A DNA stretch of 64,000 nucleotides from Catenulispora sp. EB89 (GTDB taxonomy: Bacteria > Actinomycetota > Actinomycetes > Streptomycetales > Catenulisporaceae). The stretch lies in contig NZ_JBGCCU010000002.1 of the NCBI RefSeq assembly GCF_041261445.1, positions 248,001 through 312,000 of the forward strand, read 5' to 3'. This document shows, one piece after another, positions 1 through 64,000 of the stretch (its first letter is position 1; the number at the start of each line of letters is the position of its first letter). The position numbers were made by a program, and so were the translations under genes. The notes below the pieces were generated by a model. That model made no database searches. It had not been told where the DNA came from and saw only the letters and a list, made by a program, of their open reading frames with translations.

Positions 1-121
1 CGGAATCCTCCGTACCGGCCGCCTCCTTTTGCCGCCCCTCCTCCGGACCACCCAGCGCGCGCGGCCCGATACGCGGCGTTAGCGTCGCGATGTACCGCCG
101 CACGATGAGGGGAGCCCTGAG

Positions 122-1039
122 ATGCCCGACCTGGGTCGCGGTTCCGGCTCCCCGCTCGGTTCCGGCTCCCCGCTCGCGCCGAGTCGGGAGGCGGCGGTCT
201 GGCTGGCCACCACGCCCGACGGGACGGAGCTCTTCCTCCGCGAGTGGACACCGGCCCCGGCCATCACCCCGCGCGGCTCGATCCTGCTGGTCCACGGCCT
301 CGGCGAGCACAGCGGCCGGTACCGGCGCCTGGCCGGGTTCCTGACCGAGAACGGGTATCGCGTACGGGCCTACGACCACGCGGGCTTCGGCCGCTCGGAC
401 GGAGCACGCGGGCACATCCGGCGTCCGCTGTCGCTGGTCGACGACCTGGCGACGGTCTTCGAGGACTTCGACGCCGTGGTGCGCGGCGAGGACGCCACCG
501 CACCGCCGCCACTGGTCCTCGGGCACAGCATGGGCGGCTGCGTGGTGGCGCGCGCGCTGAGCGGCGGACGGCTGCACCCGACGGCGGCGGTGCTGGCGTC
601 ACCGGCGGTCGGCCAGCACGCGGCGGGCATGCAGAACGCGGCACTGCGCATGGCGGAGTTCCTGCCGGCTCGCCTCACGGTGCCGAACGGCCTCCCGAAG
701 AGCGCCCTGTCGCACGACCCGGCGGTCGCGGCGGCGATGCGCGAGGACCCGTTCTGCCACGACCGCATCTCGGCGGCCCTCGCCCACTTCGTCTTCGACG
801 AGGGCGAGCGCGCCGTCGCGGACGCGGGCCGCGTCCCCTGCCCGGTCCTGCTCCTGATCGCGAGCGCGGACCGCGTGATCGACCCGGCCGGCGAACGCCG
901 CCTGGCCGCGGCACTCCCGGCCGCGACGACCCGCGTGGAGGAGTTCCCGGGGGCGTACCACGAACTGTTCAACGAAGCGGAGCCGACGCGCGCGTTCGCA
1001 CTGGACGCGCTGCGCGGGTGGTTGGAGGGGCTGAAGTGA
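122..1039 (+). CDS. Alpha/beta hydrolase, monoacylglycerol lipase-like
   Basis: The 305-residue protein has the serine hydrolase layout of the monoacylglycerol lipase group. The oxyanion-side motif HGLGEHSGRY lies near residues 58-67, the nucleophile elbow GHSMG at 134-138 (Ser136), a likely acid Asp250 in SADRVIDP, and the catalytic His280 in GAYHELFNE. Family members hydrolyse acylglycerols or related esters in the cytoplasm; the substrate here is not known. The ATG at 122 follows a purine-rich GAGGGGAG. The first residues contain a twice repeated GSGSPL, encoded by a perfect 18-nt tandem duplication, so the true start could lie further in. It precedes the sortase pair on the same strand with a 25-nt gap, which may be incidental. 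Confidence 0.9.
   Translation: MPDLGRGSGSPLGSGSPLAPSREAAVWLATTPDGTELFLREWTPAPAITPRGSILLVHGLGEHSGRYRRLAGFLTENGYRVRAYDHAGFGRSDGARGHIRRPLSLVDDLATVFEDFDAVVRGEDATAPPPLVLGHSMGGCVVARALSGGRLHPTAAVLASPAVGQHAAGMQNAALRMAEFLPARLTVPNGLPKSALSHDPAVAAAMREDPFCHDRISAALAHFVFDEGERAVADAGRVPCPVLLLIASADRVIDPAGERRLAAALPAATTRVEEFPGAYHELFNEAEPTRAFALDALRGWLEGLK
141..176 (+). repeat. Perfect two-copy 18-nt tandem repeat
   Basis: Two identical 18-nt units (141-158 and 159-176) encode GSGSPL twice near the N-terminus of the hydrolase. The repeat is in frame, so copy-number change would not break the gene. Confidence 0.95.
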
Positions 1040-1064
1040 GCGTGCGAGAGACGGAGGCCGGCTG

Positions 1065-1589
1065 GTGAGGGTTCTGAGGGTTCTGATGGCGACGGCGAGC
1101 GCCCTGCCGCTGGCGGTGGCTGTGGCGACGGGTACGGCGATTCCGGCGCGGGCCGAGGACAAACCCGCCAACCCGACAGTCCAACCCAACCCGGCCACCC
1201 CCGGCACCCAGGTCTGGGTCTACGACGCCAACGAATGCACAGCCCCCAGCGGCACCGCGACCTCCCAGGCCCTGACAGCCCCCATCGCCCTGGTCCCCCT
1301 GGCCAACATGACCGGCGGAGGCGGCACACTCCGCCAAGGCCTGCCCGCGGGCACGTACACCATCACCCTGCACTGCGGCAGCACCCTGACAGCCACCCTC
1401 CACGTCGACACCCACGGCACCACACACACCGCGGCCACCCCCACCGGCGCCGCCGCAACCGGCGACGGCTCCGCCGAAGACCACCTCGGCATAGGCGACG
1501 CAGCAGTCGGCAGCGCATTCCTCATAGGCGGCCTCGCCTTCGCCACCGCCTCCTTCATCCGCCGCCGCCGCGCCACCCCGCGCGGATGA
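1065..1589 (+). CDS. Secreted, C-terminally membrane-anchored protein, sortase partner
   Basis: The 174-residue protein starts with GTG. It has a Sec signal peptide (hydrophobic stretch about residues 4-25, likely cleavage after ARA at 30), an extracellular domain of about 100 residues with two cysteines (C58 and C104) that could form a disulfide, and a C-terminal hydrophobic segment about 147-165 followed by RRRR. This is the outline of a cell-wall sorting signal, but no LPxTG or LAxTG motif precedes the membrane segment. Its stop overlaps the start of the sortase gene (ATGA), so the two are translationally coupled. Small anchored proteins of this kind often sit beside class F sortases in actinomycetes. 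Function unknown. Confidence 0.85.
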   Translation: MRVLRVLMATASALPLAVAVATGTAIPARAEDKPANPTVQPNPATPGTQVWVYDANECTAPSGTATSQALTAPIALVPLANMTGGGGTLRQGLPAGTYTITLHCGSTLTATLHVDTHGTTHTAATPTGAAATGDGSAEDHLGIGDAAVGSAFLIGGLAFATASFIRRRRATPRG

Positions 1590-3301
1590 GCGAACCCCCG
1601 GTGGTCGGCATCCCGATCGGCGGCGCCGTTACCGACCAGCAGCCCAAGCCGAGCCCGCACCCGGCATCGCGCGCCGAAGATACGCCGAGCCATTCACCAG
1701 CCAACTCCCGACCACGGGTGTCCAGCACCGGCAGCGGCACCGCGAGCCGCCTCCTTGCGGCCGCGCGCAACACCGGCGATCCACCGCAAGCCGCCGAGCC
1801 GCCTCCCGACAGCAGCCTGGCGCGAAGCCCGGGCACGCTCGCAAGCACGGGGCTACCAGGCGATGCTTCTCCGCACATCTCGCCAACGGCCGCACAGCCT
1901 GCCGAGCCCGGACGCCGCCCGGCCCGAGACCCTAGCTCGCTTGCACACACCGGACTGCCCAACGACACATTGCCCGACAGCTCACCAGCAGCCGCACAGC
2001 CCACCGAGCCCGGACGCCGCCCGGCCCGAGACCCCAACTCGCTGGCAGACACCGGACTGCGCAGCGACACATCGCCCGACAACTCGCCAACGGCCGCACA
2101 GCCCGCCAAGACCGGACGCAACCTGGCGGGCAGCCCCGGCACACTCGCAGACACCGGACTGCCCGGCGATGCCTTGCCGGACGGCTCTCCAGCAGCCGAG
2201 CAGCGCGCCGAGCCCAGCCGCAGCCTGGCGGGCGGCCCCGGCACGCTCGCAGACACCGGACTGCCCAGCAACACATCGCCCGACAACTCGCCAACGGCCG
2301 CACAACCCACCGAGCCCGGCCGCGGCCTGGCGCGAGCAGCCAAATCTCCTATCGGCCCCGAGCCGCACGGCGCGGCTCGCCTCAGTCGGCTGCCGCGAAC
2401 AGATGACTCATTCGCCGGACCATCCACCTTCGCCGGCGCTTCTGGCCGCACCGAGCTGCTGTGCCCTGCCGGTTCGTCGCCCGCGAACTTGCCGGCCGTC
2501 GGGCTCCCCCCATCAGCGCCGATCTTCCACACGATCGGCGAGCCCGGCCAGACCGCGGTGTCGGGCGCCGGTGTCATTGCACCCGGCTCGCACGTCGAGG
2601 TCGGCGTCCACGGCAGGGCGCGGCCGTCCGGCGGGGCACCCGCGCAGCTGGACTGTGCGGCGAGCGAGGTGCGGCATCCGGGGCGGGCGCTGGCTTTCGC
2701 GTCGGTGGTCGCCGTGGTCATCGGGTCCGGCTTCCTCATCCGTGCGCTGACTCTCGCCGATCCTGTGCCGCCGCCGTTGCCTCCGGCGTGGGCGGGGCGG
2801 GCTGTGGGTGCTGTCGGGCATCGGGCTGCGCCGCTGGGGTACGCGCGGCCGACGCGGGTCACGGTGGGGCGAGTGGGCATTCACGCCGATGTGCTCGCGG
2901 TGGGGTTGGCGCGGGATGGTGAGGTCGGGGTGCCGCCGGCTCGGGAGCCGTTGAAGGCTGCCTGGTACGACCGGGGTCCGGCGCCGGGGCAGGCGGGGCC
3001 CGCGGTGATCACCGGGCATGTGGATTCGCGGTTCGCGCCGGGGAATCGGGCGGCCTTCTACGAGCTGGGGGCGGTGCGGCCCGGGGATGATGTCGAGGTG
3101 GCTCGGGCTGATCGGCGGGTCGCGGTGTTCCGGGTGGACTCGGTCGCGCTGGTGCCGAAGACCGGGTTTCCGACGCGCGAGGTCTACGGCTCCACCGGCT
3201 ATGCGGCGCTGCGCCTGATCACGTGCGGTGGCCACTACGACCGGCGGACCGGCTACGCGGACAACGTCATCGTCTACGCGCACCTCGTCGGGTCGCGCTG
3301 A
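1586..3301 (+). CDS. Class F-type sortase with repeat-bearing N-terminal extension
   Basis: Sortases are membrane transpeptidases that cut sorting motifs and attach proteins to the cell wall. The catalytic domain occupies about residues 420-571 of 571. It contains ITGHVDS (His478) and LRLITCGG (Cys547), with arginines R553/R554 just after; the GHVDS and LITCGG signatures fit actinobacterial class F. A transmembrane helix lies at about 368-388. The N-terminal part of about 365 residues is far longer than usual, Pro/Ala/Ser-rich, and carries five exact-period 34-residue repeats with LAxTG (see the repeat entry). The start was set at 1586 because the ATG overlaps the upstream stop. The residues before the single membrane helix are predicted cytoplasmic (N-in topology), which bears on whether the repeats can meet the enzyme. 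Confidence 0.88.
   Translation: MSEPPVVGIPIGGAVTDQQPKPSPHPASRAEDTPSHSPANSRPRVSSTGSGTASRLLAAARNTGDPPQAAEPPPDSSLARSPGTLASTGLPGDASPHISPTAAQPAEPGRRPARDPSSLAHTGLPNDTLPDSSPAAAQPTEPGRRPARDPNSLADTGLRSDTSPDNSPTAAQPAKTGRNLAGSPGTLADTGLPGDALPDGSPAAEQRAEPSRSLAGGPGTLADTGLPSNTSPDNSPTAAQPTEPGRGLARAAKSPIGPEPHGAARLSRLPRTDDSFAGPSTFAGASGRTELLCPAGSSPANLPAVGLPPSAPIFHTIGEPGQTAVSGAGVIAPGSHVEVGVHGRARPSGGAPAQLDCAASEVRHPGRALAFASVVAVVIGSGFLIRALTLADPVPPPLPPAWAGRAVGAVGHRAAPLGYARPTRVTVGRVGIHADVLAVGLARDGEVGVPPAREPLKAAWYDRGPAPGQAGPAVITGHVDSRFAPGNRAAFYELGAVRPGDDVEVARADRRVAVFRVDSVALVPKTGFPTREVYGSTGYAALRLITCGGHYDRRTGYADNVIVYAHLVGSR
1826..2335 (+). repeat. Five 34-residue (102-nt) repeats carrying LAxTG
   Basis: LASTG, LAHTG, LADTG, LADTG and LADTG occur at residues 85, 119, 153, 187 and 221 of the sortase, exactly 34 residues apart. 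Each is followed by GL and, in four of five units, P. The units share a pattern of LAxTGLPxD, then SPxAAxQ, then a GR or SR-rich end. Long stretches are nearly identical at DNA level (for example around 1902-1932 and 2004-2034), which points to recent duplication. Confidence 0.93.
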
Positions 3302-3453
3302 GCGATATCGCGCCGGCGGCCCGATAAGGCACCGCCGCCGCGCCCCGCCCTGCCCGGCCGCGCCCGCCATGCCCCGCCCCGCCTCGACATGCGGCAGCGG
3401 CGGCCCCGGCATAGCGTCGGTTGCATCGATCTGTCGCCCAGGAAGGGACCGAC

Positions 3454-4971
3454 ATGGCATCGCCGTCGGAGAGTGCGACGACCCCGTCCCAGGGCGCCGA
3501 GCAGGCCGTCGAGGACACCGAATACGGCCCGCGCGTCAACCACGAGTGGATGATCCTCGGCGTGGTCAGCCTCGCGCAGCTGATGGTGGTCCTGGACGCG
3601 ACCGTGGTGACCATCGCGCTGCCGTCCGCGCAGCACGACCTGGGGTTCACCAACGCCTCGCGGCAGTGGATCGTCACCGCGTACGCGCTCGCGTTCGGCT
3701 CGCTGCTGCTGGTCGGAGGGCGGTTCGCGGACCTGTTCGGGCGGCGGACCGCGCTGATCGGCGGGCTGGTCGGGTTCGGGGTGGCCTCGGCGCTGGCCGG
3801 GATCGCGCCCAACGTGGGCATCCTCATCGGCGGCCGCGCGCTGCAGGGCCTGTTCGGCGCGTTGCTCGCGCCGGCCGCGCTGAGCGCGCTGACCACGACT
3901 TTCACCCGGCCGGCGGAGCGGAACCGGGCCTTCGCCGTGTACGGGGCGGTCGCCGGTGCCGGCGGTGCCATCGGGCTGTTGCTCGGCGGGCTGCTCACCG
4001 AGTACCTGAACTGGCGCTGGACGCTGTTCATCAACCTGGTCATCGCCGGTGTCGCGCTGCTCGGCGCGCTGGCGTACGTGCCCAACCACCGGCCCGCGGG
4101 CCGTCCGACGCTGGACCTGCCCGGCACGGCCTACGCCTGTTCCGGGTTGTTCCTGCTGGTCTTCGGCTTCTCGCGGGCCGAGGCGAAGGGCTGGAGCTCG
4201 CCGCAGTCCTGGGTCAGCCTGGTCGTCGGCTGCGTCCTGCTCGTGGTCTTCGTGCGATGGCAGCGCCGCGCGACGCATCCGCTGCTGCCGCTGCGGGTCG
4301 TGGGCGAGCGCAACCGCGGCTCCTCGTACCTCGGCATGTTCATCACCGGCGCCGGGATCTTCGGCGTCTTCCTGTTCCTGACGTACTACATGCAGCAGAT
4401 CCTCGGCTATTCGCCGGTCAAGACCGGCCTGGCCTTCCTCCCGATGGTCGCCGCGCTGATGGTGTCCGCGCAGATCGCCACGATCACGCTGCTGCCGAAG
4501 ATCGGCCCGCGGCCGGTGGTGCCGCTGGGCATGCTGCTCGGCGGGCTGGGCATGCTGTGGCTGACCCGGCTGGACCTGAACAGCAGCTACGCCCCGCACA
4601 TCCTGCCGCCGCTGCTGATCCTCGGCTTCGGCATGGGCCTGATCTTCGCCCCGGCGATGGCCATGGCCACGTACGGCGTGAGCGCCGACGACGCCGGCGT
4701 CGCCTCCGCCATGGTCAACACCTGCCAGCAGGTCGGCGGCTCCATCGGCGTGGCATTGCTGTCCACCCTGGCGGCGAGCGCGGCGACGAACTACGCCAAG
4801 GGCAAAGCGGCCTCGGCGCAGGTCACCGCGCAGGCCAACCTGCACAGCTACGCGACCGCCTACCGCTGGTCCGCCGCGTTCTTCTTCGTCGGCATGGTGG
4901 TGTGCTTCTTCCTCTACCGATGGGGCGCGCCGAAGGGCGATCCAGAGCTTCAGAGCAGCGTGCCAATGTAG
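3454..4971 (+). CDS. MFS drug exporter, DHA2 (14-TM) family
   Basis: The 505-residue protein is a major facilitator of the EmrB/QacA type, which exports drugs or metabolites by proton antiport. DHA2 signature LDATVVTIALPSAQ is at about 47-60 and motif A GGRFADLFGRRT at about 88-99. The glycine-rich motif C region (GAVAGAGGAIGLLLGG) follows, and about 14 hydrophobic segments are present. The ATG at 3454 has a good ribosome binding site (AGGAAGGGA) 5-14 nt upstream; a TAGCGT hexamer near 3414 may be its -10. It ends 16 nt before the convergent ABC permease gene. No regulator is adjacent. Substrate unknown. Confidence 0.93.
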   Translation: MASPSESATTPSQGAEQAVEDTEYGPRVNHEWMILGVVSLAQLMVVLDATVVTIALPSAQHDLGFTNASRQWIVTAYALAFGSLLLVGGRFADLFGRRTALIGGLVGFGVASALAGIAPNVGILIGGRALQGLFGALLAPAALSALTTTFTRPAERNRAFAVYGAVAGAGGAIGLLLGGLLTEYLNWRWTLFINLVIAGVALLGALAYVPNHRPAGRPTLDLPGTAYACSGLFLLVFGFSRAEAKGWSSPQSWVSLVVGCVLLVVFVRWQRRATHPLLPLRVVGERNRGSSYLGMFITGAGIFGVFLFLTYYMQQILGYSPVKTGLAFLPMVAALMVSAQIATITLLPKIGPRPVVPLGMLLGGLGMLWLTRLDLNSSYAPHILPPLLILGFGMGLIFAPAMAMATYGVSADDAGVASAMVNTCQQVGGSIGVALLSTLAASAATNYAKGKAASAQVTAQANLHSYATAYRWSAAFFFVGMVVCFFLYRWGAPKGDPELQSSVPM

Positions 4972-4987
4972 GAACATCTCAGGACCC

Positions 4988-5737
4988 TCAATTCGTGTCG
5001 CGTCGGGTGACGATCAGCAAAGGCACGGCGATCGAGATCGCCAGGTACAGCAGGCACACGCCCCACGCCGCCCCCGCACCGAGCACGTAGTCCGCCGCCA
5101 ACCGCGGCGTCGTGCGCGCCGGCGTCGCCATCGCCTCGCCGACCTTGGTGAACGTCAACCGCACCGCGTCGGCCCGGACCCCGTCCGGCAGCAAGGCGGG
5201 GATCACCCCCATCCCCACGAACACGATCCCGACGAACGTCGCCACGGCCGCCGTCGTCCGCTGCAACACCACCCCGACGCAGAACCCGAACATGCCCACG
5301 AAGGCCATGTAGAACCCGCATCCGAGCACCGAGAACGCCATGTCGTGATCGGCCAGCGAGAAGTGCGCACCGCGCCGTCCGCACAGGATCTGCGCGGCGA
5401 AGAACGCGGCGAACGACACCGCCTCCCCCACGACCACCAACACCGCGAACAGCAGTCCGGCCTTCGCCGCGATCACCACACGCCGCCGAGGAACCGTCGC
5501 GAACGTCGTCCGGATCAGCCCGGTGGTGTACTCCGACGACACCACCAGCACCCCGAGCACGCCGAACGCCAACTGCCCGAACACCGCGCCCTGCAACGCG
5601 TTCGTCGGCTCCACCTCGCCGGGCTTGGCGACCAGCGCGTACGTGGCCGCCAGCCCGATCGTCCCGGCCACCGCCACATACAGCGCGCACCACGTGGACC
5701 GCACGCTCCACAGCTTGATCCACTCCGACCTGATCAC
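4988..5737 (-). CDS. ABC-2 type transporter permease
   Basis: The 249-residue integral membrane protein has about six hydrophobic segments and the N-terminal IRSEWIKLWSVRSTW pattern typical of ABC-2 permeases that travel with CcmA-type ATPases. It starts within the end of the upstream ATPase gene (4-nt overlap), so the two form one operon and presumably one exporter. Family members export peptides, antibiotics or lipids, or give resistance to them. The divergent two-component system is a likely regulator. Confidence 0.9.
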   Translation of the reverse strand: MIRSEWIKLWSVRSTWCALYVAVAGTIGLAATYALVAKPGEVEPTNALQGAVFGQLAFGVLGVLVVSSEYTTGLIRTTFATVPRRRVVIAAKAGLLFAVLVVVGEAVSFAAFFAAQILCGRRGAHFSLADHDMAFSVLGCGFYMAFVGMFGFCVGVVLQRTTAAVATFVGIVFVGMGVIPALLPDGVRADAVRLTFTKVGEAMATPARTTPRLAADYVLGAGAAWGVCLLYLAISIAVPLLIVTRRDTN

Positions 5738-6651
5738 GACTCCGCCCCCTGATTCCCCCGATACTCGACCGCCGCGTCGGTCAGCTGCAGATACGCGTCC
5801 TCCAACGACGTCGCATGCCGCGCCACCTCCAGCACCAGCACCCCGGCGCCGTGCGCCAGCCGTGCCACCGCATCGCCGTCCAGCCCGACCACGCGCAGCG
5901 TGTCCGGACCCTCCGGCGTCACCCGGGCTCCAGCGGACGCCAGCACCGTGATCAACCGGCCGGGCTCGTCCGTCCGCACGCTCAGGAACCCGCCGCCGTA
6001 CCGCTCGATCAGCTCGCGAGCGGGGAGGTCGGCGATCAGCCGCCCCCGCCCGATCACCACCAAGTGATCGGCCGTGTTCTCCATCTCGCTCATCAAGTGG
6101 CTGGAGACGAACACCGTCCGCCCCTCGGCCGCCAGCGCCTTCATCAGATCCCTGATCCAGCGGATCCCTTCCGGATCAAGGCCGTTGACCGGTTCGTCGA
6201 ACATCAGGATCCCGGGATCGCCGAGCAGGGCGGTCGCGATCCCGAGCCGCTGCCGCATGCCGAGGCTGAACCCGCCGACCCGGTGCCCGGCCACGTCGGT
6301 CAGCCCGACCCGCGCCAGCACCTCGTCCGCCCGCCGCCCCGGCAGCTTCCCGGCGGCGGCGACCGCCCGCAGATGCTGCCGCGCGCTGCGCCCGGGGTGC
6401 ACTCCCCCGGCGTCCAGCAGCATGCCCACGTGGGTCAGCGGCCGCTCCAGCGCGGCGTACGGCCGGCCGTCGACCCGGATCCGGCCTGCGGTCGGCAGGT
6501 CCAGGCCGAGGACGGCGCGCATGGTGGTGGACTTCCCGGCGCCGTTCGGCCCCAGGAACCCGGTCACACGCCCCGGACGCACGCTGAACGTCAGGTCGCG
6601 CACGGCGTATCTGTCGCCGTAGCGTTTGCTCAGGTCCTCGATGTCGATCAT
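5734..6651 (-). CDS. ABC transporter ATP-binding protein
   Basis: The 305-residue protein has Walker A GPNGAGKST at 34-42, signature FSLGMRQR at about 128-135 and Walker B ILMFDEP at 148-154. A C-terminal extension of about 90 residues is usual for the CcmA/DrrA-like antibiotic exporter group. It heads a two-gene operon with the permease. Its start is separated by 128 bp from the oppositely oriented histidine kinase, an arrangement often seen where the kinase/regulator pair controls an exporter. Confidence 0.94.
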   Translation of the reverse strand: MIDIEDLSKRYGDRYAVRDLTFSVRPGRVTGFLGPNGAGKSTTMRAVLGLDLPTAGRIRVDGRPYAALERPLTHVGMLLDAGGVHPGRSARQHLRAVAAAGKLPGRRADEVLARVGLTDVAGHRVGGFSLGMRQRLGIATALLGDPGILMFDEPVNGLDPEGIRWIRDLMKALAAEGRTVFVSSHLMSEMENTADHLVVIGRGRLIADLPARELIERYGGGFLSVRTDEPGRLITVLASAGARVTPEGPDTLRVVGLDGDAVARLAHGAGVLVLEVARHATSLEDAYLQLTDAAVEYRGNQGAES

Positions 6652-6743
6652 GTCTCAATGGTCGGCAATGCCCGGAGCGCGCGCATCGGAGCAGGGGATG
6701 ATCTTTCGGCCTCCTCCCACGGTATGGTTTTCGGCCCGCGACG

Positions 6744-6773
6744 TTGATCACCGTCCGTCCGCAGGCTTACGGT
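6744..6773 (+). promoter_or_regulatory. Predicted promoter of the histidine kinase gene
   Basis: TTGATC (6744-6749) and TACGGT (6768-6773) are 18 nt apart, and TACGGT ends 6 nt before the ATG at 6780. This predicts a leaderless transcript and argues against the in-frame TTG at 6744 as the start. Confidence 0.6.
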
Positions 6774-6779
6774 CGGCCC

Positions 6780-8093
6780 ATGGCCGACATCGCGGCGCAC
6801 TCCGTTCCGCCGCCGACCCGGAAACAGCCCGAGCCCGTCTCGTTCTCGCGGCGGATACGCCCCTGGCAGTGGGTGACGCTGGACGCCTTGGTCGCGCTGA
6901 TGTTCCTGGTGCCGTTCGGATCGAGCCGATCGCGCGCGCCGGCGCATCAGAACCCGTGGCTGTCGCTGCTGGTCCTCGGCGTCACACTGGCTTTCCTGGC
7001 CCGCCGCCGCTTCCCGATGACCGTCTGCCTGCTCCTCACGGCCGCGACCGTCACCCTGGCCACCTCCGGCGCACCGTACGACTCCTACGGCCCCTTCGCG
7101 ATGATGTTCGCGCTCTACACCGTCGCGACGACCCGCTCCGGCCGTATCACCACCGTCGCCTCTGCCGCCGTCCTGGCGGCAGCCCTGGCCGTCCTGACCA
7201 GCCTGCACTACCCGCCCTCGGTCACGACGCTCAGCGGAGTCGCCATCGGCGTGGCGCCGTCCTTGACCGGCTACGCAGTACGCCAACAGAAGCAGTACCG
7301 CACAGCGATGGCCGCCGCACGCGCGCGCAAGATCGAAGCCGAAGTCACCTCCAGGATGGCCGACGAACGGCTGCGCATCGCCCGCGAACTGCACGACGTG
7401 GTGGCGCACGCACTCAGCTTGATCACCGTCCAAGCCGGAGTCGCCGTGTTCCGCCGGCACGAAGCCGACCAGATGCGCGCGACACTCGCCGCGATCGAGG
7501 AGACCGGCCGCAGCGCGATGATCGACATGCGCCAGTTGCTGGGGGTTCTCCGCGACACCTCGACTCCGACGCCAGACACCGACGAACTCCCCGCACCAGA
7601 CCGAAAGCCAGACCGAAAGCCACGCCAAGAACCAGACCGAAAACCACGCCAGGAACCAGACCAAGAGCCAGACCGCGAGCCAGACCGAGAACCGGACCGA
7701 GCACCGGTCCCCGACCTGCCGGACCTCGGCACCCTCATCTCCCAGGCGGCCCAAGCCGGCCTGCGCATCACCCTCCAGGAGGAGGGCGAGCGCCGCGTCA
7801 TCCCCGCAGCCATCGGCCTCGCGGTGTACCGCACCGTCCAGGAGTCCCTGACCAACATCCTGCGACACGCCCGAACCACCTCCGGCTCGGTCCTGCTCAC
7901 CTTCGCTCCGCACCAGCTGGCGGTCACCGTCGCCAATCCCCCACCGCCCGACGGCCTGCCACCGGCCCCGGCCGGAACGCCAGGACACGGCCTGCGCGGC
8001 ATGGCCGAGCGCGCCACACTGTTCGGCGGCACCTTCTCCGCAGGGCTTACGGCGGAAGGCGGATTCACGGTCACCGCGAGGTTCCCCGCATGA
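6780..8093 (+). CDS. Sensor histidine kinase, NarL-partner (HisKA_3) type
   Basis: The 437-residue protein has four or five N-terminal membrane segments (about residues 30-165), a dimerisation/phosphoacceptor motif RELHDVVAH with His205, and an HATPase domain from about 315 (QESLTNILRHA at 354-364, GHGLRGM at 402-408). Between the two catalytic parts lies an unusual charged tract (273-309) of repeated DRKP, RQEP and DREP units. The kinase is expected to sense an envelope signal and phosphorylate the coupled response regulator, whose ATG overlaps its stop. The pair lies divergent from the ABC-2 exporter operon, so cell-envelope or antibiotic stress sensing is likely but not proven. Confidence 0.93.
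   Translation: MADIAAHSVPPPTRKQPEPVSFSRRIRPWQWVTLDALVALMFLVPFGSSRSRAPAHQNPWLSLLVLGVTLAFLARRRFPMTVCLLLTAATVTLATSGAPYDSYGPFAMMFALYTVATTRSGRITTVASAAVLAAALAVLTSLHYPPSVTTLSGVAIGVAPSLTGYAVRQQKQYRTAMAAARARKIEAEVTSRMADERLRIARELHDVVAHALSLITVQAGVAVFRRHEADQMRATLAAIEETGRSAMIDMRQLLGVLRDTSTPTPDTDELPAPDRKPDRKPRQEPDRKPRQEPDQEPDREPDREPDRAPVPDLPDLGTLISQAAQAGLRITLQEEGERRVIPAAIGLAVYRTVQESLTNILRHARTTSGSVLLTFAPHQLAVTVANPPPPDGLPPAPAGTPGHGLRGMAERATLFGGTFSAGLTAEGGFTVTARFPA
7596..7706 (+). repeat. Charged DRKP/RQEP/DREP repeat tract in the kinase
   Basis: About 37 residues consist almost only of D, R, K, P, Q and E in 4-residue units, encoded by degenerate 12-nt repeats. The tract sits between the DHp helix and the ATPase domain, where family members usually have a short linker. 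Confidence 0.9.
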
Positions 8094-8770
8094 GCCGCAT
8101 CCTCATCGCCGACGACCAGGCACTGCTGCGTGCCTCACTCCGGGCCCTGGTCAACGGCTACGACGGCTGCGAAGTCGTCGGCGAGGCGGAAAACGGCGCG
8201 CAGGCGGTCCGCCTGGCCGCCGATCTGAGCCCCGACTTGGTGCTGATGGACGTCCGGATGCCCGTCCTGGACGGCATCGAGGCCACCCGCCGGATCACCG
8301 CGGCCGACCCCGGCGTCAGAGTCCTGATCCTGACCACCTTCGACCTCGACGAGTACGTCTACGAAGGCCTGCTCGCCGGGGCCAGCGGCTTCCTGCTCAA
8401 GGACTCGCCGCCGGCCGACCTGGTCAAGGCGGTCGAGGTGATCCGCGGCGGCGAAGCCCTGCTCACTCCGGCCGCGACCCGCAGGCTGATCACCGAGTTC
8501 GTCCGGGGCCGCAAGGCGAAAGGCCACGCGGCGGCGACTCCGAACGCCGCCCCCGACCAGGCGACCCTCGACACCCTGACCACCCGCGAGCGGGAAGTCC
8601 TGACCCTCGTCGCGCGCGGCCTGTCCAACACCGAGATCGGCACCGAACTCTTCGTCTCGATGTCGACGGTCAAAACGCACATGTCAGCATTGCTGGCCAA
8701 GCTCGGCGCCCGCGACCGGGCCCAGCTGGTGATCCGTGCCTACGAGAGCGGCGTCGTGCGAGCGGGATGA
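8090..8770 (+). CDS. LuxR/NarL-family response regulator
   Basis: The 226-residue protein has a receiver domain with the acidic pair D8/D9, phosphoacceptor Asp54 in VLMDVRMP and the switch Lys in LLKDSPP. A C-terminal LuxR-type helix-turn-helix follows (LTTREREVLTLVARGLSNTE, then STVKTHMSALLAKL). Its ATG overlaps the kinase stop (ATGA), so the two are co-translated partners. A likely target is the divergent ABC exporter promoter. The linker after the receiver domain is Ala-rich and slightly long. Confidence 0.95.
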   Translation: MSRILIADDQALLRASLRALVNGYDGCEVVGEAENGAQAVRLAADLSPDLVLMDVRMPVLDGIEATRRITAADPGVRVLILTTFDLDEYVYEGLLAGASGFLLKDSPPADLVKAVEVIRGGEALLTPAATRRLITEFVRGRKAKGHAAATPNAAPDQATLDTLTTREREVLTLVARGLSNTEIGTELFVSMSTVKTHMSALLAKLGARDRAQLVIRAYESGVVRAG

Positions 8771-8791
8771 GACCCCGCCCGCACACACGCC

Positions 8792-9529
8792 TCAGTTGCC
8801 CCCGGCCACCCGCAGCACCGCACCAGTGGTGAAACTCGCGTCATCGCTCAGCAGCCACGCGATGGCCGCCGCGATCTCCTCCGGCTCGCCGGGCCGACCG
8901 AGCGGAAGCATCGCGCCGCGCTTCTCGGCGCGATCCGCGTCTCCCATGTCGGCATGGATACGGGTCCGCGTGACCCCGGCCTGCACCGAGTTCACCCGGA
9001 TCCCCTCGCCTCCCAGCTCCTGCGCCAGGCCCACGGTGATCGAGTCGACTGCGGCCTTGGCACCGGCGTAGTGCACGTATTCGCCCGGCGAACCCCGGGT
9101 GGCCGCACCGGAGGAGACGTTCACGATCGCGCCACCCCCGCGCTTCGCCATCTCCTTGGCCGCGCGCCGGCAGCACAGCAGATAGCCGATCACGTTCACG
9201 TCGACGACCCGTCGGATATCCGCCACGTCGGCGTCCACGAGGCGGGTCAGCGGACCGGTCACGCCGGCATTGTTGACCAGCCCGGTCAACCCGCCGAGCT
9301 CGCCGATCGCGGTGTCGAAGAGGCGCTCCACGTCCGTCTCGTCGGTGGTGTCCATCTTGACCGGCACGCAGCGGCGGCCGAGGTCGCGGACCTCCTTGGC
9401 CGTCGCCTCGGCGGCGGCGTCGTCGCTGAGGTAGCTGAAGGCGATGTCGTGGCCGTCCCGGGCCAGGCGCAGGGCGGTGGCGCGGCCAATTCCCCGACCG
9501 CCGCCCGTGATGATGGTGACGCGTTCCAT
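8792..9529 (-). CDS. SDR-family oxidoreductase, FabG-like
   Basis: The 245-residue protein is a classical short-chain dehydrogenase/reductase. Cofactor motif TGGGRGIG is at 8-15, NNAG at 86-89, the catalytic serine at 139/140 and YxxxK as Tyr154/Lys158. The closing pattern LSDDASFTTGAVLRVAGGN is typical of 3-oxoacyl-ACP reductase-like enzymes. NADP(H) use is likely from the glycine-rich loop. It stands alone, so it need not belong to fatty acid synthesis; the substrate is unknown. Confidence 0.92.
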   Translation of the reverse strand: MERVTIITGGGRGIGRATALRLARDGHDIAFSYLSDDAAAEATAKEVRDLGRRCVPVKMDTTDETDVERLFDTAIGELGGLTGLVNNAGVTGPLTRLVDADVADIRRVVDVNVIGYLLCCRRAAKEMAKRGGGAIVNVSSGAATRGSPGEYVHYAGAKAAVDSITVGLAQELGGEGIRVNSVQAGVTRTRIHADMGDADRAEKRGAMLPLGRPGEPEEIAAAIAWLLSDDASFTTGAVLRVAGGN

Positions 9530-9535
9530 ACCGGC

Positions 9536-9541
9536 ACGCTA
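9536..9541 (-). promoter_or_regulatory. -10 element of the SDR gene, leaderless layout
   Basis: TAGCGT on the minus strand ends 6 nt before the ATG at 9529. It shares the central CTAG with a possible TAGCCG element for the divergent PAP2 gene. Confidence 0.5.
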
Positions 9542-9552
9542 GCCGTTCGCGT

Positions 9553-10362
9553 ATGCGAGAGTTGGTCTTGATGACTGACGCGAAGATCGCCGACACCGGT
9601 CTCGGGGCTGGATCCGGTCCGGCAGCGGAGCCCGGCAGGCCGCGCACCAGCCGCTGGCAGGCACTGCGGCAGCCGGAAGCCCTCATCCCGCTGATCCTGG
9701 TCGGCGTCTTCCTCGTGATGTGGGTCCTGGTGCTGGCCCGTCCGACGTTCCTGACCTCGTTCGACCTCTGGGCCCGGAACCACATCCAGAACGTGTCGCA
9801 CGCGACGCAGGGGAAGAACCGCTGGCCGGTCTTCAAGAAGATCGCCGACCTCGGCGGCGGCGTCACCGTCCAGGGCGTGCCGTTCCAGATCCAGGTGCCG
9901 ATGGTCGCGATGGCCGTGGTCGGCGTCGGCGCGGCGCTGGTCCGCCGCAGCTGGCGCCCGGTCCTGGCGATGGCGGCCGGCTACGCGGCACTGCTGGTCG
10001 TGCTGTTCCTGAAGGCCGTCGGCGACCGCCCCGGCCCGAGCATGGCCGGCCAGGCGATGTCCGGCGGCCTCGGCTACTTCCCGTCCGGGCACACCGGCAA
10101 CACGATGCTGGGCTACGGCACCGCGGCCCTGATCCTGGCGTTCGTGTTCACCGGGCACCGGATGCGGATCGCGATCACGGTGGCGATGGCGCTGTGGGCG
10201 CTGACCGTGGGCTTCTCGCTGGTGTGGATGGACTTCCACTGGGTGTCGGACGTGCTGGGGTCGTACGCGCTGTGCGGCGCGATGCTGTTCGGGGTCGCGC
10301 GGGTGCTCGGGTTCCGGATCAGCGCGGAAAAGGAGACTCAGTCTCCGTCGACCGACGGCTGA
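9553..10362 (+). CDS. PAP2-superfamily phosphatase, membrane-bound
   Basis: This protein of 269 residues has several membrane segments and the phosphatidic acid phosphatase signature: KAVGDRPGP, then FPSGHTGNTM, then FHWVSDVLGSY. The usual Arg of the third motif (SRxxxxxHxxxD) appears replaced, reading SLVWMDFHWVSD. Family members dephosphorylate lipid phosphates or undecaprenyl pyrophosphate at the outer membrane face. An alternative ATG at 9571, with a weak GAGAG upstream, would shorten it by six residues. The gene converges with the cinA-type gene and overlaps it by 25 nt. Confidence 0.88.
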   Translation: MRELVLMTDAKIADTGLGAGSGPAAEPGRPRTSRWQALRQPEALIPLILVGVFLVMWVLVLARPTFLTSFDLWARNHIQNVSHATQGKNRWPVFKKIADLGGGVTVQGVPFQIQVPMVAMAVVGVGAALVRRSWRPVLAMAAGYAALLVVLFLKAVGDRPGPSMAGQAMSGGLGYFPSGHTGNTMLGYGTAALILAFVFTGHRMRIAITVAMALWALTVGFSLVWMDFHWVSDVLGSYALCGAMLFGVARVLGFRISAEKETQSPSTDG

Positions 10363-10859
10363 TCACCGCCGCGGCGCCAGAGCTTCAAAGCCTGCAAAAC
10401 CGTCTCCCCGCGGATGGCCTCGCGCTCGCCGGCCAGCCGCAGCTCCTCGGCGGACGACGCGCCCGGACCGCTATAGCCGACGTAGACCAGCCCCACCGGT
10501 TTTCCGTCCTGCTGCGTCGGGCCGGCCACGCCGGTGGTCGCCAGGCCCACATCAGCCCCGAGAAGACGCCGGACGCCCTCCGCCATCTGCCGCGCCACCT
10601 CGGGATGCACGGCACCCTCGCGGGCCAGCAGGTCGGCGTCCACACCGAGCACCGAGGCCTTGATATCGGTGGCGTACGCGGTCACCGAACCACGGAAGAC
10701 CGCCGAAGCGCCGGGAACCGAGGTGATCGCCGCGGCCAGCAGCCCACCGGTGAGCGATTCCGCGACCGCCACCGTGAAGCCCAGGGCCGTCCCGTCCTCG
10801 ACCAGCTCGGTCGCGAGCCGGCTGATCTGCTCGGCCGCTACCGCTTCGTCCCGCTCCAC
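10338..10859 (-). CDS. pncC: CinA C-terminal-type nicotinamide-nucleotide amidohydrolase
   Basis: The 173-residue protein matches the stand-alone CinA C-terminal domain (CinA/PncC), which deamidates nicotinamide mononucleotide to nicotinate mononucleotide for pyridine nucleotide recycling. Visible motifs are AVAESLTGGLLAAAITSVPG near the N-terminus, FRGSVTAYATDIK and TGVAGPTQQDGKPVGLVYVG. The start was set at the GTG at 10859, which overlaps the end of pgsA by 22 nt; this pgsA-cinA order is conserved in actinobacteria. A cinA role in competence is historical naming and is not implied here. Confidence 0.9.
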   Translation of the reverse strand: MERDEAVAAEQISRLATELVEDGTALGFTVAVAESLTGGLLAAAITSVPGASAVFRGSVTAYATDIKASVLGVDADLLAREGAVHPEVARQMAEGVRRLLGADVGLATTGVAGPTQQDGKPVGLVYVGYSGPGASSAEELRLAGEREAIRGETVLQALKLWRRGGDQPSVDGD

Positions 10860-11440
10860 CGCAATCTCACCGCTCGCATCACGTAGTCCACCCCGGTCGC
10901 GACCGTCAGCACCAGCGCGGCGGCCATCGTCACCACGCTCACCCAGTGCCACCACGTGGCCGAGGTCGGAATCAGATAGAAGAGAATCGCAAAGCCCTGC
11001 AGGAAGGTCTTGAGCTTCCCGCCCTGGCTGGCCGCGATCACGCCGTACTTCAGCACCCAGAACCGCAGCAGCGTGATACCCAGCTCGCGGGCGAGTATCA
11101 CGATCGTGATCCACCAGCTCAGCTCGCCGAGCGCGCTGAGGATCACCAGCGCGGTGCCCATCAGGGCCTTGTCGGCGATGGGGTCGGCGATCTTGCCGAA
11201 GTCGGTGACCAGGTTGCGGGCCCGGGCGACCTTGCCGTCCAGGGTGTCGGTGATGTTCGCGACCACGAACACCGCGCACGCCATGGCCCGCCACGCGGTC
11301 GAGCGGCCGTGGTCGTGGGCGAGCAGGAAGCCGAAGAACGGCACCAGCAGCAGCCGCACCATCGTGAGGATGTTGGCCATGTTCCACAGACCCGCCGGGG
11401 ACGCCTCCAGCGTCAGCGGGTCCGGGGCGGCGGCTTTCAC
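10838..11440 (-). CDS. pgsA: CDP-diacylglycerol-glycerol-3-phosphate 3-phosphatidyltransferase
   Basis: The 200-residue membrane enzyme has the full CDP-alcohol phosphotransferase motif D-x2-DG-x2-AR-x8-G-x3-D-x3-D: Asp65, Asp68-Gly69, Ala72-Arg73, Gly82, Asp86 and Asp90. PgsA makes phosphatidylglycerol phosphate from CDP-diacylglycerol and glycerol 3-phosphate, the committed step to phosphatidylglycerol and cardiolipin. Its ATG overlaps the end of rimO by 4 nt and its end overlaps the amidohydrolase gene, giving a tight rimO-pgsA-cinA operon. Related actinobacterial transferases can use other alcohols, so PgsA is favoured mainly by this context. Confidence 0.93.
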
Positions 11441-13035
11441 CCGACCAAGCTTAGGGGAGTGATCGCCACGGCGTGCAGATCCACCCCCTCACTTCCCACC
11501 ACCTTCGCGGGCACGATCGCGCCGGGCACGAGCTCCACCGCCGGCGCCCCCGGCTCCAGCGCCGGGACCAGCATGACCGAGCCGTCGACCTCCGGGCCCT
11601 GGAACGCCGCGCGGCCCTCGGCCACGCCGTCGTGCGCCACGGATTCCACCAGCACGTCGATCCGCTCGCCGATCCGGTCCTCCGCGCGCTGCGCGGTCAG
11701 CTCCTCGGCCAGGCTCGTCAGGTGCGCCACGCGCTCGGCGATCTCGTCCTCGTCGAGCTTGTCGTCGTAGCCGGCGGCCTCGGTGCCGTCCTCGTCGGAG
11801 TAGCCGAACACGCCGATCGCGTCCAGCCGCGCCTGCGACAGGAACGTCTCCAGCTCCTCGAAGTCCGCAGCCGTCTCGCCCGGGAAGCCGACGATGAAGT
11901 TGGAGCGGACGCCGGCGTGCGGGACCCGGGTCCGGATGGTCTCCAGCAGCTCCAGGAACGACTCGGTGCCGCCGAAGCGGCGCATCCGGCGCAGCAGGCC
12001 GGGGGCGGAGTGCTGGAAGGAGAGGTCGAAGTAGGGCACGACGCCCTCGGTCGAGGACATCACGTCGATCAGCGTCGGGCGCATCTCGGCCGGCTGCAGG
12101 TAGCTGACCCGCAGCCAGTCCACGCCGTCGATCGCGGCCAGCTCCGGCAGCAGCGTCTCAAGGAGCTTGAGGTCGCCGAGGTCCTTGCCGTAGGAGGTGG
12201 AGTTCTCCGAGACCAGGACCAGCTCGCGCACGCCCTGCCCGGCCAGCCAGCGGGCCTCGTCGAGGATGTCGTGCGGGCGGCGGGACAGGTAGGAGCCGCG
12301 GAAGGCCGGGATCGCGCAGAACGAGCAGCGGCGGTCGCAGCCGGAGGCCAGCTTCAGCGGGGCCGAGGGGCCGTCGTCGAGGCGGCGGCGCACGACGCGG
12401 CGCGTCGGCGGGGCGACCGGGGACAGGGTCGGGTCGTCGGGGCGCTCCGCGGCGGCCTGGGAATCGGCGGCCTGCGAATCGGCGCCCTCAACTACGTCGG
12501 CAGCGATGTCAGCGGCGTCAGCGGCGTCGCCATGACCCGGCACCGCCACGCCGCCCTTGGCGGACTGCCGGTCAGCCGGCGACAGCGGCAGCAGCGTGCG
12601 CCGGTCGCGCGGGACATGCGAGATCGGGCGCTCGCCGTGCAGGATCGCGGTCAGCCGCGAGCTGATGTCCTGGTAGTCGTCGAAGCCCAGGACCGCGTCG
12701 GCCTCCGGCAGCGCCTCGGCGAGCTGCTGGCCGTAGCGCTCGGCCAGGCAGCCGACGGCGACCACGGCCTTGGGGCCGGCACCTTCGTCCTTGGCATCGG
12801 CGGCGGCGATCAGCGTGTCGATCGAGTCCTTCTTCGCGGCCTCGACGAACCCGCAGGTGTTGACCACCGCGATGTCCGCGCCGTTGGGATCCTCGACCAG
12901 GTCCCAGCCGTCGGCGGCGAGCCGCCCGGCCAGCTCCTCGGAGTCCACGTCGTTGCGGGCGCAGCCCAGCGTGACCAGCGCCACCGTGCGGCGCGGGGAC
13001 GTGGGCGGAGTGGCTGGGGACAGGGTGCCGGACAT
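11437..13035 (-). CDS. rimO: Ribosomal protein S12 methylthiotransferase
   Basis: RimO uses two iron-sulfur clusters to add a methylthio group to an aspartate of ribosomal protein S12. The N-terminal MTTase domain has cluster cysteines C25, C61 and C96. The radical SAM motif [10 protein letters not shown] supplies C233, C237 and C240, and a C-terminal TRAM region closes the protein (532 residues). Between the two domains, at about residues 145-215, is an Ala/Asp-rich insert that includes a short [11 protein letters not shown] duplication; it makes this protein longer than the common 430-500 residues. A TAGCCT hexamer ends 7 nt before the ATG. Confidence 0.95.
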
Positions 13036-13042
13036 GGCCACC

Positions 13043-13048
13043 AGGCTA
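13043..13048 (-). promoter_or_regulatory. -10 element of rimO, leaderless layout
   Basis: TAGCCT on the minus strand ends 7 nt before the rimO ATG at 13035. No ribosome binding site fits in that space. Confidence 0.55.
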
Positions 13049-13062
13049 CAGCGCGCGGAATA

Positions 13063-13112
13063 GTTAGCCAGACACAACAGTTGTGTGCTAACAATGATTG
13101 CATAAACACAAC
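13063..13112 (+). promoter_or_regulatory. Probable MarR operator upstream of the MFS gene
   Basis: ACACAAC (13072-13078), one base, then GTTGTGT (13080-13086) form a perfect inverted repeat. A third half-site ACACAAC lies at 13106-13112. Outer arms GTTAGC (13063-13068) and GCTAAC (13087-13092) frame the first pair. The region is AT-rich and lies between rimO and the MFS gene, where a promoter must be. The MarR gene coupled to the MFS gene is the obvious candidate to bind it. Confidence 0.75.
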
Positions 13113-13131
13113 CTTTTCTTCGGGAGGCACC

Positions 13132-14607
13132 GTGCCCGAGATCGCGCAGCGCCGTCGCTACCTGATCCTCGTCATCTGCTGCATGAGCCTGTTCATCGTC
13201 GGGATCGACAACACCGCCGTGAACGTGGCCCTGCCGTCCATCCAGCGCGATCTGAAGGCCCCGGTCTCGGGGCTCCAGTGGACCATCGACGCCTACACCC
13301 TGACCCTGGCCTCCCTGCTGATCCTGGCCGGCTCGCTCGGCGACCGGTTCGGCCGGCGCCGCGTGTTCATGACCGGCACCTCGTTGTTCGTCGTCGGCTC
13401 CGTGCTCTGCGCACTGGCGCCGAGTCTCAGCGCGCTGGTCGGCTCGCGCGCCGTCCAGGGCGTCGGCGGCGCGATGATGAACCCGGTCGCCATGTCGATC
13501 ATCACCAACGTGTTCACCGACGCCAAGGACCGGGCCAAGGCGATAGGCGTGTGGTCGGCGGCGTTCGGGGTGAGCATGGCGGCCGGCCCGGTGGTCGGCG
13601 GTCTGCTGCTGAGCGCGACAAGCTGGCGGTCCATCTTCTGGGTGAACGTTCCGGTCGGGATCACAGCCGTGGTGCTGACCGGGATCTTCGTCCCGGAGTC
13701 CAAGGCGCCGACCGCGCGTCGCTTCGACCCGGTCGGGCAGGCGCTCGGGATCGCGTTCCTGGCCGGCATCACCTACGCGATCATCGAGGCGCCCCGCGTG
13801 GGGTGGCTGTCGGGACGCACCGTCGCGGTGTTCGTCGTGGCGATCGCGGCGGCGGCCGGGTTCGTGGCCTACGAGCTGCGCCGCGAGCAGCCGCTGATCG
13901 ACCCGCGCTTCTTCCGGAGCCTGCCGTTCTCCGGCGCCACGCTGATGGCGGTCTCGGGGTTCCTGGCGCTGTCCGGATTCCTGTTCATGAACACCCTGTA
14001 TCTGCAGAACGCGCTCGGCTACAGCGCGCTGAAGGCCGGGCTGCTGACGCTGCCGATCGCGGTGGCCAGCGTCATCGTCGGCCCGCGCTCCGGGCGGTGG
14101 GTCGCCAACCACGGGCCGCGGGCGCCGTTGATCACCGCCGGCGTGCTGCTGGCGCTCAGCGCCCTACTGCTGACCGGGCTGAGCGCCACGACGCCGGTGG
14201 CCCTGCTGCTGGTCGCCTACGCGATCCTGGGCCTGGGCTTCGGCACCCTGAACCCGCCGATCACCAACACCGCGGTGTCCGGCATGCCGCGGGCGCAGGC
14301 CGGGGTCGCGGCGGCGGTGGCGTCCACCAGCCGGCAGGTCGGGCAGACGCTCGGCGTGGCGATCATCGGCTCCGTGGTGGTGGCGCGGGCGACCGGCCCG
14401 GCCCGCACCGGACTGCCGGCGGCCAGCCACGCGGGATGGTGGATCCTCTTCGGCTGCGGCCTTGCAGTGTTCGTACTAGGTATGCTCACGACCGGTAAGC
14501 GCGCGGCGGCGACGGCCGCGCGGACCGCGGCGCGGCTCACGGAGCCGAGCGAGCGCACCGACCCGACCGAGCCGACGACCGAACCCGGGATTGCCGCACT
14601 GCGATGA
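13132..14607 (+). CDS. MFS drug exporter, DHA2 family, MarR-linked
   Basis: The 491-residue membrane protein is a 14-TM DHA2-type exporter with [19 protein letters not shown] near residues 22-40 and motif [14 protein letters not shown]. The start is the GTG at 13132, with GGGAGG 4 nt upstream. Its stop overlaps the ATG of the MarR regulator gene, which suggests that export is induced when a ligand releases the repressor from the inverted repeat at 13063-13112. The C-terminal tail after the last helix is acidic and Thr/Glu-rich. Substrate unknown. The pair lies between rimO and the RodZ-like gene, which are close neighbours in many relatives. Confidence 0.93.
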
Positions 14608-15035
14608 GCGACCACCCCAGCCACGACGCCTACCGTGCGCACGCCGCGATGCAGAAGCTGGTCCTGCACCAGCGCGACATCCGGCGCTCCGTGGAGGACG
14701 CGACCGGCGTGAGCTTCGGCCGCGCCCGCGCCCTGCGCCGGCTGGTGCACGGGCCGCTGCGGATGAGCGAGCTGGCGGCCCGCCTGGGGTGGGACAAGCC
14801 GTACACCACGAACGTGGTCGACGACCTCGAGGAGCGCGGCCTGGTGACGCGCAGCGTGGCCCCGGACGACCGGCGGGCGAAGATGGTCGAGCTGACCGCC
14901 GAGGGGCACGCCGCCGCGGTGACCGCGATCCGGATCCTGGCCGAGCCCGCTCCAGGGCTTTCGCGGCTGAGCGACGAGGAGCTGGCTGTGGTGGCGGAGC
15001 TGTTGGAGAAGGCTTCGGACGAGAGCGAGTGCTGA
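14604..15035 (+). CDS. MarR-family transcriptional regulator
   Basis: The 143-residue protein has a winged helix typical of MarR: MSELAARLGWDKPYTTNVVD as the helix-turn-helix and DDRRAKMVELTAEG as the wing with its conserved DxR. It is translationally coupled to the exporter gene (ATGA). MarR proteins are usually dimeric repressors relieved by small phenolic or drug-like ligands, and they commonly bind odd-spaced inverted repeats like the one upstream of the operon, so autoregulation is likely. Confidence 0.93.
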   Translation: MSDHPSHDAYRAHAAMQKLVLHQRDIRRSVEDATGVSFGRARALRRLVHGPLRMSELAARLGWDKPYTTNVVDDLEERGLVTRSVAPDDRRAKMVELTAEGHAAAVTAIRILAEPAPGLSRLSDEELAVVAELLEKASDESEC

Positions 15036-15046
15036 GGTTCTGAACG

Positions 15047-15083
15047 GCTGAGGGCGGCGACCGTGATGGTCGCCGCCCTCAGC
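15047..15083. terminator. Bidirectional hairpin between marR-type gene and RodZ-like gene
   Basis: A perfect 16-bp stem (15047-15062 with 15068-15083) and 5-nt loop lies 11 nt after the MarR stop and 28 nt after the convergent RodZ-like stop. There is no clear U-run, as is common in actinomycetes. Confidence 0.8.
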
Positions 15084-15111
15084 TCTGTCCGCCCGCCGCT
15101 CGTCCCGCGCC

Positions 15112-16554
15112 TCAGCCGGTGACCGCGCCGGTCGGGTTCAGCGTCACGTGCACGACCTGGCCGCTGCCGCCGGCCGCGCCGAGGTCCTTGCCGTTGAGCG
15201 TCATGTGCACGGCCGCGGCGTTGCCGAGGGTCACGCCGAGCTGCTTGGGGTCCTGGAAGTTCTGCGTGCTGCCGGCCGGCAGGAGGTTGTCGAACAGGAC
15301 CTTGCCGTCGGGGCCGGTGACGTTCAGCCAGCTGTCGGAGCCGACGGCGGCGATCCGGACCGCCACGCCCTTGGGCGCCGGCGGTACGGCCGGGGGCGGC
15401 GGCTTGACCGCGGCGGCCTTCGGCGCGGGCGCCGGGACCGCGGCCGCGGCGGTCTTGCCGTCGCCGCCGTCGCCGATCAGCTGCACGCCGGCGAAGACCA
15501 CGAGGCCGAGCAGGGCCACCAGCATCGCGGCGGTCCAGTTGGCCGACTTGGGGTGGCGCTCGATCTTGCCGGGGTCGTCCTTGCGGGCCGGCTGGGGCGG
15601 GCGGACGGAGCCGCCGCCCTTGCCGGCGGCGAGCGCCGGCTTGCCCGCGTTCGAGCCGCTGCCGTTGCCGTTGCCGCCGCTCTTGCCTCGACCCGCGGCG
15701 ACGAGTGTCGCGCCCTCGGCGGCGGGACGGATGACCCGGCTGGGCGCGCGTCCGGCGAAGCGTGCCGCGTTGTCGCGGGCGGCGCTGGTCGGGACGGCGT
15801 TGGAGGACGCGGTGCTCGTCCGCTTGCCCGGCTCGGGGCTGTTCTGACCGGCCGCCGCCGAAGCGGGACCCGACGCGGCCTCGGCGCGCGGCGTCACCCG
15901 CGACCGCCCCCGCACCGGCAGGTCGCTCGGCACGAACGGCGGATGCTCGGCGAGCAGCGGCTCCGGATCGATGCCGACGACCTTGGCGATGGCGCGGACG
16001 TGGCCGCGGGCGTAGACGTCGCCGCCGCAGTGCACGAACTCGCCGGCCTCGATCTCCCGCAGCATGCCCGGCCGAATACGCGTGGCCGCGACGACGTCCT
16101 CGATGGACAGCCCGGCGTGCTGGCGCGCGAGCGACAGGCGGCGGCCGACGATCTGGGAGTCGGTGAGGTCGACCGGCTCCGCCGGCACCGACCCGGGCAC
16201 AGATCCCGGAACCGACCCCGGCACAGAACTCGGCACCGATCCCGGCTCCGAAGCCGCGGCCGGCACCGCAGGCACTGCAGGCACAGTCGGCGCAGCCGCC
16301 GCGACGTGCGCCGACGCCACAGCGTCCGCGTCGACCCCGGCAGCCGCCGCGACCTCCGTCGCGACCTCGCCGACGACCTCGGTGGCGGTGCCGGCGCGCG
16401 CCGCAGTCCGCGCACCGACACCGCCCCCGACGCCCCCGGCTACCCCGCCGCCGGCCACCTCGTCCCCGACGAAGCGCTCGCCGCGCAGCGAGTCCGCCTC
16501 GTCGAGCCCGACGCCCACGCCGTCCCGCTCGTCCTCAGCCCGCTGACCGCCCAT
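15112..16554 (-). CDS. RodZ-like helix-turn-helix membrane protein
   Basis: The 480-residue protein has a RodZ-type layout: an N-terminal HTH_25 domain at about 130-200 (GRRLSLARQHAGLSIEDV, then YARGHVRAIAKVVGIDPEPL), a low-complexity linker, one transmembrane helix at about 340-360 and a C-terminal DUF4115-type beta domain outside the membrane. RodZ links cytoskeleton and envelope growth in rods; the actinobacterial role is less clear. The first 125 residues are Ala/Gly/Val-rich and include VPGS repeats (16190-16240), so the true start may be internal. The ATG at 16554 has GAGGCGG upstream. Confidence 0.85.
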   Translation of the reverse strand: MGGQRAEDERDGVGVGLDEADSLRGERFVGDEVAGGGVAGGVGGGVGARTAARAGTATEVVGEVATEVAAAAGVDADAVASAHVAAAAPTVPAVPAVPAAASEPGSVPSSVPGSVPGSVPGSVPAEPVDLTDSQIVGRRLSLARQHAGLSIEDVVAATRIRPGMLREIEAGEFVHCGGDVYARGHVRAIAKVVGIDPEPLLAEHPPFVPSDLPVRGRSRVTPRAEAASGPASAAAGQNSPEPGKRTSTASSNAVPTSAARDNAARFAGRAPSRVIRPAAEGATLVAAGRGKSGGNGNGSGSNAGKPALAAGKGGGSVRPPQPARKDDPGKIERHPKSANWTAAMLVALLGLVVFAGVQLIGDGGDGKTAAAAVPAPAPKAAAVKPPPPAVPPAPKGVAVRIAAVGSDSWLNVTGPDGKVLFDNLLPAGSTQNFQDPKQLGVTLGNAAAVHMTLNGKDLGAAGGSGQVVHVTLNPTGAVTG

Positions 16555-16874
16555 GCGACACCGCCTCGATTCACCTGACCCGTAAGCCCGCCGGACCTCC
16601 CGCCGCGCACACCCCCACACAGACGGCTATGCCCTAGATCGAGTGGATTGAGGCGAGCCAACGCATGGATTCGCCCATATGTCGTATTGATAGGGCGCGC
16701 GGACCAGTTCCGATCGACTTGTCGACAAGGGATTCGGGGCGCGACTGATCCCTGCGAGTGGAACACTCGCGCGGTCATTCCTTCAGCGGTTGACGGCCGT
16801 CCCAGTGCCGCATCAGGCAACCTTCGCCCTGCTGACGATCTGCGTAGGTGGGCCGCCGAGCTCTGCCTTCTGCG
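16555..16874. other. Intergenic region upstream of the RodZ-like gene
   Basis: No gene is seen in these 320 bases. They are less GC-rich than the surroundings and must hold the promoter of the RodZ-like gene (minus strand). Two inverted repeats stand out: the 12-bp palindrome CTTGTCGACAAG at 16718-16729, and GCGAGTG/CACTCGC at 16754-16770 with a 3-nt gap. The latter could be an operator or part of the 3' end of the GNAT transcript. Confidence 0.6.
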
Positions 16875-17660
16875 CTACTTCGCCGGCGGCTTCCAGATGT
16901 ACGGAGTGGTCGTCGTCACCGAACTCATGCCGAGCCGCTCGAGAATGGGCCGGGAGTCCTCCGTGCAGTCCACCTGGAGGAACTCGTATCCGCGAGCGAG
17001 CGCTACCTGCGCTCGCTGCGCCACCAGGGCTTTGTAGACGCCCCTGCCGCGCCACTCCGGCCGAGTGCCGCCGCCCCATAGAGAAGCGAACCGTCCGGGA
17101 CCGAACCGCAGCCAGCCAGAACACACCGCCTGGTCGCCCGCCTCGGCCAGAACGACGAGCGTGCCCGTCTCGACCTCGCTCACCAGGTAGTCCACCATGC
17201 CGGGGAACTTCTCGCCGAACGCCGCCAGGTTCAGCTCGTCGATCTTCTCCAGGTCCACCCGCTCGGTGACCTCACGCAGCCGCACGCCGTCCGGCGGTCG
17301 CGGCGTCACCGCCAGCAGTGCGGCCCGGCCGATCACCACCGTCTCCCGCTCCTGTGCCACGAACCCGGCATCGAGCAGCAGGTCCGGCAGTTCGGGCGGG
17401 GCGTCGTGGCCGTAGGTCTTCCATTCGAACGCCTCACCGCGCTCGGCGAAGAACGCGACCTGGCGCGCGATCAGCGCCCTCAGTTCCCCGCCCCGCAAGC
17501 CGCCAAGGTGCGGGTACAGGACGAAGTTGCCGTTCCCTGCCGCGCCGGCCCGGCGGAAGAGCGGACCGTCCCGGTCCACCGTGGACCCGGGACCCCCGTC
17601 CGGGCTCGCGGTTCGTACCTCCGAGTCGAAGGCGTGCCGGAGTTCGTCAGCTTCAGTCAT
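16875..17660 (-). CDS. GNAT-family N-acetyltransferase
   Basis: The 261-residue protein carries one clear GNAT core in its C-terminal half. The acetyl-CoA loop is in TRPEWRGRGVYKALVAQR, followed by ARGYEFLQVDCTEDSRPILE, where the late beta-bulge and alpha region are expected. The N-terminal half may be a degenerate second GNAT lobe. Substrate unknown. The start was set at the ATG at 17660; a GTG three codons upstream is possible. A TACTGT hexamer ends 7 nt before the ATG. The gene lies between ftsK and the RodZ-like gene, as GNAT genes do in some related genomes. Confidence 0.88.
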   Translation of the reverse strand: MTEADELRHAFDSEVRTASPDGGPGSTVDRDGPLFRRAGAAGNGNFVLYPHLGGLRGGELRALIARQVAFFAERGEAFEWKTYGHDAPPELPDLLLDAGFVAQERETVVIGRAALLAVTPRPPDGVRLREVTERVDLEKIDELNLAAFGEKFPGMVDYLVSEVETGTLVVLAEAGDQAVCSGWLRFGPGRFASLWGGGTRPEWRGRGVYKALVAQRAQVALARGYEFLQVDCTEDSRPILERLGMSSVTTTTPYIWKPPAK

Positions 17661-17667
17661 TGTCGGC

Positions 17668-17673
17668 ACAGTA
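17668..17673 (-). promoter_or_regulatory. -10 element of the GNAT gene, leaderless layout
   Basis: TACTGT on the minus strand ends 7 nt before the ATG at 17660. Confidence 0.5.
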
Positions 17674-17714
17674 CCGGCGCGCCGCCGCGCAGCACAGGGA
17701 TATATCGCCGTTCC

Positions 17715-20381
17715 CTACCCGGCCCCCGCCTCAGCGCGAATCGAATCCAGCAGCCCTTCCAAATCATCAGGCCGCACCAGCACGTCCCGGGCCTTCGCCC
17801 CCTCCGAAGGCCCGACCACGTTCCGCGTCTCCAGCAGGTCCATCAGCCGCCCGGCCTTCGCGAACCCGACCCGCAGCTTCCGCTGGAGCATCGACGTCGA
17901 CCCGAACTGCGTCGACACCACCAGCTCCGCGGCCTGCAGCAGCAGGTCCAGGTCGTCGCCGATCTCCTCCTCGACGACCTTCTTCGAGCCCGCCTGCCCC
18001 GTGACGTCCTCGCGGTACAGCGGCGTGAGCTGGTCGGTGCAGAACTTCACCACCGCCGCGATCTCGGTCTCCGACACGTACGCGCCCTGGAGCCGCTGCG
18101 CCTTCGACGCCCCCATCGGCAGGAACAGCGCGTCGCCCTGGCCGACCAGCTTCTCCGCGCCCGGCTGGTCCAGGATGACGCGGGAGTCGGCCAGGGAGGA
18201 GGTCGCGAACGCCAGCCGGGACGGCACGTTCGCCTTGATCAGGCCGGTCACCACGTCGACCGACGGCCGCTGGGTGGCCAGCACCAGGTGGATGCCGGCG
18301 GCGCGGGCGAGCTGGGTGATGCGCACGATCGAGTCCTCGACGTCGCGCGGGGCCACCATCATCAGGTCCGCGAGCTCGTCGACGATCACCAGCAGGTACG
18401 GGTACGGCTGGTACACGCGCTCCGAGCCCGGCAGGGGCTTGAGCTTGCCCGCCCGGACCGCGGCGTTGAAGTCGTCGACGTGGCGGAAGCCGGAGTCGGC
18501 CAGGTCGTCGTAGCGCAGGTCCATCTCGCGGACCACCCACTGCAGCGCCTCGGCGGCCTTCTTCGGGTTGGTGATGATCGGCGTGATCAGGTGCGGGATG
18601 CCCTCGTAGCTGGTCAGCTCGACCCGCTTGGGGTCCACCAGGATCAGCCGGACCTGGTCCGGGGTGGCGCGCAGCAGCACCGAGACGATCAGGGTGTTGA
18701 TGCAGGTGGACTTGCCCGCGCCGGTCGCGCCGGCCACCAGCATGTGCGGCATGCGCGTCAGGTTGGCCACGATGTGCCGGCCCTCGACGTCCTTGCCCAG
18801 CGCCACCATCATCGGGTGGGTCTCGCCGGTGGCCTCCACCGAGCGCAGCACGTCGCCCAGCGCCACGTTCTCGCGGTCGGCGTTGGGGATCTCGATGCCG
18901 ATCGCGGACTTGCCGGGGATCGGCGACAGGATCCGCACGTCCGCCGAGGCGACCGCGTAGGCGATGTTCTTCGACAGCGCGGTGATCCGCTCGACCTTGA
19001 CCGCCGGGCCCAGCTCGACCTCGTAGCGGGTGACTGTCGGCCCGCGGGTGAAGCCCACGACCTTGGCGTCCACGTTGAACTGCTTGAACACCTCGACCAG
19101 CGCGGCCACCACGGCGTCGTTGGCCTTCGAGCGGGTCTTCGGCGGCGCCCCGACCCGCAGTATGTCCGGCGGCGGCAGCTTGTACTCGGCGTCCGGGTCG
19201 ACCTTGGCCGCGTAAAGCTCCATCGCCGCCTGGACCGCGTCCTTGGGCGAGGTTCCCGTGGCCGCCGCCGAAGCCCCGGCCTTCTTGCCGCCGGCCTTCC
19301 GGCTGCGCGGCACCGCGACCGGGATCGACACCTGCGTGCCGTCGTCGACCTCGGGCACCGCGTCCACCACCGCGTCCGGCGTGACGTCCCCGGCCTCGTC
19401 CAGCATCGGGATGAAGATCGTCGGCTCGTTCTCCACCGTCTGCTGCAGGCGCTGGTTGCGCACCTCGTTGTCCGAGGGGTCGTCCTCGGGGAGGATCCCG
19501 TACGGGTCGTCCTCCTCGTCGGCCAGCACGTCCGGGTCCTCGCGCTCGCCGAAGATCATCCAGTGCAGGAACCCGCCGGCGTGCCCGCGCCCGGCCCGGA
19601 TCCGGTCCGGGATCCGGTACACCGGCGTGGCGGTGATCACCAGGACGCCGAACAGCAGCAGCAGGATCAGCAGCGGCACCGCCACGAACGAGGACACCGT
19701 GGCGACCAGCGGCGCCGAGATCGCGTAGCCGACCCAGCCGCCGGCGTTGCGCATCGCCGTCGCGCCGTCCGTGGGGTGCGGCATGTGGCCGGCGATGTGG
19801 ATCAGGCCGACCGCGGCGACGGTGAAGGCGCCCCAGCCGATGGACATCCGGTTGGTGTCGGCGGCCTCCTCCGGCCGCCGGATCACGCGCACCGCGAGGC
19901 CGAAGACCAGCAGCGGGGTGAACGCGCCGACCCGGCCGAAACCGCCGGCCACGATCGCGACGACGGCCTGCGGCACCGCGCCGGGGAACCCGTGCCACAG
20001 CGACGCGGCCATCACTATGCCCAGGCCGATCAGCGCGAAGCCGAAGGCGTCGCGCCGGTGGTCCGGATGCAGTGCCTTGGCCCCCTGGGAGGCGCGCCCG
20101 GCGCCCCGGCGCGAGCCGGTGGCCAGCTTGCCGATGCCCTTCTCCAGGGGCCCGGCGTTGCGCGCGGAGCGGGCGCGGGGATTCTTCGGCGGAGGTGCGG
20201 CGGAGTTCGCCGTGTCGGAGGCGGCAGCCTTGCCGCGCCCCTTCCTGGCAGCGGCGCCCCTGGCCGCTCCCGCCGAGCCGGCCGACCCCGAGGTCTTCGA
20301 CGACGAGGCCTTCGAGCCGGACTTGGACGCGGATGTGGCTGCCGTTGCCTTGCTGTTCTTGGAGGGCGTACGGGTGGCCAT
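17715..20381 (-). CDS. ftsK: DNA translocase FtsK/SpoIIIE
   Basis: FtsK pumps chromosomal DNA through the division or sporulation septum. The 888-residue protein has a Lys/Ala/Ser-rich N-terminus, four or five membrane segments in about residues 110-260, an acidic linker, and the motor with Walker A GATGAGKS at about 551-558 and the LVLATQRPSVDVVTGLIKAN block. A C-terminal gamma winged-helix (LLLQAAELVVSTQFGSTSML, KLRVGFAKAGRLMDLLE) reads the polar DNA motifs. A TAGCCT hexamer ends 7 nt before the ATG, so the mRNA is probably leaderless. Neighbours rimO and pgsA fit the conserved actinomycete order. Confidence 0.97.
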   Translation of the reverse strand: MATRTPSKNSKATAATSASKSGSKASSSKTSGSAGSAGAARGAAARKGRGKAAASDTANSAAPPPKNPRARSARNAGPLEKGIGKLATGSRRGAGRASQGAKALHPDHRRDAFGFALIGLGIVMAASLWHGFPGAVPQAVVAIVAGGFGRVGAFTPLLVFGLAVRVIRRPEEAADTNRMSIGWGAFTVAAVGLIHIAGHMPHPTDGATAMRNAGGWVGYAISAPLVATVSSFVAVPLLILLLLFGVLVITATPVYRIPDRIRAGRGHAGGFLHWMIFGEREDPDVLADEEDDPYGILPEDDPSDNEVRNQRLQQTVENEPTIFIPMLDEAGDVTPDAVVDAVPEVDDGTQVSIPVAVPRSRKAGGKKAGASAAATGTSPKDAVQAAMELYAAKVDPDAEYKLPPPDILRVGAPPKTRSKANDAVVAALVEVFKQFNVDAKVVGFTRGPTVTRYEVELGPAVKVERITALSKNIAYAVASADVRILSPIPGKSAIGIEIPNADRENVALGDVLRSVEATGETHPMMVALGKDVEGRHIVANLTRMPHMLVAGATGAGKSTCINTLIVSVLLRATPDQVRLILVDPKRVELTSYEGIPHLITPIITNPKKAAEALQWVVREMDLRYDDLADSGFRHVDDFNAAVRAGKLKPLPGSERVYQPYPYLLVIVDELADLMMVAPRDVEDSIVRITQLARAAGIHLVLATQRPSVDVVTGLIKANVPSRLAFATSSLADSRVILDQPGAEKLVGQGDALFLPMGASKAQRLQGAYVSETEIAAVVKFCTDQLTPLYREDVTGQAGSKKVVEEEIGDDLDLLLQAAELVVSTQFGSTSMLQRKLRVGFAKAGRLMDLLETRNVVGPSEGAKARDVLVRPDDLEGLLDSIRAEAGAG

Positions 20382-20388
20382 GATGACC

Positions 20389-20394
20389 AGGCTA
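20389..20394 (-). promoter_or_regulatory. -10 element of ftsK, leaderless layout
   Basis: TAGCCT on the minus strand ends 7 nt before the ftsK ATG at 20381, the same hexamer and spacing as at rimO. Confidence 0.55.
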
Positions 20395-20636
20395 CCGGTG
20401 ATGTCCCACCGGTACCGCCCGCCACACGCAAGTCATCTGAGCGTACGGACCCGCGGCCGCCCGGACCGCCGATTCCCGTCTCGGCCGCCGTTCAGGCTAA
20501 AGTGGTTCGGTCGGCCCCTTGTGGGTGCCGCGCACGTGCACGCGTACGCGCCCTTTCCCACGTGGGCCGATCCCCAATTCATCAGCTGGTTCGTCCGCGT
20601 CGGCTCGACGCGCCGGGACTATCGAGGAGGGCCGTC

Positions 20637-20972
20637 GTGGCCGGTGCCAAGAAGGAAAGCAAGACAGCACGCGCATCCGTGCGGGCCGGTGCCGGTGGTG
20701 CCGGCGGTGGGCGTGTCTTCGGTGACATGAAGCGGTTCACGCCGCTGGGCGGTGGCTTCTGCTACTTCGCCGCCGGCGACGGCAAGAACATGCACCTGAA
20801 GGTGGACTCCGAGGAGCTGTTCGGCCTCCTGTCCGCCATCGAGGGCGCGGACCGCACGAAGATCGACGCCGAGGTGGCCGAGCTGGCCGCCAAGTTCGGC
20901 GACAAGGTCCCGGCGTGGAAGGCCCTGGCGGAGAAGCTGTCCGCCGGCGACCTGGCCGAGGCCGCCGCCTGA
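20637..20972 (+). CDS. Small hypothetical protein, 111 residues
   Basis: The GTG at 20637 is preceded by GAGGAGG, a strong ribosome binding site. The protein has a basic Lys/Arg/Ala start, a Gly-rich linker (about 18-28), a central hydrophobic patch (RFTPLGGGFCYFAAGDGKNM) with one cysteine, then a helical acidic C-terminal half ending AGDLAEAAA. There is no signal peptide or membrane segment. Base composition matches the neighbours and a strong terminator follows, so it is a real single-gene unit. I do not recognise a family. Confidence 0.82.
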   Translation: MAGAKKESKTARASVRAGAGGAGGGRVFGDMKRFTPLGGGFCYFAAGDGKNMHLKVDSEELFGLLSAIEGADRTKIDAEVAELAAKFGDKVPAWKALAEKLSAGDLAEAAA

Positions 20973-21004
20973 GGCGACACCGCGTATCGCCCGTAGTACG
21001 CACA

Positions 21005-21038
21005 GCGAGCCCCTGACCCGACCGGGTCGGGGGCTCGC
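21005..21038 (+). terminator. Hairpin terminator after the small hypothetical gene
   Basis: GCGAGCCCC pairs with GGGGCTCGC, with a further inner GACCCG/CGGGTC stem, 32 nt after the stop at 20972. Confidence 0.8.
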
Positions 21039-21152
21039 GGCGTATCATTCCTGCGAAGGCGGCCCGTGGGGCCGTCAGGGTGCTGCCACCCGCGCCGGAC
21101 GGTTCGGTCCGGCCGCCGGACGGCTGGTATGGGGAGGAAGGAGCGAGGCTGC

Positions 21153-22148
21153 GTGGTCGGAATCCCCATGAGCAGCGCCGACCTGGCTCGTGTGGGCTTC
21201 GAGACCTCACCGCTGGTGAATCTGGTCCGCGGTCTGGACCAGCTGGGCTCGACCCGGCCGCTGCGCCCGGCGCACCGGCGCTGGCTGGCCAGCGCGCTGC
21301 GGAACATCCCCGAACGCTGCCGGCCGGTGATGGAGCTGCTGAACGCGGTCCCCAACTACGCCCCGGCCTTCCTCATCCCCGACCTGCCGCCCAGCGGGAA
21401 CCTGCACCGCTGCCTGGACGAGGAGCTGGACGCGCTGCGCTCGGTCCGGGACAGCGAACTGGCCCTGGACTTCTCGATCTTCGACACCTGGGAGCGCCGC
21501 CCCTCCCGCGCCTACGACGCCCTGCGCGACCGCGGCGAGCGGCTGATCCCGATGCTCACCGACGCGATGCACGCGCTCTACACGGCCTGCCTGGCCGAGG
21601 ACTGGCCGGACATCCGCCGCACCCTGGACGCGGACATCGGCCGCCGGGCCCGGCAGATGGCCACCGACGGCCCCGGTGCGGTCCTGAACGACCTGCACCC
21701 CAAGCTGCGCTGGGAGCCGGAGCAGCTCTCGCTGGCCGTCGCCAAGGTCCCGGACTGGCGCTACGACCTGCACGGCGACGGCGTGACGTTCACCCCGTCG
21801 GTGTTCGGCCACTACGTCGGCTCGCTGATCGCCCCCGGACGACGCTCGATCATGGCCTATCCGGTCTCCGACCTGGATGCCGCCGCCGCGCTCAGCACGG
21901 AGGGCCCGCCCCACGACGGCCTGGCCGCGCTCATCGGCCGGGCCCGCGCCGCCGCGCTGCGGGTCATCGGCGACGACCCCACGACCGGGGAGCTGGCGGT
22001 GCGGCTCGGCGTCAAGGCGCCCACCGCGTCCGCGCACGCCGCGGCGCTGCGCTCGGCCGGCCTGGTGGTCACCGAGCGGACCGGACGCAGCGTCCGGCAC
22101 CGCCTGACCGGCCTGGGCGCGGAGCTGATAGCGGCGAACCGCCGGTAG
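21153..22148 (+). CDS. Winged-helix (ArsR-like) transcriptional regulator with large N-terminal domain
   Basis: The 331-residue protein has a C-terminal ArsR-like winged helix (TTGELAVRLGVKAPTASAHA, then LRSAGLVVTERTGRSVRHRL). A helical N-terminal domain of about 230 residues precedes it, a pattern seen in many actinobacterial regulators of unknown ligand. The GTG at 21153 has GGAGGAAGGAG about 10 nt upstream; an ATG at 21168 is the alternative. No metal-binding cysteine pair is seen, so metal sensing is unlikely. No obvious target gene is adjacent on the same strand. Confidence 0.85.
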   Translation: MVGIPMSSADLARVGFETSPLVNLVRGLDQLGSTRPLRPAHRRWLASALRNIPERCRPVMELLNAVPNYAPAFLIPDLPPSGNLHRCLDEELDALRSVRDSELALDFSIFDTWERRPSRAYDALRDRGERLIPMLTDAMHALYTACLAEDWPDIRRTLDADIGRRARQMATDGPGAVLNDLHPKLRWEPEQLSLAVAKVPDWRYDLHGDGVTFTPSVFGHYVGSLIAPGRRSIMAYPVSDLDAAAALSTEGPPHDGLAALIGRARAAALRVIGDDPTTGELAVRLGVKAPTASAHAAALRSAGLVVTERTGRSVRHRLTGLGAELIAANRR

Positions 22149-22524
22149 CCCCCGCCGGCACCGGCGGTCCGTTCGAAGCGGGGACGCCGCGGTGGCTGTC
22201 ACGGTGCCGATGAGAGCGCGTCGGGCCGCGCTCGGACATCGCATGGCCGGGACCATCCCGTCCGCCGGATGCGGACCGGCGATCCCGGCCACCCCCGTTA
22301 CCCCCGTATCCCCGTTCCCCGTGTGAACCCCCGCCCCTGACCCCCCGGTGAGGTGCCGTGTTGCTTGGGTTCCCCCGGGCCGAGACGGCGGGCTCCGCCC
22401 CACGAAGGCCCCGCCTCGTCCCGATGTCCATTACAGCCCGCCGGGAAAGCGGCGGGCCATCCTTTCGCTTCTGCGGCGAAAGGATGGCCCGTGCCAGAGG
22501 CGCGAACGCGGTGGCCCGCGCGGA
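22149..22524. other. Intergenic region between the ArsR-like gene and rnj
   Basis: These 376 bases between convergent genes hold no credible gene. A 7-bp hairpin (22152-22167) just after the ArsR-like stop may act as its terminator. Two stronger hairpins near 22436-22490 belong to the 3' end of rnj. Confidence 0.7.
22454..22490 (-). terminator. Perfect 15-bp hairpin after rnj
   Basis: GGGCCATCCTTTCGC (22454-22468) pairs perfectly with 22476-22490 around a 7-nt loop, 34 nt after the rnj stop. A second 8-bp hairpin (22436-22457) shares four bases with it, so the two cannot form together. Confidence 0.8.
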
Positions 22525-24210
22525 TCAGACCTCGACGACCACCGGCAGGATCATCGGCCGGCGGCGCGTGGTGTTGGACACCCAGCGCCCGACCGAGCGG
22601 CGCACCAGCTGTTGCAGCTGGTGGGTGTCGCCGATGCCCTCGGCCGCCGCGTCCGCCAGCGCCGCCACGATCAGCGGCTTGGCCTGCTCCAGCGTCTGGT
22701 CGTCCAGACCGAAGCCGCGGGCGGTGATGACCGGGCCGGTGACGATGGCGCCGGTGTCGGCCGAGACCGCGACGAACACCGAGACGAAGCCCTCGTCCCC
22801 GAGGATCCGCCGGTCCTTCAGCGAGGCCTCGGTCACCGAGCCCACCGAGCTGCCGTCGACGTAGACGTAGCCGGCGTCGACCTTGCCGGTGATGCGCGCG
22901 ACGCCGTCGACCAGGTCCACGGTCACGCCGTCCTCGGCGATCACCACCCGGTCGGCCGGCACGCCGGTCTTCATCGCCAGGTCGGCCGCGGCGCGCAGGT
23001 GCCGCCACTCGCCGTGCACCGGCATGAAGTTGCGCGGTTTGGCCAGGTTGAAGAAGTACAGCAGCTCGCCGGCCGCGGCGTGCCCGGAGACGTGCACCAT
23101 GGCGTTGCCCTTGTGTACGACCGTGGCGCCCCAGCGGGTCAGCCCGTTGATCACCCGGTTCACGGCGTTCTCGTTGCCGGGGATCAGCGAGGACGCCAGG
23201 ATCACGGTGTCCTCACCGGTGATGCGCACCTGGTGGTCGCGGTTGGCCATGCGGGAAAGCGCCGCCATCGGCTCGCCCTGCGACCCGGTGCACATCAGCA
23301 CCACCTTGTCGTCGGGCAGATCGTCGATCTCCTTCAGATCGATGATCAGGTCCGCGGGCACCTTCAGGTAGCCCAGGTCGCGGGCCACGGCCATGTTGCG
23401 GACCATGGACCGGCCGACCAGCGCCACCTTGCGGCCGTGCGCGGCGGCCACGTCGCAGACCTGCTGGACGCGGTGCACGTGCGAGGCGAAGGAGGCCACG
23501 ATGATGCGCCCCTTGGCCCGGCCGAACACCCGGTCCAGCACCGGCGTGATCTCCCGCTCGGAGGTGACGAAGCCCGGCACCTCGGCGTTGGTGGAGTCCG
23601 CCAGCAGCAGGTCGATGCCGGACTTCCCGAGCTCGGCGATGGTCGCCAGGTCGGTCAGCCGGTCGTCCAGCGGCAGCTGGTCCATCTTGAAGTCGCCGGT
23701 GTGGAACACCGTGCCGGCCGGGGTCTTGATCGCCACGGCCATGGCGTCCGGGATGGAGTGGTTGACGGCCACGAAGCGGCACTCGAACGGCCCGATCTGC
23801 TCCACGTCGCCCTCGACGACCTGCAGCGAGTACGGCCGGATCCGGTGCTCGGCGAGCTTGGCCTCGACCAGCGCCAGGGTCAGCTTGCTGCCGATCAGCG
23901 GGATGTCCGGGGCCTCCTTGAGGAGGTACGGCACGCCCCCGATGTGGTCCTCGTGGGCATGCGTCAGCACCACGCCGACCACGTCGTCCAGCCGGTCCCG
24001 GATGGAGCTGAAATCCGGCAGGATCAGATCGACGCCGGGCTGGGCCTCCTCCGGGAAGAGGACGCCGCAGTCGACGATGAGCAGTTTGCCGCCGTACTCG
24101 AAGACGGTCATGTTGCGACCGATCTCTCCGAGTCCGCCGAGCGGGGTCACTCGCAGCGCGCCTCGCGGCAGCGGCGGGGGTCCGGAGAGTTCCGGATGCG
24201 GATGGCTCAT
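22525..24210 (-). CDS. rnj: Ribonuclease J
   Basis: RNase J is a metallo-beta-lactamase/beta-CASP nuclease with endonuclease and 5'-3' exonuclease activity in mRNA decay and rRNA maturation. The 561-residue protein has the zinc motif LTHAHEDHIGG (His84, His86, Asp88, His89), a later HTGDFKMD motif, beta-CASP motifs such as SFASHVHRVQQV, and the C-terminal dimerisation region. The ATG at 24210 has AAAGGAAAA upstream. It follows dapA by 43 nt on the same strand, the conserved thyX-dapA-rnj order of actinomycetes. Confidence 0.97.
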   Translation of the reverse strand: MSHPHPELSGPPPLPRGALRVTPLGGLGEIGRNMTVFEYGGKLLIVDCGVLFPEEAQPGVDLILPDFSSIRDRLDDVVGVVLTHAHEDHIGGVPYLLKEAPDIPLIGSKLTLALVEAKLAEHRIRPYSLQVVEGDVEQIGPFECRFVAVNHSIPDAMAVAIKTPAGTVFHTGDFKMDQLPLDDRLTDLATIAELGKSGIDLLLADSTNAEVPGFVTSEREITPVLDRVFGRAKGRIIVASFASHVHRVQQVCDVAAAHGRKVALVGRSMVRNMAVARDLGYLKVPADLIIDLKEIDDLPDDKVVLMCTGSQGEPMAALSRMANRDHQVRITGEDTVILASSLIPGNENAVNRVINGLTRWGATVVHKGNAMVHVSGHAAAGELLYFFNLAKPRNFMPVHGEWRHLRAAADLAMKTGVPADRVVIAEDGVTVDLVDGVARITGKVDAGYVYVDGSSVGSVTEASLKDRRILGDEGFVSVFVAVSADTGAIVTGPVITARGFGLDDQTLEQAKPLIVAALADAAAEGIGDTHQLQQLVRRSVGRWVSNTTRRRPMILPVVVEV

Positions 24211-24253
24211 GCAGTTTTCCTTTGTGTTCCGCGGACCGCTGGTCCGCTCCTTG

Positions 24254-25180
24254 CTAGATCTTCACGCCGCCTTGGGCGAGATACGTCTTGAGCCGGGCCT
24301 GCTGCTCCTCGGTCGCCTCGACCAGGGGCAGCCGCACCGGGCCGCCGGGCAGTCCCAGCATGTTCATTGCCGCCTTGAGGGAGATCACACCTGGCAGACT
24401 TGTCACACCGGCGTGGACCGGCAGCAGTTCGGCGTGCAGGCGCGCGGCTTCGAGCACGTCGCCGGCCAGATACGCGGCGATCATCGCGCGGATGCGCGGC
24501 GCCGCGAGGTGCGCCGACATGCTCACCACGCCGACCGCCCCGACCGAGAGCCAGGGCAGGGTCAGCGGGTCGTCCCCTGAATAGTAGGCCAATCCGGTGG
24601 CCGCGATGACCTCGGACCCGGCGACCAGGTCGCCCTTGGCGTCCTTCACCGCGACGATCATGTCGTGCTCGGCCAGCCGCTTCAGGGTGTCGGTCTCGAT
24701 GGCGATGCCGGCGCGGTGCGGGATGTCGTAGAGGACGACGGGGCGCGCGGTGTGGTCGGCGACCGCGGTGAAGTGCCGGTAGAGGCCTTCCTGGGTCGGC
24801 TTGTTGTAGTACGGGGTCACGACCAGGAGCGCGTCGGCCACTTCCGCGGCCCGCCGGGCCAGCGCGAGCGTGTGCTCGGTGTTGTTGGTGCCGACGCCGG
24901 CGATCACCGAGATCCGGTCCCCGACCGCCTCGCGCACCGCCCGGAGCAGGTCCGCCTGCTCGGCGTCGGAGGTGGTCGGCGCCTCGCCGGTGGTGCCGGA
25001 GACCACCAGGCCGTCGTTGCCCGCCTCGACCAGGTGGGCGGCCAGTTTCTGCGCACCGTCCAGGTCCAGGGATCCGTCCGGGTGGAAGGGCGTGATCATC
25101 GCGGTGATCAGCCGACCGAAGGGCGCCCCGGCGGACCACAGGTCGGGGGCGGATTCGGCGAGGTGCGCGTTCTCGGGCAT
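24254..25180 (-). CDS. dapA: 4-hydroxy-tetrahydrodipicolinate synthase
   Basis: DapA condenses pyruvate with aspartate semialdehyde, the first committed step to diaminopimelate and lysine. The 308-residue protein has the GTTGE motif at 62-66, YYNKP at 124-128, Tyr151 and the Schiff-base Lys179 in VAVKDAKGD. The ATG at 25180 is preferred: a TACCGT hexamer ends 6 nt before it, which suggests a leaderless mRNA, and upstream in-frame codons read across a palindrome. dapB lies about 15 kb away in the pnp cluster, a second dap location. Confidence 0.96.
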   Translation of the reverse strand: MPENAHLAESAPDLWSAGAPFGRLITAMITPFHPDGSLDLDGAQKLAAHLVEAGNDGLVVSGTTGEAPTTSDAEQADLLRAVREAVGDRISVIAGVGTNNTEHTLALARRAAEVADALLVVTPYYNKPTQEGLYRHFTAVADHTARPVVLYDIPHRAGIAIETDTLKRLAEHDMIVAVKDAKGDLVAGSEVIAATGLAYYSGDDPLTLPWLSVGAVGVVSMSAHLAAPRIRAMIAAYLAGDVLEAARLHAELLPVHAGVTSLPGVISLKAAMNMLGLPGGPVRLPLVEATEEQQARLKTYLAQGGVKI

Positions 25181-25186
25181 GGCACA

Positions 25187-25192
25187 ACGGTA
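25187..25192 (-). promoter_or_regulatory. -10 element of dapA, leaderless layout
   Basis: TACCGT on the minus strand ends 6 nt before the ATG at 25180. Confidence 0.55.
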
Positions 25193-25228
25193 CCGGGCCG
25201 TGCAGGTGATCGAATAGCTGGCTTTGCT

Positions 25229-25243
25229 TACGTGAATCACGTA
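25229..25243. promoter_or_regulatory. Palindromic candidate operator upstream of dapA
   Basis: TACGTGA and TCACGTA face each other across one base, about 50-63 bp upstream of the dapA start and around 37-51 bp upstream of its -10. The position suits an activator or a repressor. Confidence 0.55.
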
Positions 25244-25260
25244 GCCGCGCTGAATGGACA

Positions 25261-25302
25261 GACCCCGTCTCCACCGCTCGGGGGTCCGGTGGGGACGGGG
25301 TC
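25261..25302 (-). terminator. Hairpin downstream of thyX
   Basis: GACCCCGTC (25261-25269) pairs with GACGGGGTC (25294-25302); an inner CCACCG/CGGTGG extends the stem. It lies about 180 nt after the thyX stop and before the dapA promoter. Confidence 0.7.
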
Positions 25303-25483
25303 CACCGTGGTTAACAGACGCGCGCGGGGCGCGTTACGGGTCCGGCCGCGCCGCCGGTCGTTTTTCACTCTTTAGGACTACCAGGAGTGAGCACTTCGCG
25401 ACTGAGGAGGATTTGCGCGGCCAATAGAAGCAGTGCCCGCTGTCGCCTTCTCGGGCCGAGGAGCCCCTATCTCCTCACCACTA

Positions 25484-26212
25484 TTAAGGTGCGACCCGGC
25501 CATTCGCCTGCCACGCCGCGTAGGTCAGCGGCATCAGCTCGGCGAAATGCTGTTCCATCTTCTCCGCGACCATCTCGATCTCGCGCTGCGGGAACGACGG
25601 GAACGTCGCTTCCTCGTGCTTCGTCCGTAACGACAGGAAGTGCATCAGCGCACGGGCGTTGCACGTGGCGTACATAGAGGAGTAGATGCCGACCGGAAGT
25701 ACGGTTCGGGCGACTTCCCGCGCGATGCCGGCGTCCAGCATCTCCAGATACGCCGCGTAGCTCGCCTCGCAGGACCGCCGCACCGTGTCCTCGACCGTCT
25801 TGTGCTGCTCGTCGGTGCCCGGGACGAACACGTACTTGCCGGGCTTGCCCTCCTGCACCAGCTTCCGGTCCGGTCCGGGTACGTAGAACACCGGGTCCAG
25901 CTTGCGGTAGCGCCCGCTCTCCTCGTTGTAGGACCAGACGCGATGCCGCATGAATTCTCGGAAAACAAAAATCGGCGCGGCGACCAGGAAGGTCATCGAG
26001 GAGTGCTCGAACGGCGAGCCGTGGCGGTCGCGCATCAGGTAGTTGATGAGGCCGCTGGAGCGCGCGGGGTCGGCTCCGACCTCGTCCAGGGACTGCTCGC
26101 CCTTGGTCGAGACCCGGGCCGCCCACAGGACGTCGTTGTCGGAGGCCGAGGCCTTCACCAGTTCCACGGTCATGTCCGAGCGGAACCGTACGCTCTCCAT
26201 CGCATCGCTCAC
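25484..26212 (-). CDS. thyX: Flavin-dependent thymidylate synthase
   Basis: ThyX makes dTMP from dUMP using FAD and methylenetetrahydrofolate. The 242-residue protein has the signature RHRVWSYNEESGRY at 89-102, matching the RHRxxSxNxxSxRY pattern, and DRHGSPFEH (62-70), which helps bind flavin. The GTG at 26212 is the likely start; a TAGGCT hexamer ends 6 nt before it, so the transcript is probably leaderless. Actinomycetes often carry thyX beside dapA, as here. Confidence 0.96.
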   Translation of the reverse strand: MSDAMESVRFRSDMTVELVKASASDNDVLWAARVSTKGEQSLDEVGADPARSSGLINYLMRDRHGSPFEHSSMTFLVAAPIFVFREFMRHRVWSYNEESGRYRKLDPVFYVPGPDRKLVQEGKPGKYVFVPGTDEQHKTVEDTVRRSCEASYAAYLEMLDAGIAREVARTVLPVGIYSSMYATCNARALMHFLSLRTKHEEATFPSFPQREIEMVAEKMEQHFAELMPLTYAAWQANGRVAP

Positions 26213-26218
26213 CGTCCG

Positions 26219-26224
26219 AGCCTA
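26219..26224 (-). promoter_or_regulatory. -10 element of thyX, leaderless layout
   Basis: TAGGCT on the minus strand ends 6 nt before the GTG at 26212. Confidence 0.5.
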
Positions 26225-26302
26225 CCGGCGTCTGACCTGTGACGACGCCGGTGCGGACGGTGTGGACGGCCGCGCGGACGGCGCGGACGGCACTGGCGGC
26301 CC

Positions 26303-26332
26303 GGACCGCCGGGGAACCGGGAACCCCGGTCC
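26303..26332 (-). terminator. Possible terminator after the substrate-binding lipoprotein gene
   Basis: CCGGGG/CCCCGG (26309-26314 with 26324-26329) form a core hairpin, with imperfect GGACC/GGTCC flanks, 22-50 nt after the stop. The nearby DNA is rich in GCGGACG repeats. Confidence 0.4.
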
Positions 26333-26353
26333 GCCGGTCCGCCGATCCGCCGG

Positions 26354-27526
26354 TCAGCTCCCGGTGCTGCTGCGCAGCGCGTCCGGCGGCATCATCGTGT
26401 CGATGTTGTAATACGGAGCCAGGTCCAGGCTCTGCATCAGGGTCAGTACGCGGTCCACGCGGTCGACGTTCACCGTGGTCGGGAACGTGCCGAAGCTGAT
26501 GCTGGCGGCGACCGTGGAGTTGGCCATCGTGCCGTAGTGCGCCTGCATCTCGGTCATCGCCGTGGCGCGCTGCGAGGTGGCGGTCTTGGCCTGGTTCAGG
26601 GCCCCGGTGAAGGCCTTGAACAGGTTGGTCTTCTCGACCGCGAAGTCCTGCTTGGTGAAGTAGCCGCCCATCGGCATCGCCTGGGTCGAGCCGCGGGTCA
26701 GGTCCATGAGCTGGACCATCTTGTTGTTGTTCGTCGCGTAGCTGTAGTACGGCTCGGGGACGACGGCCGCCATGCTGGTGTCCGCGCTCCCGGACTTGGC
26801 GAACAGCTTCTCGCTCAGGTCGCCGGGGGCCATCGACTTCAGGTGCGCCGCGGAGTTGGCCGCCTTGATCCGGAAGCTGTTCGCCAGGTCCGGGAGCGAG
26901 GTCATGAGCATGATCGTCGGCACCGTGTAGGCGTCGTTGGCGTCGTTGGTGCCCGCGGTGGGGACCAGGAAGCCGCCGGCGGCGTCGAAGACGTTCTTGA
27001 TCTCCTGGGCGTTCTTCAGGCCGGTGACCTTGCTGAGCAGCTCCACGCTGCCGTCGCCGGCGGTGTAGCCCTCGGCGACCAGCTGCAGCCGGTAGGCACC
27101 GGTGGACTGGGACAGGATCGCGTGCACGTAGTCGTCGTAGACCAGGTCGACCTTGCCATCGTTGAGCGCCTGCAGGGCGTCCTGGTAGGTCTGGTAGGAA
27201 TCGTCGATCGTGACGTCGATCCCCTGGTCCTTGAAATAGCCCTTGTCGACGCCGGTGTAGATCGGCAGCGCGCCTATTTCGCCCTTGGGAATGCCTATTC
27301 GGAGCTGGTGCTGCTCCAGCGGGCCGTGGGCCGGCATCGCGACCGCCCCCGACGACGCCGTGGACGTGCTGCTGCTGCACGCCGTGGCCGCACCGGCGGA
27401 CGCGGTGAGCACCACGCAAAGGACGATCGCCGAGGTCCTGCGCGAACGGGCTCGGGGTTTGGCTGATCGCACTGCGCTGCCCCCTGCAAAGGTTTCGATG
27501 AAGCCGGTCGGCGCATCGTAATACAT
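26354..27526 (-). CDS. ABC transporter substrate-binding lipoprotein, NitT/TauT-like
   Basis: The 390-residue protein has a basic N-region, a hydrophobic segment and a lipobox ATAC with Cys50, so it is a secreted lipoprotein. The mature part (RIGIPKGEIGALPIYTGVDK and KGYFKDQGIDVTI) resembles SsuA/THI5/NMT1-like binding proteins for nitrate, sulfonates or thiamine precursors. No permease or ATPase gene is next to it, so it is an orphan here. It is divergent from a conservon kinase with a nitrate/nitrite-sensing-type domain, with 256 bp between the two starts. A sensory partnership is my inference. Ligand unknown. Confidence 0.85.
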   Translation of the reverse strand: MYYDAPTGFIETFAGGSAVRSAKPRARSRRTSAIVLCVVLTASAGAATACSSSTSTASSGAVAMPAHGPLEQHQLRIGIPKGEIGALPIYTGVDKGYFKDQGIDVTIDDSYQTYQDALQALNDGKVDLVYDDYVHAILSQSTGAYRLQLVAEGYTAGDGSVELLSKVTGLKNAQEIKNVFDAAGGFLVPTAGTNDANDAYTVPTIMLMTSLPDLANSFRIKAANSAAHLKSMAPGDLSEKLFAKSGSADTSMAAVVPEPYYSYATNNNKMVQLMDLTRGSTQAMPMGGYFTKQDFAVEKTNLFKAFTGALNQAKTATSQRATAMTEMQAHYGTMANSTVAASISFGTFPTTVNVDRVDRVLTLMQSLDLAPYYNIDTMMPPDALRSSTGS

Positions 27527-27782
27527 GGGCCGCTGAGCCCCCTACGTCACCGTTGAGATCGACTAGCACTAATGCACGAGTAAGGATACGCACATACGCG
27601 GAGTCATCGCCCGGCTTATCCCCCTATAACGCACCGAATCGCCCCTCTGTCAACCCCCGCCCTTGGCCTCGCTCGCTCTCCTGTGCTGGAATGCGTTGCT
27701 TGAAACCTAGAGACCGCGAGCCTTGTGTGGCGCCCCACCCGCCGCAGTAGCGGCCCGGTCGCAAAGAAAGCTGTGAGGGCCA

Positions 27783-30700
27783 GTGCAGACTCGACCCGTG
27801 TCCCCGCGCCGTCCGCCGGCTCCTTTCCCGGAGCGCGGTGCCGGCGCGCCGCCGCCCGGCGGATCCATATCCGACGCGGCCGCCGGCCGCACTGCTCCCG
27901 GAGAGCTTCCGCGCGGGGCTCGGGATGGCGTGCTGCCAGGACAACGGCCGGTCCCCACCTCGCAGGAGACCGAGGGCAGCGGCGGGCACGTGCCCCCACC
28001 CCCGCCGCCCACCGCGTCCGCGAACCGCTTCGCCCCCCGCAACTGGCGCGTCCGCACCCGACTGGTCGTCCTGGTCATCGTGCCGCTGGTGGCCACCATC
28101 TTCGGCGCCGCGGCCCGGATCGTGCAGCAGGTCGGCAACGTGCAGACCTACGACCACGCCAAGACCATGGCCGCCGCGGCCAGCCCGCTGTCCGACCTGA
28201 TCGACTCGCTGCAGGACGAGCGCGACGTCAGCATCGAGATGATGGCGTTCCGGGCCCCGACCGGCAACACCGACTCGGCGACCCTGACCAACCTGACCAC
28301 CAGGATGGCCACGCAGCGCAAGACCACCGACCGCGCGACCGCCGTGATGCAGCCGGTGCTCAACAAGATCGACGGGTCCTACCCGGCGGACACGCTGGCC
28401 GCGATCGCCGACGCCAAGGCCAACATGACCGGCGTCCCGGCGCTGCACCAGGCCGTGGACGGCGCGTACTCCAACCCGCTGAGCGTGTTCGACCAGTACA
28501 ACAAGGTCCTGGACAGCCTCGACGGGCTCTACGAGTTCGTCGCCGCCGACGCCGGCGACCAGCAGCTGATCAACGACGCCCGGTCGCTGGCGGACCTGGG
28601 CAAGATGACCGAGACCACCTCGCGCGAGCGCGGCTTCCTCACCACGCTGGCCGTCAGCATCGACCCCAACCAGAACCAGGACAACCTGGCCCGGTTGCAG
28701 GGACTGATCTCGGACCTGGCCTCCACGCGCTCGGAGTTCAAGACCGTCGCCACCGCGCAGATGCAGCAGTCGCTGAGCGACACGGTGGACGTCGGCGACA
28801 CCTTCACCGGCGCGAACCAGTACCTGACGACGATCGACGACAAGCTGGCCAACAACGACGTCAGCGACGCCGGGGACCAGCTGGTCCCCGGCAGCGTCTA
28901 CCTGCAGTACAACGAGTTGCTCGGCCGCTACAAGCAGGTCCGCACCGAACAGGCGGCAGCCCTGGTGCAGCGGGCCGACTCGCTGGCCAACAGCGCCCGC
29001 AACACCATGTACCTGAACATCGGCATCATCATCGGCGTCCTGCTCGTGGTGTCGGTCGCCACCGCGCTTATCGCGCGCTCGCTGGTGCGCCCGCTGCGGG
29101 TGCTGCAGAACACCGCCCTGGAGATCGCCGGCAACCGGCTGCCGGAGATGGTCCGCCGCCTGCGCGACGCGGACGGCAGCGAACCGATCGAACCGATCTC
29201 GCCGATCGCCCTGTCCAGTACCGACGAAGTGGGCCAGGTGGCCCGCGCGTTCGACGAGGTCCACCGCGAGGCGGTCCGGCTGGCCACCGAGCAGGCCATG
29301 CTGCGGAACAACGTCAACGCGATGTTCACCAACCTCTCCCGCCGCTCGCAGTCGCTGGTCCAGCGCCAGCTGCGGCTGATCGACGAGCTGGAGAACGCCG
29401 AGCAGGACCCGGACCAGCTCGCCTCGCTGTTCAAGCTGGACCACCTCGCTACCCGTATGCGCCGCAACGGTGAGAACCTGCTGGTCCTCGCCGGCGAAGA
29501 GCCCGGCCGCCGCTGGTCCCAGCCGGTCCCGCTGATCGACGTGCTGCGCGCCGCGGCCTCCGAGGTGGAGCAGTACGAGCGGGTCACGCTGCGCGACCTG
29601 CCGACCGTCGAGGTCGCCGGCCGCGCCGTGAACGACGTCGTCCACCTGGTCGCCGAGCTGCTGGAGAACGCGACGTCGTTCTCCGCGCCGGAGACGAAGG
29701 TCTCGGTCACCGGCAACCTGCTGAACACCGGCGGCGTGATGCTGGAGATCGAGGACTCCGGCATCGGCATGACCCCGGAGGAGCTCGACGACTCCAACGA
29801 GCGCCTGGCCAACCCGCCGGTCGTGGACGTCGCGATCTCCCGGCGCATGGGCCTGTTCGTGGTCGGCCGGCTGGCCACCCGGCACGGCATCCAGGTGCGG
29901 CTGCGCCGTTCGGCCACCGGCGGCATCACCGCGCTGGTGCTGGTCCCGGCGGCCCTGCTGGCCGGCAACCTGTCCGACGCCCCGGCGGTCGGCGGCAACC
30001 GCGGCACGTTCGGCGACATCGCCGACACCGGCCAGCTCCCGCAGCTCACCTCGACCGGCCTGCCCCGGCGGCCGGCCGGCGCGGTGCGCGCCGAGCAGCG
30101 CGAGCTGGCTCCGGGCGCGGACCTGCCCCAGCAGGCCCCGCCGGCCCAGCCTCCGGCCCCGTTCTCACCGTTCGGCGGCGAGCGGGCCCCGGTCGGCGGC
30201 GGCGACGGGGACGGGTGGGAGGACGTGAGCGCGGCGGCCCCGCCGTACCGGAACACCGACGCCACCCCGCCCGGACTCGCCGAACTGCTCGCCGAGACCG
30301 AGGCCATGACGCACGGCGTGACCCCGGTCATCCGCGAGGGCGACCCCGGCGACCCGGGCAGCAGCGGTGCCTTCGACCGTCCCGAGTTCGTACTGCCGGA
30401 GCCGGAACTGGACGGCCGGCTGGCCGAGGCGCTGGACGGGACGGCGACGTACGACTTCCGTCCGAACCAGGCGCCCAGCGGTCCGCCCGCGCCGCCGGCG
30501 GACCCGGAGAACACCGGCCAGTTCCGGATCAGTGCCGGCAGCGACGACATGCGGCTGGACTTCCGGGTCGGCGACGGGGGCCCGGCGATGCCGCCGCCCC
30601 CGGCCCCGCCGGCCCAGCCCGCGCCGCTGAACTTCTCCTCCAGCTTCGACGATCTGCTCCCGAACATCCCGGACATGGAGCACACCGGCGAGTTCGCGGC

Positions 30701-32582
30701 CTACCGCGAAGCCCAGCAGGAGGAGCGCGACGACCTGCTCCTCCCGCCGCCGGCGGGCCCCTTCGCGACCCCCGGCCAGCCCTCGCTGGGCTCGTCCTCG
30801 GGCGGCTTCAGCACCAACCCCGACTCGCTGTCGGCAAGCGGCCTGAACAACGACCTCGGCGCCGAACTCGCGGCGGGCGACCCCTACGCCGCCCCCGGCG
30901 AGGTGCGCATGACGCCGTTCGGCGGGCACCTGGACAACGGGTTCGGCAACCCGCAGCCGCCGAACCCCGTGGTCCCGCCCGGCGCGCCGGTCACCGACGC
31001 GCCTGTCGAGCCCCCGCGGTACGGCGGTCCGAGCGGGTTCGACCCCGGCGCCTCGGGCCAGTTCGCCGCACCGCCCGCACCGCCCGCACCGCCGGCGCCG
31101 ACCGGCACCGGCTACGGGAACGACGCCCCTTCCTTCGGCCGCCGTCCGATGGGCGAACCGCTGAGCGGCCCCGGCTTCGAAGCTCCGCAGTTCGAGGCCC
31201 CGCAGTTCGAGGCCCCGCAGTTCGAGGCTCCCCAGTTCGAAGCCCCGCAGTTCGAGGCCCCGCCTGCCCCCCCGGCGCCGACCGGCACCGGCTACGGCAA
31301 CGACGCCCCCTCGTTCGGCCGCCGCCCGATGGGCGAACCGCTCACCGGCCCCGGCTTCGAAGCCCCCGCGGCGTTCAACCCGAACGCCCCGGCGGACAAC
31401 GACCCGAACGACCCGATGGCAGGTCTGAGGAACCCGTTCGCGGCGGCGCCCGAAGCCCCGGCGAACACCGGAACCGGGTACGGCAACGACGCGCCGTCCT
31501 TCGGCCGCCGCCCGGTCGGCGAGCCGCTGTCCGGCCCCGGCTTCGAGACCCCGCAGTACCAGCCGCCGCAGTACGACGCTCCGCAGTACGAGACCCCGCA
31601 GTACGGCGAGCAGCCCGCCGCCGACCTGTCCGGCTCGGGCTTCCACACGCCGCTCGGCACCAACGCACCGGGCAACGGCATGGGCGACACCACCGGCTAC
31701 GCCCCCCCGGTCGGCGAACCACTCGCCGGTCCCGGCGCGCCGGACCCGCTGTCGTCCTCCGGCACCAACTACGCCGACTACCCGGACCCGCTCACCGCGC
31801 CGATCGAGTCGATCCCGATGGACCCGGCGGCGCACAACACCTCGATCTTCAACGCGATCGAGTCCGAGTGGTTCCGGGTGCGGGCCGGCGAGGGGACCGC
31901 CGTTCCGCAGAACGCTCTGGAGGTCGGCACCGTGCGTCCGGCCGAACCGGTCCGGCCGGCCGTGCCGGGACCGCGTTCAGAGCCCGCAGGAGACCCGCTG
32001 GCGGGCTCCGGCACCGGGTACCCGGCCGAGGCCCCGCAGGCCCCCGCCGAGCCCGTCCAGGCGGCTCCTGCCGCGCCCACCCCGGCCCCGCCGACCGCCC
32101 CCGAGGCCGGTCCCGGAGCCCCGACCCCGCCGGCGCCGTCGGCCGCCGACTCCGCGGTCGGCGGGGCGGCCCGGCCCGCCGCACCGCACGAGGAACCCAA
32201 GGAGCCCATGAACGACGACCAGAGCTCCGCGGGACAGGCCTGGCAGTCGCCGGGCGACGACGGATGGAAGGCCGCCCAGGTGGTCAGCAAGCCGGTCGCG
32301 GCCGGGCTGACCCCCAAGGGCCTGCCCAAGCGCGTCCCGCGGTCCAACCTGGTGCCCGGCTCGGCGGACGGCAGCGGCGCCGCCAAGACCGCGCCCTCGC
32401 CGATCCCGGCGCGCTCGGCCGAGGCCGTGCGCTCCCGCCTGGCCAGCTTCCACAATGGGCTGCGCCAGGGCCGCGACGCCGCCGGCACCCCCGGCGAGTC
32501 GCAGCCCGCCGATCCCGCCAACCCCACCGCGTCCGACGGCCCGGCCGCCTTCGGTGCTCCTGAGCCAGGAAAGCAGGACTGA
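27783..32582 (+). CDS. cvnA: Conservon sensor kinase CvnA (nitrate/nitrite-sensing-type ectodomain)
   Basis: The 1599-residue protein has a Pro-rich start, membrane helix 1 at about 91-113, an extracellular NIT-type domain, membrane helix 2 at about 409-430, HAMP, and an HATPase domain (LVAELLENATSFS near 618, DSGIGM near 657) ending near 728. An 870-residue Pro/Gly-rich tail follows and ends with the conserved PKGLPKRVPRSNLVPG and RSRLASFHNGLRQGRD blocks of CvnA proteins. Conservons pair such a kinase with roadblock, DUF742 and GTPase proteins and act like membrane-bound G-protein systems in development and metabolism. The GTG at 27783 has GTGAGGG close upstream. The tail is unusually long and contains repeats. 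Confidence 0.93.
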   Translation: MQTRPVSPRRPPAPFPERGAGAPPPGGSISDAAAGRTAPGELPRGARDGVLPGQRPVPTSQETEGSGGHVPPPPPPTASANRFAPRNWRVRTRLVVLVIVPLVATIFGAAARIVQQVGNVQTYDHAKTMAAAASPLSDLIDSLQDERDVSIEMMAFRAPTGNTDSATLTNLTTRMATQRKTTDRATAVMQPVLNKIDGSYPADTLAAIADAKANMTGVPALHQAVDGAYSNPLSVFDQYNKVLDSLDGLYEFVAADAGDQQLINDARSLADLGKMTETTSRERGFLTTLAVSIDPNQNQDNLARLQGLISDLASTRSEFKTVATAQMQQSLSDTVDVGDTFTGANQYLTTIDDKLANNDVSDAGDQLVPGSVYLQYNELLGRYKQVRTEQAAALVQRADSLANSARNTMYLNIGIIIGVLLVVSVATALIARSLVRPLRVLQNTALEIAGNRLPEMVRRLRDADGSEPIEPISPIALSSTDEVGQVARAFDEVHREAVRLATEQAMLRNNVNAMFTNLSRRSQSLVQRQLRLIDELENAEQDPDQLASLFKLDHLATRMRRNGENLLVLAGEEPGRRWSQPVPLIDVLRAAASEVEQYERVTLRDLPTVEVAGRAVNDVVHLVAELLENATSFSAPETKVSVTGNLLNTGGVMLEIEDSGIGMTPEELDDSNERLANPPVVDVAISRRMGLFVVGRLATRHGIQVRLRRSATGGITALVLVPAALLAGNLSDAPAVGGNRGTFGDIADTGQLPQLTSTGLPRRPAGAVRAEQRELAPGADLPQQAPPAQPPAPFSPFGGERAPVGGGDGDGWEDVSAAAPPYRNTDATPPGLAELLAETEAMTHGVTPVIREGDPGDPGSSGAFDRPEFVLPEPELDGRLAEALDGTATYDFRPNQAPSGPPAPPADPENTGQFRISAGSDDMRLDFRVGDGGPAMPPPPAPPAQPAPLNFSSSFDDLLPNIPDMEHTGEFAAYREAQQEERDDLLLPPPAGPFATPGQPSLGSSSGGFSTNPDSLSASGLNNDLGAELAAGDPYAAPGEVRMTPFGGHLDNGFGNPQPPNPVVPPGAPVTDAPVEPPRYGGPSGFDPGASGQFAAPPAPPAPPAPTGTGYGNDAPSFGRRPMGEPLSGPGFEAPQFEAPQFEAPQFEAPQFEAPQFEAPPAPPAPTGTGYGNDAPSFGRRPMGEPLTGPGFEAPAAFNPNAPADNDPNDPMAGLRNPFAAAPEAPANTGTGYGNDAPSFGRRPVGEPLSGPGFETPQYQPPQYDAPQYETPQYGEQPAADLSGSGFHTPLGTNAPGNGMGDTTGYAPPVGEPLAGPGAPDPLSSSGTNYADYPDPLTAPIESIPMDPAAHNTSIFNAIESEWFRVRAGEGTAVPQNALEVGTVRPAEPVRPAVPGPRSEPAGDPLAGSGTGYPAEAPQAPAEPVQAAPAAPTPAPPTAPEAGPGAPTPPAPSAADSAVGGAARPAAPHEEPKEPMNDDQSSAGQAWQSPGDDGWKAAQVVSKPVAAGLTPKGLPKRVPRSNLVPGSADGSGAAKTAPSPIPARSAEAVRSRLASFHNGLRQGRDAAGTPGESQPADPANPTASDGPAAFGAPEPGKQD
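31101..31620 (+). repeat. Repeats in the CvnA tail
   Basis: A unit TGTGYGNDAPSFGRRP(M/V)GEPL recurs at about residues 1107, 1167 and 1229. Between the first two, QFEAP is repeated five times in a row (15-nt units, about 31190-31263). PQY(D/E)xP units follow the third. The repeats are in frame and may vary between strains. Confidence 0.9.
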
Positions 32583-32588
32583 GCTACC

Positions 32589-33017
32589 GTGAACGACCCG
32601 AACCTGACCCAAGCCGCCAGGAATCTGAACTGGCTGATCACCAATTTCGTGGACCGCGTCCCGGGGGTCGCGCACACGGTGGTGGTCTCCTCCGACGGCC
32701 TGCTTCTGGCGGTGTCCGACGGATTCCCCCGGGACCGCGCCGACCAGCTGGCGGCCGTGGCCAGCGGCCTGTCGTCGCTGACCCAGGGCGCCGCGCGCAT
32801 CTTCGAGGGCGGCGCGGTGACGCAGACCGTCGTGGAGATGGTCCGTGGTTTCCTGTTCGTGATGGCCATCTCCGATGGTTCGGCCCTGGCCGTACTCGCT
32901 TCCTCGGATTGCGACATGGGCCTGATCGGCTATGAAATGGCCCTGCTCGTCGAGCGGGCCGGCGACGTCCTGACGCCGGCACTGCGTGCCGAGCTCCAGT
33001 CGTCGCTGCCGCGCTGA
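32589..33017 (+). CDS. cvnB: Conservon roadblock/LC7 protein CvnB
   Basis: The 142-residue protein starts with GTG 6 nt after cvnA. It has the roadblock/LC7 fold pattern ([20 protein letters not shown], then [20 protein letters not shown]). Roadblock proteins regulate small GTPases, and in conservons CvnB links the kinase with the GTPase CvnD. Gene order and spacing identify it securely. Confidence 0.95.
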
Positions 33018-33075
33018 GAGGACGCCCGGTGACCCCCCTTCCCCAAGCCGAGACGAGCGACAGGAGCACGCGGCC

Positions 33076-33432
33076 GTGAGCAGCGCGCACGATTCCTCGC
33101 CCCTCGTCCGCCCCTACGCGCTGACCCGGGGCCGCACGCGGGCCCGTTACCAATTGCCCATCGAGGCGTTGGTATCCACGACGGACAACGGACGATCGCG
33201 CCTTCCCGGCCGGGAGCCGGAGCACCAGCGCATCTGCGAGCTGTGCGTCGAGCTGAAGTCGGTCGCGGAGGTCGCGGCGCTGATGCGCATGCCGCTGGGG
33301 GTGGTCAGGGTGCTGTTGGGCGACATGTCGGACGCCGGCCTGGTCACCATCCAGCAACCCGGCGAGACCGATTCCGGCCAGCCCAACCTCGCGCTCCTCG
33401 AACGAGTCCTCATCGGGCTCCGCAATCTGTAG
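33076..33432 (+). CDS. cvnC: Conservon DUF742 protein CvnC
   Basis: The 118-residue protein matches the DUF742 family: an N-terminal LVRPYALTRGRTRARYQLPI block and a C-terminal winged-helix-like part (VAEVAALMRMPLGVVRVLLG, DAGLVTIQ). It is thought to help membrane complex formation with CvnA, B and D. The GTG at 33076 was chosen because the family N-terminus begins shortly before LVRPYALT. Confidence 0.93.
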   Translation: MSSAHDSSPLVRPYALTRGRTRARYQLPIEALVSTTDNGRSRLPGREPEHQRICELCVELKSVAEVAALMRMPLGVVRVLLGDMSDAGLVTIQQPGETDSGQPNLALLERVLIGLRNL

Positions 33433-33447
33433 AAAGGAGGCCGTGCA

Positions 33448-34056
33448 GTGAACTACTCCCCTTACGGACAGGAGCCCGAGCCGCAGCCCGCGGTGGGCCC
33501 GACCACGTCGGTGAAGATCGTCGTAGCCGGCGGCTTCGGCGTCGGCAAGACCACCTTCGTCGGCGCGGTCTCGGAGATCGCCCCGCTGACCACCGAGGCC
33601 GTCATGACCGCCGCCTCCGAGGGCGTGGACGACCTCACCGTGGTGCCGGGCAAGGTCACGACCACGGTGGCCATGGACTTCGGCCGCGTGTCCCTGGACC
33701 GCGAGCTGATCCTGTACCTGTTCGGCACGCCGGGCCAGAACCGCTTCTGGTTCATGTGGGACGACCTGTGCCGCGGCGCCATCGGCGCGGTGGTGCTGGT
33801 GGACACGCGGCGGCTGGCGGACTGCTTCTCGGCCATCGACTACTTCGAGGACGCCGGCCTGCCGTACATCGTCGGTGTGAACTGCTTCGACGGCATGCTC
33901 ACCCACGAGGTCGCCGACGTGCGCGAGGCGCTGTCGATCCCGCCGGACGTGCCGGTGGTCACCTGCGACGCCCGCAGCCGGGAGTCCACCAAGCTGACTC
34001 TGATCCGCCTGGTGGAGCACGCCATGTCACGCTTCGCAGCGGCGGCGGCATCCTAG
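33448..34056 (+). CDS. cvnD: Conservon GTPase CvnD
   Basis: The 202-residue protein has the P-loop GGFGVGKTT at 28-36, the switch-type YLFGTPGQNRFWFMWDDL block and VGVNCFD in the nucleotide base position. CvnD is the Ras-like switch of the conservon. The GTG at 33448 has AAAGGAGG 7 nt upstream, one of the best ribosome binding sites in the window. A strong terminator 20 nt downstream closes the operon. Confidence 0.95.
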   Translation: MNYSPYGQEPEPQPAVGPTTSVKIVVAGGFGVGKTTFVGAVSEIAPLTTEAVMTAASEGVDDLTVVPGKVTTTVAMDFGRVSLDRELILYLFGTPGQNRFWFMWDDLCRGAIGAVVLVDTRRLADCFSAIDYFEDAGLPYIVGVNCFDGMLTHEVADVREALSIPPDVPVVTCDARSRESTKLTLIRLVEHAMSRFAAAAAS

Positions 34057-34075
34057 GTAGGCGACGATCGCGTAA

Positions 34076-34114
34076 CGCCGAGGGCGGCACCGGGTTCCGG
34101 TGCCGCCCTCGGCG
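34076..34114 (+). terminator. Perfect 18-bp hairpin terminator of the conservon
   Basis: 34076-34093 pairs perfectly with 34097-34114 around a 3-nt loop, followed by TTTACG. It lies 20 nt after the cvnD stop. Confidence 0.92.
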
Positions 34115-34170
34115 TTTACGCTCCTTGCATCCACTGATGTCCGCCAGTGTCCGAATCAGGCAGGTCCAGC

Positions 34171-34476
34171 ATGTCCGGAACGATAGCCCTCACCCGCCGC
34201 AGCGGGTTCCAGCTGCGTCCGCGGCCCTACCGGGTGTGGATCGACGGCGTCGCCGTCGGCCGGCTCGCACAGAACGGCGCCGCCGAGTTCGCCGTGGACT
34301 CCGGCGTGCACATGGTCGAGCTCTCCCTGGACGGCATGTACTCCAAGAAGGTCTCTGTAGAGGTCCGCGAGGGCGCCACGCGGCGGCTGCACTGCGGCGC
34401 GCACGGCCCGGTGGCGTTCAGCGCTTTCGGGCTGCTGCTCCCGGGTCTGGCGATCAGGCTGACGCTGACCCACTGA
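34171..34476 (+). CDS. Small hypothetical protein, 101 residues
   Basis: The protein has a basic start, a beta-rich middle (RPYRVWIDGVAVGRLAQNGA) that resembles a PEGA-like or carrier-type beta domain, and a weakly hydrophobic C-terminus (FGLLLPGLAIRLTLTH). The ATG at 34171 is preferred; a GTG at 34147 would add eight residues. Its end overlaps the convergent flavin reductase-like gene by 23 nt. Function unknown. Confidence 0.7.
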   Translation: MSGTIALTRRSGFQLRPRPYRVWIDGVAVGRLAQNGAAEFAVDSGVHMVELSLDGMYSKKVSVEVREGATRRLHCGAHGPVAFSAFGLLLPGLAIRLTLTH

Positions 34477-35143
34477 GCGCGGGCTCGGCACCGGCACCGG
34501 CACCGTTCGTCACCGGAAGGTTCCGCAGGGTGTGCGGCATCTTCCAGCCGGCGGCCAGCCGCGAGGCGTGCACCGGCCGCCCGCCGCCGAAGAACTCGCA
34601 GAACTTCATGATCAGCGGGTCCCACGCCTCCGGGTCGATGTAGTGCGTCCCCGGGATGACCAGCTTCTCCTCGACATGCGTCCGGAGCACTTCCACCTCG
34701 AACGCCGTCAGATGTCCCTCACCGCCGACCGGATGCGCCGTGGTCAGCCGGCACTCCATCTGGATCGGGCACTCCAGGATCCGAGGCGGGGAAACCAGTT
34801 CTGAAGGCTGCTCGGTCAGCCCGGCCAGGCCGAACTTGTCGCGTTCGGTCCGGTAGCCCTGCTCGACGCGGTACGGCGAGATCTCCTTCCGCGCGGTGGT
34901 CATGGCGATGCGGTCGACGTACTCGACCATGTCGGAAGAGGGCAGGTTCAGAACGCACTCGCCCTCGCGGGCGATGTTGGCGGAGGTCTGCGAGGAGTTG
35001 CCCAGCCCCAGCACGGCGTTTCCGTCGAGCCACCAGGCCGAGGACATCGGGGCGATGTTGGGGGTGCCGTCCTCGTTGCGGGTCGTGATCAGGACGACGG
35101 GGGTTCCGAAATACAGGACTTTGATACCTGGAACGGTGTGCAT
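34454..35143 (-). CDS. Flavin reductase-like FMN-binding protein
   Basis: The 229-residue protein has the split-barrel flavin reductase pattern: PVVLITTRNEDGTPNIAPMS, an AWWLDGNAVLGLG strand and VLNLPSSDM. Members bind FMN and reduce flavins, or act as flavoredoxins. A C-terminal extension with IDPEAWDPLIMKFCEFFGGG is shared with a subgroup of such proteins. The transcript runs toward the small hypothetical gene. The physiological partner is unknown. Confidence 0.88.
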   Translation of the reverse strand: MHTVPGIKVLYFGTPVVLITTRNEDGTPNIAPMSSAWWLDGNAVLGLGNSSQTSANIAREGECVLNLPSSDMVEYVDRIAMTTARKEISPYRVEQGYRTERDKFGLAGLTEQPSELVSPPRILECPIQMECRLTTAHPVGGEGHLTAFEVEVLRTHVEEKLVIPGTHYIDPEAWDPLIMKFCEFFGGGRPVHASRLAAGWKMPHTLRNLPVTNGAGAGAEPALSGSASA

Positions 35144-35194
35144 GCATCAATCGTCCGCCGCCGCACCCGTCCCCACCGGCGGATTCCGGACCTG

Positions 35195-36085
35195 TCACCG
35201 ATCAAGCGCGGCGACCCTGAGGAGCTCCAGAAACGCCGCGACCGCCGCGCTGTCCTCCACCCCTTCGGGGGTCGCGACGAAGACCGACCGCGGGGTCACT
35301 TCCTGAGGATCCAGCGCTACCACGACCACGTCCGACCGCACCGAGGCGGCCGCCAACGTCGGGACCAGCGTGACGCCCAGTCCGGCCGCCACGAATCCCT
35401 GCTTCGCGGACCATTCCAGGACCACGTAAGGGATCTGCGGCCGGAAGTCCGAGTCCTGCACTCCGGCGATCAGCGTGTCCTGCGTGCGCGGCTGGCCCGC
35501 GATCCAGTTCTCGCCCTCGAGATCGGCCAGCGACAGCATGTCCCGGGCCGCCAGGCGGTGGCCGAGCGGCAGCGCCACCGACAAGGCGTCGTCCATCAGC
35601 TTGCGCAGATGGACGCCCTCGAAGGCCGGCTCGGGATGCGCCGTCCCGACGACCGCCAGGTCCAGATCCCCTTCGCGGACGTCCACGACCAGCCCGCGGG
35701 TGAGCCCTTCGGTATGCGTCACGACGACCGCCGGATGCGCCCGCCGGAACTTCGCGATCGCCCGCGGGATCAGGGCCATGTCGGCCGTCGGGATCGCGCC
35801 GATCCGGAGGCCCCCGCCGCCCAACGTCCGGACGGCCCGTACATCGGCCACAGCGGCCCGCAGACGGCCTACGACGGCCGTCGCGTGCGGCACCAAGGCC
35901 CGGCCTTCCTCCGTCAGCCGTACGCCCCGTGGGAGGCGGTCGAACAGCGGGCCTCCGACCGACGACTCGAGCACGGCTATCTGACGCGATATCGCCGACT
36001 GCGTGTAGCCGAGCGAACCGGCCGCCGCGGTGAACGACTCGCGCCGCGCGACCTCCAGGAAGACTTCGAGCAATGCGGTGTCCAT
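35195..36085 (-). CDS. LysR-family transcriptional regulator
   Basis: The 296-residue protein has an N-terminal LysR helix-turn-helix (FTAAAGSLGYTQSAISRQIA, near residues 18-37) and a two-lobed periplasmic-binding-like effector domain. It is divergent from the RidA gene, with 81 bp between starts; an inverted repeat in this gap overlaps its own -10, as expected for autorepression and activation of the divergent target. A TAGCAT hexamer ends 8 nt before its ATG. Confidence 0.94.
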   Translation of the reverse strand: MDTALLEVFLEVARRESFTAAAGSLGYTQSAISRQIAVLESSVGGPLFDRLPRGVRLTEEGRALVPHATAVVGRLRAAVADVRAVRTLGGGGLRIGAIPTADMALIPRAIAKFRRAHPAVVVTHTEGLTRGLVVDVREGDLDLAVVGTAHPEPAFEGVHLRKLMDDALSVALPLGHRLAARDMLSLADLEGENWIAGQPRTQDTLIAGVQDSDFRPQIPYVVLEWSAKQGFVAAGLGVTLVPTLAAASVRSDVVVVALDPQEVTPRSVFVATPEGVEDSAAVAAFLELLRVAALDR

Positions 36086-36093
36086 GGCGAGCC

Positions 36094-36160
36094 ATGCTAG
36101 TCGGGCATGGGATTCATGCCGACTATTCGCTTCTGGTATCACGGCTCGCGGACATAGCTT
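36094..36160. promoter_or_regulatory. Divergent LysR/RidA control region
   Basis: The LysR -10 (TAGCAT on the minus strand, 36094-36099, 8 nt from the ATG) overlaps an inverted repeat at 36098-36125, TAGTCGGGCATG and CATGCCGACTA with a one-base bulge. The RidA -10 TAGCTT (36155-36160) ends 6 nt before its ATG at 36167. Confidence 0.7.
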
Positions 36161-36166
36161 CGCCCC

Positions 36167-36571
36167 ATGACCGCTTTCACTCTCGACAATCCCGCCGGCG
36201 TCCCCAGTTCGCAGCACAAAGCCTTCTCCAACGTCGCCGTGATCCCGCTCGGCGACCGCACCCTGCTGATGCTCGCCGGCCAGGTGGCGTGGGACGACGA
36301 CCACAAGATCGTCGGCGGCGGCGACCTGCGCGCCCAGACCCGCCGGGTCATGGACCTGATCGTCCAGCTGCTGGCGGCGCACGGCGCGACCCTGGCGGAC
36401 GTCGTCAGCCTCCGGACGTTCCTGACCGACATCTCGCGCATCCGCGAGTACGGCGACGTGCGCGGCGAGTACTTCCAGGGACTGCCCGCACCGACCAGCA
36501 CCACGGTCGAGGTCGCGTCGCTGTTCCTGCCGGAGGCGCTGATCGAGGTCGAGGCGACCGCCGTCATCTGA
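36167..36571 (+). CDS. RidA/YjgF-family enamine/imine deaminase-like protein
   Basis: The 134-residue protein has the RidA fold pattern with MLAGQVAWDDDHKIVGGGDL, an AQTRRVMDLIVQLLAAHG helix and a closing VEVASLFLPEALIEVEATAVI. Canonical RidA clears reactive 2-aminoacrylate using a key arginine in that C-terminal strand; here the region reads VASLFLPEALIEVEA without that Arg, so this is probably an Rid-subfamily member with another substrate. Divergence from LysR suggests regulated catabolic use. Confidence 0.9.
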   Translation: MTAFTLDNPAGVPSSQHKAFSNVAVIPLGDRTLLMLAGQVAWDDDHKIVGGGDLRAQTRRVMDLIVQLLAAHGATLADVVSLRTFLTDISRIREYGDVRGEYFQGLPAPTSTTVEVASLFLPEALIEVEATAVI

Positions 36572-36617
36572 AACCATATCGAGGCCGTTTTCTCAGGTCA
36601 GCGGCCCACAACGGGCC

Positions 36618-36623
36618 TATCCT
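36618..36623 (+). promoter_or_regulatory. -10 element of the hydrolase gene, leaderless layout
   Basis: TATCCT ends 6 nt before the GTG at 36630. Confidence 0.5.
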
Positions 36624-36629
36624 GGCTGG

Positions 36630-37382
36630 GTGCCAACGGTTCGAGTCGGCGACATCGACGTCTACTACGAGATCCACGGCGAGGGCCCGCCCCTGGTGTT
36701 CATCGGCGGCCTCGGCGTGGATCTGACCGTGTTCGCACCCTTCACCGACCTGCTGGCGCGCACCTTCCGCGTGCTCACCTTCGACAACCGCGGCGCGGGC
36801 CGCACCGACAAGCCCGACGCGCCGTATTCGATCCCGATGATGGCCGACGACACCCTCGGCCTCATGGACGCCCTCGGCATAGCCCGAGCGAACGTCGTCG
36901 GCGTATCGATGGGCGGCCGCATCGCCATGGAACTCGCCGCCGAACACCCGTCCCGCATCGACCGCCTGGTCCTGATCTCCACAGCCGCCACCGGAACCGG
37001 CCGATTACGCATGTCGCTCCCGGCCCGGATCCTGGGCCTCGCGAAACGCCTGCACCTCCTGCGCGCGGAGGGAGAGACCCAACGCCAACCGCACTACGCG
37101 CACCACCACCAACTCACCGCCAGCACCACCTACGACGGCACCGACCGCCTCCCCGCCATCAGCGCTCCCACCCTGATCCTGCACGCCCGCCGCGACCGCA
37201 GCATGAAGCCCGCCGCCGCCCTCGCCACCCGCGTCGGCATCCGCGACTCCGAGATCGAGTTCTTCCGCGGCGGCCACATGTTCTTCCTGCTGACCCAGCG
37301 CGACGCCGTCGCGGCGCGGGTCGAGGACTTCCTGCAGGACTGGCGGGACCGACGGTGGCCGTCGACGCTGGCGGAGATCTAG
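36630..37382 (+). CDS. Alpha/beta hydrolase
   Basis: The 250-residue protein has an oxyanion region VFIGGLGVD, FDNRGAGRTDKPD near 51-63, nucleophile elbow GVSMGG (Ser93), a late LHARRDRSMKP with the likely Asp and GGHMFFL with the catalytic His. It resembles 3-oxoadipate enol-lactonase and related esterases in general plan. The usual catalytic Asp and His spacing is kept, so activity is expected. It ends on the convergent TetR gene with a 4-nt overlap. Confidence 0.9.
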   Translation: MPTVRVGDIDVYYEIHGEGPPLVFIGGLGVDLTVFAPFTDLLARTFRVLTFDNRGAGRTDKPDAPYSIPMMADDTLGLMDALGIARANVVGVSMGGRIAMELAAEHPSRIDRLVLISTAATGTGRLRMSLPARILGLAKRLHLLRAEGETQRQPHYAHHHQLTASTTYDGTDRLPAISAPTLILHARRDRSMKPAAALATRVGIRDSEIEFFRGGHMFFLLTQRDAVAARVEDFLQDWRDRRWPSTLAEI

Positions 37383-38017
37383 CGAACCAACCCCACAGCC
37401 GCGCGCAACCCCTTCACAAACCGCGCCGGCTCGTACCGCCCCGGATCGGTCAGCACCAGCCGAGCCGCCATCTCCGCGAGCGTCACCACCGTGTGCGCGA
37501 TCAACTCCGGGTCCAGATCGGCCGGCGCGTCGAACGTCCGCGTGATCCACCGCCCCAACTCCTGCGCCGAGGCCAGCACCAGCCCCCGCGTCTCCTCGCG
37601 CGCCGCGTTGAACTGCGGGGGCATGTCGGCCATCGGCAGCACGATGCAGGACCACCGCTCCGGCGCCGCCCGGACCGCGGCCAGGAACCCGTCGAGCGCG
37701 TCGGCCAGGACGTCCGCGGGATGCGCTCCGTCCTTGAGACCTTTGCGCAGCCCCGGCAGCAACTCCACCAACTGCTCCAGCGCGGCCCCCTGCTCCCGCT
37801 GCAGCAACTCCCCCAGCAGCGCCTCCCGGTTCGGGAACACCCCGTAGACCACGGGCTTGGTGACCCCCGCGCCCGCTGCCACCGCTTCCATAGTCACCGC
37901 CGCGTGCCCGTCCCGGACGACGATCCGCAGCGCCGCGTCCAGCAACTCCCTGCGACGCTGCTCGATCGGTACCCGCGGCGCGTACTCGCGCCGCCGCCGT
38001 CCGTTCTCCGCCACCAC
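37379..38017 (-). CDS. TetR-family transcriptional regulator
   Basis: The 212-residue protein has an N-terminal TetR helix-turn-helix (RRRELLDAALRIVVRDGH, then VAAGAGVTKPVVYGVFPNRE) and a helical ligand domain. The GTG at 38017 follows AAAGGGG by a few bases, which decides this start over longer frames. It is divergent from the MpaB-type oxygenase gene (86 bp between starts), and a series of GTAGC half-sites fills the gap. It likely represses both genes. Confidence 0.93.
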   Translation of the reverse strand: MVAENGRRRREYAPRVPIEQRRRELLDAALRIVVRDGHAAVTMEAVAAGAGVTKPVVYGVFPNREALLGELLQREQGAALEQLVELLPGLRKGLKDGAHPADVLADALDGFLAAVRAAPERWSCIVLPMADMPPQFNAAREETRGLVLASAQELGRWITRTFDAPADLDPELIAHTVVTLAEMAARLVLTDPGRYEPARFVKGLRAAVGLVR

Positions 38018-38032
38018 CGGCCCCTTTACAAA

Positions 38033-38069
38033 GCTACTCCCGCGTAGCATATTGCTACGCGCCGGTAGT
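38033..38069. promoter_or_regulatory. TetR operator with four phased half-sites
   Basis: CGCGTAGCA and TGCTACGCG (38041-38061) form a perfect 21-bp palindrome with a TAT centre. GCTAC at 38033-38037 and GTAGT at 38065-38069 add outer half-sites, so the motif recurs every 10-11 bp. It lies between divergent tetR-type and mpaB-type genes. Confidence 0.85.
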
Positions 38070-38103
38070 AATTCCGGCTCCCACTGTAGAGGAGGCACAC
38101 AAG

Positions 38104-39102
38104 ATGCCCCACCCCACCGCCGAGGAAGTCCCCGTCTCCCCCGACCGCGGACCGCTACGCAGCCTCGACAACGGCTTCTTCGGCCCGGACTCGGTGAGCT
38201 GGCGGGTCTGGACGTCGCCGACCTCGCTGATCGGGTTCCAGCGCGCCGTCGTGCTCGAGCACTTCGACCCTCCGCTGGCCGCGGCGGTCGCCGACAGCGG
38301 CGGCATCTACGAGGACCCGCACGGCCGCCTCGACCAGACCCTCGCCTACTTCCTCACAGTGGCCGTCGGCGACAGCCGCACAGTGGTTCAAGCCTCGGAA
38401 TTCCTCATGCGTGTCCACGCCAAAGCCACCGGTGTCGAACCCATTACCGGGAAACGCTATAGCGCCAACAACCCAGAGTCCCAACTGTGGATCCACCTAA
38501 CGGGATGGCACAGTGTTCTGAAGTGTTACGAGCTCTATGGCCCCGGCCGCTTGTCCAAGGCCGACGAGGACCGCTACTGGGCCGAGTGCCGCATCGCCGC
38601 CGAGCTCCAGACCTGCGACCCCGCCGACGTTCCGCGCAACCGCGAAGAGGTCAAGGCGTACTTCGAGAAAGTGCGTCCGCAGTTGAGCTCTTCAGAGCGT
38701 GCGCACCGCGGAATGCACTACCTGCTCTACCCGCCGCTCAAGAAGGTCGGCTTCCGGATCTGGGCCGCGTCCCGCTTCACCGCGATCCTGAGCATTCACT
38801 CGCTGCCGAAATGGATGCGCCGTACAGGCGGGTTCCACCAGTGGCGGCTTATAGACCTCGGCATACGTATAGCGCAGCCATTCATCCGTATAGGGACGCG
38901 CATCGCAAAGGTGCCGCGCATCGGTATCACGGTCATCTCACCGGTCGCCCCGGTAACCGGCAAGGTTCTGCGCCAGCACTACAGATCCGCGCCGCCGCAG
39001 ACCCCCGCGGTCCTCAGCCCCGCGCAAGCCCGCGAACTCCACGGAACGATGGGCTCACGCCGCGCCGATCAGCAGAAGCAGGCCGTATCCCCGAACGGAT
39101 AG
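38104..39102 (+). CDS. MpaB-family (DUF2236) oxygenase
   Basis: The 332-residue protein matches the ER-bound oxygenase MpaB/latex clearing protein-like family (DUF2236): a WRVWTSPTSLIGFQRAVVLE start, FLMRVHAKATGVEP, and an LWIHLTGWHSVLKCYELYG block with conserved histidines likely to bind haem. MpaB-family proteins cleave or oxidise substrates such as terpenoid or rubber chains; the bacterial substrate here is not known. The ATG has AGAGGAGG 7 nt upstream. Control by the divergent TetR protein is likely. Confidence 0.87.
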   Translation: MPHPTAEEVPVSPDRGPLRSLDNGFFGPDSVSWRVWTSPTSLIGFQRAVVLEHFDPPLAAAVADSGGIYEDPHGRLDQTLAYFLTVAVGDSRTVVQASEFLMRVHAKATGVEPITGKRYSANNPESQLWIHLTGWHSVLKCYELYGPGRLSKADEDRYWAECRIAAELQTCDPADVPRNREEVKAYFEKVRPQLSSSERAHRGMHYLLYPPLKKVGFRIWAASRFTAILSIHSLPKWMRRTGGFHQWRLIDLGIRIAQPFIRIGTRIAKVPRIGITVISPVAPVTGKVLRQHYRSAPPQTPAVLSPAQARELHGTMGSRRADQQKQAVSPNG

Positions 39103-39107
39103 CCCGC

Positions 39108-39551
39108 TCAGGCCTGCTGGCGGTCCAGTTCGATAGCCCTGCGCAGCGCCTTGCGCGCACGCGACCGGTCCCGGGCGTCGTTGTAAGCCAGCGACAACCG
39201 GTACCACCCGCGCCAATCCTCCGGATCGGCCTCGACCTCTGCCTTGCGCTTCTCGAAGATCTCGTCGGCGGCCTTCAGATCCGGCCGCCCCGAGGGCCGG
39301 CGCGGGATCTCCTCGGTCGGCCACAGGCCCTCGGCCTCCAGCCGGGTCCCGAGGCGCGAGGAGGCATTGCCCATCCGCACCTCGGTGACCACGAACCAGG
39401 CCCCCACCACCGGCAGCATCAGCACGCCGAGCCCGAACACCACGAGCACCGGCTTGCCGGTCGCCATCAGCCACACCCCGCGCTGGACGGCCAGCAGCAG
39501 GTAGAAGCACAGGATGACGACCAGGATCAGGGCCGTGGTGCGGTTGCGCAT
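39108..39551 (-). CDS. Small membrane protein with TPR-like C-terminus
   Basis: The 147-residue protein has two N-terminal membrane helices (about 6-25 and 34-56) and a soluble part with WRGWYRLSLAYNDARDRSRA and RKALRRAIELD, which reads as one or two tetratricopeptide-like repeats. It lies 44 nt downstream of dapB on the same strand, so it may be transcribed from the dapB cluster. Role unknown. Confidence 0.85.
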   Translation of the reverse strand: MRNRTTALILVVILCFYLLLAVQRGVWLMATGKPVLVVFGLGVLMLPVVGAWFVVTEVRMGNASSRLGTRLEAEGLWPTEEIPRRPSGRPDLKAADEIFEKRKAEVEADPEDWRGWYRLSLAYNDARDRSRARKALRRAIELDRQQA

Positions 39552-39595
39552 GAGGAGAAACGGTGCCTATCGGGGTTCGCAGTGTTCTATCGCGT

Positions 39596-40372
39596 TCAGA
39601 TGTCCAGCAACGCGTCCAGGCCGACGGTCAGGCCGGCCGGGAGCGTCCCGGTCTTCTTGCAGGCCAGCACCACGCCGGGCATGAACGAGGCGCGGTCCAG
39701 CGAGTCGTGGCGGATCGTCAGCGTCTCGCCGACGCTGCCGAGCAGCACTTCCTGGTGCGCGATCAGGCCGCGCAGCCGGACCGAGTGCACGGGGATGCTC
39801 TCGACCACCGCGCCGCGCGCACCGTCCAGACCGGTCTTCGTGGCATCGGGCATCGGCGCGCTCCCGGCCGCGGCGCGGGCCTCGGCGACCAGCTCCGCGG
39901 TGCGGGTGGCGGTGCCCGAGGGCGCGTCGACCTTGTCCGGGTGGTGCAGCTCGACGATCTCCACGCTCTCGAAGTACGGCGCCGCCGTCGCCGCGAACCG
40001 CATCATCAGCACGGCGCCGATGGAGAAGTTCGGGGCGACCAGAACCCGCACGTCGGTGCCGTGCAGCAGCGCGCGGACCTGGTCCTGGCGGGCCTCGTCG
40101 AAGCCGGAGGTGCCGACCACCACGTTGATCCCGTTGCGGACGCAGAACTCGATGTTCTGCACGGTCACGCCGGGGTGCGTGAAGTCGACCGCGACCTCGG
40201 CGCCGGCCTCGACCGCGCGCTGCGGGTCGTCGTCGGCGTCGATCTGGGCGACCAGGTCCAGGCCCGGCGCGTCCAGCACGGCGCGGCAGACGGCCTGCCC
40301 CATCCGGCCGGCCGCCCCGAACACCGCGACCTTCACCACCGACTGGCCCAGAGCCTGCGTCACACTGGTCAT
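39596..40372 (-). CDS. dapB: 4-hydroxy-tetrahydrodipicolinate reductase
   Basis: DapB reduces the DapA product with NAD(P)H. The 258-residue protein has the nucleotide motif VFGAAGRMGQAV at about 17-28 and the hallmark ELHHPDKVDAPSGTA with catalytic His and Lys. Its ATG overlaps the end of the M16 peptidase gene by 4 nt. The rpsO-pnp-peptidase-dapB order is conserved in actinomycetes. Confidence 0.97.
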   Translation of the reverse strand: MTSVTQALGQSVVKVAVFGAAGRMGQAVCRAVLDAPGLDLVAQIDADDDPQRAVEAGAEVAVDFTHPGVTVQNIEFCVRNGINVVVGTSGFDEARQDQVRALLHGTDVRVLVAPNFSIGAVLMMRFAATAAPYFESVEIVELHHPDKVDAPSGTATRTAELVAEARAAAGSAPMPDATKTGLDGARGAVVESIPVHSVRLRGLIAHQEVLLGSVGETLTIRHDSLDRASFMPGVVLACKKTGTLPAGLTVGLDALLDI

Positions 40373-41688
40373 CCCAGGGCCCCTTCGAACGATGAAGCGT
40401 CCTCGTAGTCGCCGATGACGGCGATCGCCTGGGGACGCCGCAGGAACTCCTCGGCGACCTCCTTGACGTCCTCCAAAGTCACCGACTCCACCCGCTCCAG
40501 CAGCTCCTCGATGGTGAGGTGCTCGCCGTAGACGAGTTCGTTCTTGCCGATCCGGGTCATCTGCGAGCCGGTGTCCTCCAGCGAGAGCACCGTGGAGCCG
40601 CGCACCTGGCCGATGCCGCGGCGCAGCTCCTCCTCGGTGACGCCGCTGTCGGCGACCTTGGCCACCTCGTCGCGGCAGATCTTCAGCACCTCGGTGAAGT
40701 TCTCCGGCTGGCAGCCGGCGTAGACGCCGAACATGCCGCAGTCGGCGTGGTGCGTGGAGAAGCTGTAGACCGAATAGGCCAGACCGCGCTTCTCGCGGAC
40801 CTCCTGGAACAGCCGCGAGGACATGCCGCCCCCGAGGATGGTGGACAGGATGCCCAGCGGGTAGCGGCGGCGGTCGTTGCGGGCCACGCCCGGCACGCCG
40901 AGCACGACGTGCGTCTGCTCGGTCGCCTTGGAGACCAGGCGCAGGCCGGAGTGCGCGGTGCCGCAGTCGCCGCCGATGCGCGGGACGACCGGCTGACGGT
41001 CGGCGTCCCGGTCACCGCGGGCCTGCGCGAACGCCGCGTCCACCAGCGCCACCACGACGTCGTGGTCGAGGTTGCCGGCCGCCGAGACCACCAGGTGGTC
41101 GTCGGTGTAGTGGGAGTGGTAGTACTCGGCGATCGCGTCCCTGGTCAGGGCGTTGACCGAGTCGACCGAGCCGAGGATCGGCCGGCCCAGCGGCGAGTCG
41201 CCGAGCAGGGCGAAGGCGAACTCGTCGTGGATCTGGTCGGCGGGCTCGTCCTCCGTCATCGCCATCTCCTCCAGGATGACGTTGCGCTCGGAGGCGACGT
41301 CGTCCGGACGGATGAGCGCTGAGGTGACCAGGTCGCAGATCACGTCGATGGCCAGCGGCAGGTCGGTGTCGAGCACGCGTGCGTAGTAGCACGTGTACTC
41401 CTTGGCGGTGAAGGCGTTCATCTCGCCGCCGACCGCGTCCAGGGCCGCCGAGATCTCCAGCGCCGACCGCTTCGCCGTGCCCTTGAAGAGCAGGTGCTCC
41501 AGGTAGTGCGTGGCGCCGGACTCGTCGGCGTGCTCGTCGCGCGAGCCGATGCCGGTCCAGATGCCGAACGTCACGGACCGAACAGATGGCATGGTCTCGG
41601 TGACCACGCGCAAACCGCCGGGCAGAACGGTACGGCGCACTGTGCCGTTGCCGTTCTGCCCGGCGATCAGGGTCTCGACCGGGTACAA
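40369..41688 (-). CDS. M16-family zinc metallopeptidase
   Basis: The 439-residue protein has the inverted zinc motif HYLEH (His61, Glu64, His65), with the downstream zinc ligand expected in the VILEEMAMTEDEP helix. M16B peptidases degrade peptides in a clam-shell chamber. It starts 5 nt after the pnp stop and overlaps dapB, so all three are co-transcribed. It corresponds to the peptidase that accompanies pnp in Streptomyces. Confidence 0.95.
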   Translation of the reverse strand: MYPVETLIAGQNGNGTVRRTVLPGGLRVVTETMPSVRSVTFGIWTGIGSRDEHADESGATHYLEHLLFKGTAKRSALEISAALDAVGGEMNAFTAKEYTCYYARVLDTDLPLAIDVICDLVTSALIRPDDVASERNVILEEMAMTEDEPADQIHDEFAFALLGDSPLGRPILGSVDSVNALTRDAIAEYYHSHYTDDHLVVSAAGNLDHDVVVALVDAAFAQARGDRDADRQPVVPRIGGDCGTAHSGLRLVSKATEQTHVVLGVPGVARNDRRRYPLGILSTILGGGMSSRLFQEVREKRGLAYSVYSFSTHHADCGMFGVYAGCQPENFTEVLKICRDEVAKVADSGVTEEELRRGIGQVRGSTVLSLEDTGSQMTRIGKNELVYGEHLTIEELLERVESVTLEDVKEVAEEFLRRPQAIAVIGDYEDASSFEGALG

Positions 41689-41693
41689 GGCTG

Positions 41694-43913
41694 TTACTCC
41701 GCCTTGGCCTCGGCCTTGGCCTCGGAGCCCTCGGCGTCCGGCAGGACCGGGATCAGCGAGAGCTTGCCGCGGGAGTCGATCTCGGCGATCTCCACCTGCA
41801 CCTTGTCGCCGACCTTGATCACGTCCTCGACGTTCTCCACCCGCTTGCCGCCGGCCAGCTTCTTCAGCTGGGAGACGTGCAGCAGGCCGTCGCGGCCGGG
41901 CATCAGGGAGACGAACGCGCCGAAGGTCGTGGTCTTCACCACGGTCCCCAGGTAGCGCTCGCCGACCTCCGGCATCGTCGGGTTGGCGATCTGGTTGATC
42001 GTGGTCCGCGCGGCCTCGGCGGCCGAGCCGTTGGCGGCGCCGATGTAGATGGTGCCGTCGTCCTCGATCGTGATCTCCGCGCCGGTGTCCTCCTGGATCT
42101 GGTTGATCATCTTGCCCTTCGGGCCGATGACCTCGCCGATCTTGTCCACCGGGATCTTCACCGAGATGATGCGCGGAGCGAACTCGCTCATCTCGTCCGG
42201 GACGTCGATGGCTTCCATCATGACGTCCAGGATGTGCAGGCGGGCGTCCTTGGCCTGCTTCAGGGCGGCGGCCAGGACCGAGGCCGGGATGCCGTCCAGC
42301 TTGGTGTCCAGCTGCAGCGCGGTGACGAAGTCCTTGGTGCCGGCGACCTTGAAGTCCATGTCGCCGTAGGCGTCCTCGGCACCGAGGATGTCGGTCAGCG
42401 CCACGTACTCCGTCTTGCCGTCGATCTCAGCCGAGACCAGACCCATCGCGATGCCGGCGACCGGGGCCTTCAGCGGCACACCGGCGTTCAGCAACGACAT
42501 GGTCGAGGCGCAGACCGAGCCCATCGAGGTCGAGCCGTTGGAGCTCAGCGCCTCGGACACCTGGCGGATCGCGTAGGGGAAGTCCTCGCGGGCCGGCAGG
42601 ACCGGAACGAGCGCACGCTCGGCGAGGGCGCCGTGGCCGATCTCACGGCGCTTGGGCGAGCCCACGCGGCCGGTCTCACCGGTGGAGTACGGCGGGAAGT
42701 TGTAGTTGTGCATGTAGCGCTTGCGCGTCTCGGGGTTCAGCGTGTCCAGCTGCTGCTCCATCCGGAGCATGTTCAGCGTGGTGATGCCCAGGATCTGGGT
42801 CTCGCCGCGCTCGAACAGCGCCGAGCCGTGGACCCGGGGCACGACCTCGACCTCGGCGGACAGCGGACGGATGTCCCGCACCCCGCGGCCGTCGATGCGG
42901 ACCTGGTCGCGGATGATGCGCTCGCGGACCAGCTTCTTGGTCAGCGCGCGGAACGCGCCGCCGATCTCCTTCTCGCGCCCCTCGAACTGCTGCGCGAGCT
43001 TCTCCACGACCAGCGCCTTGACGCGGTCCAGCTCCTCCTCGCGCTCCTGCTTGCCGGCGATGGTCAGCGCGTTGGCCAGCTCGTTCTTGGCGGTCGCGGT
43101 CACCGCCTCCAGGACGTCGTCCTGGTAGTCCAGGAAGCGCGGGAACTCCGCGGTCTCCTTGGCGGCCTGCGCGGCCAGCTCCTGCTGGGCCACGCACAGC
43201 GCCTTGATGAACGGCTTGGCGGCCTCCAGGCCGTCGGCGACGACCTCCTCGGTCGGGGCGGTGGAGCCGCCGGCGACCAGGGCCACGGTCTCGCTGGTGG
43301 CCTCGGCCTCGACCATCATGATCGCGACGTCGCCGTCGTCGAGCACCCGGCCGGCCACGACCATGTCGAACACGGCGTCGGCGAGCTCGGTGTGGGTCGG
43401 GAAGGCGACCCAGCGGTCCTGGATCAGGGCGACGCGCACGCCGCCGATCGGACCGGAGAACGGCAGGCCCGCCAGCTGCGTGGAGGCGGAAGCGGCGTTG
43501 ATCGCCACGACGTCGTAGAGGTGGTCCGGGTTCAGCGCCATGATGGTCGCCACGACCTGCACCTCGTTGCGCAGCCCCTTCGCGAAGGAAGGACGCAGCG
43601 GCCGGTCGATGAGCCGGCAGGTGAGGATCGCGTCCTCACTGGGCCGGCCCTCACGCCGGAAGAACGAGCCGGGGATACGCCCCACGGCGTACATGCGCTC
43701 CTCGACATCCACCGTCAGCGGGAAGAAGTCGAGAGAGTCCTTGGGGGACTTCGAAGCGGTGGTCGCCGAAAGGACCATCGTCTCCTCGTCCAGATACGCG
43801 ACGACGGACCCGGCAGCCTGACGGGCCAGCCGGCCCGTCTCGAAGCGCACGGTGCGCTGGCCGAACGGGCCGTTGTCGATCAAAGCCTCAGTGGTGAAAA
43901 CACCCTCGGACAA
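41694..43913 (-). CDS. pnp: Polynucleotide phosphorylase
   Basis: PNPase degrades RNA 3'-5' by phosphorolysis, and in actinomycetes also makes 3' tails. From the TTG at 43913 the protein is 739 residues, the usual length. It has two RNase PH domains ([20 protein letters not shown] in the first, [20 protein letters not shown] in the second), a KH domain ([20 protein letters not shown]) and an S1 domain ([20 protein letters not shown]) with an acidic tail. The TTG is chosen because GAGGAG lies upstream and the family begins near this [10 protein letters not shown] block; the frame is open for 55 codons further upstream. Confidence 0.96.
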
Positions 43914-44245
43914 GAGGTACTCCTCAGTTCGTATGCGGCGGACTGAAGAGGACGCGTTTGTCGTGGGCCCACGCCGCCGTGTGGCGGCCCGGTCTTCGAT
44001 CGAAGCCCCCGGGTGCGTTACATCCCGAGGGCCACTACCGAAGATCGGCGCCCAACCGGCCACTTCGACGCGAGCCACGTCGCGCAGTGCCTCTTCAGTT
44101 CCCTAAAACGTATTGAACTTTTCCGCTACCCACTCTAACCGGAAAAGTCGCCAGCTTGGTCCGGCCCGGCACACAGCGGGTACACGACAGGAGCGGTCCG
44201 TGACGAACGGACCGCTCCTGCTCACAGCATGTGGCTGGGAACCGA
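43914..44245 (-). other. rpsO-pnp intergenic region
   Basis: These 332 bases carry a strong hairpin at 44188-44220 and a 12-bp palindrome CTTCGATCGAAG near 43995. In Streptomyces the equivalent spacer contains a pnp promoter and an RNase III-processed hairpin. No gene is present. Confidence 0.75.
44188..44220 (-). terminator. rpsO-pnp spacer hairpin (attenuator or processing site)
   Basis: CAGGAGCGGTCCGT (44188-44201) pairs perfectly with 44207-44220 around a 5-nt loop, 26 nt downstream of the rpsO stop. A U-run is absent, so partial read-through into pnp is plausible. Confidence 0.8.
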
Positions 44246-44515
44246 CTAGCGGCGCAGCCCCAGCTTCTCGATCAGCGCACGGTAACGCACAATGTCGGTC
44301 TTCTGCAGGTACCCCTGCAGCCGCCGCCGCTGCCCGACAAGCAGCAGCAGCCCCCGCCGACTGTGGTGGTCGTGCTTGTGGAACTTCAGGTGCTCAGTGA
44401 GCTCGTTGATCCGGTACGTGAGCAGAGCGATCTGCACCTCCGGGGAGCCCGTGTCGCTCGGCCCGGTCCCGTAGTCCTCAACGATCTTCTTCTTCGTAGC
44501 TGCGTCCAGGGACAC
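44246..44515 (-). CDS. rpsO: 30S ribosomal protein S15
   Basis: The 89-residue protein matches S15 throughout: [20 protein letters not shown], the [19 protein letters not shown] rRNA-binding turn and [12 protein letters not shown] at the end. The GTG at 44515 has ACGAGGAG upstream and gives the exact family length. It is the first gene of the rpsO-pnp-peptidase-dapB group. Confidence 0.98.
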
Positions 44516-44654
44516 CTGTGACTCCTCGTAAGATTGTGGTCGCTGAGCGCCCCTGGTCGTCTCCACAGGGAACCACACCAACTCGCGGCCGACTGCCAAC
44601 GGTACCACCCCCGCACCCGCCCCACCGCCACACCCCGGGGAGGCCCCACACCCC

Positions 44655-45200
44655 ATGAGCAGCACCACCCACACCTTCCGCATCTGCATGGACCACCTGT
44701 CAGCCCTCCGCAAAGCCCTCGCGGACCTGGAAACCACCCTGGGCGCAACCCACGCCCACCACTGGCCCACCATCGACCCCACACTCCACACAGGCCCCGC
44801 GGCGTGGCGCGTGGAGAAAGACGACAGCGCCACATATGTATATGGACTGCTGAACGAAGCCAGCCCCCTAGGCGACACCCACGCAGACGTAGTCCGCCGC
44901 CTGGAGGCCTGGTACCACCGCATCCACGAAACGGTCACCGCCATGACGACATACGCCGACCAGACGCGCGAGAGGTACAGCGCAGCCGATGAGGCGGTCG
45001 CGGCTGCCATTTTGCGGGTGGCTGAGGGCGGGAGCGCGAGTCCTGGCGGGGGCGCGGGCACGGGTGCCGGCGCGGGCGCGGGCGCGGGTGTCGGCGCGGG
45101 CACCGCGAGCACGGCTGGCGGCGGGATCGGAGGCGGGGCGTTCGAGCGCGCCGTCGGTGGAGGTGAGGTCGCGGCTGACGCGGGTGGAGGGACGCCGTGA
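44655..45200 (+). CDS. PE/EspC-like type VII secretion substrate with Gly-rich tail
   Basis: The 181-residue protein has a helical N-terminal domain of about 120 residues ending in YSAADE, which fits the type VII export motif YxxxD/E (Tyr108, Asp112). A Gly/Ala-rich tail (130-180, with GAG repeats) follows, so the plan recalls PE and EspC-type proteins. There is no signal peptide. Its stop overlaps the GTG of the PPE-like gene (GTGA), so the two are co-translated and may pair, as PE and PPE proteins do. The family assignment rests on motif and context. Confidence 0.72.
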
Positions 45201-46543
45201 GCGAAGGTCAGTTCGCCTACAACGGCTTCACCCTCGACGAACTACGCAGCCTGGCATCGTCACCCCAGGTCGGAACGATGCAGGCAATGCCGCAGTCCTT
45301 CCGCGCACTAGCCGAGCGCGTCGGCGAGGTAGCGGATCTCCTGACCCACGCCCAGGCCGACCTGCCCAACTGGTGGAAAGGGCCTGCCGCGGAGCAGGCA
45401 GCGGCCACGCTGGGACGCGCCGCTGCGGAGGCGCGAGAGTTTCACGACAGCGCAATGGGCGCAGCCACCGCCGTCGGCCGATGCGCCCGAGTCGTCGCAG
45501 AACAACAGCATCAGATGATGAACGTGCCGGAGGTTCCAGAACCCGGCATCACCGATGTGGTGCAGCGCCCCAAGACACCCTTCGAAGCACTCGAAGCTGC
45601 ACGGCAGGACGCCAGCTACCAGGCTGCGCACGAGCAGGCAGTCCAAGTCGTCAATGGCATCGCCGCCCAGTACGTAGAAACCCGCGGACAACTTTCAAAT
45701 ATTTCCTTCAAATTTGGCGAGAACTTCACCCCAGCGCGGGAATCGAACCCGCCCTCGCCGCATTCGACACCACCCCAAGATGCCGACTATCAAATCACGG
45801 CACCGCCAATCAAGGGCTCACGGCTCGACGGGACTCCACACCTGCCACCAAAAAATGATATAAGCGACCACGCCGCTACGCCGATCACAAATCGACCGTC
45901 GATACCGGCAGAATCGCTCAGCATCCGACCCCCCGAGCCCAAATCAGCGGACCCTTCAACCTTCGAGTCTACGCTTCAGAGAACTGCCACCCGCAACACA
46001 CTCGAACAGGCTTCCGCCGATACCACCTTTACATCAACCGATTCCCCCGCTACGCCCGAAACATCTAGAGCTAAGCAAAGCATCAAGCACGAGGCCCCCG
46101 GCATCATCAGCGATGCATTTCTCGACGTCGAAGAAAGTCCGATACAGCACTATCGGGCCCATCTCTCTTCGACCACCAAAAAGGCCTTCAGCCAAGAAGC
46201 CCAAGCGGTCATCGTCGATAATGGCCATCGCAACACCGCGAGCGTTCGAAATTCGCGGCAGGTAGTCTCGAGCGACCAGCCGAGCCGCGCAGCAGAGCCA
46301 ACAAGCGATAGCTCTTCTTCCACCCCTCCCCAAGCTACGCACGAACTTCAACTCGACGGAACCAACAGCGAAAACGCCGAAATAATCCCTCCTTATAGCA
46401 GCCCAGGATCCTTACACCGCGCACGCGAAGAGCGAAATCCTCGTCCCGCATACCTCAAAGAACGAAAGAGCGCATGGCTTCCCGACACAGCGGCGGCGCC
46501 AGCGGACGGCGTCATCAGTCCCGATTGGTTCGAGCATCTTTAG
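45197..46543 (+). CDS. PPE/WXG-like type VII secretion substrate with long disordered tail
   Basis: The 448-residue protein has a helical N-terminal region (1-170) with a WxG motif at Trp60-Gly62 ([14 protein letters not shown]), typical of the helical hairpin turn of WXG100/PPE-like proteins. Residues 175-448 are Ser/Thr/Pro-rich and disordered, without cysteine, and their DNA has much lower GC than the rest of the window. It is coupled to the PE-like gene and its 3' end overlaps the mycosin gene by 70 nt. Export by the Ecc machine encoded nearby is likely; the tail could be a mycosin target. Confidence 0.75.
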
Positions 46544-47574
46544 CTATTATCTTGCCTTTAGTGCCAGCCAGCCTTGCTAGCGCATCAATCGATAACCAGT
46601 GGGCTCTTCGCTACCTGCAGGCCGACAAGGTCTGGGGAGTTACACGTGGGTCAGGAATCGAAGTAGCAGTAGTAGACACTGGCGTTCAAATGAACGTCGA
46701 TGTCTCCAGTAACCTACTTCGCGGCGCAGACTTTTCCGATCCGAGCGGCATTAATGCCGGCAGCGGCCATCTCGATAGAGACGGCTACGGACACGGCACT
46801 GGCGAAGCCACTATTATTGGCGGATCTGGCATGAAAACTCTCGGACTAGCCCCAGACTCGAGCATTCTTCCAGTGCGAGCCACAGACGGGTCCGACAATG
46901 GACTAATTTTTGGCGTTGCCCCTGGAATTAATTTTGCTGTCGCTCAAAAAGCGCGCGTTATCAATTTGGCTTTAGGATATGAGCATGACGATCCTGATAT
47001 TCATCGCGCTGTTCAGGATGCGCTCGACCATGATGTCGTCGTTGTCGCGGCCGTGGGGAACGATGGCAGCTCGCAGCAGTATTACCCTGCGGCATGGCCT
47101 GGGGTGGTTGGGGTGGGGGCGATTGACAGTTCCGGGGCGGTGTGGAGTCAGTCGAATAGTGGGGCTGACGTGGCTTTGGTGGCGCCCGGGGTTCATATCT
47201 TGCGGGATGACAATCAGGGGCGGGTGGGGTATTCCGATGGGACGTCGGAGGCTACCGCCTATGTTTCCGCTGCGGCTGCTTTGGTGCGGAGTGCGCATCC
47301 TCGGTGGACTGCCGTGCAGGTGGTGGCGGCTTTGGAGAGTACGGCCGACAAGCCTGCGGCTATGCGGGGGGCCGTTCGGGACGACCGGTATGGCGCGGGG
47401 ATTCTGGATGTGTTGGCGGCCGTTCGGCTTGCGGAGCCGCCGGTGGTTGGGGGGCCGGCTGCGGTGGCTGCGCGGGGGGCTGGTGGTGGGTGGGGGTGGT
47501 TGGTTGTTGGTGGGGGTGCGGCGGGTGTTTGTCTGATCTTCTTGGGGGTGTGGTGGAGGGTGCGGCGGGGCTGA
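46474..47574 (+). CDS. mycP: Type VII secretion mycosin (S8 subtilisin-like protease)
   Basis: Mycosins are membrane-anchored subtilases needed for type VII secretion; some cleave secreted substrates. The 366-residue protein has a signal peptide (hydrophobic about 19-36), catalytic Asp68 (VAVVDTGV), His107 (GYGHGTG), oxyanion Asn196 and Ser258 (SDGTSEATAYVS), and a C-terminal membrane helix at about 341-361 followed by RVRRG. The region after Ser258 deviates from the usual GTSFAAPxV pattern. Base composition changes from low to high GC within the gene near 47000-47090. Confidence 0.93.
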   Translation: MASRHSGGASGRRHQSRLVRASLAIILPLVPASLASASIDNQWALRYLQADKVWGVTRGSGIEVAVVDTGVQMNVDVSSNLLRGADFSDPSGINAGSGHLDRDGYGHGTGEATIIGGSGMKTLGLAPDSSILPVRATDGSDNGLIFGVAPGINFAVAQKARVINLALGYEHDDPDIHRAVQDALDHDVVVVAAVGNDGSSQQYYPAAWPGVVGVGAIDSSGAVWSQSNSGADVALVAPGVHILRDDNQGRVGYSDGTSEATAYVSAAAALVRSAHPRWTAVQVVAALESTADKPAAMRGAVRDDRYGAGILDVLAAVRLAEPPVVGGPAAVAARGAGGGWGWLVVGGGAAGVCLIFLGVWWRVRRG

Positions 47575-47685
47575 GTGGGTCGGCGTGGGGATCATGTCTG
47601 CGGGCTGGCATTCGGTAAGGCTTGTGCTGATTATACGAATAATGCGATCTGGGTGATTTGCCCGCCGTAGACCACTTCCATCAGA

Positions 47686-47691
47686 TACCGT
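47686..47691 (+). promoter_or_regulatory. Predicted -10 upstream of the HNH gene
   Basis: TACCGT lies 5 nt before a GTG at 47697. If transcription starts there, a leaderless 19-codon frame (47697-47756) would be read first, and it overlaps the HNH start codon. Confidence 0.4.
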
Positions 47692-47740
47692 AGATCGTGT
47701 CAGAACAGGCGTGCGGGGAACACGTCGAAGGGACACGACG

Positions 47741-49093
47741 ATGGTCGACCCGCTGAGCCAGCTCACTGATGCGACGGCCTGCCTTGCCGCGCTTGATCCG
47801 CTCGCTTATGACACTGCTGGGAGCCTTGCGGTCGCTCGGGCTGCGGAGCAGGTTTCGCGCGCCGCTGATGGGGTGCTTGTGCGGTGTGTGCGGACGTGGC
47901 ATGACCGGGGTGATCCGGTGCAGACGCCGGAGACCACGCGGGAGGAGTTGTCGTGGCGCGCCACTGATGCTGCGCGGAAGGCCCTGATCGTTGATCTGGG
48001 GTGGACGCGGGGTGATGCGGGGCGGCTGATCGCTACGGTCAGGGCTTTGCGGAAGGATCCGCCGACGGAGGAGGCGTTGCGGACCGGGGACATCTCGGCG
48101 CCGCAGGCTCGGATTATTGCCGAGGCGCTTGCCGCGATGGTGCATCAGCCGGATGAGGTTGTCGGCGAGGTTCGTAAGGCGCTGATCGCCAGGGCGATGG
48201 CGGAGGGGGCCGAGAGTCTGCGGGAACATGCGGAGGATGCTGCTCATCGTGTGGCGCCGACGACTGTGCTCAACCGGGCGCGGGCCGCTGAGGCCAAACG
48301 GGGGTTTCATATGACTCCGGTGCTCGACGGATATGTGCCTGGTGGGTGGCTTTCGACTACGGGTGGCGATGCGTTGCTGACGGCGTTGGATGCACTCTCT
48401 GACCAGCGCTCGAAGGATGCGGACGAGCCGGCCGACGGGAGTGACGAGCTCGGCAGGGCGCGGGCTGATGCGCTCGTGCAGCTGGCCGAGGATCGGCTTC
48501 GGGCCGGAGAGCTGCCGCAGCGGCACAACGGCCCGACGACGATGACCATCGTCATGCGCGCTGACACCGCTCAGGCCCTGCCGGGGGCGCCGGCTGCGCG
48601 GACGGGACGTGGGAGGGCCGTGCCTGCGGCGGAGGCGCACATGTTGCGGTGTGAGGCCGCGCTGCGAGCCGTGCTGGTGGATGGCGACGGCGAGGTCCTG
48701 TGGCAGGGGCGCAAGCGACGGCTCGCGACGCGGGCCCAGTACGAGGCCATGGCCGTGCGCGATGGGGGTTGTACGGCGCCGGGGTGCCAGCGGCCGCCGC
48801 GGGAGTGCGACGCGCACCACGACGTCCCGTGGGCCGCGGGCGGTCACACCGACGTCGACCAGATGCGCCTGTTGTGCCGCCGGCATCATCGCGAGCTGCA
48901 CGACGAACTCTGGCAGCGCCAGCACGGGTGGCAGGAGGCAGAGATCAGGGCGAGCAACGAGAAGCGACGCTTCGAGCAGCCGCGCACTCCCTGGTACGCC
49001 GATACGCCTGCCTGGTATCCGGGGCCGAGTCCGTGGCGGCCCGAGGGGTCGGAAGGCGGCGCGCCGGAGCACGTCGGGGGTGAGGTGCGATGA
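47741..49093 (+). CDS. DUF222/HNH endonuclease domain protein
   Basis: The 450-residue protein has an N-terminal helical DUF222 region and a C-terminal HNH nuclease domain: GCTAPGCQRP, CDAHHDVPWAAGGHTDVD and LLCRRHHRELH, with paired CxxC-type and HH residues for metal. Such genes are multicopy in many actinobacteria and move easily; their cellular role is unclear. It sits between the mycosin and eccD genes, an unusual place. The ATG at 47741 has GAAGGGA upstream; a GTG at 47711 would add ten residues. Confidence 0.92.
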   Translation: MVDPLSQLTDATACLAALDPLAYDTAGSLAVARAAEQVSRAADGVLVRCVRTWHDRGDPVQTPETTREELSWRATDAARKALIVDLGWTRGDAGRLIATVRALRKDPPTEEALRTGDISAPQARIIAEALAAMVHQPDEVVGEVRKALIARAMAEGAESLREHAEDAAHRVAPTTVLNRARAAEAKRGFHMTPVLDGYVPGGWLSTTGGDALLTALDALSDQRSKDADEPADGSDELGRARADALVQLAEDRLRAGELPQRHNGPTTMTIVMRADTAQALPGAPAARTGRGRAVPAAEAHMLRCEAALRAVLVDGDGEVLWQGRKRRLATRAQYEAMAVRDGGCTAPGCQRPPRECDAHHDVPWAAGGHTDVDQMRLLCRRHHRELHDELWQRQHGWQEAEIRASNEKRRFEQPRTPWYADTPAWYPGPSPWRPEGSEGGAPEHVGGEVR

Positions 49094-49119
49094 CCGGGGT
49101 CATCCAGCGGGTGTGGCAG

Positions 49120-51111
49120 TCAGCCCTTCAGGTTGCGCACCTGGCCGTACACGCCGAGCACGGCCATCAGCACCGGCAGCACCGCGAGGAAGATGACGCT
49201 CTCGACCGCGTCGACGGCGCGGGCCCAGCGCGGCGGCATGATCGGCTCGGAGGTACCGCGACGGGGACGGATCGAGGCCAGGCCGAGGGCCAGGAGCGCG
49301 ACCACCACCAGGAGCGGCGCGAGCCAGACCGCCCGGAGGTTCGGTTCGGCGTTCCGGGCCATCGCGCCGAAGGCGATCACCAGGCCGGTCAGGCCGCTGA
49401 TGGCCACGGCGAGGACCTGGGCGCGCTCCCGGAACAGGCGGGCGCGGCAGAGCATGACGCCGGAGACCAGGATGGCGAGCGCCTGCTCCCACACGGTGTG
49501 CGGGCCGGCCGGAGCGGTCTGCATGGCGTCGATCGGGACGACGAGGAGCGCGACGCAGAGCACGAGCAGCGTGCCGACTCCCGCGGTGAGGCCGGTCAGC
49601 ACGTCGAGGGTGCGGGCCACACGCAGGCCGACCACATAGTTGTTGACCGGCGAGCCCTCGAAGTCGCCGGGTTCGACGCCGCTGGTCGGCGGTTCGATGA
49701 CGAATCGGGCGGCGGCCATGGCGGCGAACGGCAGGAGCTCGACGGCCAACGCGCAGACCGCGGCGACGATCGCGATTCCGGCCGCCGGGCTGGCCTTGGT
49801 CAGCAGCAAGCCGACGCCGGCGCAGGTGGCGACCAATCCCACCGCCGCGCCTGCCACCGGCACCGCGATCCGGCGGCCGAGACCGATGATCGCGACGAGT
49901 GCCACGACGAGGACGGCAGCAGCACCGGCCGTGAAATGGACGCGGCCCAGGCCGTGTCCGGCGGCGAGGTTGGTCGGGAGCAGCCCCGTGCCGGCGATGA
50001 AGGCATAGGGCAGCGACGCCGCCGACAGGACGGCCGCCGCGGTGTAGTCGCGCTGCTGCTGCGCGCCGGTCGCCCAGGCCATGGCTTCGGCAACGGTGGG
50101 CCAGGCCGCGAGGCTGCCGAGGCCGCCGTCGCGGACGCTGTTCGCGGCCCGGGTCGCGGTGGCGGCGCTGACGGTGCGGGTCGCGGTGCGGCGGGTGTCC
50201 GGCCCCTCGGAGGCGAAGGACGCGAGGTCGAAGCTGGTGGTCGTGTCGGTGACGTCAGAGTCCGGATCGTCGCCCGGGTAGCCGTGGCCGGCGCCTTGGG
50301 GCTGGTCGTAGTAGGTGCCGGAGCGTGGCTTCGGAGTGTGGCGAGACTCGATGTCGCCACGTGGTGGACCGAAGCTCGACGTCGGCGCGTGACCCGGATC
50401 GGCGTCGCGATGATTCACTCGATCGTGTCTGTCGCGCAGTCGGCCTCGGCCGCCGAATCCTCGGGGCCCGCCGCGGAAACCGTGCGGAGGCCGGGGAGCG
50501 GCGGCCGATCCCGCAGTGTCTCCGTACCCGTAGTAGCTCCCGCGACCGACGGCGGACGGGTCGTACCGTGCCCGCCAGATCGCCATCCCGAGCAACAGGA
50601 GGGCGATCGCGCCCGCGATCAAGCCCTTCCAGTCGTGGAATGTCCCGGTGTTGGAGAACCAGAGCACCACCGCGCCGAGCGTCGAGGCGACGGCGACCAC
50701 CGCCAGGGCCGTCGCGCGCAGGGCGGTCGTGCTCCACTGCGAGCCGCCGGCGATGACCGCTTCGGCGACGACGTCCGCGATGTCGTCGTGGACCGCGGCC
50801 TCCGGGACATCGCCGATCGGGTGCAGGCGGAGGACGCCGCCGTGGAGCACGCCTTGTTCGGTCAGGGACGCCGCGGTGTCCAGCGCCTCGCCGTCGGCGC
50901 CGGTCAGGACGTAGCCGGTCAGGGCCGCCGCGACGGCGCTCGGGGTCGGAAGCGGGTCGCCCACGAGCCGGAGGAGTTCCGGAAGCAGCTCGGCGACCGG
51001 GACGTCCTCCGGCAGGGCCACGTCGACGCGGCGGGTGGGCGCGACGACGGTGACACGGCAGTGGCCGCCGGTCACGCTGGGTCGGCCGGCGACCCCGGAA
51101 CCTGCAGTCAT
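49120..51111 (-). CDS. eccD: Type VII secretion integral membrane protein EccD
   Basis: EccD forms the membrane-embedded body of the type VII pore. The 663-residue protein starts with a ubiquitin-like domain (about 16-100, CRVTVVAPTRRVDVALPEDV) and then has about 11 membrane helices. Between helix 2 (about 165-182) and helix 3 (about 355-375) lies an extra hydrophilic segment of some 145 residues, Gly/Arg/His/Asp-rich, which makes the protein longer than the common 450-500. A TACCAT hexamer ends 6 nt before the ATG. It is divergent from eccC, with 43 bp between the start codons. Confidence 0.92.
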   Translation of the reverse strand: MTAGSGVAGRPSVTGGHCRVTVVAPTRRVDVALPEDVPVAELLPELLRLVGDPLPTPSAVAAALTGYVLTGADGEALDTAASLTEQGVLHGGVLRLHPIGDVPEAAVHDDIADVVAEAVIAGGSQWSTTALRATALAVVAVASTLGAVVLWFSNTGTFHDWKGLIAGAIALLLLGMAIWRARYDPSAVGRGSYYGYGDTAGSAAAPRPPHGFRGGPRGFGGRGRLRDRHDRVNHRDADPGHAPTSSFGPPRGDIESRHTPKPRSGTYYDQPQGAGHGYPGDDPDSDVTDTTTSFDLASFASEGPDTRRTATRTVSAATATRAANSVRDGGLGSLAAWPTVAEAMAWATGAQQQRDYTAAAVLSAASLPYAFIAGTGLLPTNLAAGHGLGRVHFTAGAAAVLVVALVAIIGLGRRIAVPVAGAAVGLVATCAGVGLLLTKASPAAGIAIVAAVCALAVELLPFAAMAAARFVIEPPTSGVEPGDFEGSPVNNYVVGLRVARTLDVLTGLTAGVGTLLVLCVALLVVPIDAMQTAPAGPHTVWEQALAILVSGVMLCRARLFRERAQVLAVAISGLTGLVIAFGAMARNAEPNLRAVWLAPLLVVVALLALGLASIRPRRGTSEPIMPPRWARAVDAVESVIFLAVLPVLMAVLGVYGQVRNLKG

Positions 51112-51117
51112 GCCGTA

Positions 51118-51123
51118 ATGGTA
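51118..51123 (-). promoter_or_regulatory. -10 element of eccD, leaderless layout
   Basis: TACCAT on the minus strand ends 6 nt before the ATG at 51111. Confidence 0.5.
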
Positions 51124-51142
51124 GCCAGCCGGTCACTGCGAA

Positions 51143-51148
51143 TACCCT
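51143..51148 (+). promoter_or_regulatory. -10 element of eccC, leaderless layout
   Basis: TACCCT ends 6 nt before the ATG at 51155; no ribosome binding site is visible upstream of this ATG. Confidence 0.55.
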
Positions 51149-51154
51149 TCACGA

Positions 51155-54100
51155 ATGAGCACGACCTCTGTCAAACGCGGACCGCGTCGCCCGGCGCCGG
51201 AAATGCCGAGCGGCACCGTGGTCCTGCACCCGCCGCCGGAGGTGCCGCGCGGTGGCGGGGATGGACACTGGGCGCTGAACCTGCTGCCGATGGTGGCCGG
51301 CCTGGGTTCGGTCGTGTTCTTCTTCGTGCCGGGTGCCAATGCCCTCATGATGATCGTCGGGGGTCTGACGTTCGCCTCCAGCCTGGTGTTCGGAGCGGTG
51401 ACGGCGGTTCGGCAGCGAAGCGGGGGCAAGGGCAGGCTCGTCGACGCGCGCCGCGACTACCTGAGGCATCTCGCGAATGTCCGCTCCGAGGTGACCGCTG
51501 CGGCGCGGGCCCAGAAAGTGGCGACGCGCTATGCGAATCCGGACCCGGACACGTTGTGGAGCCTGGTCGCGCTGCGCGAACGACTCTGGGAACGACGGCA
51601 GTCCGACCCCGACTTCCTGACGGTACGGATCGGTCGGGGCGCCGCACAGCTCGCGACGCACCTGGTGCCGCCGGAGACCGCTCCGATGCAGGAGCTGGAG
51701 CCGATGTGCGCGGACGCGTTGCGGCGCCTGCTCGCCGTCCACGGGACGCTGCCCGATCAGCCGGTGGCGATCCCGCTCCGGTCGATCGCGCGCCTCGCGG
51801 TCAGCGGTGCGCCGGGCGCGTCGGCGGTGTGCGCGCTGCTGGCGCAGCTCGTGACGTTCCACTCCCCCGACGACCTCAAGATCTGCGTGGTCGCGGACAG
51901 CGACCGGATCCAGCACTGGGACTGGTTGAAGTGGCTCCCGCATGTCGAGCACCCGAGCGCGCTGGACGCCGCCGGGCCGCAGCGGATGATCTACGACGAC
52001 AGGACGGACGCCGAGGCGGGACTCGAGGAACTGCTGGCCGAGCGGCCACGGTTCACGCCGATCGTCTCGCTGATCGACCGGCCGCACGTGATCGTCATCT
52101 TCGACACCGCGTCGGCAGCATCATCGGACTCGTATACCTCTGCTTCCACGTCCTCTTCGATGGGAGCCGGCTCGCCGACGGCATCGACCGGGCCGTCCGC
52201 GCCGCTGATCTCCGACGCCGGCCTGCTCGGCGTGACGATGGTGGAGATCGACGCCGAGCCAGCTGGCGCGCGCCCGAAGCGGCACCGGATGGGACTGCAC
52301 ATCGCGAACGACCGGACCGCGACGGTCGAGATTCCGGACGGCCGGTCCGGTTCCGACGACCGCGCCTTCCCGATCCGGATCGACACCCTGTCTCTGGCGC
52401 AGGCCGAAGCTCTGGCCCGCCAACTGGCGCCGTTGCGATTGTCGGCGGGAGGCGGAGACGAGCCGCTGTTGTCGGCGCTGGACTTCACCGACCTGCTCGG
52501 GATCGAGGACGCGGCCGAGATCTATGCGCCGAGCTTGTGGCAGCGTGGCTCAGCCTCGCCGCACGACCGGCTGCGCGTGCCGATCGGAGTCGGCGAGGAC
52601 GGCCAGCCTGTCGTGCTGGACCTGAAGGAAGCCGCGCTCGGCGGCATGGGCCCGCATGGCTTGTGCGTGGGAGCGACCGGCTCGGGAAAGTCCGAGCTCC
52701 TGCGAAGCCTGGTCGCGGCTTTGGCCCTGACGCACTCGAGCGAGCAGGTGAACTTCATCCTGGCCGACTTCAAGGGCGGGGCGACGTTCGCCGGGTTGGC
52801 AACCCTGCCGCATGTGGCAGCGGTGATCACCAACCTCGCGGACGACCTGACGCTCGTGGACCGGATGCATGATGCGCTGACCGGCGAGCTGAACCGCCGC
52901 CAGGAGTTGCTGAAGCGCGCCGGGAACGTGAAGAACGTGCACGACTACGAGAAGGCACGCGCGGGCACCGCGGATCTGGTGGCACTGCCCTCGCTGCTGG
53001 TGGTCGTCGACGAGTTCTCCGAGCTGCTGACCGCGCGGCCGGAGTTCATCGAGATGTTCCTGCAGATCGGCCGCATCGGGCGATCGCTCGGCGTCCATCT
53101 CTTGTTGGCCTCACAACGATTGGAGGAGGGACGGCTGCGCGGACTGGACACGTTCCTGTCCTACCGGCTGGGGTTGAAGACGTTCTCGGCCGCCGAGTCG
53201 CGGGCCGTGCTGGGCGTATCCGACGCCCACAGCCTGCCCAGCGTGCCCGGCTCCGGATATCTGAAGTTCGACAACGAGACGATGACCCGCTTCAAGGCCG
53301 CGTATGTGTCAGGGCCTTACGGCAAGGACAAGGCCCTCGCGGTCCCGGCGGCACGCAGCCCGCTCCACCGGCGGCCGGTCTGGTTCACCGCGCTGCACCA
53401 GGCGCCGGTCGTCGCGTTGCGTACCGACGTGGCCGAACCGGACCCGAGCGATACAGCGGCAGCCGCACAAGAGGCGGTCGCCGAATATCAGAAGTCGTCC
53501 GTGACCGTGCTCGACGTGATCATCGACCGGCTGACCGGCTTCGGCCCGGCGGCGCACCAGGTGTGGCTGCCGCCGTTGGCCGAGTCGCCGACCGTGGACG
53601 AGTTGCTGCCCGGCATCATGGTCACCGCGGACCGGGGGCTCTCGGCAACGCGCTGGCGGGCGAACGGTCAGCTGCGGGTGCCGGTCGGCATCGTCGACCG
53701 GCCGGCCGAGCAGCGGCAGGATCCGCAGGTGCTGGACCTGTCCGGCGCCGGCGGGCACGTGCTGGTGGCCGGCGGGCCGAGGTCGGGGAAGTCGACGACG
53801 CTGCGGACGCTGCTGTTCGCGCTCGCGCTGACGCACACGCCGGCCGAGGCGCGCTTCCTGGTCGTGGACCTCGGAGGCGGGACACTCGCGCCGCTCGGCA
53901 GGATGCCGCACGTCTCGGCGATCGCGGGCCGGGCGAATCCCGATCTGGTGCGGCGGATGGTCGCCGAGGCGATCGGGGTGCTCGACCGGCGGGAGGCCGC
54001 AGGCGGGACGGCGGCGGGCGGAACGGCGGCGGCCGGGGTGGACCAAGGACATGTGTTCCTGGTCATCGACGGCTGGTCGGCGTTCCGGGACGAGTTCGAG

Positions 54101-55264
54101 GCGTTGGAGCAGGACGTCGTGGACATCGCACGGCGAGGGCTCGGATTCGGCGTGCACCTGCTGGCGTCCACCGGCCGGTGGGCGGATGTGCGGGCGCAGC
54201 TGAAGGACGCCGTCGGGACCCGGCTGGAGCTACGTCTCGGCGATCCGATGGAGTCCGAGATGGACCGGCGGGCCGCGGCCGAAGTGCCGCAGGGCGTGCC
54301 GGGGCGAGGCGTGACGCGTCAGAAGCTGCACACGCTCGGGGCGGTGACGGACGAGCCGCCGGAGGAGTTGGCGTCGGCGATCGCGAGGGCCTGGCAGGGC
54401 CCGCCGGCGCCGCGGGTACGGATGTTGCCGTCGCAGGTCGCTTATGGCGAGCTGGTCTCGCATCGGCGACCGGGCACGCGGCCCGGCGCGACGGTGGTGA
54501 TCGGGATCGAGGAGGCTCGACTGCTGCCGGTGGCGCTGGATTTCGAGGCTGAGCCGCATTTCGTGGTGTTCGGCGAGGGCGAGGCTGGGAAGTCGAACTT
54601 CCTTCGGCTGCTGGCCACCGGGTTGGTCGAGGAGGTCGCGGCGGGGCGGCTGGAGGCGCGGTTCATGGTCATCGACTACCGCAGGAGCCTGATGGGGGTG
54701 GTACCGGAGGAGTTCAGCGCCGGGTACGCCGTCGCCGGGCCTGCGGCGCAGTCGATGATGTCGCAGTTGGCGGAGGCGTTGCGGGACCGGTTGCCGGGGC
54801 CGGAGGTGACGGCGGAGCAGCTGCGGACGCGAAGTTGGCGGACGGGGAAGGACGTGTACGTGTTCGTCGACGACTACGACCTGGTGGCGTCTCCGACGGC
54901 GAATCCGTTGGCGCCGCTGGTGGAGTTGCTGCCGTACGCGCGGGATGTCGGGTTGCATGTGGTGATCGCGCGGCAGAGTGGCGGGGCTGGTCGGGCGATG
55001 TTCGATCCGGTGCTGCAGAAGCTGCGGGATTTGACCACGGCAGGGCTGTTGTTGTCCGGCGACCGGGATGAGGGGCCGCTGGTGGGAGCCGCGCGGCCGA
55101 GTCGGCAGCCGGTGGGGCGGGGGCAGTTGGTGCGGCGGCGGGGTGGGACGGTGCTGGTGCAGACCGCTTTGGTGCCGGAGCCGCGGTGGGATGAGGACGA
55201 GGACGCCGGTGGCGTAGGCACGGACGTGCTGGAAGGCAGTCGGGCCGGTCCTGCGGCGGGCTAG
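51155..55264 (+). CDS. eccC: Type VII secretion ATPase EccC (three FtsK-like domains)
   Basis: EccC recognises and drives substrates through the type VII pore. The 1369-residue fused protein has the N-terminal RGPRRPAPEMPSG motif, two membrane helices near 45-85 and three ATPase domains with P-loops GATGSGKS (506-513), GGPRSGKST (873-881) and GEGEAGKS (1140-1147). Domain 1 has Walker B VVVDEF; domain 2 reads LVIDGW and lacks the catalytic Glu, so its turnover is probably weak. A Ser/Thr/Ala-rich insert lies at about 322-350. It shares a 43-bp start region with eccD. Confidence 0.96.
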   Translation: MSTTSVKRGPRRPAPEMPSGTVVLHPPPEVPRGGGDGHWALNLLPMVAGLGSVVFFFVPGANALMMIVGGLTFASSLVFGAVTAVRQRSGGKGRLVDARRDYLRHLANVRSEVTAAARAQKVATRYANPDPDTLWSLVALRERLWERRQSDPDFLTVRIGRGAAQLATHLVPPETAPMQELEPMCADALRRLLAVHGTLPDQPVAIPLRSIARLAVSGAPGASAVCALLAQLVTFHSPDDLKICVVADSDRIQHWDWLKWLPHVEHPSALDAAGPQRMIYDDRTDAEAGLEELLAERPRFTPIVSLIDRPHVIVIFDTASAASSDSYTSASTSSSMGAGSPTASTGPSAPLISDAGLLGVTMVEIDAEPAGARPKRHRMGLHIANDRTATVEIPDGRSGSDDRAFPIRIDTLSLAQAEALARQLAPLRLSAGGGDEPLLSALDFTDLLGIEDAAEIYAPSLWQRGSASPHDRLRVPIGVGEDGQPVVLDLKEAALGGMGPHGLCVGATGSGKSELLRSLVAALALTHSSEQVNFILADFKGGATFAGLATLPHVAAVITNLADDLTLVDRMHDALTGELNRRQELLKRAGNVKNVHDYEKARAGTADLVALPSLLVVVDEFSELLTARPEFIEMFLQIGRIGRSLGVHLLLASQRLEEGRLRGLDTFLSYRLGLKTFSAAESRAVLGVSDAHSLPSVPGSGYLKFDNETMTRFKAAYVSGPYGKDKALAVPAARSPLHRRPVWFTALHQAPVVALRTDVAEPDPSDTAAAAQEAVAEYQKSSVTVLDVIIDRLTGFGPAAHQVWLPPLAESPTVDELLPGIMVTADRGLSATRWRANGQLRVPVGIVDRPAEQRQDPQVLDLSGAGGHVLVAGGPRSGKSTTLRTLLFALALTHTPAEARFLVVDLGGGTLAPLGRMPHVSAIAGRANPDLVRRMVAEAIGVLDRREAAGGTAAGGTAAAGVDQGHVFLVIDGWSAFRDEFEALEQDVVDIARRGLGFGVHLLASTGRWADVRAQLKDAVGTRLELRLGDPMESEMDRRAAAEVPQGVPGRGVTRQKLHTLGAVTDEPPEELASAIARAWQGPPAPRVRMLPSQVAYGELVSHRRPGTRPGATVVIGIEEARLLPVALDFEAEPHFVVFGEGEAGKSNFLRLLATGLVEEVAAGRLEARFMVIDYRRSLMGVVPEEFSAGYAVAGPAAQSMMSQLAEALRDRLPGPEVTAEQLRTRSWRTGKDVYVFVDDYDLVASPTANPLAPLVELLPYARDVGLHVVIARQSGGAGRAMFDPVLQKLRDLTTAGLLLSGDRDEGPLVGAARPSRQPVGRGQLVRRRGGTVLVQTALVPEPRWDEDEDAGGVGTDVLEGSRAGPAAG

Positions 55265-55274
55265 AACGCAGTTC

Positions 55275-55304
55275 AGCCCGACACGGCCGAGGCCGTGTCG
55301 GGCT
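55275..55304. terminator. Bidirectional hairpin after eccC
   Basis: AGCCCGACACGGCC (55275-55288) pairs perfectly with 55291-55304 around two bases, 10 nt after the eccC stop and 21 nt after the convergent HAAS-type gene stop. Confidence 0.88.
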
Positions 55305-55325
55305 GTTCCGTCTCACGGCGCGGGA

Positions 55326-56462
55326 TCAGGGGGCTGAGGCGCTCGACGACGGCTGGGCCGGCGAGGAGACGGGGATGACGTACCCGGACTCGGGTGCCGG
55401 ACCGCCGCCGACGGCGGGAGCGGGAGACGCGTGGCCGCCGCCTGCGCTGATCGTGCTGGTCGCGACGAGGAGGCCCGTGAGTGCCAGCAGTCCGGCGGCA
55501 CCGACGCCGGCGATGATGGCCAGCGATACGCGGGACGCCGCGGGTCCGGGGCGGAGGTGCGCGCGGTTGACGAGGTACACGGCGGTCGCGGCCGGGGCGG
55601 CGAGGATCAGGACGACGGTGGTCGCGGCCAGCCAGCCGGGTGGGTTCCAGCCGGTATGGGTGGTGACGCAGTGACCCAGGCCGTCGCAGTTGGTGTAGGA
55701 GCCGGAGTCGTCCGTGGCGGCGAAGGCGAGGAGGCCACCGGCGATGCCGCCGGGGAGGATGAGGGTGCCGATCAGCTTCTCGAGGCGGGACCAGCGCGGG
55801 GAGGTCCAGAGGAGGACGGCGCCGATGAACCAGCCGATGCCCGCGAGGAAGCCGCCGAGGAGAAGGAGGGTGACTGCGCAGACGTCGAGGGTGCCGAGGG
55901 GGTAGGGCGGCCCTTGGAGCACTGGTTGCGGCGCGGGCGCGGGATACCCGGGCGCCGGGGGCAGGGGCGGCGGATAGTCGGCGAGGGCGGCGGCGACGAT
56001 TTCGCTGGGGTCGCCGAGAGCGGCGAGGATCGCGCGGACTTGGGTGAGCTCGTCGGCGGGTGAGAGGGAAGGCGTGGCAGCCCCGGCCGACCCAGCAGCG
56101 CCGTTGGGAGCCACATCAGCCGAGCCGGTGCTCGGATCGGCGGCGCCGATGACATCGCCAGCCAGCGAGCCAGCCACGTCGTCGGAAGACGCGGCATCGC
56201 CGCCGGACCCGCTGGCACCCGGACCAAAAGCGCCGGTGCCCGAGCCAGCGCTCAACCCAGCGACGCCGCCGTCGGATTCACCGTCGCCGACATCCCCCGC
56301 CCCGCCCCCGCGCGCCGCCTCCCGCAGCTCGGCGAGTGCCACCTCGATGTGGCTGCGCACGTCCTCCAGCAGCTCGGTGCGGGCGTGCCAGGGGAGGCGG
56401 GACGCCTCGCGTTCCAGGTCGGTCAGGTAGGCGGTGATCAGTTCGTCTGTGGCCGTGCTCAT
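55326..56462 (-). CDS. Membrane protein with HAAS (DUF1700-like) domain
   Basis: The 378-residue protein begins with a helical HAAS-type domain (ITAYLTDLEREASRLPWHAR, then LEDVRSHIEVAL). A long low-complexity Gly/Ser/Ala segment follows (65-145), then four membrane helices. The ATG overlaps the PadR stop (ATGA). PadR plus HAAS membrane protein is a recurrent pair in bacteria, in which the membrane protein may sense envelope state or bind the regulator; the mechanism is uncertain. Its place inside the type VII locus may be chance. Confidence 0.87.
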   Translation of the reverse strand: MSTATDELITAYLTDLEREASRLPWHARTELLEDVRSHIEVALAELREAARGGGAGDVGDGESDGGVAGLSAGSGTGAFGPGASGSGGDAASSDDVAGSLAGDVIGAADPSTGSADVAPNGAAGSAGAATPSLSPADELTQVRAILAALGDPSEIVAAALADYPPPLPPAPGYPAPAPQPVLQGPPYPLGTLDVCAVTLLLLGGFLAGIGWFIGAVLLWTSPRWSRLEKLIGTLILPGGIAGGLLAFAATDDSGSYTNCDGLGHCVTTHTGWNPPGWLAATTVVLILAAPAATAVYLVNRAHLRPGPAASRVSLAIIAGVGAAGLLALTGLLVATSTISAGGGHASPAPAVGGGPAPESGYVIPVSSPAQPSSSASAP

Positions 56463-56815
56463 TCCCCCACGCTCCCGTCTTGGGAAAGGAAGTACTCGAC
56501 GCCGTCGCGGAAGCGGCTCCACTCGGCGGTGAACTCGTCCAGGGCCTTCACGCCGTCGGGGGTCAGGCGGTAGTAGCGGCGGGGTGGGCCGGTGGGCGAT
56601 TCCTGCCAGGCGGTTTCGACCAGGTGGTCTTTGCGGAGGCGGGACAGCAGGGGGTAGATCGTGCCTTCGCTGGTGACCAGGGCGTCGACTTCGCCGAGTT
56701 CGCGCAGGAGTTCCACGCCGTAGCGTTCGCCGTCGCGGAGCAGGGCCATGACGCAGAACTCGAGGACGCCCCGCCGCATCTGGCTCACCGCCTTCGCTGC
56801 ACCGCCAGGTTCCAT
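56459..56815 (-). CDS. PadR-family transcriptional regulator
   Basis: The 118-residue protein has the PadR winged helix: RGVLEFCVMALLRDGERYGV at the N-terminus, then TIYPLLSRLRKDHLVETAWQ and RRYYRLTPDGVKAL. It heads a two-gene operon with the HAAS protein. A TACCTT hexamer ends 7 nt before the ATG. PadR proteins usually repress their own operon. Confidence 0.94.
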   Translation of the reverse strand: MEPGGAAKAVSQMRRGVLEFCVMALLRDGERYGVELLRELGEVDALVTSEGTIYPLLSRLRKDHLVETAWQESPTGPPRRYYRLTPDGVKALDEFTAEWSRFRDGVEYFLSQDGSVGE

Positions 56816-56822
56816 GCGTCAC

Positions 56823-56828
56823 AAGGTA
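56823..56828 (-). promoter_or_regulatory. -10 element of the padR-type gene, leaderless layout
   Basis: TACCTT on the minus strand ends 7 nt before the ATG at 56815. Confidence 0.5.
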
Positions 56829-56892
56829 CTCGGTGTCGCAGGGATCGACAACCCGTTCGGGGAGAAGCGAAAGAAGGAGCAGAAGGGGTAAG

Positions 56893-58290
56893 TCAGGGTG
56901 CCGGTTCGGCGGGCTGGCCGGCCTTGACCGGGTCCAGCGGCGGCCCCAGCGGCACCAGCCGCAGCCACTCCGACGGCACCTCCGACGAGGCGATCCCGTC
57001 GTACCCCAGCCGCTGCGCCGCCACGCCGACCAGCTCGTAGCGCAGGCCGGTGTCGGTCACCAGGTAGTCGGGCGCCGTCGCGGGGTCGCTGCCGGACTCG
57101 CGCACGATCGTCCCGTGCCCGGACCGCACCACCACCATCTCGCCCCCGGTCCCCAGGGACTCCGGCAGCGACGGCCGCACCGCCACCGCCATGTGCGCAC
57201 GCCCCTGTTGGTCGAAGACCCCGGAGAAGGTCGCGCACAGGACCGCGGCGGCGCCGGCGGCGCTCTGCGAGGCCGTCGAGAAGTGCGGCGGGACGGCCGG
57301 CCAGGACAGTGTCTGCGAGGCCGCCGTCGTCACCAGCATGTCCGGCGTCACCTTGTCCGCGGTCAGCGTCGTCTCGGTGAACTTGTACTCCGCCAGCCGC
57401 GGATCGCGCCGGTAGAGGTCGTACATCGTCGGCGTCACCGCCGCGATGCCGTCGCCGGTCACCAGGTAGTACGCCGACACCGCGCCGCCGGGGCCGAGGG
57501 TCCGGCCGAACATGCCGATCCGGTTGAAGTTCGGGGGTGCGGGGCGCGGGTCGGGGCCGCCGTAGCGGCCGGAGACGGTCGGGACGCCCAGGACGTCGCC
57601 CGCCGACAGGCCGCCGAGCCAGGCCGACGGGACCCGCCGCGGCTTCACCGAGGAGGTGCCGAAGGCCGCCGCGACCGACGCCCGGTCGCCGACCCGGTAC
57701 TTCAGGCCGTCCTCGATCACCCACTGCTCGCCGGACTCGTCCTGGACCAGCAGCGCTTCGGGGTCCGACAACACGCCCGGGGCGGTCGGGCCGCCGACCG
57801 GGAAGCCGATCTCGACCGCCGCCTTGCCGGCCGGGGTCACGCAGGCCGTCCAGTCCTTCAGGTCCAGGTTCGCGACGGCCGGCGGGGAGCTCGGCACCTT
57901 CGGCAGCCCGACCGCCGGCCCGACGTGCTGCAGGTACGGCGCCAGCTGCGACGGCTTCGGCTGCGAGACCTTGGGCTGCGGGCCCAGCATCAGCTGCGCC
58001 GAGGTGGAGTTCAGCACCGGATGCAGCCGGCCGTCGAGCATCACGTACTGCGTGCCGGTCCCGTCAGCGATCAGGTCCTTCTGCCACGCGACCTTCGCCC
58101 GCGGATGCAGATACCCGACGACGCCCGCCGTCCCCAGCGCGACCACGACCACGATCGCCGCGACGAACAACGTCCGGAACGGCCGCGGCACCCCCTCGCC
58201 GACCCCGCCCGCACCCGGCCGCAACAGCGCCCCGATGACCCGGCGCCGCGAGAACTCGGCGGCGGTCAGCTGCTCCTTTCGCGTCGCCAT
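56893..58290 (-). CDS. eccB: Type VII secretion protein EccB
   Basis: EccB is the mainly periplasmic core subunit of the type VII membrane complex. The 465-residue protein begins with the typical MATRKEQLTAAEFSRRRV, has one membrane helix at about 43-62, then a large external domain of R1/R3-type repeats with VMLDGRLHPVLNSTSAQLML and a C-terminal core. Two cysteines (VCVTPAG-type C and LCATF) could pair. It is divergent from eccE, with only 20 bp between start codons. Confidence 0.94.
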   Translation of the reverse strand: MATRKEQLTAAEFSRRRVIGALLRPGAGGVGEGVPRPFRTLFVAAIVVVVALGTAGVVGYLHPRAKVAWQKDLIADGTGTQYVMLDGRLHPVLNSTSAQLMLGPQPKVSQPKPSQLAPYLQHVGPAVGLPKVPSSPPAVANLDLKDWTACVTPAGKAAVEIGFPVGGPTAPGVLSDPEALLVQDESGEQWVIEDGLKYRVGDRASVAAAFGTSSVKPRRVPSAWLGGLSAGDVLGVPTVSGRYGGPDPRPAPPNFNRIGMFGRTLGPGGAVSAYYLVTGDGIAAVTPTMYDLYRRDPRLAEYKFTETTLTADKVTPDMLVTTAASQTLSWPAVPPHFSTASQSAAGAAAVLCATFSGVFDQQGRAHMAVAVRPSLPESLGTGGEMVVVRSGHGTIVRESGSDPATAPDYLVTDTGLRYELVGVAAQRLGYDGIASSEVPSEWLRLVPLGPPLDPVKAGQPAEPAP

Positions 58291-58296
58291 TCCCCG

Positions 58297-58303
58297 TACG
58301 ATA
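58297..58303. promoter_or_regulatory. Overlapping divergent -10 elements of eccB and eccE
   Basis: The plus strand reads TACGAT at 58297-58302, 8 nt before the eccE ATG. The minus strand reads TATCGT at 58303-58298, 7 nt before the eccB ATG. Both -10 elements share five bases, so the polymerases must compete and both mRNAs should be leaderless. Confidence 0.6.
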
Positions 58304-58310
58304 CGTCCTC

Positions 58311-59696
58311 ATGCGGACCTTCGCAGGCATGGGTCTGGCGCTGGCCGCCGAAGTCGCCGCGGCGGGTGGCCTGGCCGCCGCCTGGCGCCTGCGGACGCGC
58401 CGAAAGCAGCCGGTCACCGCGGCCGCCGACCCGACCGCGGTGGCGTTGAGGCTGGGCCGCGCGGGCATCGCAAAGCAGGAAGATCAAGACCTGGACAAAG
58501 GTCGGGACAAGGGCGCCAGGACCCCGGTCCCCGACCACGTCAGCGCGGTCCTGGAAATCGAGCCCCTGGACGCCGTCCTGCCCTCGGCCGACCCGCCCGC
58601 CCCGATCCCCTCGCACATCCTGACCGGCCTGCGCGCCGACCCGCTGCTCGGACTGGCCGACGTCCGCCTGGTCCAGCACGTCCAGCCGACCGGCGCCGGG
58701 CTTCCCGAGCGCTCACAGGCCGGCGCGTCGTACCAGACCCTCAACCACGACGTCGCCCGCCGCCTCGGCACCGAGCCGATCCCGGCCGCATGCCTGACCT
58801 GGCTCGCGTTCCGCCTGGAGCTGCCCGGCAGCCACCGCCACGCGCTGGCCGCGCGCGCCGCCGGACCCATCCTGGCGCGCGGCGGCGGCATCACCGGAGC
58901 GCAACGCACGCTCGACAAAGCCGCCCGCACCGCGTCGGCGAAGCTGGCCCTCGCCGGCTACCGCACCATCACCCTCGCCGACGACGACTACCAACCCGGC
59001 TTCCGCAGCGACCTGGTCGAGACACACGAACGCCTCAATGAGGACACCGACCAAGCCCCCGACGCAGCCACAGCGGCCCCCGGCGGCGTCCTGATCGGCG
59101 TCGACCCGGCACACCGCCCGGTGACCCTCGGCCTCTTCCGCCGCACGACCCTGAGCGCCGCGGTCGTCGGCAGCCTGCACCTGGCCCAGATACTGGCTCT
59201 CCGCTGTGCCGCGGTCGGAGCCCGGGTGATCGTCGAGACCGCTCGCCAAGACGAGTGGGACCCGGTTCTCCTGCACTCCGGCCTCGACGCGGCGCGCCTG
59301 GCCGTGCAACCGGTCGGACGCCCGGTCGGCAATCCCGGATGGCCCGCGCCGAGCATGGCCAACCCGCTGCTCGTCCTGCGCGACTGCGGCGCCCGGCCGC
59401 CGTACGCGACGGTGCCGCGCGGGCCGTGGACGGCGATCGTCACCCTGCTCCCCTACTTCGATCCGCGCACCGCCGGTTATCTGCGCGACGCCGATCTCGT
59501 GGGCCTGCAACGGATGCCCCGCGAGGAGGCGGCGATGGCGCGGCACCTGCTGGCCCTGCCCGACAAGGACACCGCCGCGCTGCCGGACCTGCCCGATCCG
59601 ATGGTCCTGTGGCGTTCCCGGAAGCGGACCGTGCGCTTCTGTGAGCTGGCCTCGACAACGTGGGAGGAAGCTTTTCTCGGCGAGCCCGTGCGCTGA
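58311..59696 (+). CDS. eccE: Type VII secretion protein EccE
   Basis: EccE is the outer subunit of the type VII membrane complex. The 461-residue protein has one N-terminal membrane helix (about 5-26), a soluble basic/acidic stretch and a region with GVDPAHRPVTLGLFRRTTLS and LPYFDPRTAGYLRDADLVGL, as seen in actinomycete EccE proteins. EccE is poorly conserved, so the call rests partly on its position next to eccB. The short ATG leader has no ribosome binding site. Confidence 0.83.
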   Translation: MRTFAGMGLALAAEVAAAGGLAAAWRLRTRRKQPVTAAADPTAVALRLGRAGIAKQEDQDLDKGRDKGARTPVPDHVSAVLEIEPLDAVLPSADPPAPIPSHILTGLRADPLLGLADVRLVQHVQPTGAGLPERSQAGASYQTLNHDVARRLGTEPIPAACLTWLAFRLELPGSHRHALAARAAGPILARGGGITGAQRTLDKAARTASAKLALAGYRTITLADDDYQPGFRSDLVETHERLNEDTDQAPDAATAAPGGVLIGVDPAHRPVTLGLFRRTTLSAAVVGSLHLAQILALRCAAVGARVIVETARQDEWDPVLLHSGLDAARLAVQPVGRPVGNPGWPAPSMANPLLVLRDCGARPPYATVPRGPWTAIVTLLPYFDPRTAGYLRDADLVGLQRMPREEAAMARHLLALPDKDTAALPDLPDPMVLWRSRKRTVRFCELASTTWEEAFLGEPVR

Positions 59697-59739
59697 AAAA
59701 AGCCCCTTCCAGCCCGGTCCGGGCGAAGATCCGGCAGCG

Positions 59740-59745
59740 TAGGGT
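59740..59745 (+). promoter_or_regulatory. -10 element of the M20 peptidase gene
   Basis: TAGGGT ends 6 nt before the ATG at 59752. A weak GGAG in the same space could instead serve as a ribosome binding site for a longer transcript. Confidence 0.45.
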
Positions 59746-59751
59746 TGGAGC

Positions 59752-61086
59752 ATGACGAGCACCGCGGACCCCGAAGAAGTCCCCTACGGCGAGGTCGTCG
59801 GCTTCCTGCGCGACCTCATCCGGATCGACACCTCGAACCCGGTCAAGCCCGAGCGCCCGGCGGCCGAATACGTGGCCGAGAAGCTCGCCGAGGCCGGCCT
59901 CGACCCCCAGATCTTCGAGTCCGAGCCGGGCCGGGCCAGCGTGGTCGCCCGGATCGAGGGCTCCGACCCGAGCGCCGACGCGCTGCTGCTGCACGGGCAC
60001 CTGGACGTGGTGCCCGCCGACCCCGCCGACTGGACCTTCGACCCGTTCGCGGCCGAGGTGCGCGACGGCATGGTGTGGGGCCGCGGCGCGGTCGACATGA
60101 AGGACATGGACGCGATGATGCTCGCCGTCACGCGCCGCATGCTCCGCGAGGGCCGCAAGCCGCGCCGCGACGTGGTGCTGGCCTTCCTGGCCGACGAGGA
60201 GGCCGGCGGCAACTACGGCGCTAAATTCCTGGCCAAGGAGCACCCCGACCTGTTCGACGGCGTGTCCGAGGCGGTCAGCGAGGTCGGCGGCTACTCCTTC
60301 GAGGTGTCGCCGGAGCTGCGCTTCTACCTCATCGAGACCGCGCAGAAGGGCCTGGCGTGGATGCGCCTGCAGGCCCGCGGGCAGGCCGGGCACGGCTCGA
60401 TGATCAACGACGACAACGCGGTCACCGCGCTGGCCGAGGCCGTGGCCCGGATCGGCCGCCACGACTGGCCGGTCACCCTGACCCCGACCGTCACCACCTT
60501 CCTCACCGAGGTCACCGAGGCGCTCGGCGTCGACTTCGACCCGAAGGACCCGGCCTCGGCCCGGGCCGCGGTGGCGAAGATCGGCCCGCTGGCCCGGTTC
60601 ATCGGCGCCACGCTCCAGCACACCGCGAACCCGACCAAGCTGGAGGCCGGGTACAAGGTGAACGTGATCCCCGAGCGCGCCTTCGCCGAGGTCGACGGAC
60701 GTTTCCTGCCGGGTCTGGAGCAGGAGTACTTCGCCGAGATCGACAAGCTGCTCGGCCCGGACGTCACCCGCGAGTTCTCGCACTACGACATCGCGCTGGA
60801 GGCGCCGTTCGAGGTGCCGCTGGTGGAGAAGATGATGGCCTCGCTGCAGGCCGAGGACCCGGCGGCGCGGATCGTCCCCTACTGCCTGTCGGCCGGCACC
60901 GACAACAAGACGTTCGGCGTGATGGACATGGGCCGCGGCCTGATCCGCGGCTACGGGTTCGTGCCGCTGAAGCTGGACCCGAGCCTGGACTTCGCGGCGA
61001 TGTTCCACGGCGTGGACGAGCGGGTGCCGCTGGACGCCCTGGAGTTCGGCAGCAAAGTGCTCGACCGGTTCCTGACAGTAGCCTGA
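59752..61086 (+). CDS. M20-family metallopeptidase (dipeptidase or deacylase type)
   Basis: The 444-residue protein has the M20 di-zinc motifs: LLLHGHLDVVP with His83 and catalytic Asp85, GRGAVDMKD with bridging Asp115, and LADEEAGG with catalytic Glu149 and metal ligand Glu150. A lid domain occupies about 200-330. Members hydrolyse dipeptides or acylated amino acids; this subgroup is often annotated as M20/M25/M40 peptidase without a known substrate. A strong terminator follows 30 nt after the stop. Confidence 0.94.
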   Translation: MTSTADPEEVPYGEVVGFLRDLIRIDTSNPVKPERPAAEYVAEKLAEAGLDPQIFESEPGRASVVARIEGSDPSADALLLHGHLDVVPADPADWTFDPFAAEVRDGMVWGRGAVDMKDMDAMMLAVTRRMLREGRKPRRDVVLAFLADEEAGGNYGAKFLAKEHPDLFDGVSEAVSEVGGYSFEVSPELRFYLIETAQKGLAWMRLQARGQAGHGSMINDDNAVTALAEAVARIGRHDWPVTLTPTVTTFLTEVTEALGVDFDPKDPASARAAVAKIGPLARFIGATLQHTANPTKLEAGYKVNVIPERAFAEVDGRFLPGLEQEYFAEIDKLLGPDVTREFSHYDIALEAPFEVPLVEKMMASLQAEDPAARIVPYCLSAGTDNKTFGVMDMGRGLIRGYGFVPLKLDPSLDFAAMFHGVDERVPLDALEFGSKVLDRFLTVA

Positions 61087-61115
61087 TTCCCGTGAAACAT
61101 TGACCGATGATCGGC

Positions 61116-61157
61116 CGAAGGCCCGGCCCCGTAACGCGATTCGGGGCCGGGCCTTCG
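61116..61157. terminator. Hairpin terminator between M20 gene and membrane protein gene
   Basis: CGAAGGCCCGGCCCCG (61116-61131) pairs perfectly with 61142-61157 around a 10-nt loop. It sits between two convergent genes and can serve both. Confidence 0.88.
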
Positions 61158-61165
61158 CTGTGGTC

Positions 61166-62728
61166 TCAGTCGTGGTCGTGGTCGGGGGAGAACAATCCGT
61201 CGACCTTCTGCGACCGGCGCCGTACCGGCTCGTCGGGTTCGGGATCGGTCAGCGCCAGATAGCCGCTGCCCGGCTGGAACGAGCTGAGCTGCTGGGTCCG
61301 CGTGTTCGGATCGGCGACCAAGGACGGCACCTGGACCGTGCGCCGGTGCTCCTCGTCGAGCGCCTTCGGGTCGATGCCCGACTCACCCAGCGCGCGGCGG
61401 CTGGCCTTCTCGTAGAGGTTCACGTAGCCGCAGCGGACCGTCAGGCACTTGGCGAGCCGACCGGTGATGCTCTCGAAGAAGTCCTTGCGGTAGGCCTCGT
61501 CGGTGACTGCGGAGACCGCGAAGAAGAACGCGGAGAAGGTGGTCAGCAGGATCGCGGTGCGCAGGAGCGGCTCGGAGAAGAAGAGCTGGGTACCGGGGAC
61601 CCGCGCCGGGAAGCCGAAGAGCCTGCCGGGTTCGATGATCTTGTACCAGGCCTTCGCCTGCTCTTCGTCGAAACCACAGAGCCGCTGGATGGTGCCCAGG
61701 TCATGTTTCGGCAGAGCGACCTTGCACTCCGGCGTCTTCAGCCAGTCCGCGATCTGCCCATCCGTCACCGCGAGCTTGCCCAGGGTCACGAAGTAGAGGA
61801 AGACCACCACCGACAACAGCAGGATCTGGATCACCTGCGTGAAGGCCAGCACGAACAGCATGTTGACCCGCTGCCGCCGGTCGGTCCGCAACTGCGGCAG
61901 CTCGTCGTCGAGCTCGCCGACGTGCTCGTGCAGCGGTGTGTCGGCGGACGCGGCGACCACGGCCTCCAGGTAGTAGTCGCCCTGCAGGTCCTTGATCTCG
62001 CCGGGCAGCCGCACCATCAGGAACAGCAACGTGATCGCGGCGAAGAACAGCGCCGTATACCAGAGCTGGCTGCGCTTGTCGAAGGACGAGGCTATGTGCC
62101 ACATGTCCACGTTCAGGAACAGGAACGTCCCGAACAGTGCGAGCATCGGCAGCGCCTTGCTCGCCAAATTGCCCAGGTTCCCCAGCTCTTCGAACGAGTG
62201 CCGTAGCGCCCACTTGAGCACCGGCAGGATCGCGTACGCGACCAGCAGGTATGCCAGGCCCAGCACCCCGATGTTGGCGGCGAAGTCCGCTACCACCGCA
62301 CCCCAGCCGGCCCCCGACAGCTTGCCGACCACCGGCCCGAGCAGCACCAGCAGCGTGATCTCCAGCGGCCCGATCTTGCGCGGCCACCGGTACCAGCGCC
62401 GGGGCTGCCGGACCAGGTTGGCGACCAGCATGATGACCAGCACCGCCGCGAGGCCGATGGCCCCGCCGATCAGCCGGTCCTTCCAGGTCACCGTCTTGCT
62501 GGTGAGCTCCAGCCCCATCTGGAGGACGACCAGGACGACGAACAGCGGAAGCGCGCGCGTGAAGACGTCGTCGGTGGCCTTGTAGTTCTCGATGAAGTGC
62601 GGCAAGCCGCGTTTGATGAACCATTTCTCGACGTCGTCGAGGTGCAGGTGCGCGTCGGCCAGAGCGCGGCGTTCGTCGCGCTTGGCCGCCATGGCACGCG
62701 CGCCACGGGACATGGTGGGCGTACTCAC
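61166..62728 (-). CDS. Polytopic membrane protein of unknown function
   Basis: The 520-residue protein has about seven or eight membrane helices: two near 60-105, two near 120-175, two near 190-240, and two near 300-330 and 385-405. It has a soluble start, a loop with two cysteines (PECKVALPKHD, RLCGFDEEQ) and a charged C-terminal tail ending DHDHD. The GTG at 62728 has GGGGGG upstream; an internal ATG 15 nt later is possible. I do not recognise a named family, although similar proteins occur in actinomycetes. Confidence 0.85.
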   Translation of the reverse strand: MSTPTMSRGARAMAAKRDERRALADAHLHLDDVEKWFIKRGLPHFIENYKATDDVFTRALPLFVVLVVLQMGLELTSKTVTWKDRLIGGAIGLAAVLVIMLVANLVRQPRRWYRWPRKIGPLEITLLVLLGPVVGKLSGAGWGAVVADFAANIGVLGLAYLLVAYAILPVLKWALRHSFEELGNLGNLASKALPMLALFGTFLFLNVDMWHIASSFDKRSQLWYTALFFAAITLLFLMVRLPGEIKDLQGDYYLEAVVAASADTPLHEHVGELDDELPQLRTDRRQRVNMLFVLAFTQVIQILLLSVVVFLYFVTLGKLAVTDGQIADWLKTPECKVALPKHDLGTIQRLCGFDEEQAKAWYKIIEPGRLFGFPARVPGTQLFFSEPLLRTAILLTTFSAFFFAVSAVTDEAYRKDFFESITGRLAKCLTVRCGYVNLYEKASRRALGESGIDPKALDEEHRRTVQVPSLVADPNTRTQQLSSFQPGSGYLALTDPEPDEPVRRRSQKVDGLFSPDHDHD

Positions 62729-62860
62729 GGTCCCCCCGGAGAGTGAGGCTGTTGAGGTGTGCTGGATGAAGACCCGCCGATCCTAGAGCATGCCAACCCC
62801 CTGTCACACCAGGGCAGAACCCTGCCTCAACGCCTCGGGAGCCGCGCGGCCCGGACCCTG

Positions 62861-63622
62861 TTACTCGGCCTCCAGCGGTACCACCAGTTCAGGGCCGTTG
62901 TTCCGCACAGAGTTCACCGCCGAGGAGACCGGATAGGTGTCCAGGTGCGGATCGCGGCCGGCGTCCAGCAGACCGAGCAGGGCGTCGGTGTCGCCCTCGC
63001 CGGAGCCGTAGTCGGGGTCCAGCCAGGTGTCGAAGTGCGCGCGCGGAACGATCACCGGCATCCGGTCGTGGATCCGGTGCAGCCCGCCGACCGAGGCGGT
63101 GGTGAGGATCGTCGCCGACCAGAGCCAGGCCGCCGGGTCCTCCTTGTCCTCGATCTCCGGGTCGCGCCAGAGCTCGTACAGACCCGCGAAGGCCAGGGCG
63201 TCGCCGGACGCGTCGTGGATGAAGAACGGCTGCTTGACGGGCTTCTCACCGGCCGGCTTGTACCACTCGTAGTAACCGTCGGCCGGGATGATGCAGCGGC
63301 GCTTCATGAAAGCGCGTTTGAACGACGCCTTCTCGGTGATCGTCTCGATGCGCGCGTTGAACATCTTCTGGCCGATCTTGCGGTCCTTGGCCCAGGACGG
63401 CACCAGGCCCCAGCGGACCTCCTTGAGCTTGCGCACGGCTTCGGCGCCGGGCTCGGCGTCCCGGGGGCGCCGCTCGATCGCGGCCACGACCGGATCGGTC
63501 GGGGCCACGTTGTAGTTCGGCTCGAAGGTCTCGACGACCTGCTCGAACATCTCCGGCTGCCCGATGCCGAGCTGGTCGGCCAGCTGCGAGGGATCGGTCT
63601 TCAGCACGTAGCGTCCACACAT
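62861..63622 (-). CDS. SRAP-domain protein (YedK/HMCES-like)
   Basis: SRAP proteins form a covalent link between Cys2 and abasic sites in single-stranded DNA, which protects them. The 253-residue protein has Cys2 right after the initiator Met (MCGRYVL), NYNVAPTDPV at 36-45, FNARIETI at 88-95, Glu119 in GYYEWYKP and His185 in RIHDRMPVIV. All conserved active-site residues are present. It stands alone upstream of and divergent from aroA. Confidence 0.96.
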   Translation of the reverse strand: MCGRYVLKTDPSQLADQLGIGQPEMFEQVVETFEPNYNVAPTDPVVAAIERRPRDAEPGAEAVRKLKEVRWGLVPSWAKDRKIGQKMFNARIETITEKASFKRAFMKRRCIIPADGYYEWYKPAGEKPVKQPFFIHDASGDALAFAGLYELWRDPEIEDKEDPAAWLWSATILTTASVGGLHRIHDRMPVIVPRAHFDTWLDPDYGSGEGDTDALLGLLDAGRDPHLDTYPVSSAVNSVRNNGPELVVPLEAE

Positions 63623-63748
63623 GTACCGAGCTAATCACGGGATGCCCACAGGAACCTCCTCCTCCGGCCCGGAAGCGGTGGCGAAAACGCGCGCCCCGCA
63701 CGGGGCAACCGGCACGCGACACCCCCAGCGGTGATCGGGCGCACCGAC

Positions 63749-63754
63749 TAGCCT
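63749..63754 (+). promoter_or_regulatory. -10 element of aroA, leaderless layout
   Basis: TAGCCT ends 6 nt before the ATG at 63761, the same hexamer as at rimO and ftsK. Confidence 0.5.
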
Positions 63755-63760
63755 TGACCC

Positions 63761-64000
63761 ATGACCTCCGCCGAGAAGACCCTGTGGTCCGCGCCGTCCG
63801 CCAGCCGTCCCGTGACGGCGAACGTCCGGGTCCCCGGGTCGAAGTCGGCGACCAACCGCGCGCTGGTGCTGGCCGCGCTGGCCGACTCGCCCTCGACGAT
63901 CACCGGCGGGCTGCGGGCCCGGGACTCGGTGCTGATGGTCGGCGGGCTGCGCGCGCTCGGCGTCGAGGTCGACGCCGGCGAGAAGCTCGACGCCCCGGTG
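63761..64000 (+). CDS. aroA: 3-phosphoshikimate 1-carboxyvinyltransferase (EPSP synthase), 5' part
   Basis: The first 80 codons lie in the window and the gene runs off its end. The translation reads [20 protein letters not shown], which contains the substrate-binding SKS..NR motif of EPSP synthase, followed by [20 protein letters not shown]. The enzyme joins phosphoenolpyruvate to shikimate 3-phosphate in aromatic amino acid synthesis. The start has no ribosome binding site but a well placed TAGCCT. Confidence 0.93.

Follow-up and report, generated by a model that had tools for sequence, protein, structure and literature searches.

Five LAxTG motifs in the N-terminal extension of a Catenulispora class F sortase are very probably a by-product of tandem duplication

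The window, that is, the whole stretch of 64,000 nucleotides analysed here, corresponds to C2:248001-312000 of an 11.9-Mb Catenulispora genome. Close to its start lie a sortase gene and, immediately upstream and overlapping it, the gene of a putative partner protein. Their features are as follows:
1065..1589, forward strand: partner gene, 174 aa, with a signal-peptide-like start, a hydrophobic stretch and an RRRR end (sequence reading)
1586..3301, forward strand: class F sortase, 571 aa, with an N-terminal hydrophilic extension of ~365 residues (NF033748, PF04203)
1586..1639, forward strand: N-terminal anchor MSEPPVVGIPIGGAVTDQ, recognisable in the window and in seven orthologues, weakest in the genome G009
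1811..2320, forward strand: five 34-residue (102-bp) units, residues 76-245 (repeat and unit alignment)
1838..1852, forward strand: LASTG, unit 1 (motif scan)
1940..1954, forward strand: LAHTG, unit 2 (motif scan)
2042..2056, forward strand: LADTG, unit 3 (motif scan)
2144..2158, forward strand: LADTG, unit 4 (motif scan)
2246..2260, forward strand: LADTG, unit 5 (motif scan)
2519..2605, forward strand: conserved, predicted cytoplasmic segment PIFHTIGE ... SHVEVG, residues 312-340, in 7/8 proteins
2681..2761, forward strand: only predicted transmembrane helix, about residues 366-392 (hydropathy; helix 365-389 in a low-confidence model)
2825..3289, forward strand: class F catalytic domain, residues 414-568, including H478 and C547 (NF033748, alignment)

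The protein matches the class F profile NF033748 with 186 bits versus a cut-off of 166 (E 3.3e-55), which assigns it to this class, and the class E model is absent from its sortase matches at E <= 1. Residues H478 and C547, which we take to be the catalytic His and Cys of the sortase, show no variation among seven aligned sequences. When sequence spacing was compared in the same seven sequences, no Arg was found among the invariant positions downstream of C547. An Asn, N560 (window 3263-3265), is also invariant among them and lies 13 residues past C547; by spacing alone, without a structural alignment, this is the offset of Arg197 from Cys184 in SrtA. Arg197 forms part of the S. aureus SrtA triad, as stated in PMC5148588. 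When the catalytic domain was compared by sequence with solved structures, nothing matched at E <= 0.001. In the window's genome there are 12 sortase-domain matches. The class F model matches at least seven places with E <= 1e-20, at least six of them above its cut-off, and the three other sortase matches that were checked all exceed the class E cut-off. Judged by its sequence, this Catenulispora gene encodes an actinobacterial class F sortase of the ordinary kind, with predicted transpeptidase activity.

The original prediction, that LAxTG occurs five times in this sortase at an exact 34-residue period, holds: the motifs stand at residues 85, 119, 153, 187 and 221 of the sortase frame and start exactly 34 codons apart (nt 1838, 1940, 2042, 2144 and 2246). 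Tandem Repeats Finder placed a 102-bp unit at 1812-2336, with 5.1 copies, 76% matches and a score of 537, and unit 5 is followed by the start of a sixth, decayed unit. The tandem array itself is far beyond chance, and the five motif copies amount to about one event, the copying of a single unit, and not to five independent ones. No convincing further copy of the array was found in its own genome or in 13 other genomes of the family, with up to 150 candidates scored per genome. One match in its own genome had an E value of 0.17 and contained a stop, and a match in the genome G013 had an E value of 0.0013 and two stops. A mobile or dispersed repeat was considered and rejected on these weak, stop-bearing matches among the candidates scored.

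Two other repeats were seen in the window. A tandem-repeat linker, PDRKPRQEPDRKPRQEPDQEPDREPDREPDR, is encoded at 7595-7705 in the frame ending at 8093, which codes for a histidine-kinase-like protein (labelled by reading its sequence), and 15-bp repeats coding for FEAPQ lie at 31176-31263 in another frame. Therefore, growth of repeats in coding DNA is not limited to the sortase in this window.

Orthologues were searched in the 13 other genomes of the family. Seven genomes (G005-G009, G012 and G013) contain an orthologue with 74-96% identity over the helix and the catalytic domain; the best matches reached 49% and 47% in two genomes of the same genus (81 and 77% complete) and 36-52% in four genomes from other genera. 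A search for LAxTG in the N-termini of related sortases, as had been proposed, showed that the motif is absent in 7/7 orthologues, and neither LAxTG nor LPxTG occurs anywhere in these proteins. L[AP]xTG was likewise found ahead of the most hydrophobic window in none of 55 other sortase frames. These came from 54 other loci and were mostly the best-scoring ones, with two frames ending at the locus edge, and in a few of the proteins the most hydrophobic window is not the helix adjoining the sortase domain. Tail length, measured up to PPPxPPxWA, is 394 residues in the window and 177, 769, 178, 175, 204, 194 and 92 residues in the orthologues. Tails of class F sortases outside the genus are inflated by the use of stop-to-stop frames, and several of the long ones resemble sequence of another frame.

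Two short stretches of the tail are shared. In the window and the seven orthologues the start of the tail is recognisable as MSEPxVVGIPIGxAV or a close variant, and a segment of the type PIFHxIGE...SHxEVGV precedes the membrane in 7/8 proteins, G009 being the exception; in G005 this segment is amplified. Of the named relatives found, Catenulispora rubra is the nearest; it is sister to the window in the catalytic-domain tree (support 0.994) and has 90% DNA identity. Between the two, synonymous changes number 2 in residues 1-24 and 6 in residues 309-362, against 5 and 17 amino-acid changes respectively; given these changes in the wider blocks, constraint is apparent in the short tail motifs only. 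The helix and catalytic domain differ chiefly in third positions, with 9, 2 and 51 changes at codon positions 1, 2 and 3 (209 codons), whereas the alignable linker varies at every codon position, with 23, 17 and 34 changes over 68 codons, in an uncertain alignment.

The sortase ATG at 1586 overlaps the stop of the partner gene as ATGA, and because this overlap holds in 8/8 cases (window plus seven orthologues), it supports that the tail is translated. It could be argued instead that translation truly begins close to the membrane helix and that the array is nothing but open-frame DNA of a GC-rich genome, as the GC content is flat across the codon positions of the array (0.73, 0.72 and 0.75) and GC-rich DNA of this kind leaves several frames open, including frames on the opposite strand. 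Such a late start is nevertheless very unlikely: in addition to the overlap, the N-terminal anchor is recognisable, the frame has been maintained although the tails range from 92 to 769 residues, and differences between the units are lowest at second codon positions (89, 54 and 100 for positions 1, 2 and 3).

The partner frame itself is found upstream of the sortase in 8/8 cases, the copy in G007 being cut at the contig end. The C-terminal part of the protein, GDGSAEDHLGIGDAAxGSAF...RRRR, is strongly conserved; neither LPxTG nor LAxTG is present in it or in the rest of the window's partner protein, and this protein has no Pfam or NCBIfam matches. From its sequence, the partner is a possible non-canonical class F substrate. 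The neighbours of SrtF1 and SrtF4 in Actinoplanes missouriensis are of the same type, with a signal peptide, a membrane region, a basic end and no pentapeptide in the description given in PMC13251363, whose authors suggest that the neighbours of such sortases may be their substrates. In G005 (L049), the first part of the partner apparently lies in another frame; either a broken gene or an indel in the sequence could account for this.

Windows of 19 residues with a mean hydropathy above 1.6 start only at residues 366-374 of the sortase, and the maximum before residue 361 is 0.98. This agrees with the claim that the extension precedes a single membrane helix (about residues 366-392), with nothing similarly hydrophobic earlier. 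The charges flanking the helix (two basic and two acidic before it, one of each after it) do not decide its orientation. Sortase active sites are extracellular, and since the sortase domain must act outside, the tail is predicted to lie inside; it should be cytoplasmic, as had been proposed. The in silico fold that had been suggested was run on the whole protein with seven sequences and gave a mean pLDDT of 39.9. In this model, which is of low confidence throughout, nothing upstream of residue 365 is assigned secondary structure and a helix spans 365-389. This is weakly in line with an unstructured tail, but the catalytic domain was poorly modelled too. The tail is probably of low complexity and disordered.

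LAxTG is described as the class E cell wall sorting signal in PMC5148588 and PMC13251363. In a pattern scan of the window's genome, four proteins carry LAHTG or LAFTG followed by a hydrophobic stretch and a basic end. The model NF041528 (strep_LAETG), which served for finding candidates, gave nine matches in this genome, none of them above the cut-off and 4/9 at loci with the full signal pattern; matches below the cut-off were also obtained in 10/14 control genomes. The five copies in the sortase (residues 85-225 of 571) are identical to class E sorting signals as far as the pentapeptide text is concerned, but they are N-terminal and predicted to be cytoplasmic, and they are followed by neither a hydrophobic stretch nor a basic cluster (19-residue mean hydropathy at most 0.98 before residue 361). 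The helix comes after the motifs, which are thus predicted to be inside if the catalytic domain is outside. Because of this predicted location and the missing hydrophobic and basic parts, the motifs of the array are most likely neither sorting signals nor recognised by any sortase. The fit of the pentapeptides, as text, to the class E consensus could suggest that they are self-substrates, with the tail exported and then cut or anchored outside by a class E sortase. We regard this as extremely unlikely, since residues 1-360 contain no signal-peptide-like stretch, the signal parts are missing behind the motifs, and a tail outside would bring the catalytic domain inside.

The origin of the array can be approached through C. 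rubra, whose tail contains one unrepeated segment with 37/48 nt identical to array unit 4. The other four units match it at 29-33 positions, and the best of 200 codon-shuffled tails, used as a control, reached 31 matches. The segment reads TDPLAGTELPGDSLPS, while unit 4 reads PGTLADTGLPGDALPD, and LAGTEL stands in place of LAxTGL. This single matching unit suggests that the repeat unit is probably older than its amplification, and that LAxTG was either gained on the line of the window or lost in C. rubra. The tail of G005 carries arrays of 213 bp x 5.9 and 27 bp x 11.9 (71-aa and 9-aa units) without LAxTG. Its 71-aa unit copies the juxtamembrane segment GPVFxxIGE...SHxE, and its arrays derive from other parts of the tail than that of the window. 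At 769 residues, with ~8 copies of the juxtamembrane segment, this tail (observed at L049 1871-2192 and 2168-3411) is longer and odder than the one in the window; the ~8 copies include the original, and some are decayed. Orthologues that keep the repeats and lose LAxTG had been named as evidence against a meaning of the motif, and this is largely what was found, with tandem repeats without LAxTG in G005 and the motif in 0/7 orthologues. As to this particular 34-residue array, which no orthologue has, the comparison applies to the single unit of C. rubra only.

From composition, LAxTG is expected 0.032 times in the tail of the window and 0.10 times when the tails of the seven orthologues are added. 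A single chance origin somewhere among the eight tails is mildly unlikely, though unremarkable, and the remaining copies would have arisen through copying. Among the five units, 12/34 columns do not vary; the L, A, T and G of the motif and the L after it are among them. LA.TGL is identical in 5/5 units, where its codons show five synonymous changes and no amino-acid change; this pattern is partly circular, because the seven other invariant columns likewise show synonymous changes only (seven). A block shaped like LA.TGL was obtained in 7.8% of the column permutations (block permutation P = 0.078). A Fisher test of synonymous versus amino-acid changes for LA.TGL (P = 0.0068) was discarded as circular, for it sets invariant columns against the rest. 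The invariance of LA.TGL is the one result that points, weakly, to a constrained motif; the array is known from one genome.

This invariance would fit a functional cytoplasmic docking site or decoy that binds a second protein, for example a factor acting on substrates before export, and couples the class F to the class E pathway. The genome has three class E sortases above the cut-off and at least four proteins with LAxTG signals. However, LAxTG is absent from the seven orthologues, the homologous unit of C. rubra reads LAGTEL, sortase active sites are extracellular, and we know of no cytoplasmic reader of LAxTG. The roles as decoy, regulator or docking array that had been raised are not upheld by the orthologues; docking and decoy functions for the array have little support, and a coupling of this kind is very improbable.

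Of the readings offered in the original prediction, a chance result of repeat growth is the one favoured by the absence of the motif in 7/7 orthologues, by LAGTEL in C. rubra and by the G005 arrays without LAxTG. We consider it very probable that the LAxTG motifs arose as a by-product when a segment was duplicated in tandem within a cytoplasmic extension that is hypervariable and probably disordered. The extension would vary through gain and loss of tandem repeats; an ancestral unit with LAxTG, a motif either acquired on the window's line or lost from C. rubra, would have been multiplied by copying, and in this genome the 102-bp segment would have been duplicated to five copies. We infer this order of events (unit, LAxTG, amplification) from the comparisons above. 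The tail would probably act as a flexible tether, and a partner in the cytoplasm or the membrane may bind to its conserved ends (VGIPIG; PIFHxIGE/SHxEVGV), by analogy with what has been speculated for SrtE1. A stronger version, in which the tail serves as a cytoplasmic arm for multivalent docking and its modules are amplified in each lineage (LA.TGL five times here, PIFxxIGE...SHxE ~8 times in G005) so that copy number tunes the recruitment of a partner, is unlikely. If the motifs are a by-product of duplication, a striking motif array can stem from one unit copied in a hypervariable tail, orthologues can quickly settle whether such an array is meaningful, and the short conserved segments flanking a repeat-prone linker are the place to seek a partner.

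In the open-licence literature, as far as titles and the starts of abstracts go, no sortase was found described with sorting motifs arranged in an array. In pilus class C sortases, the lid is a substrate mimic located next to the active site, on the outer side of the membrane. The array is similar in that a part of the sortase possibly resembles its own substrate, but it is predicted to be on the opposite side of the membrane. The roles of class F sortases are given as unknown in PMC13251363. The four class F domains of A. missouriensis described there start at residues 40-120, so that their tails are short, unlike the long tail here, and deletion of all four gave no phenotype. A precedent for a long sequence preceding the sortase domain is the class E enzyme SrtE of the same organism, with 792 aa and the domain at 575-775 (PMC13251363). 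The closest comparison is with Streptomyces coelicolor SrtE1 (class E), for which PMC5148588 reports a presumed cytoplasmic extension that varies in sequence and also in length (about 100-200 aa); the roughly 25 residues ahead of the helix are well conserved. Deletion of residues 15-79 abolished its function in vivo, although instability was not excluded, and the authors speculate that the extension binds a partner (PMC5148588). In both proteins, a long hydrophilic N-terminal extension, here of about 365 residues, is followed by a single membrane helix; in contrast to SrtE1, the tail described here belongs to a class F enzyme, carries tandem repeats and is longer, as is also the case in G005. 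In form, the tail resembles the SrtE1 extension, with which it is compared without being counted as a member of that type, because the enzyme is of class F and not of class E.
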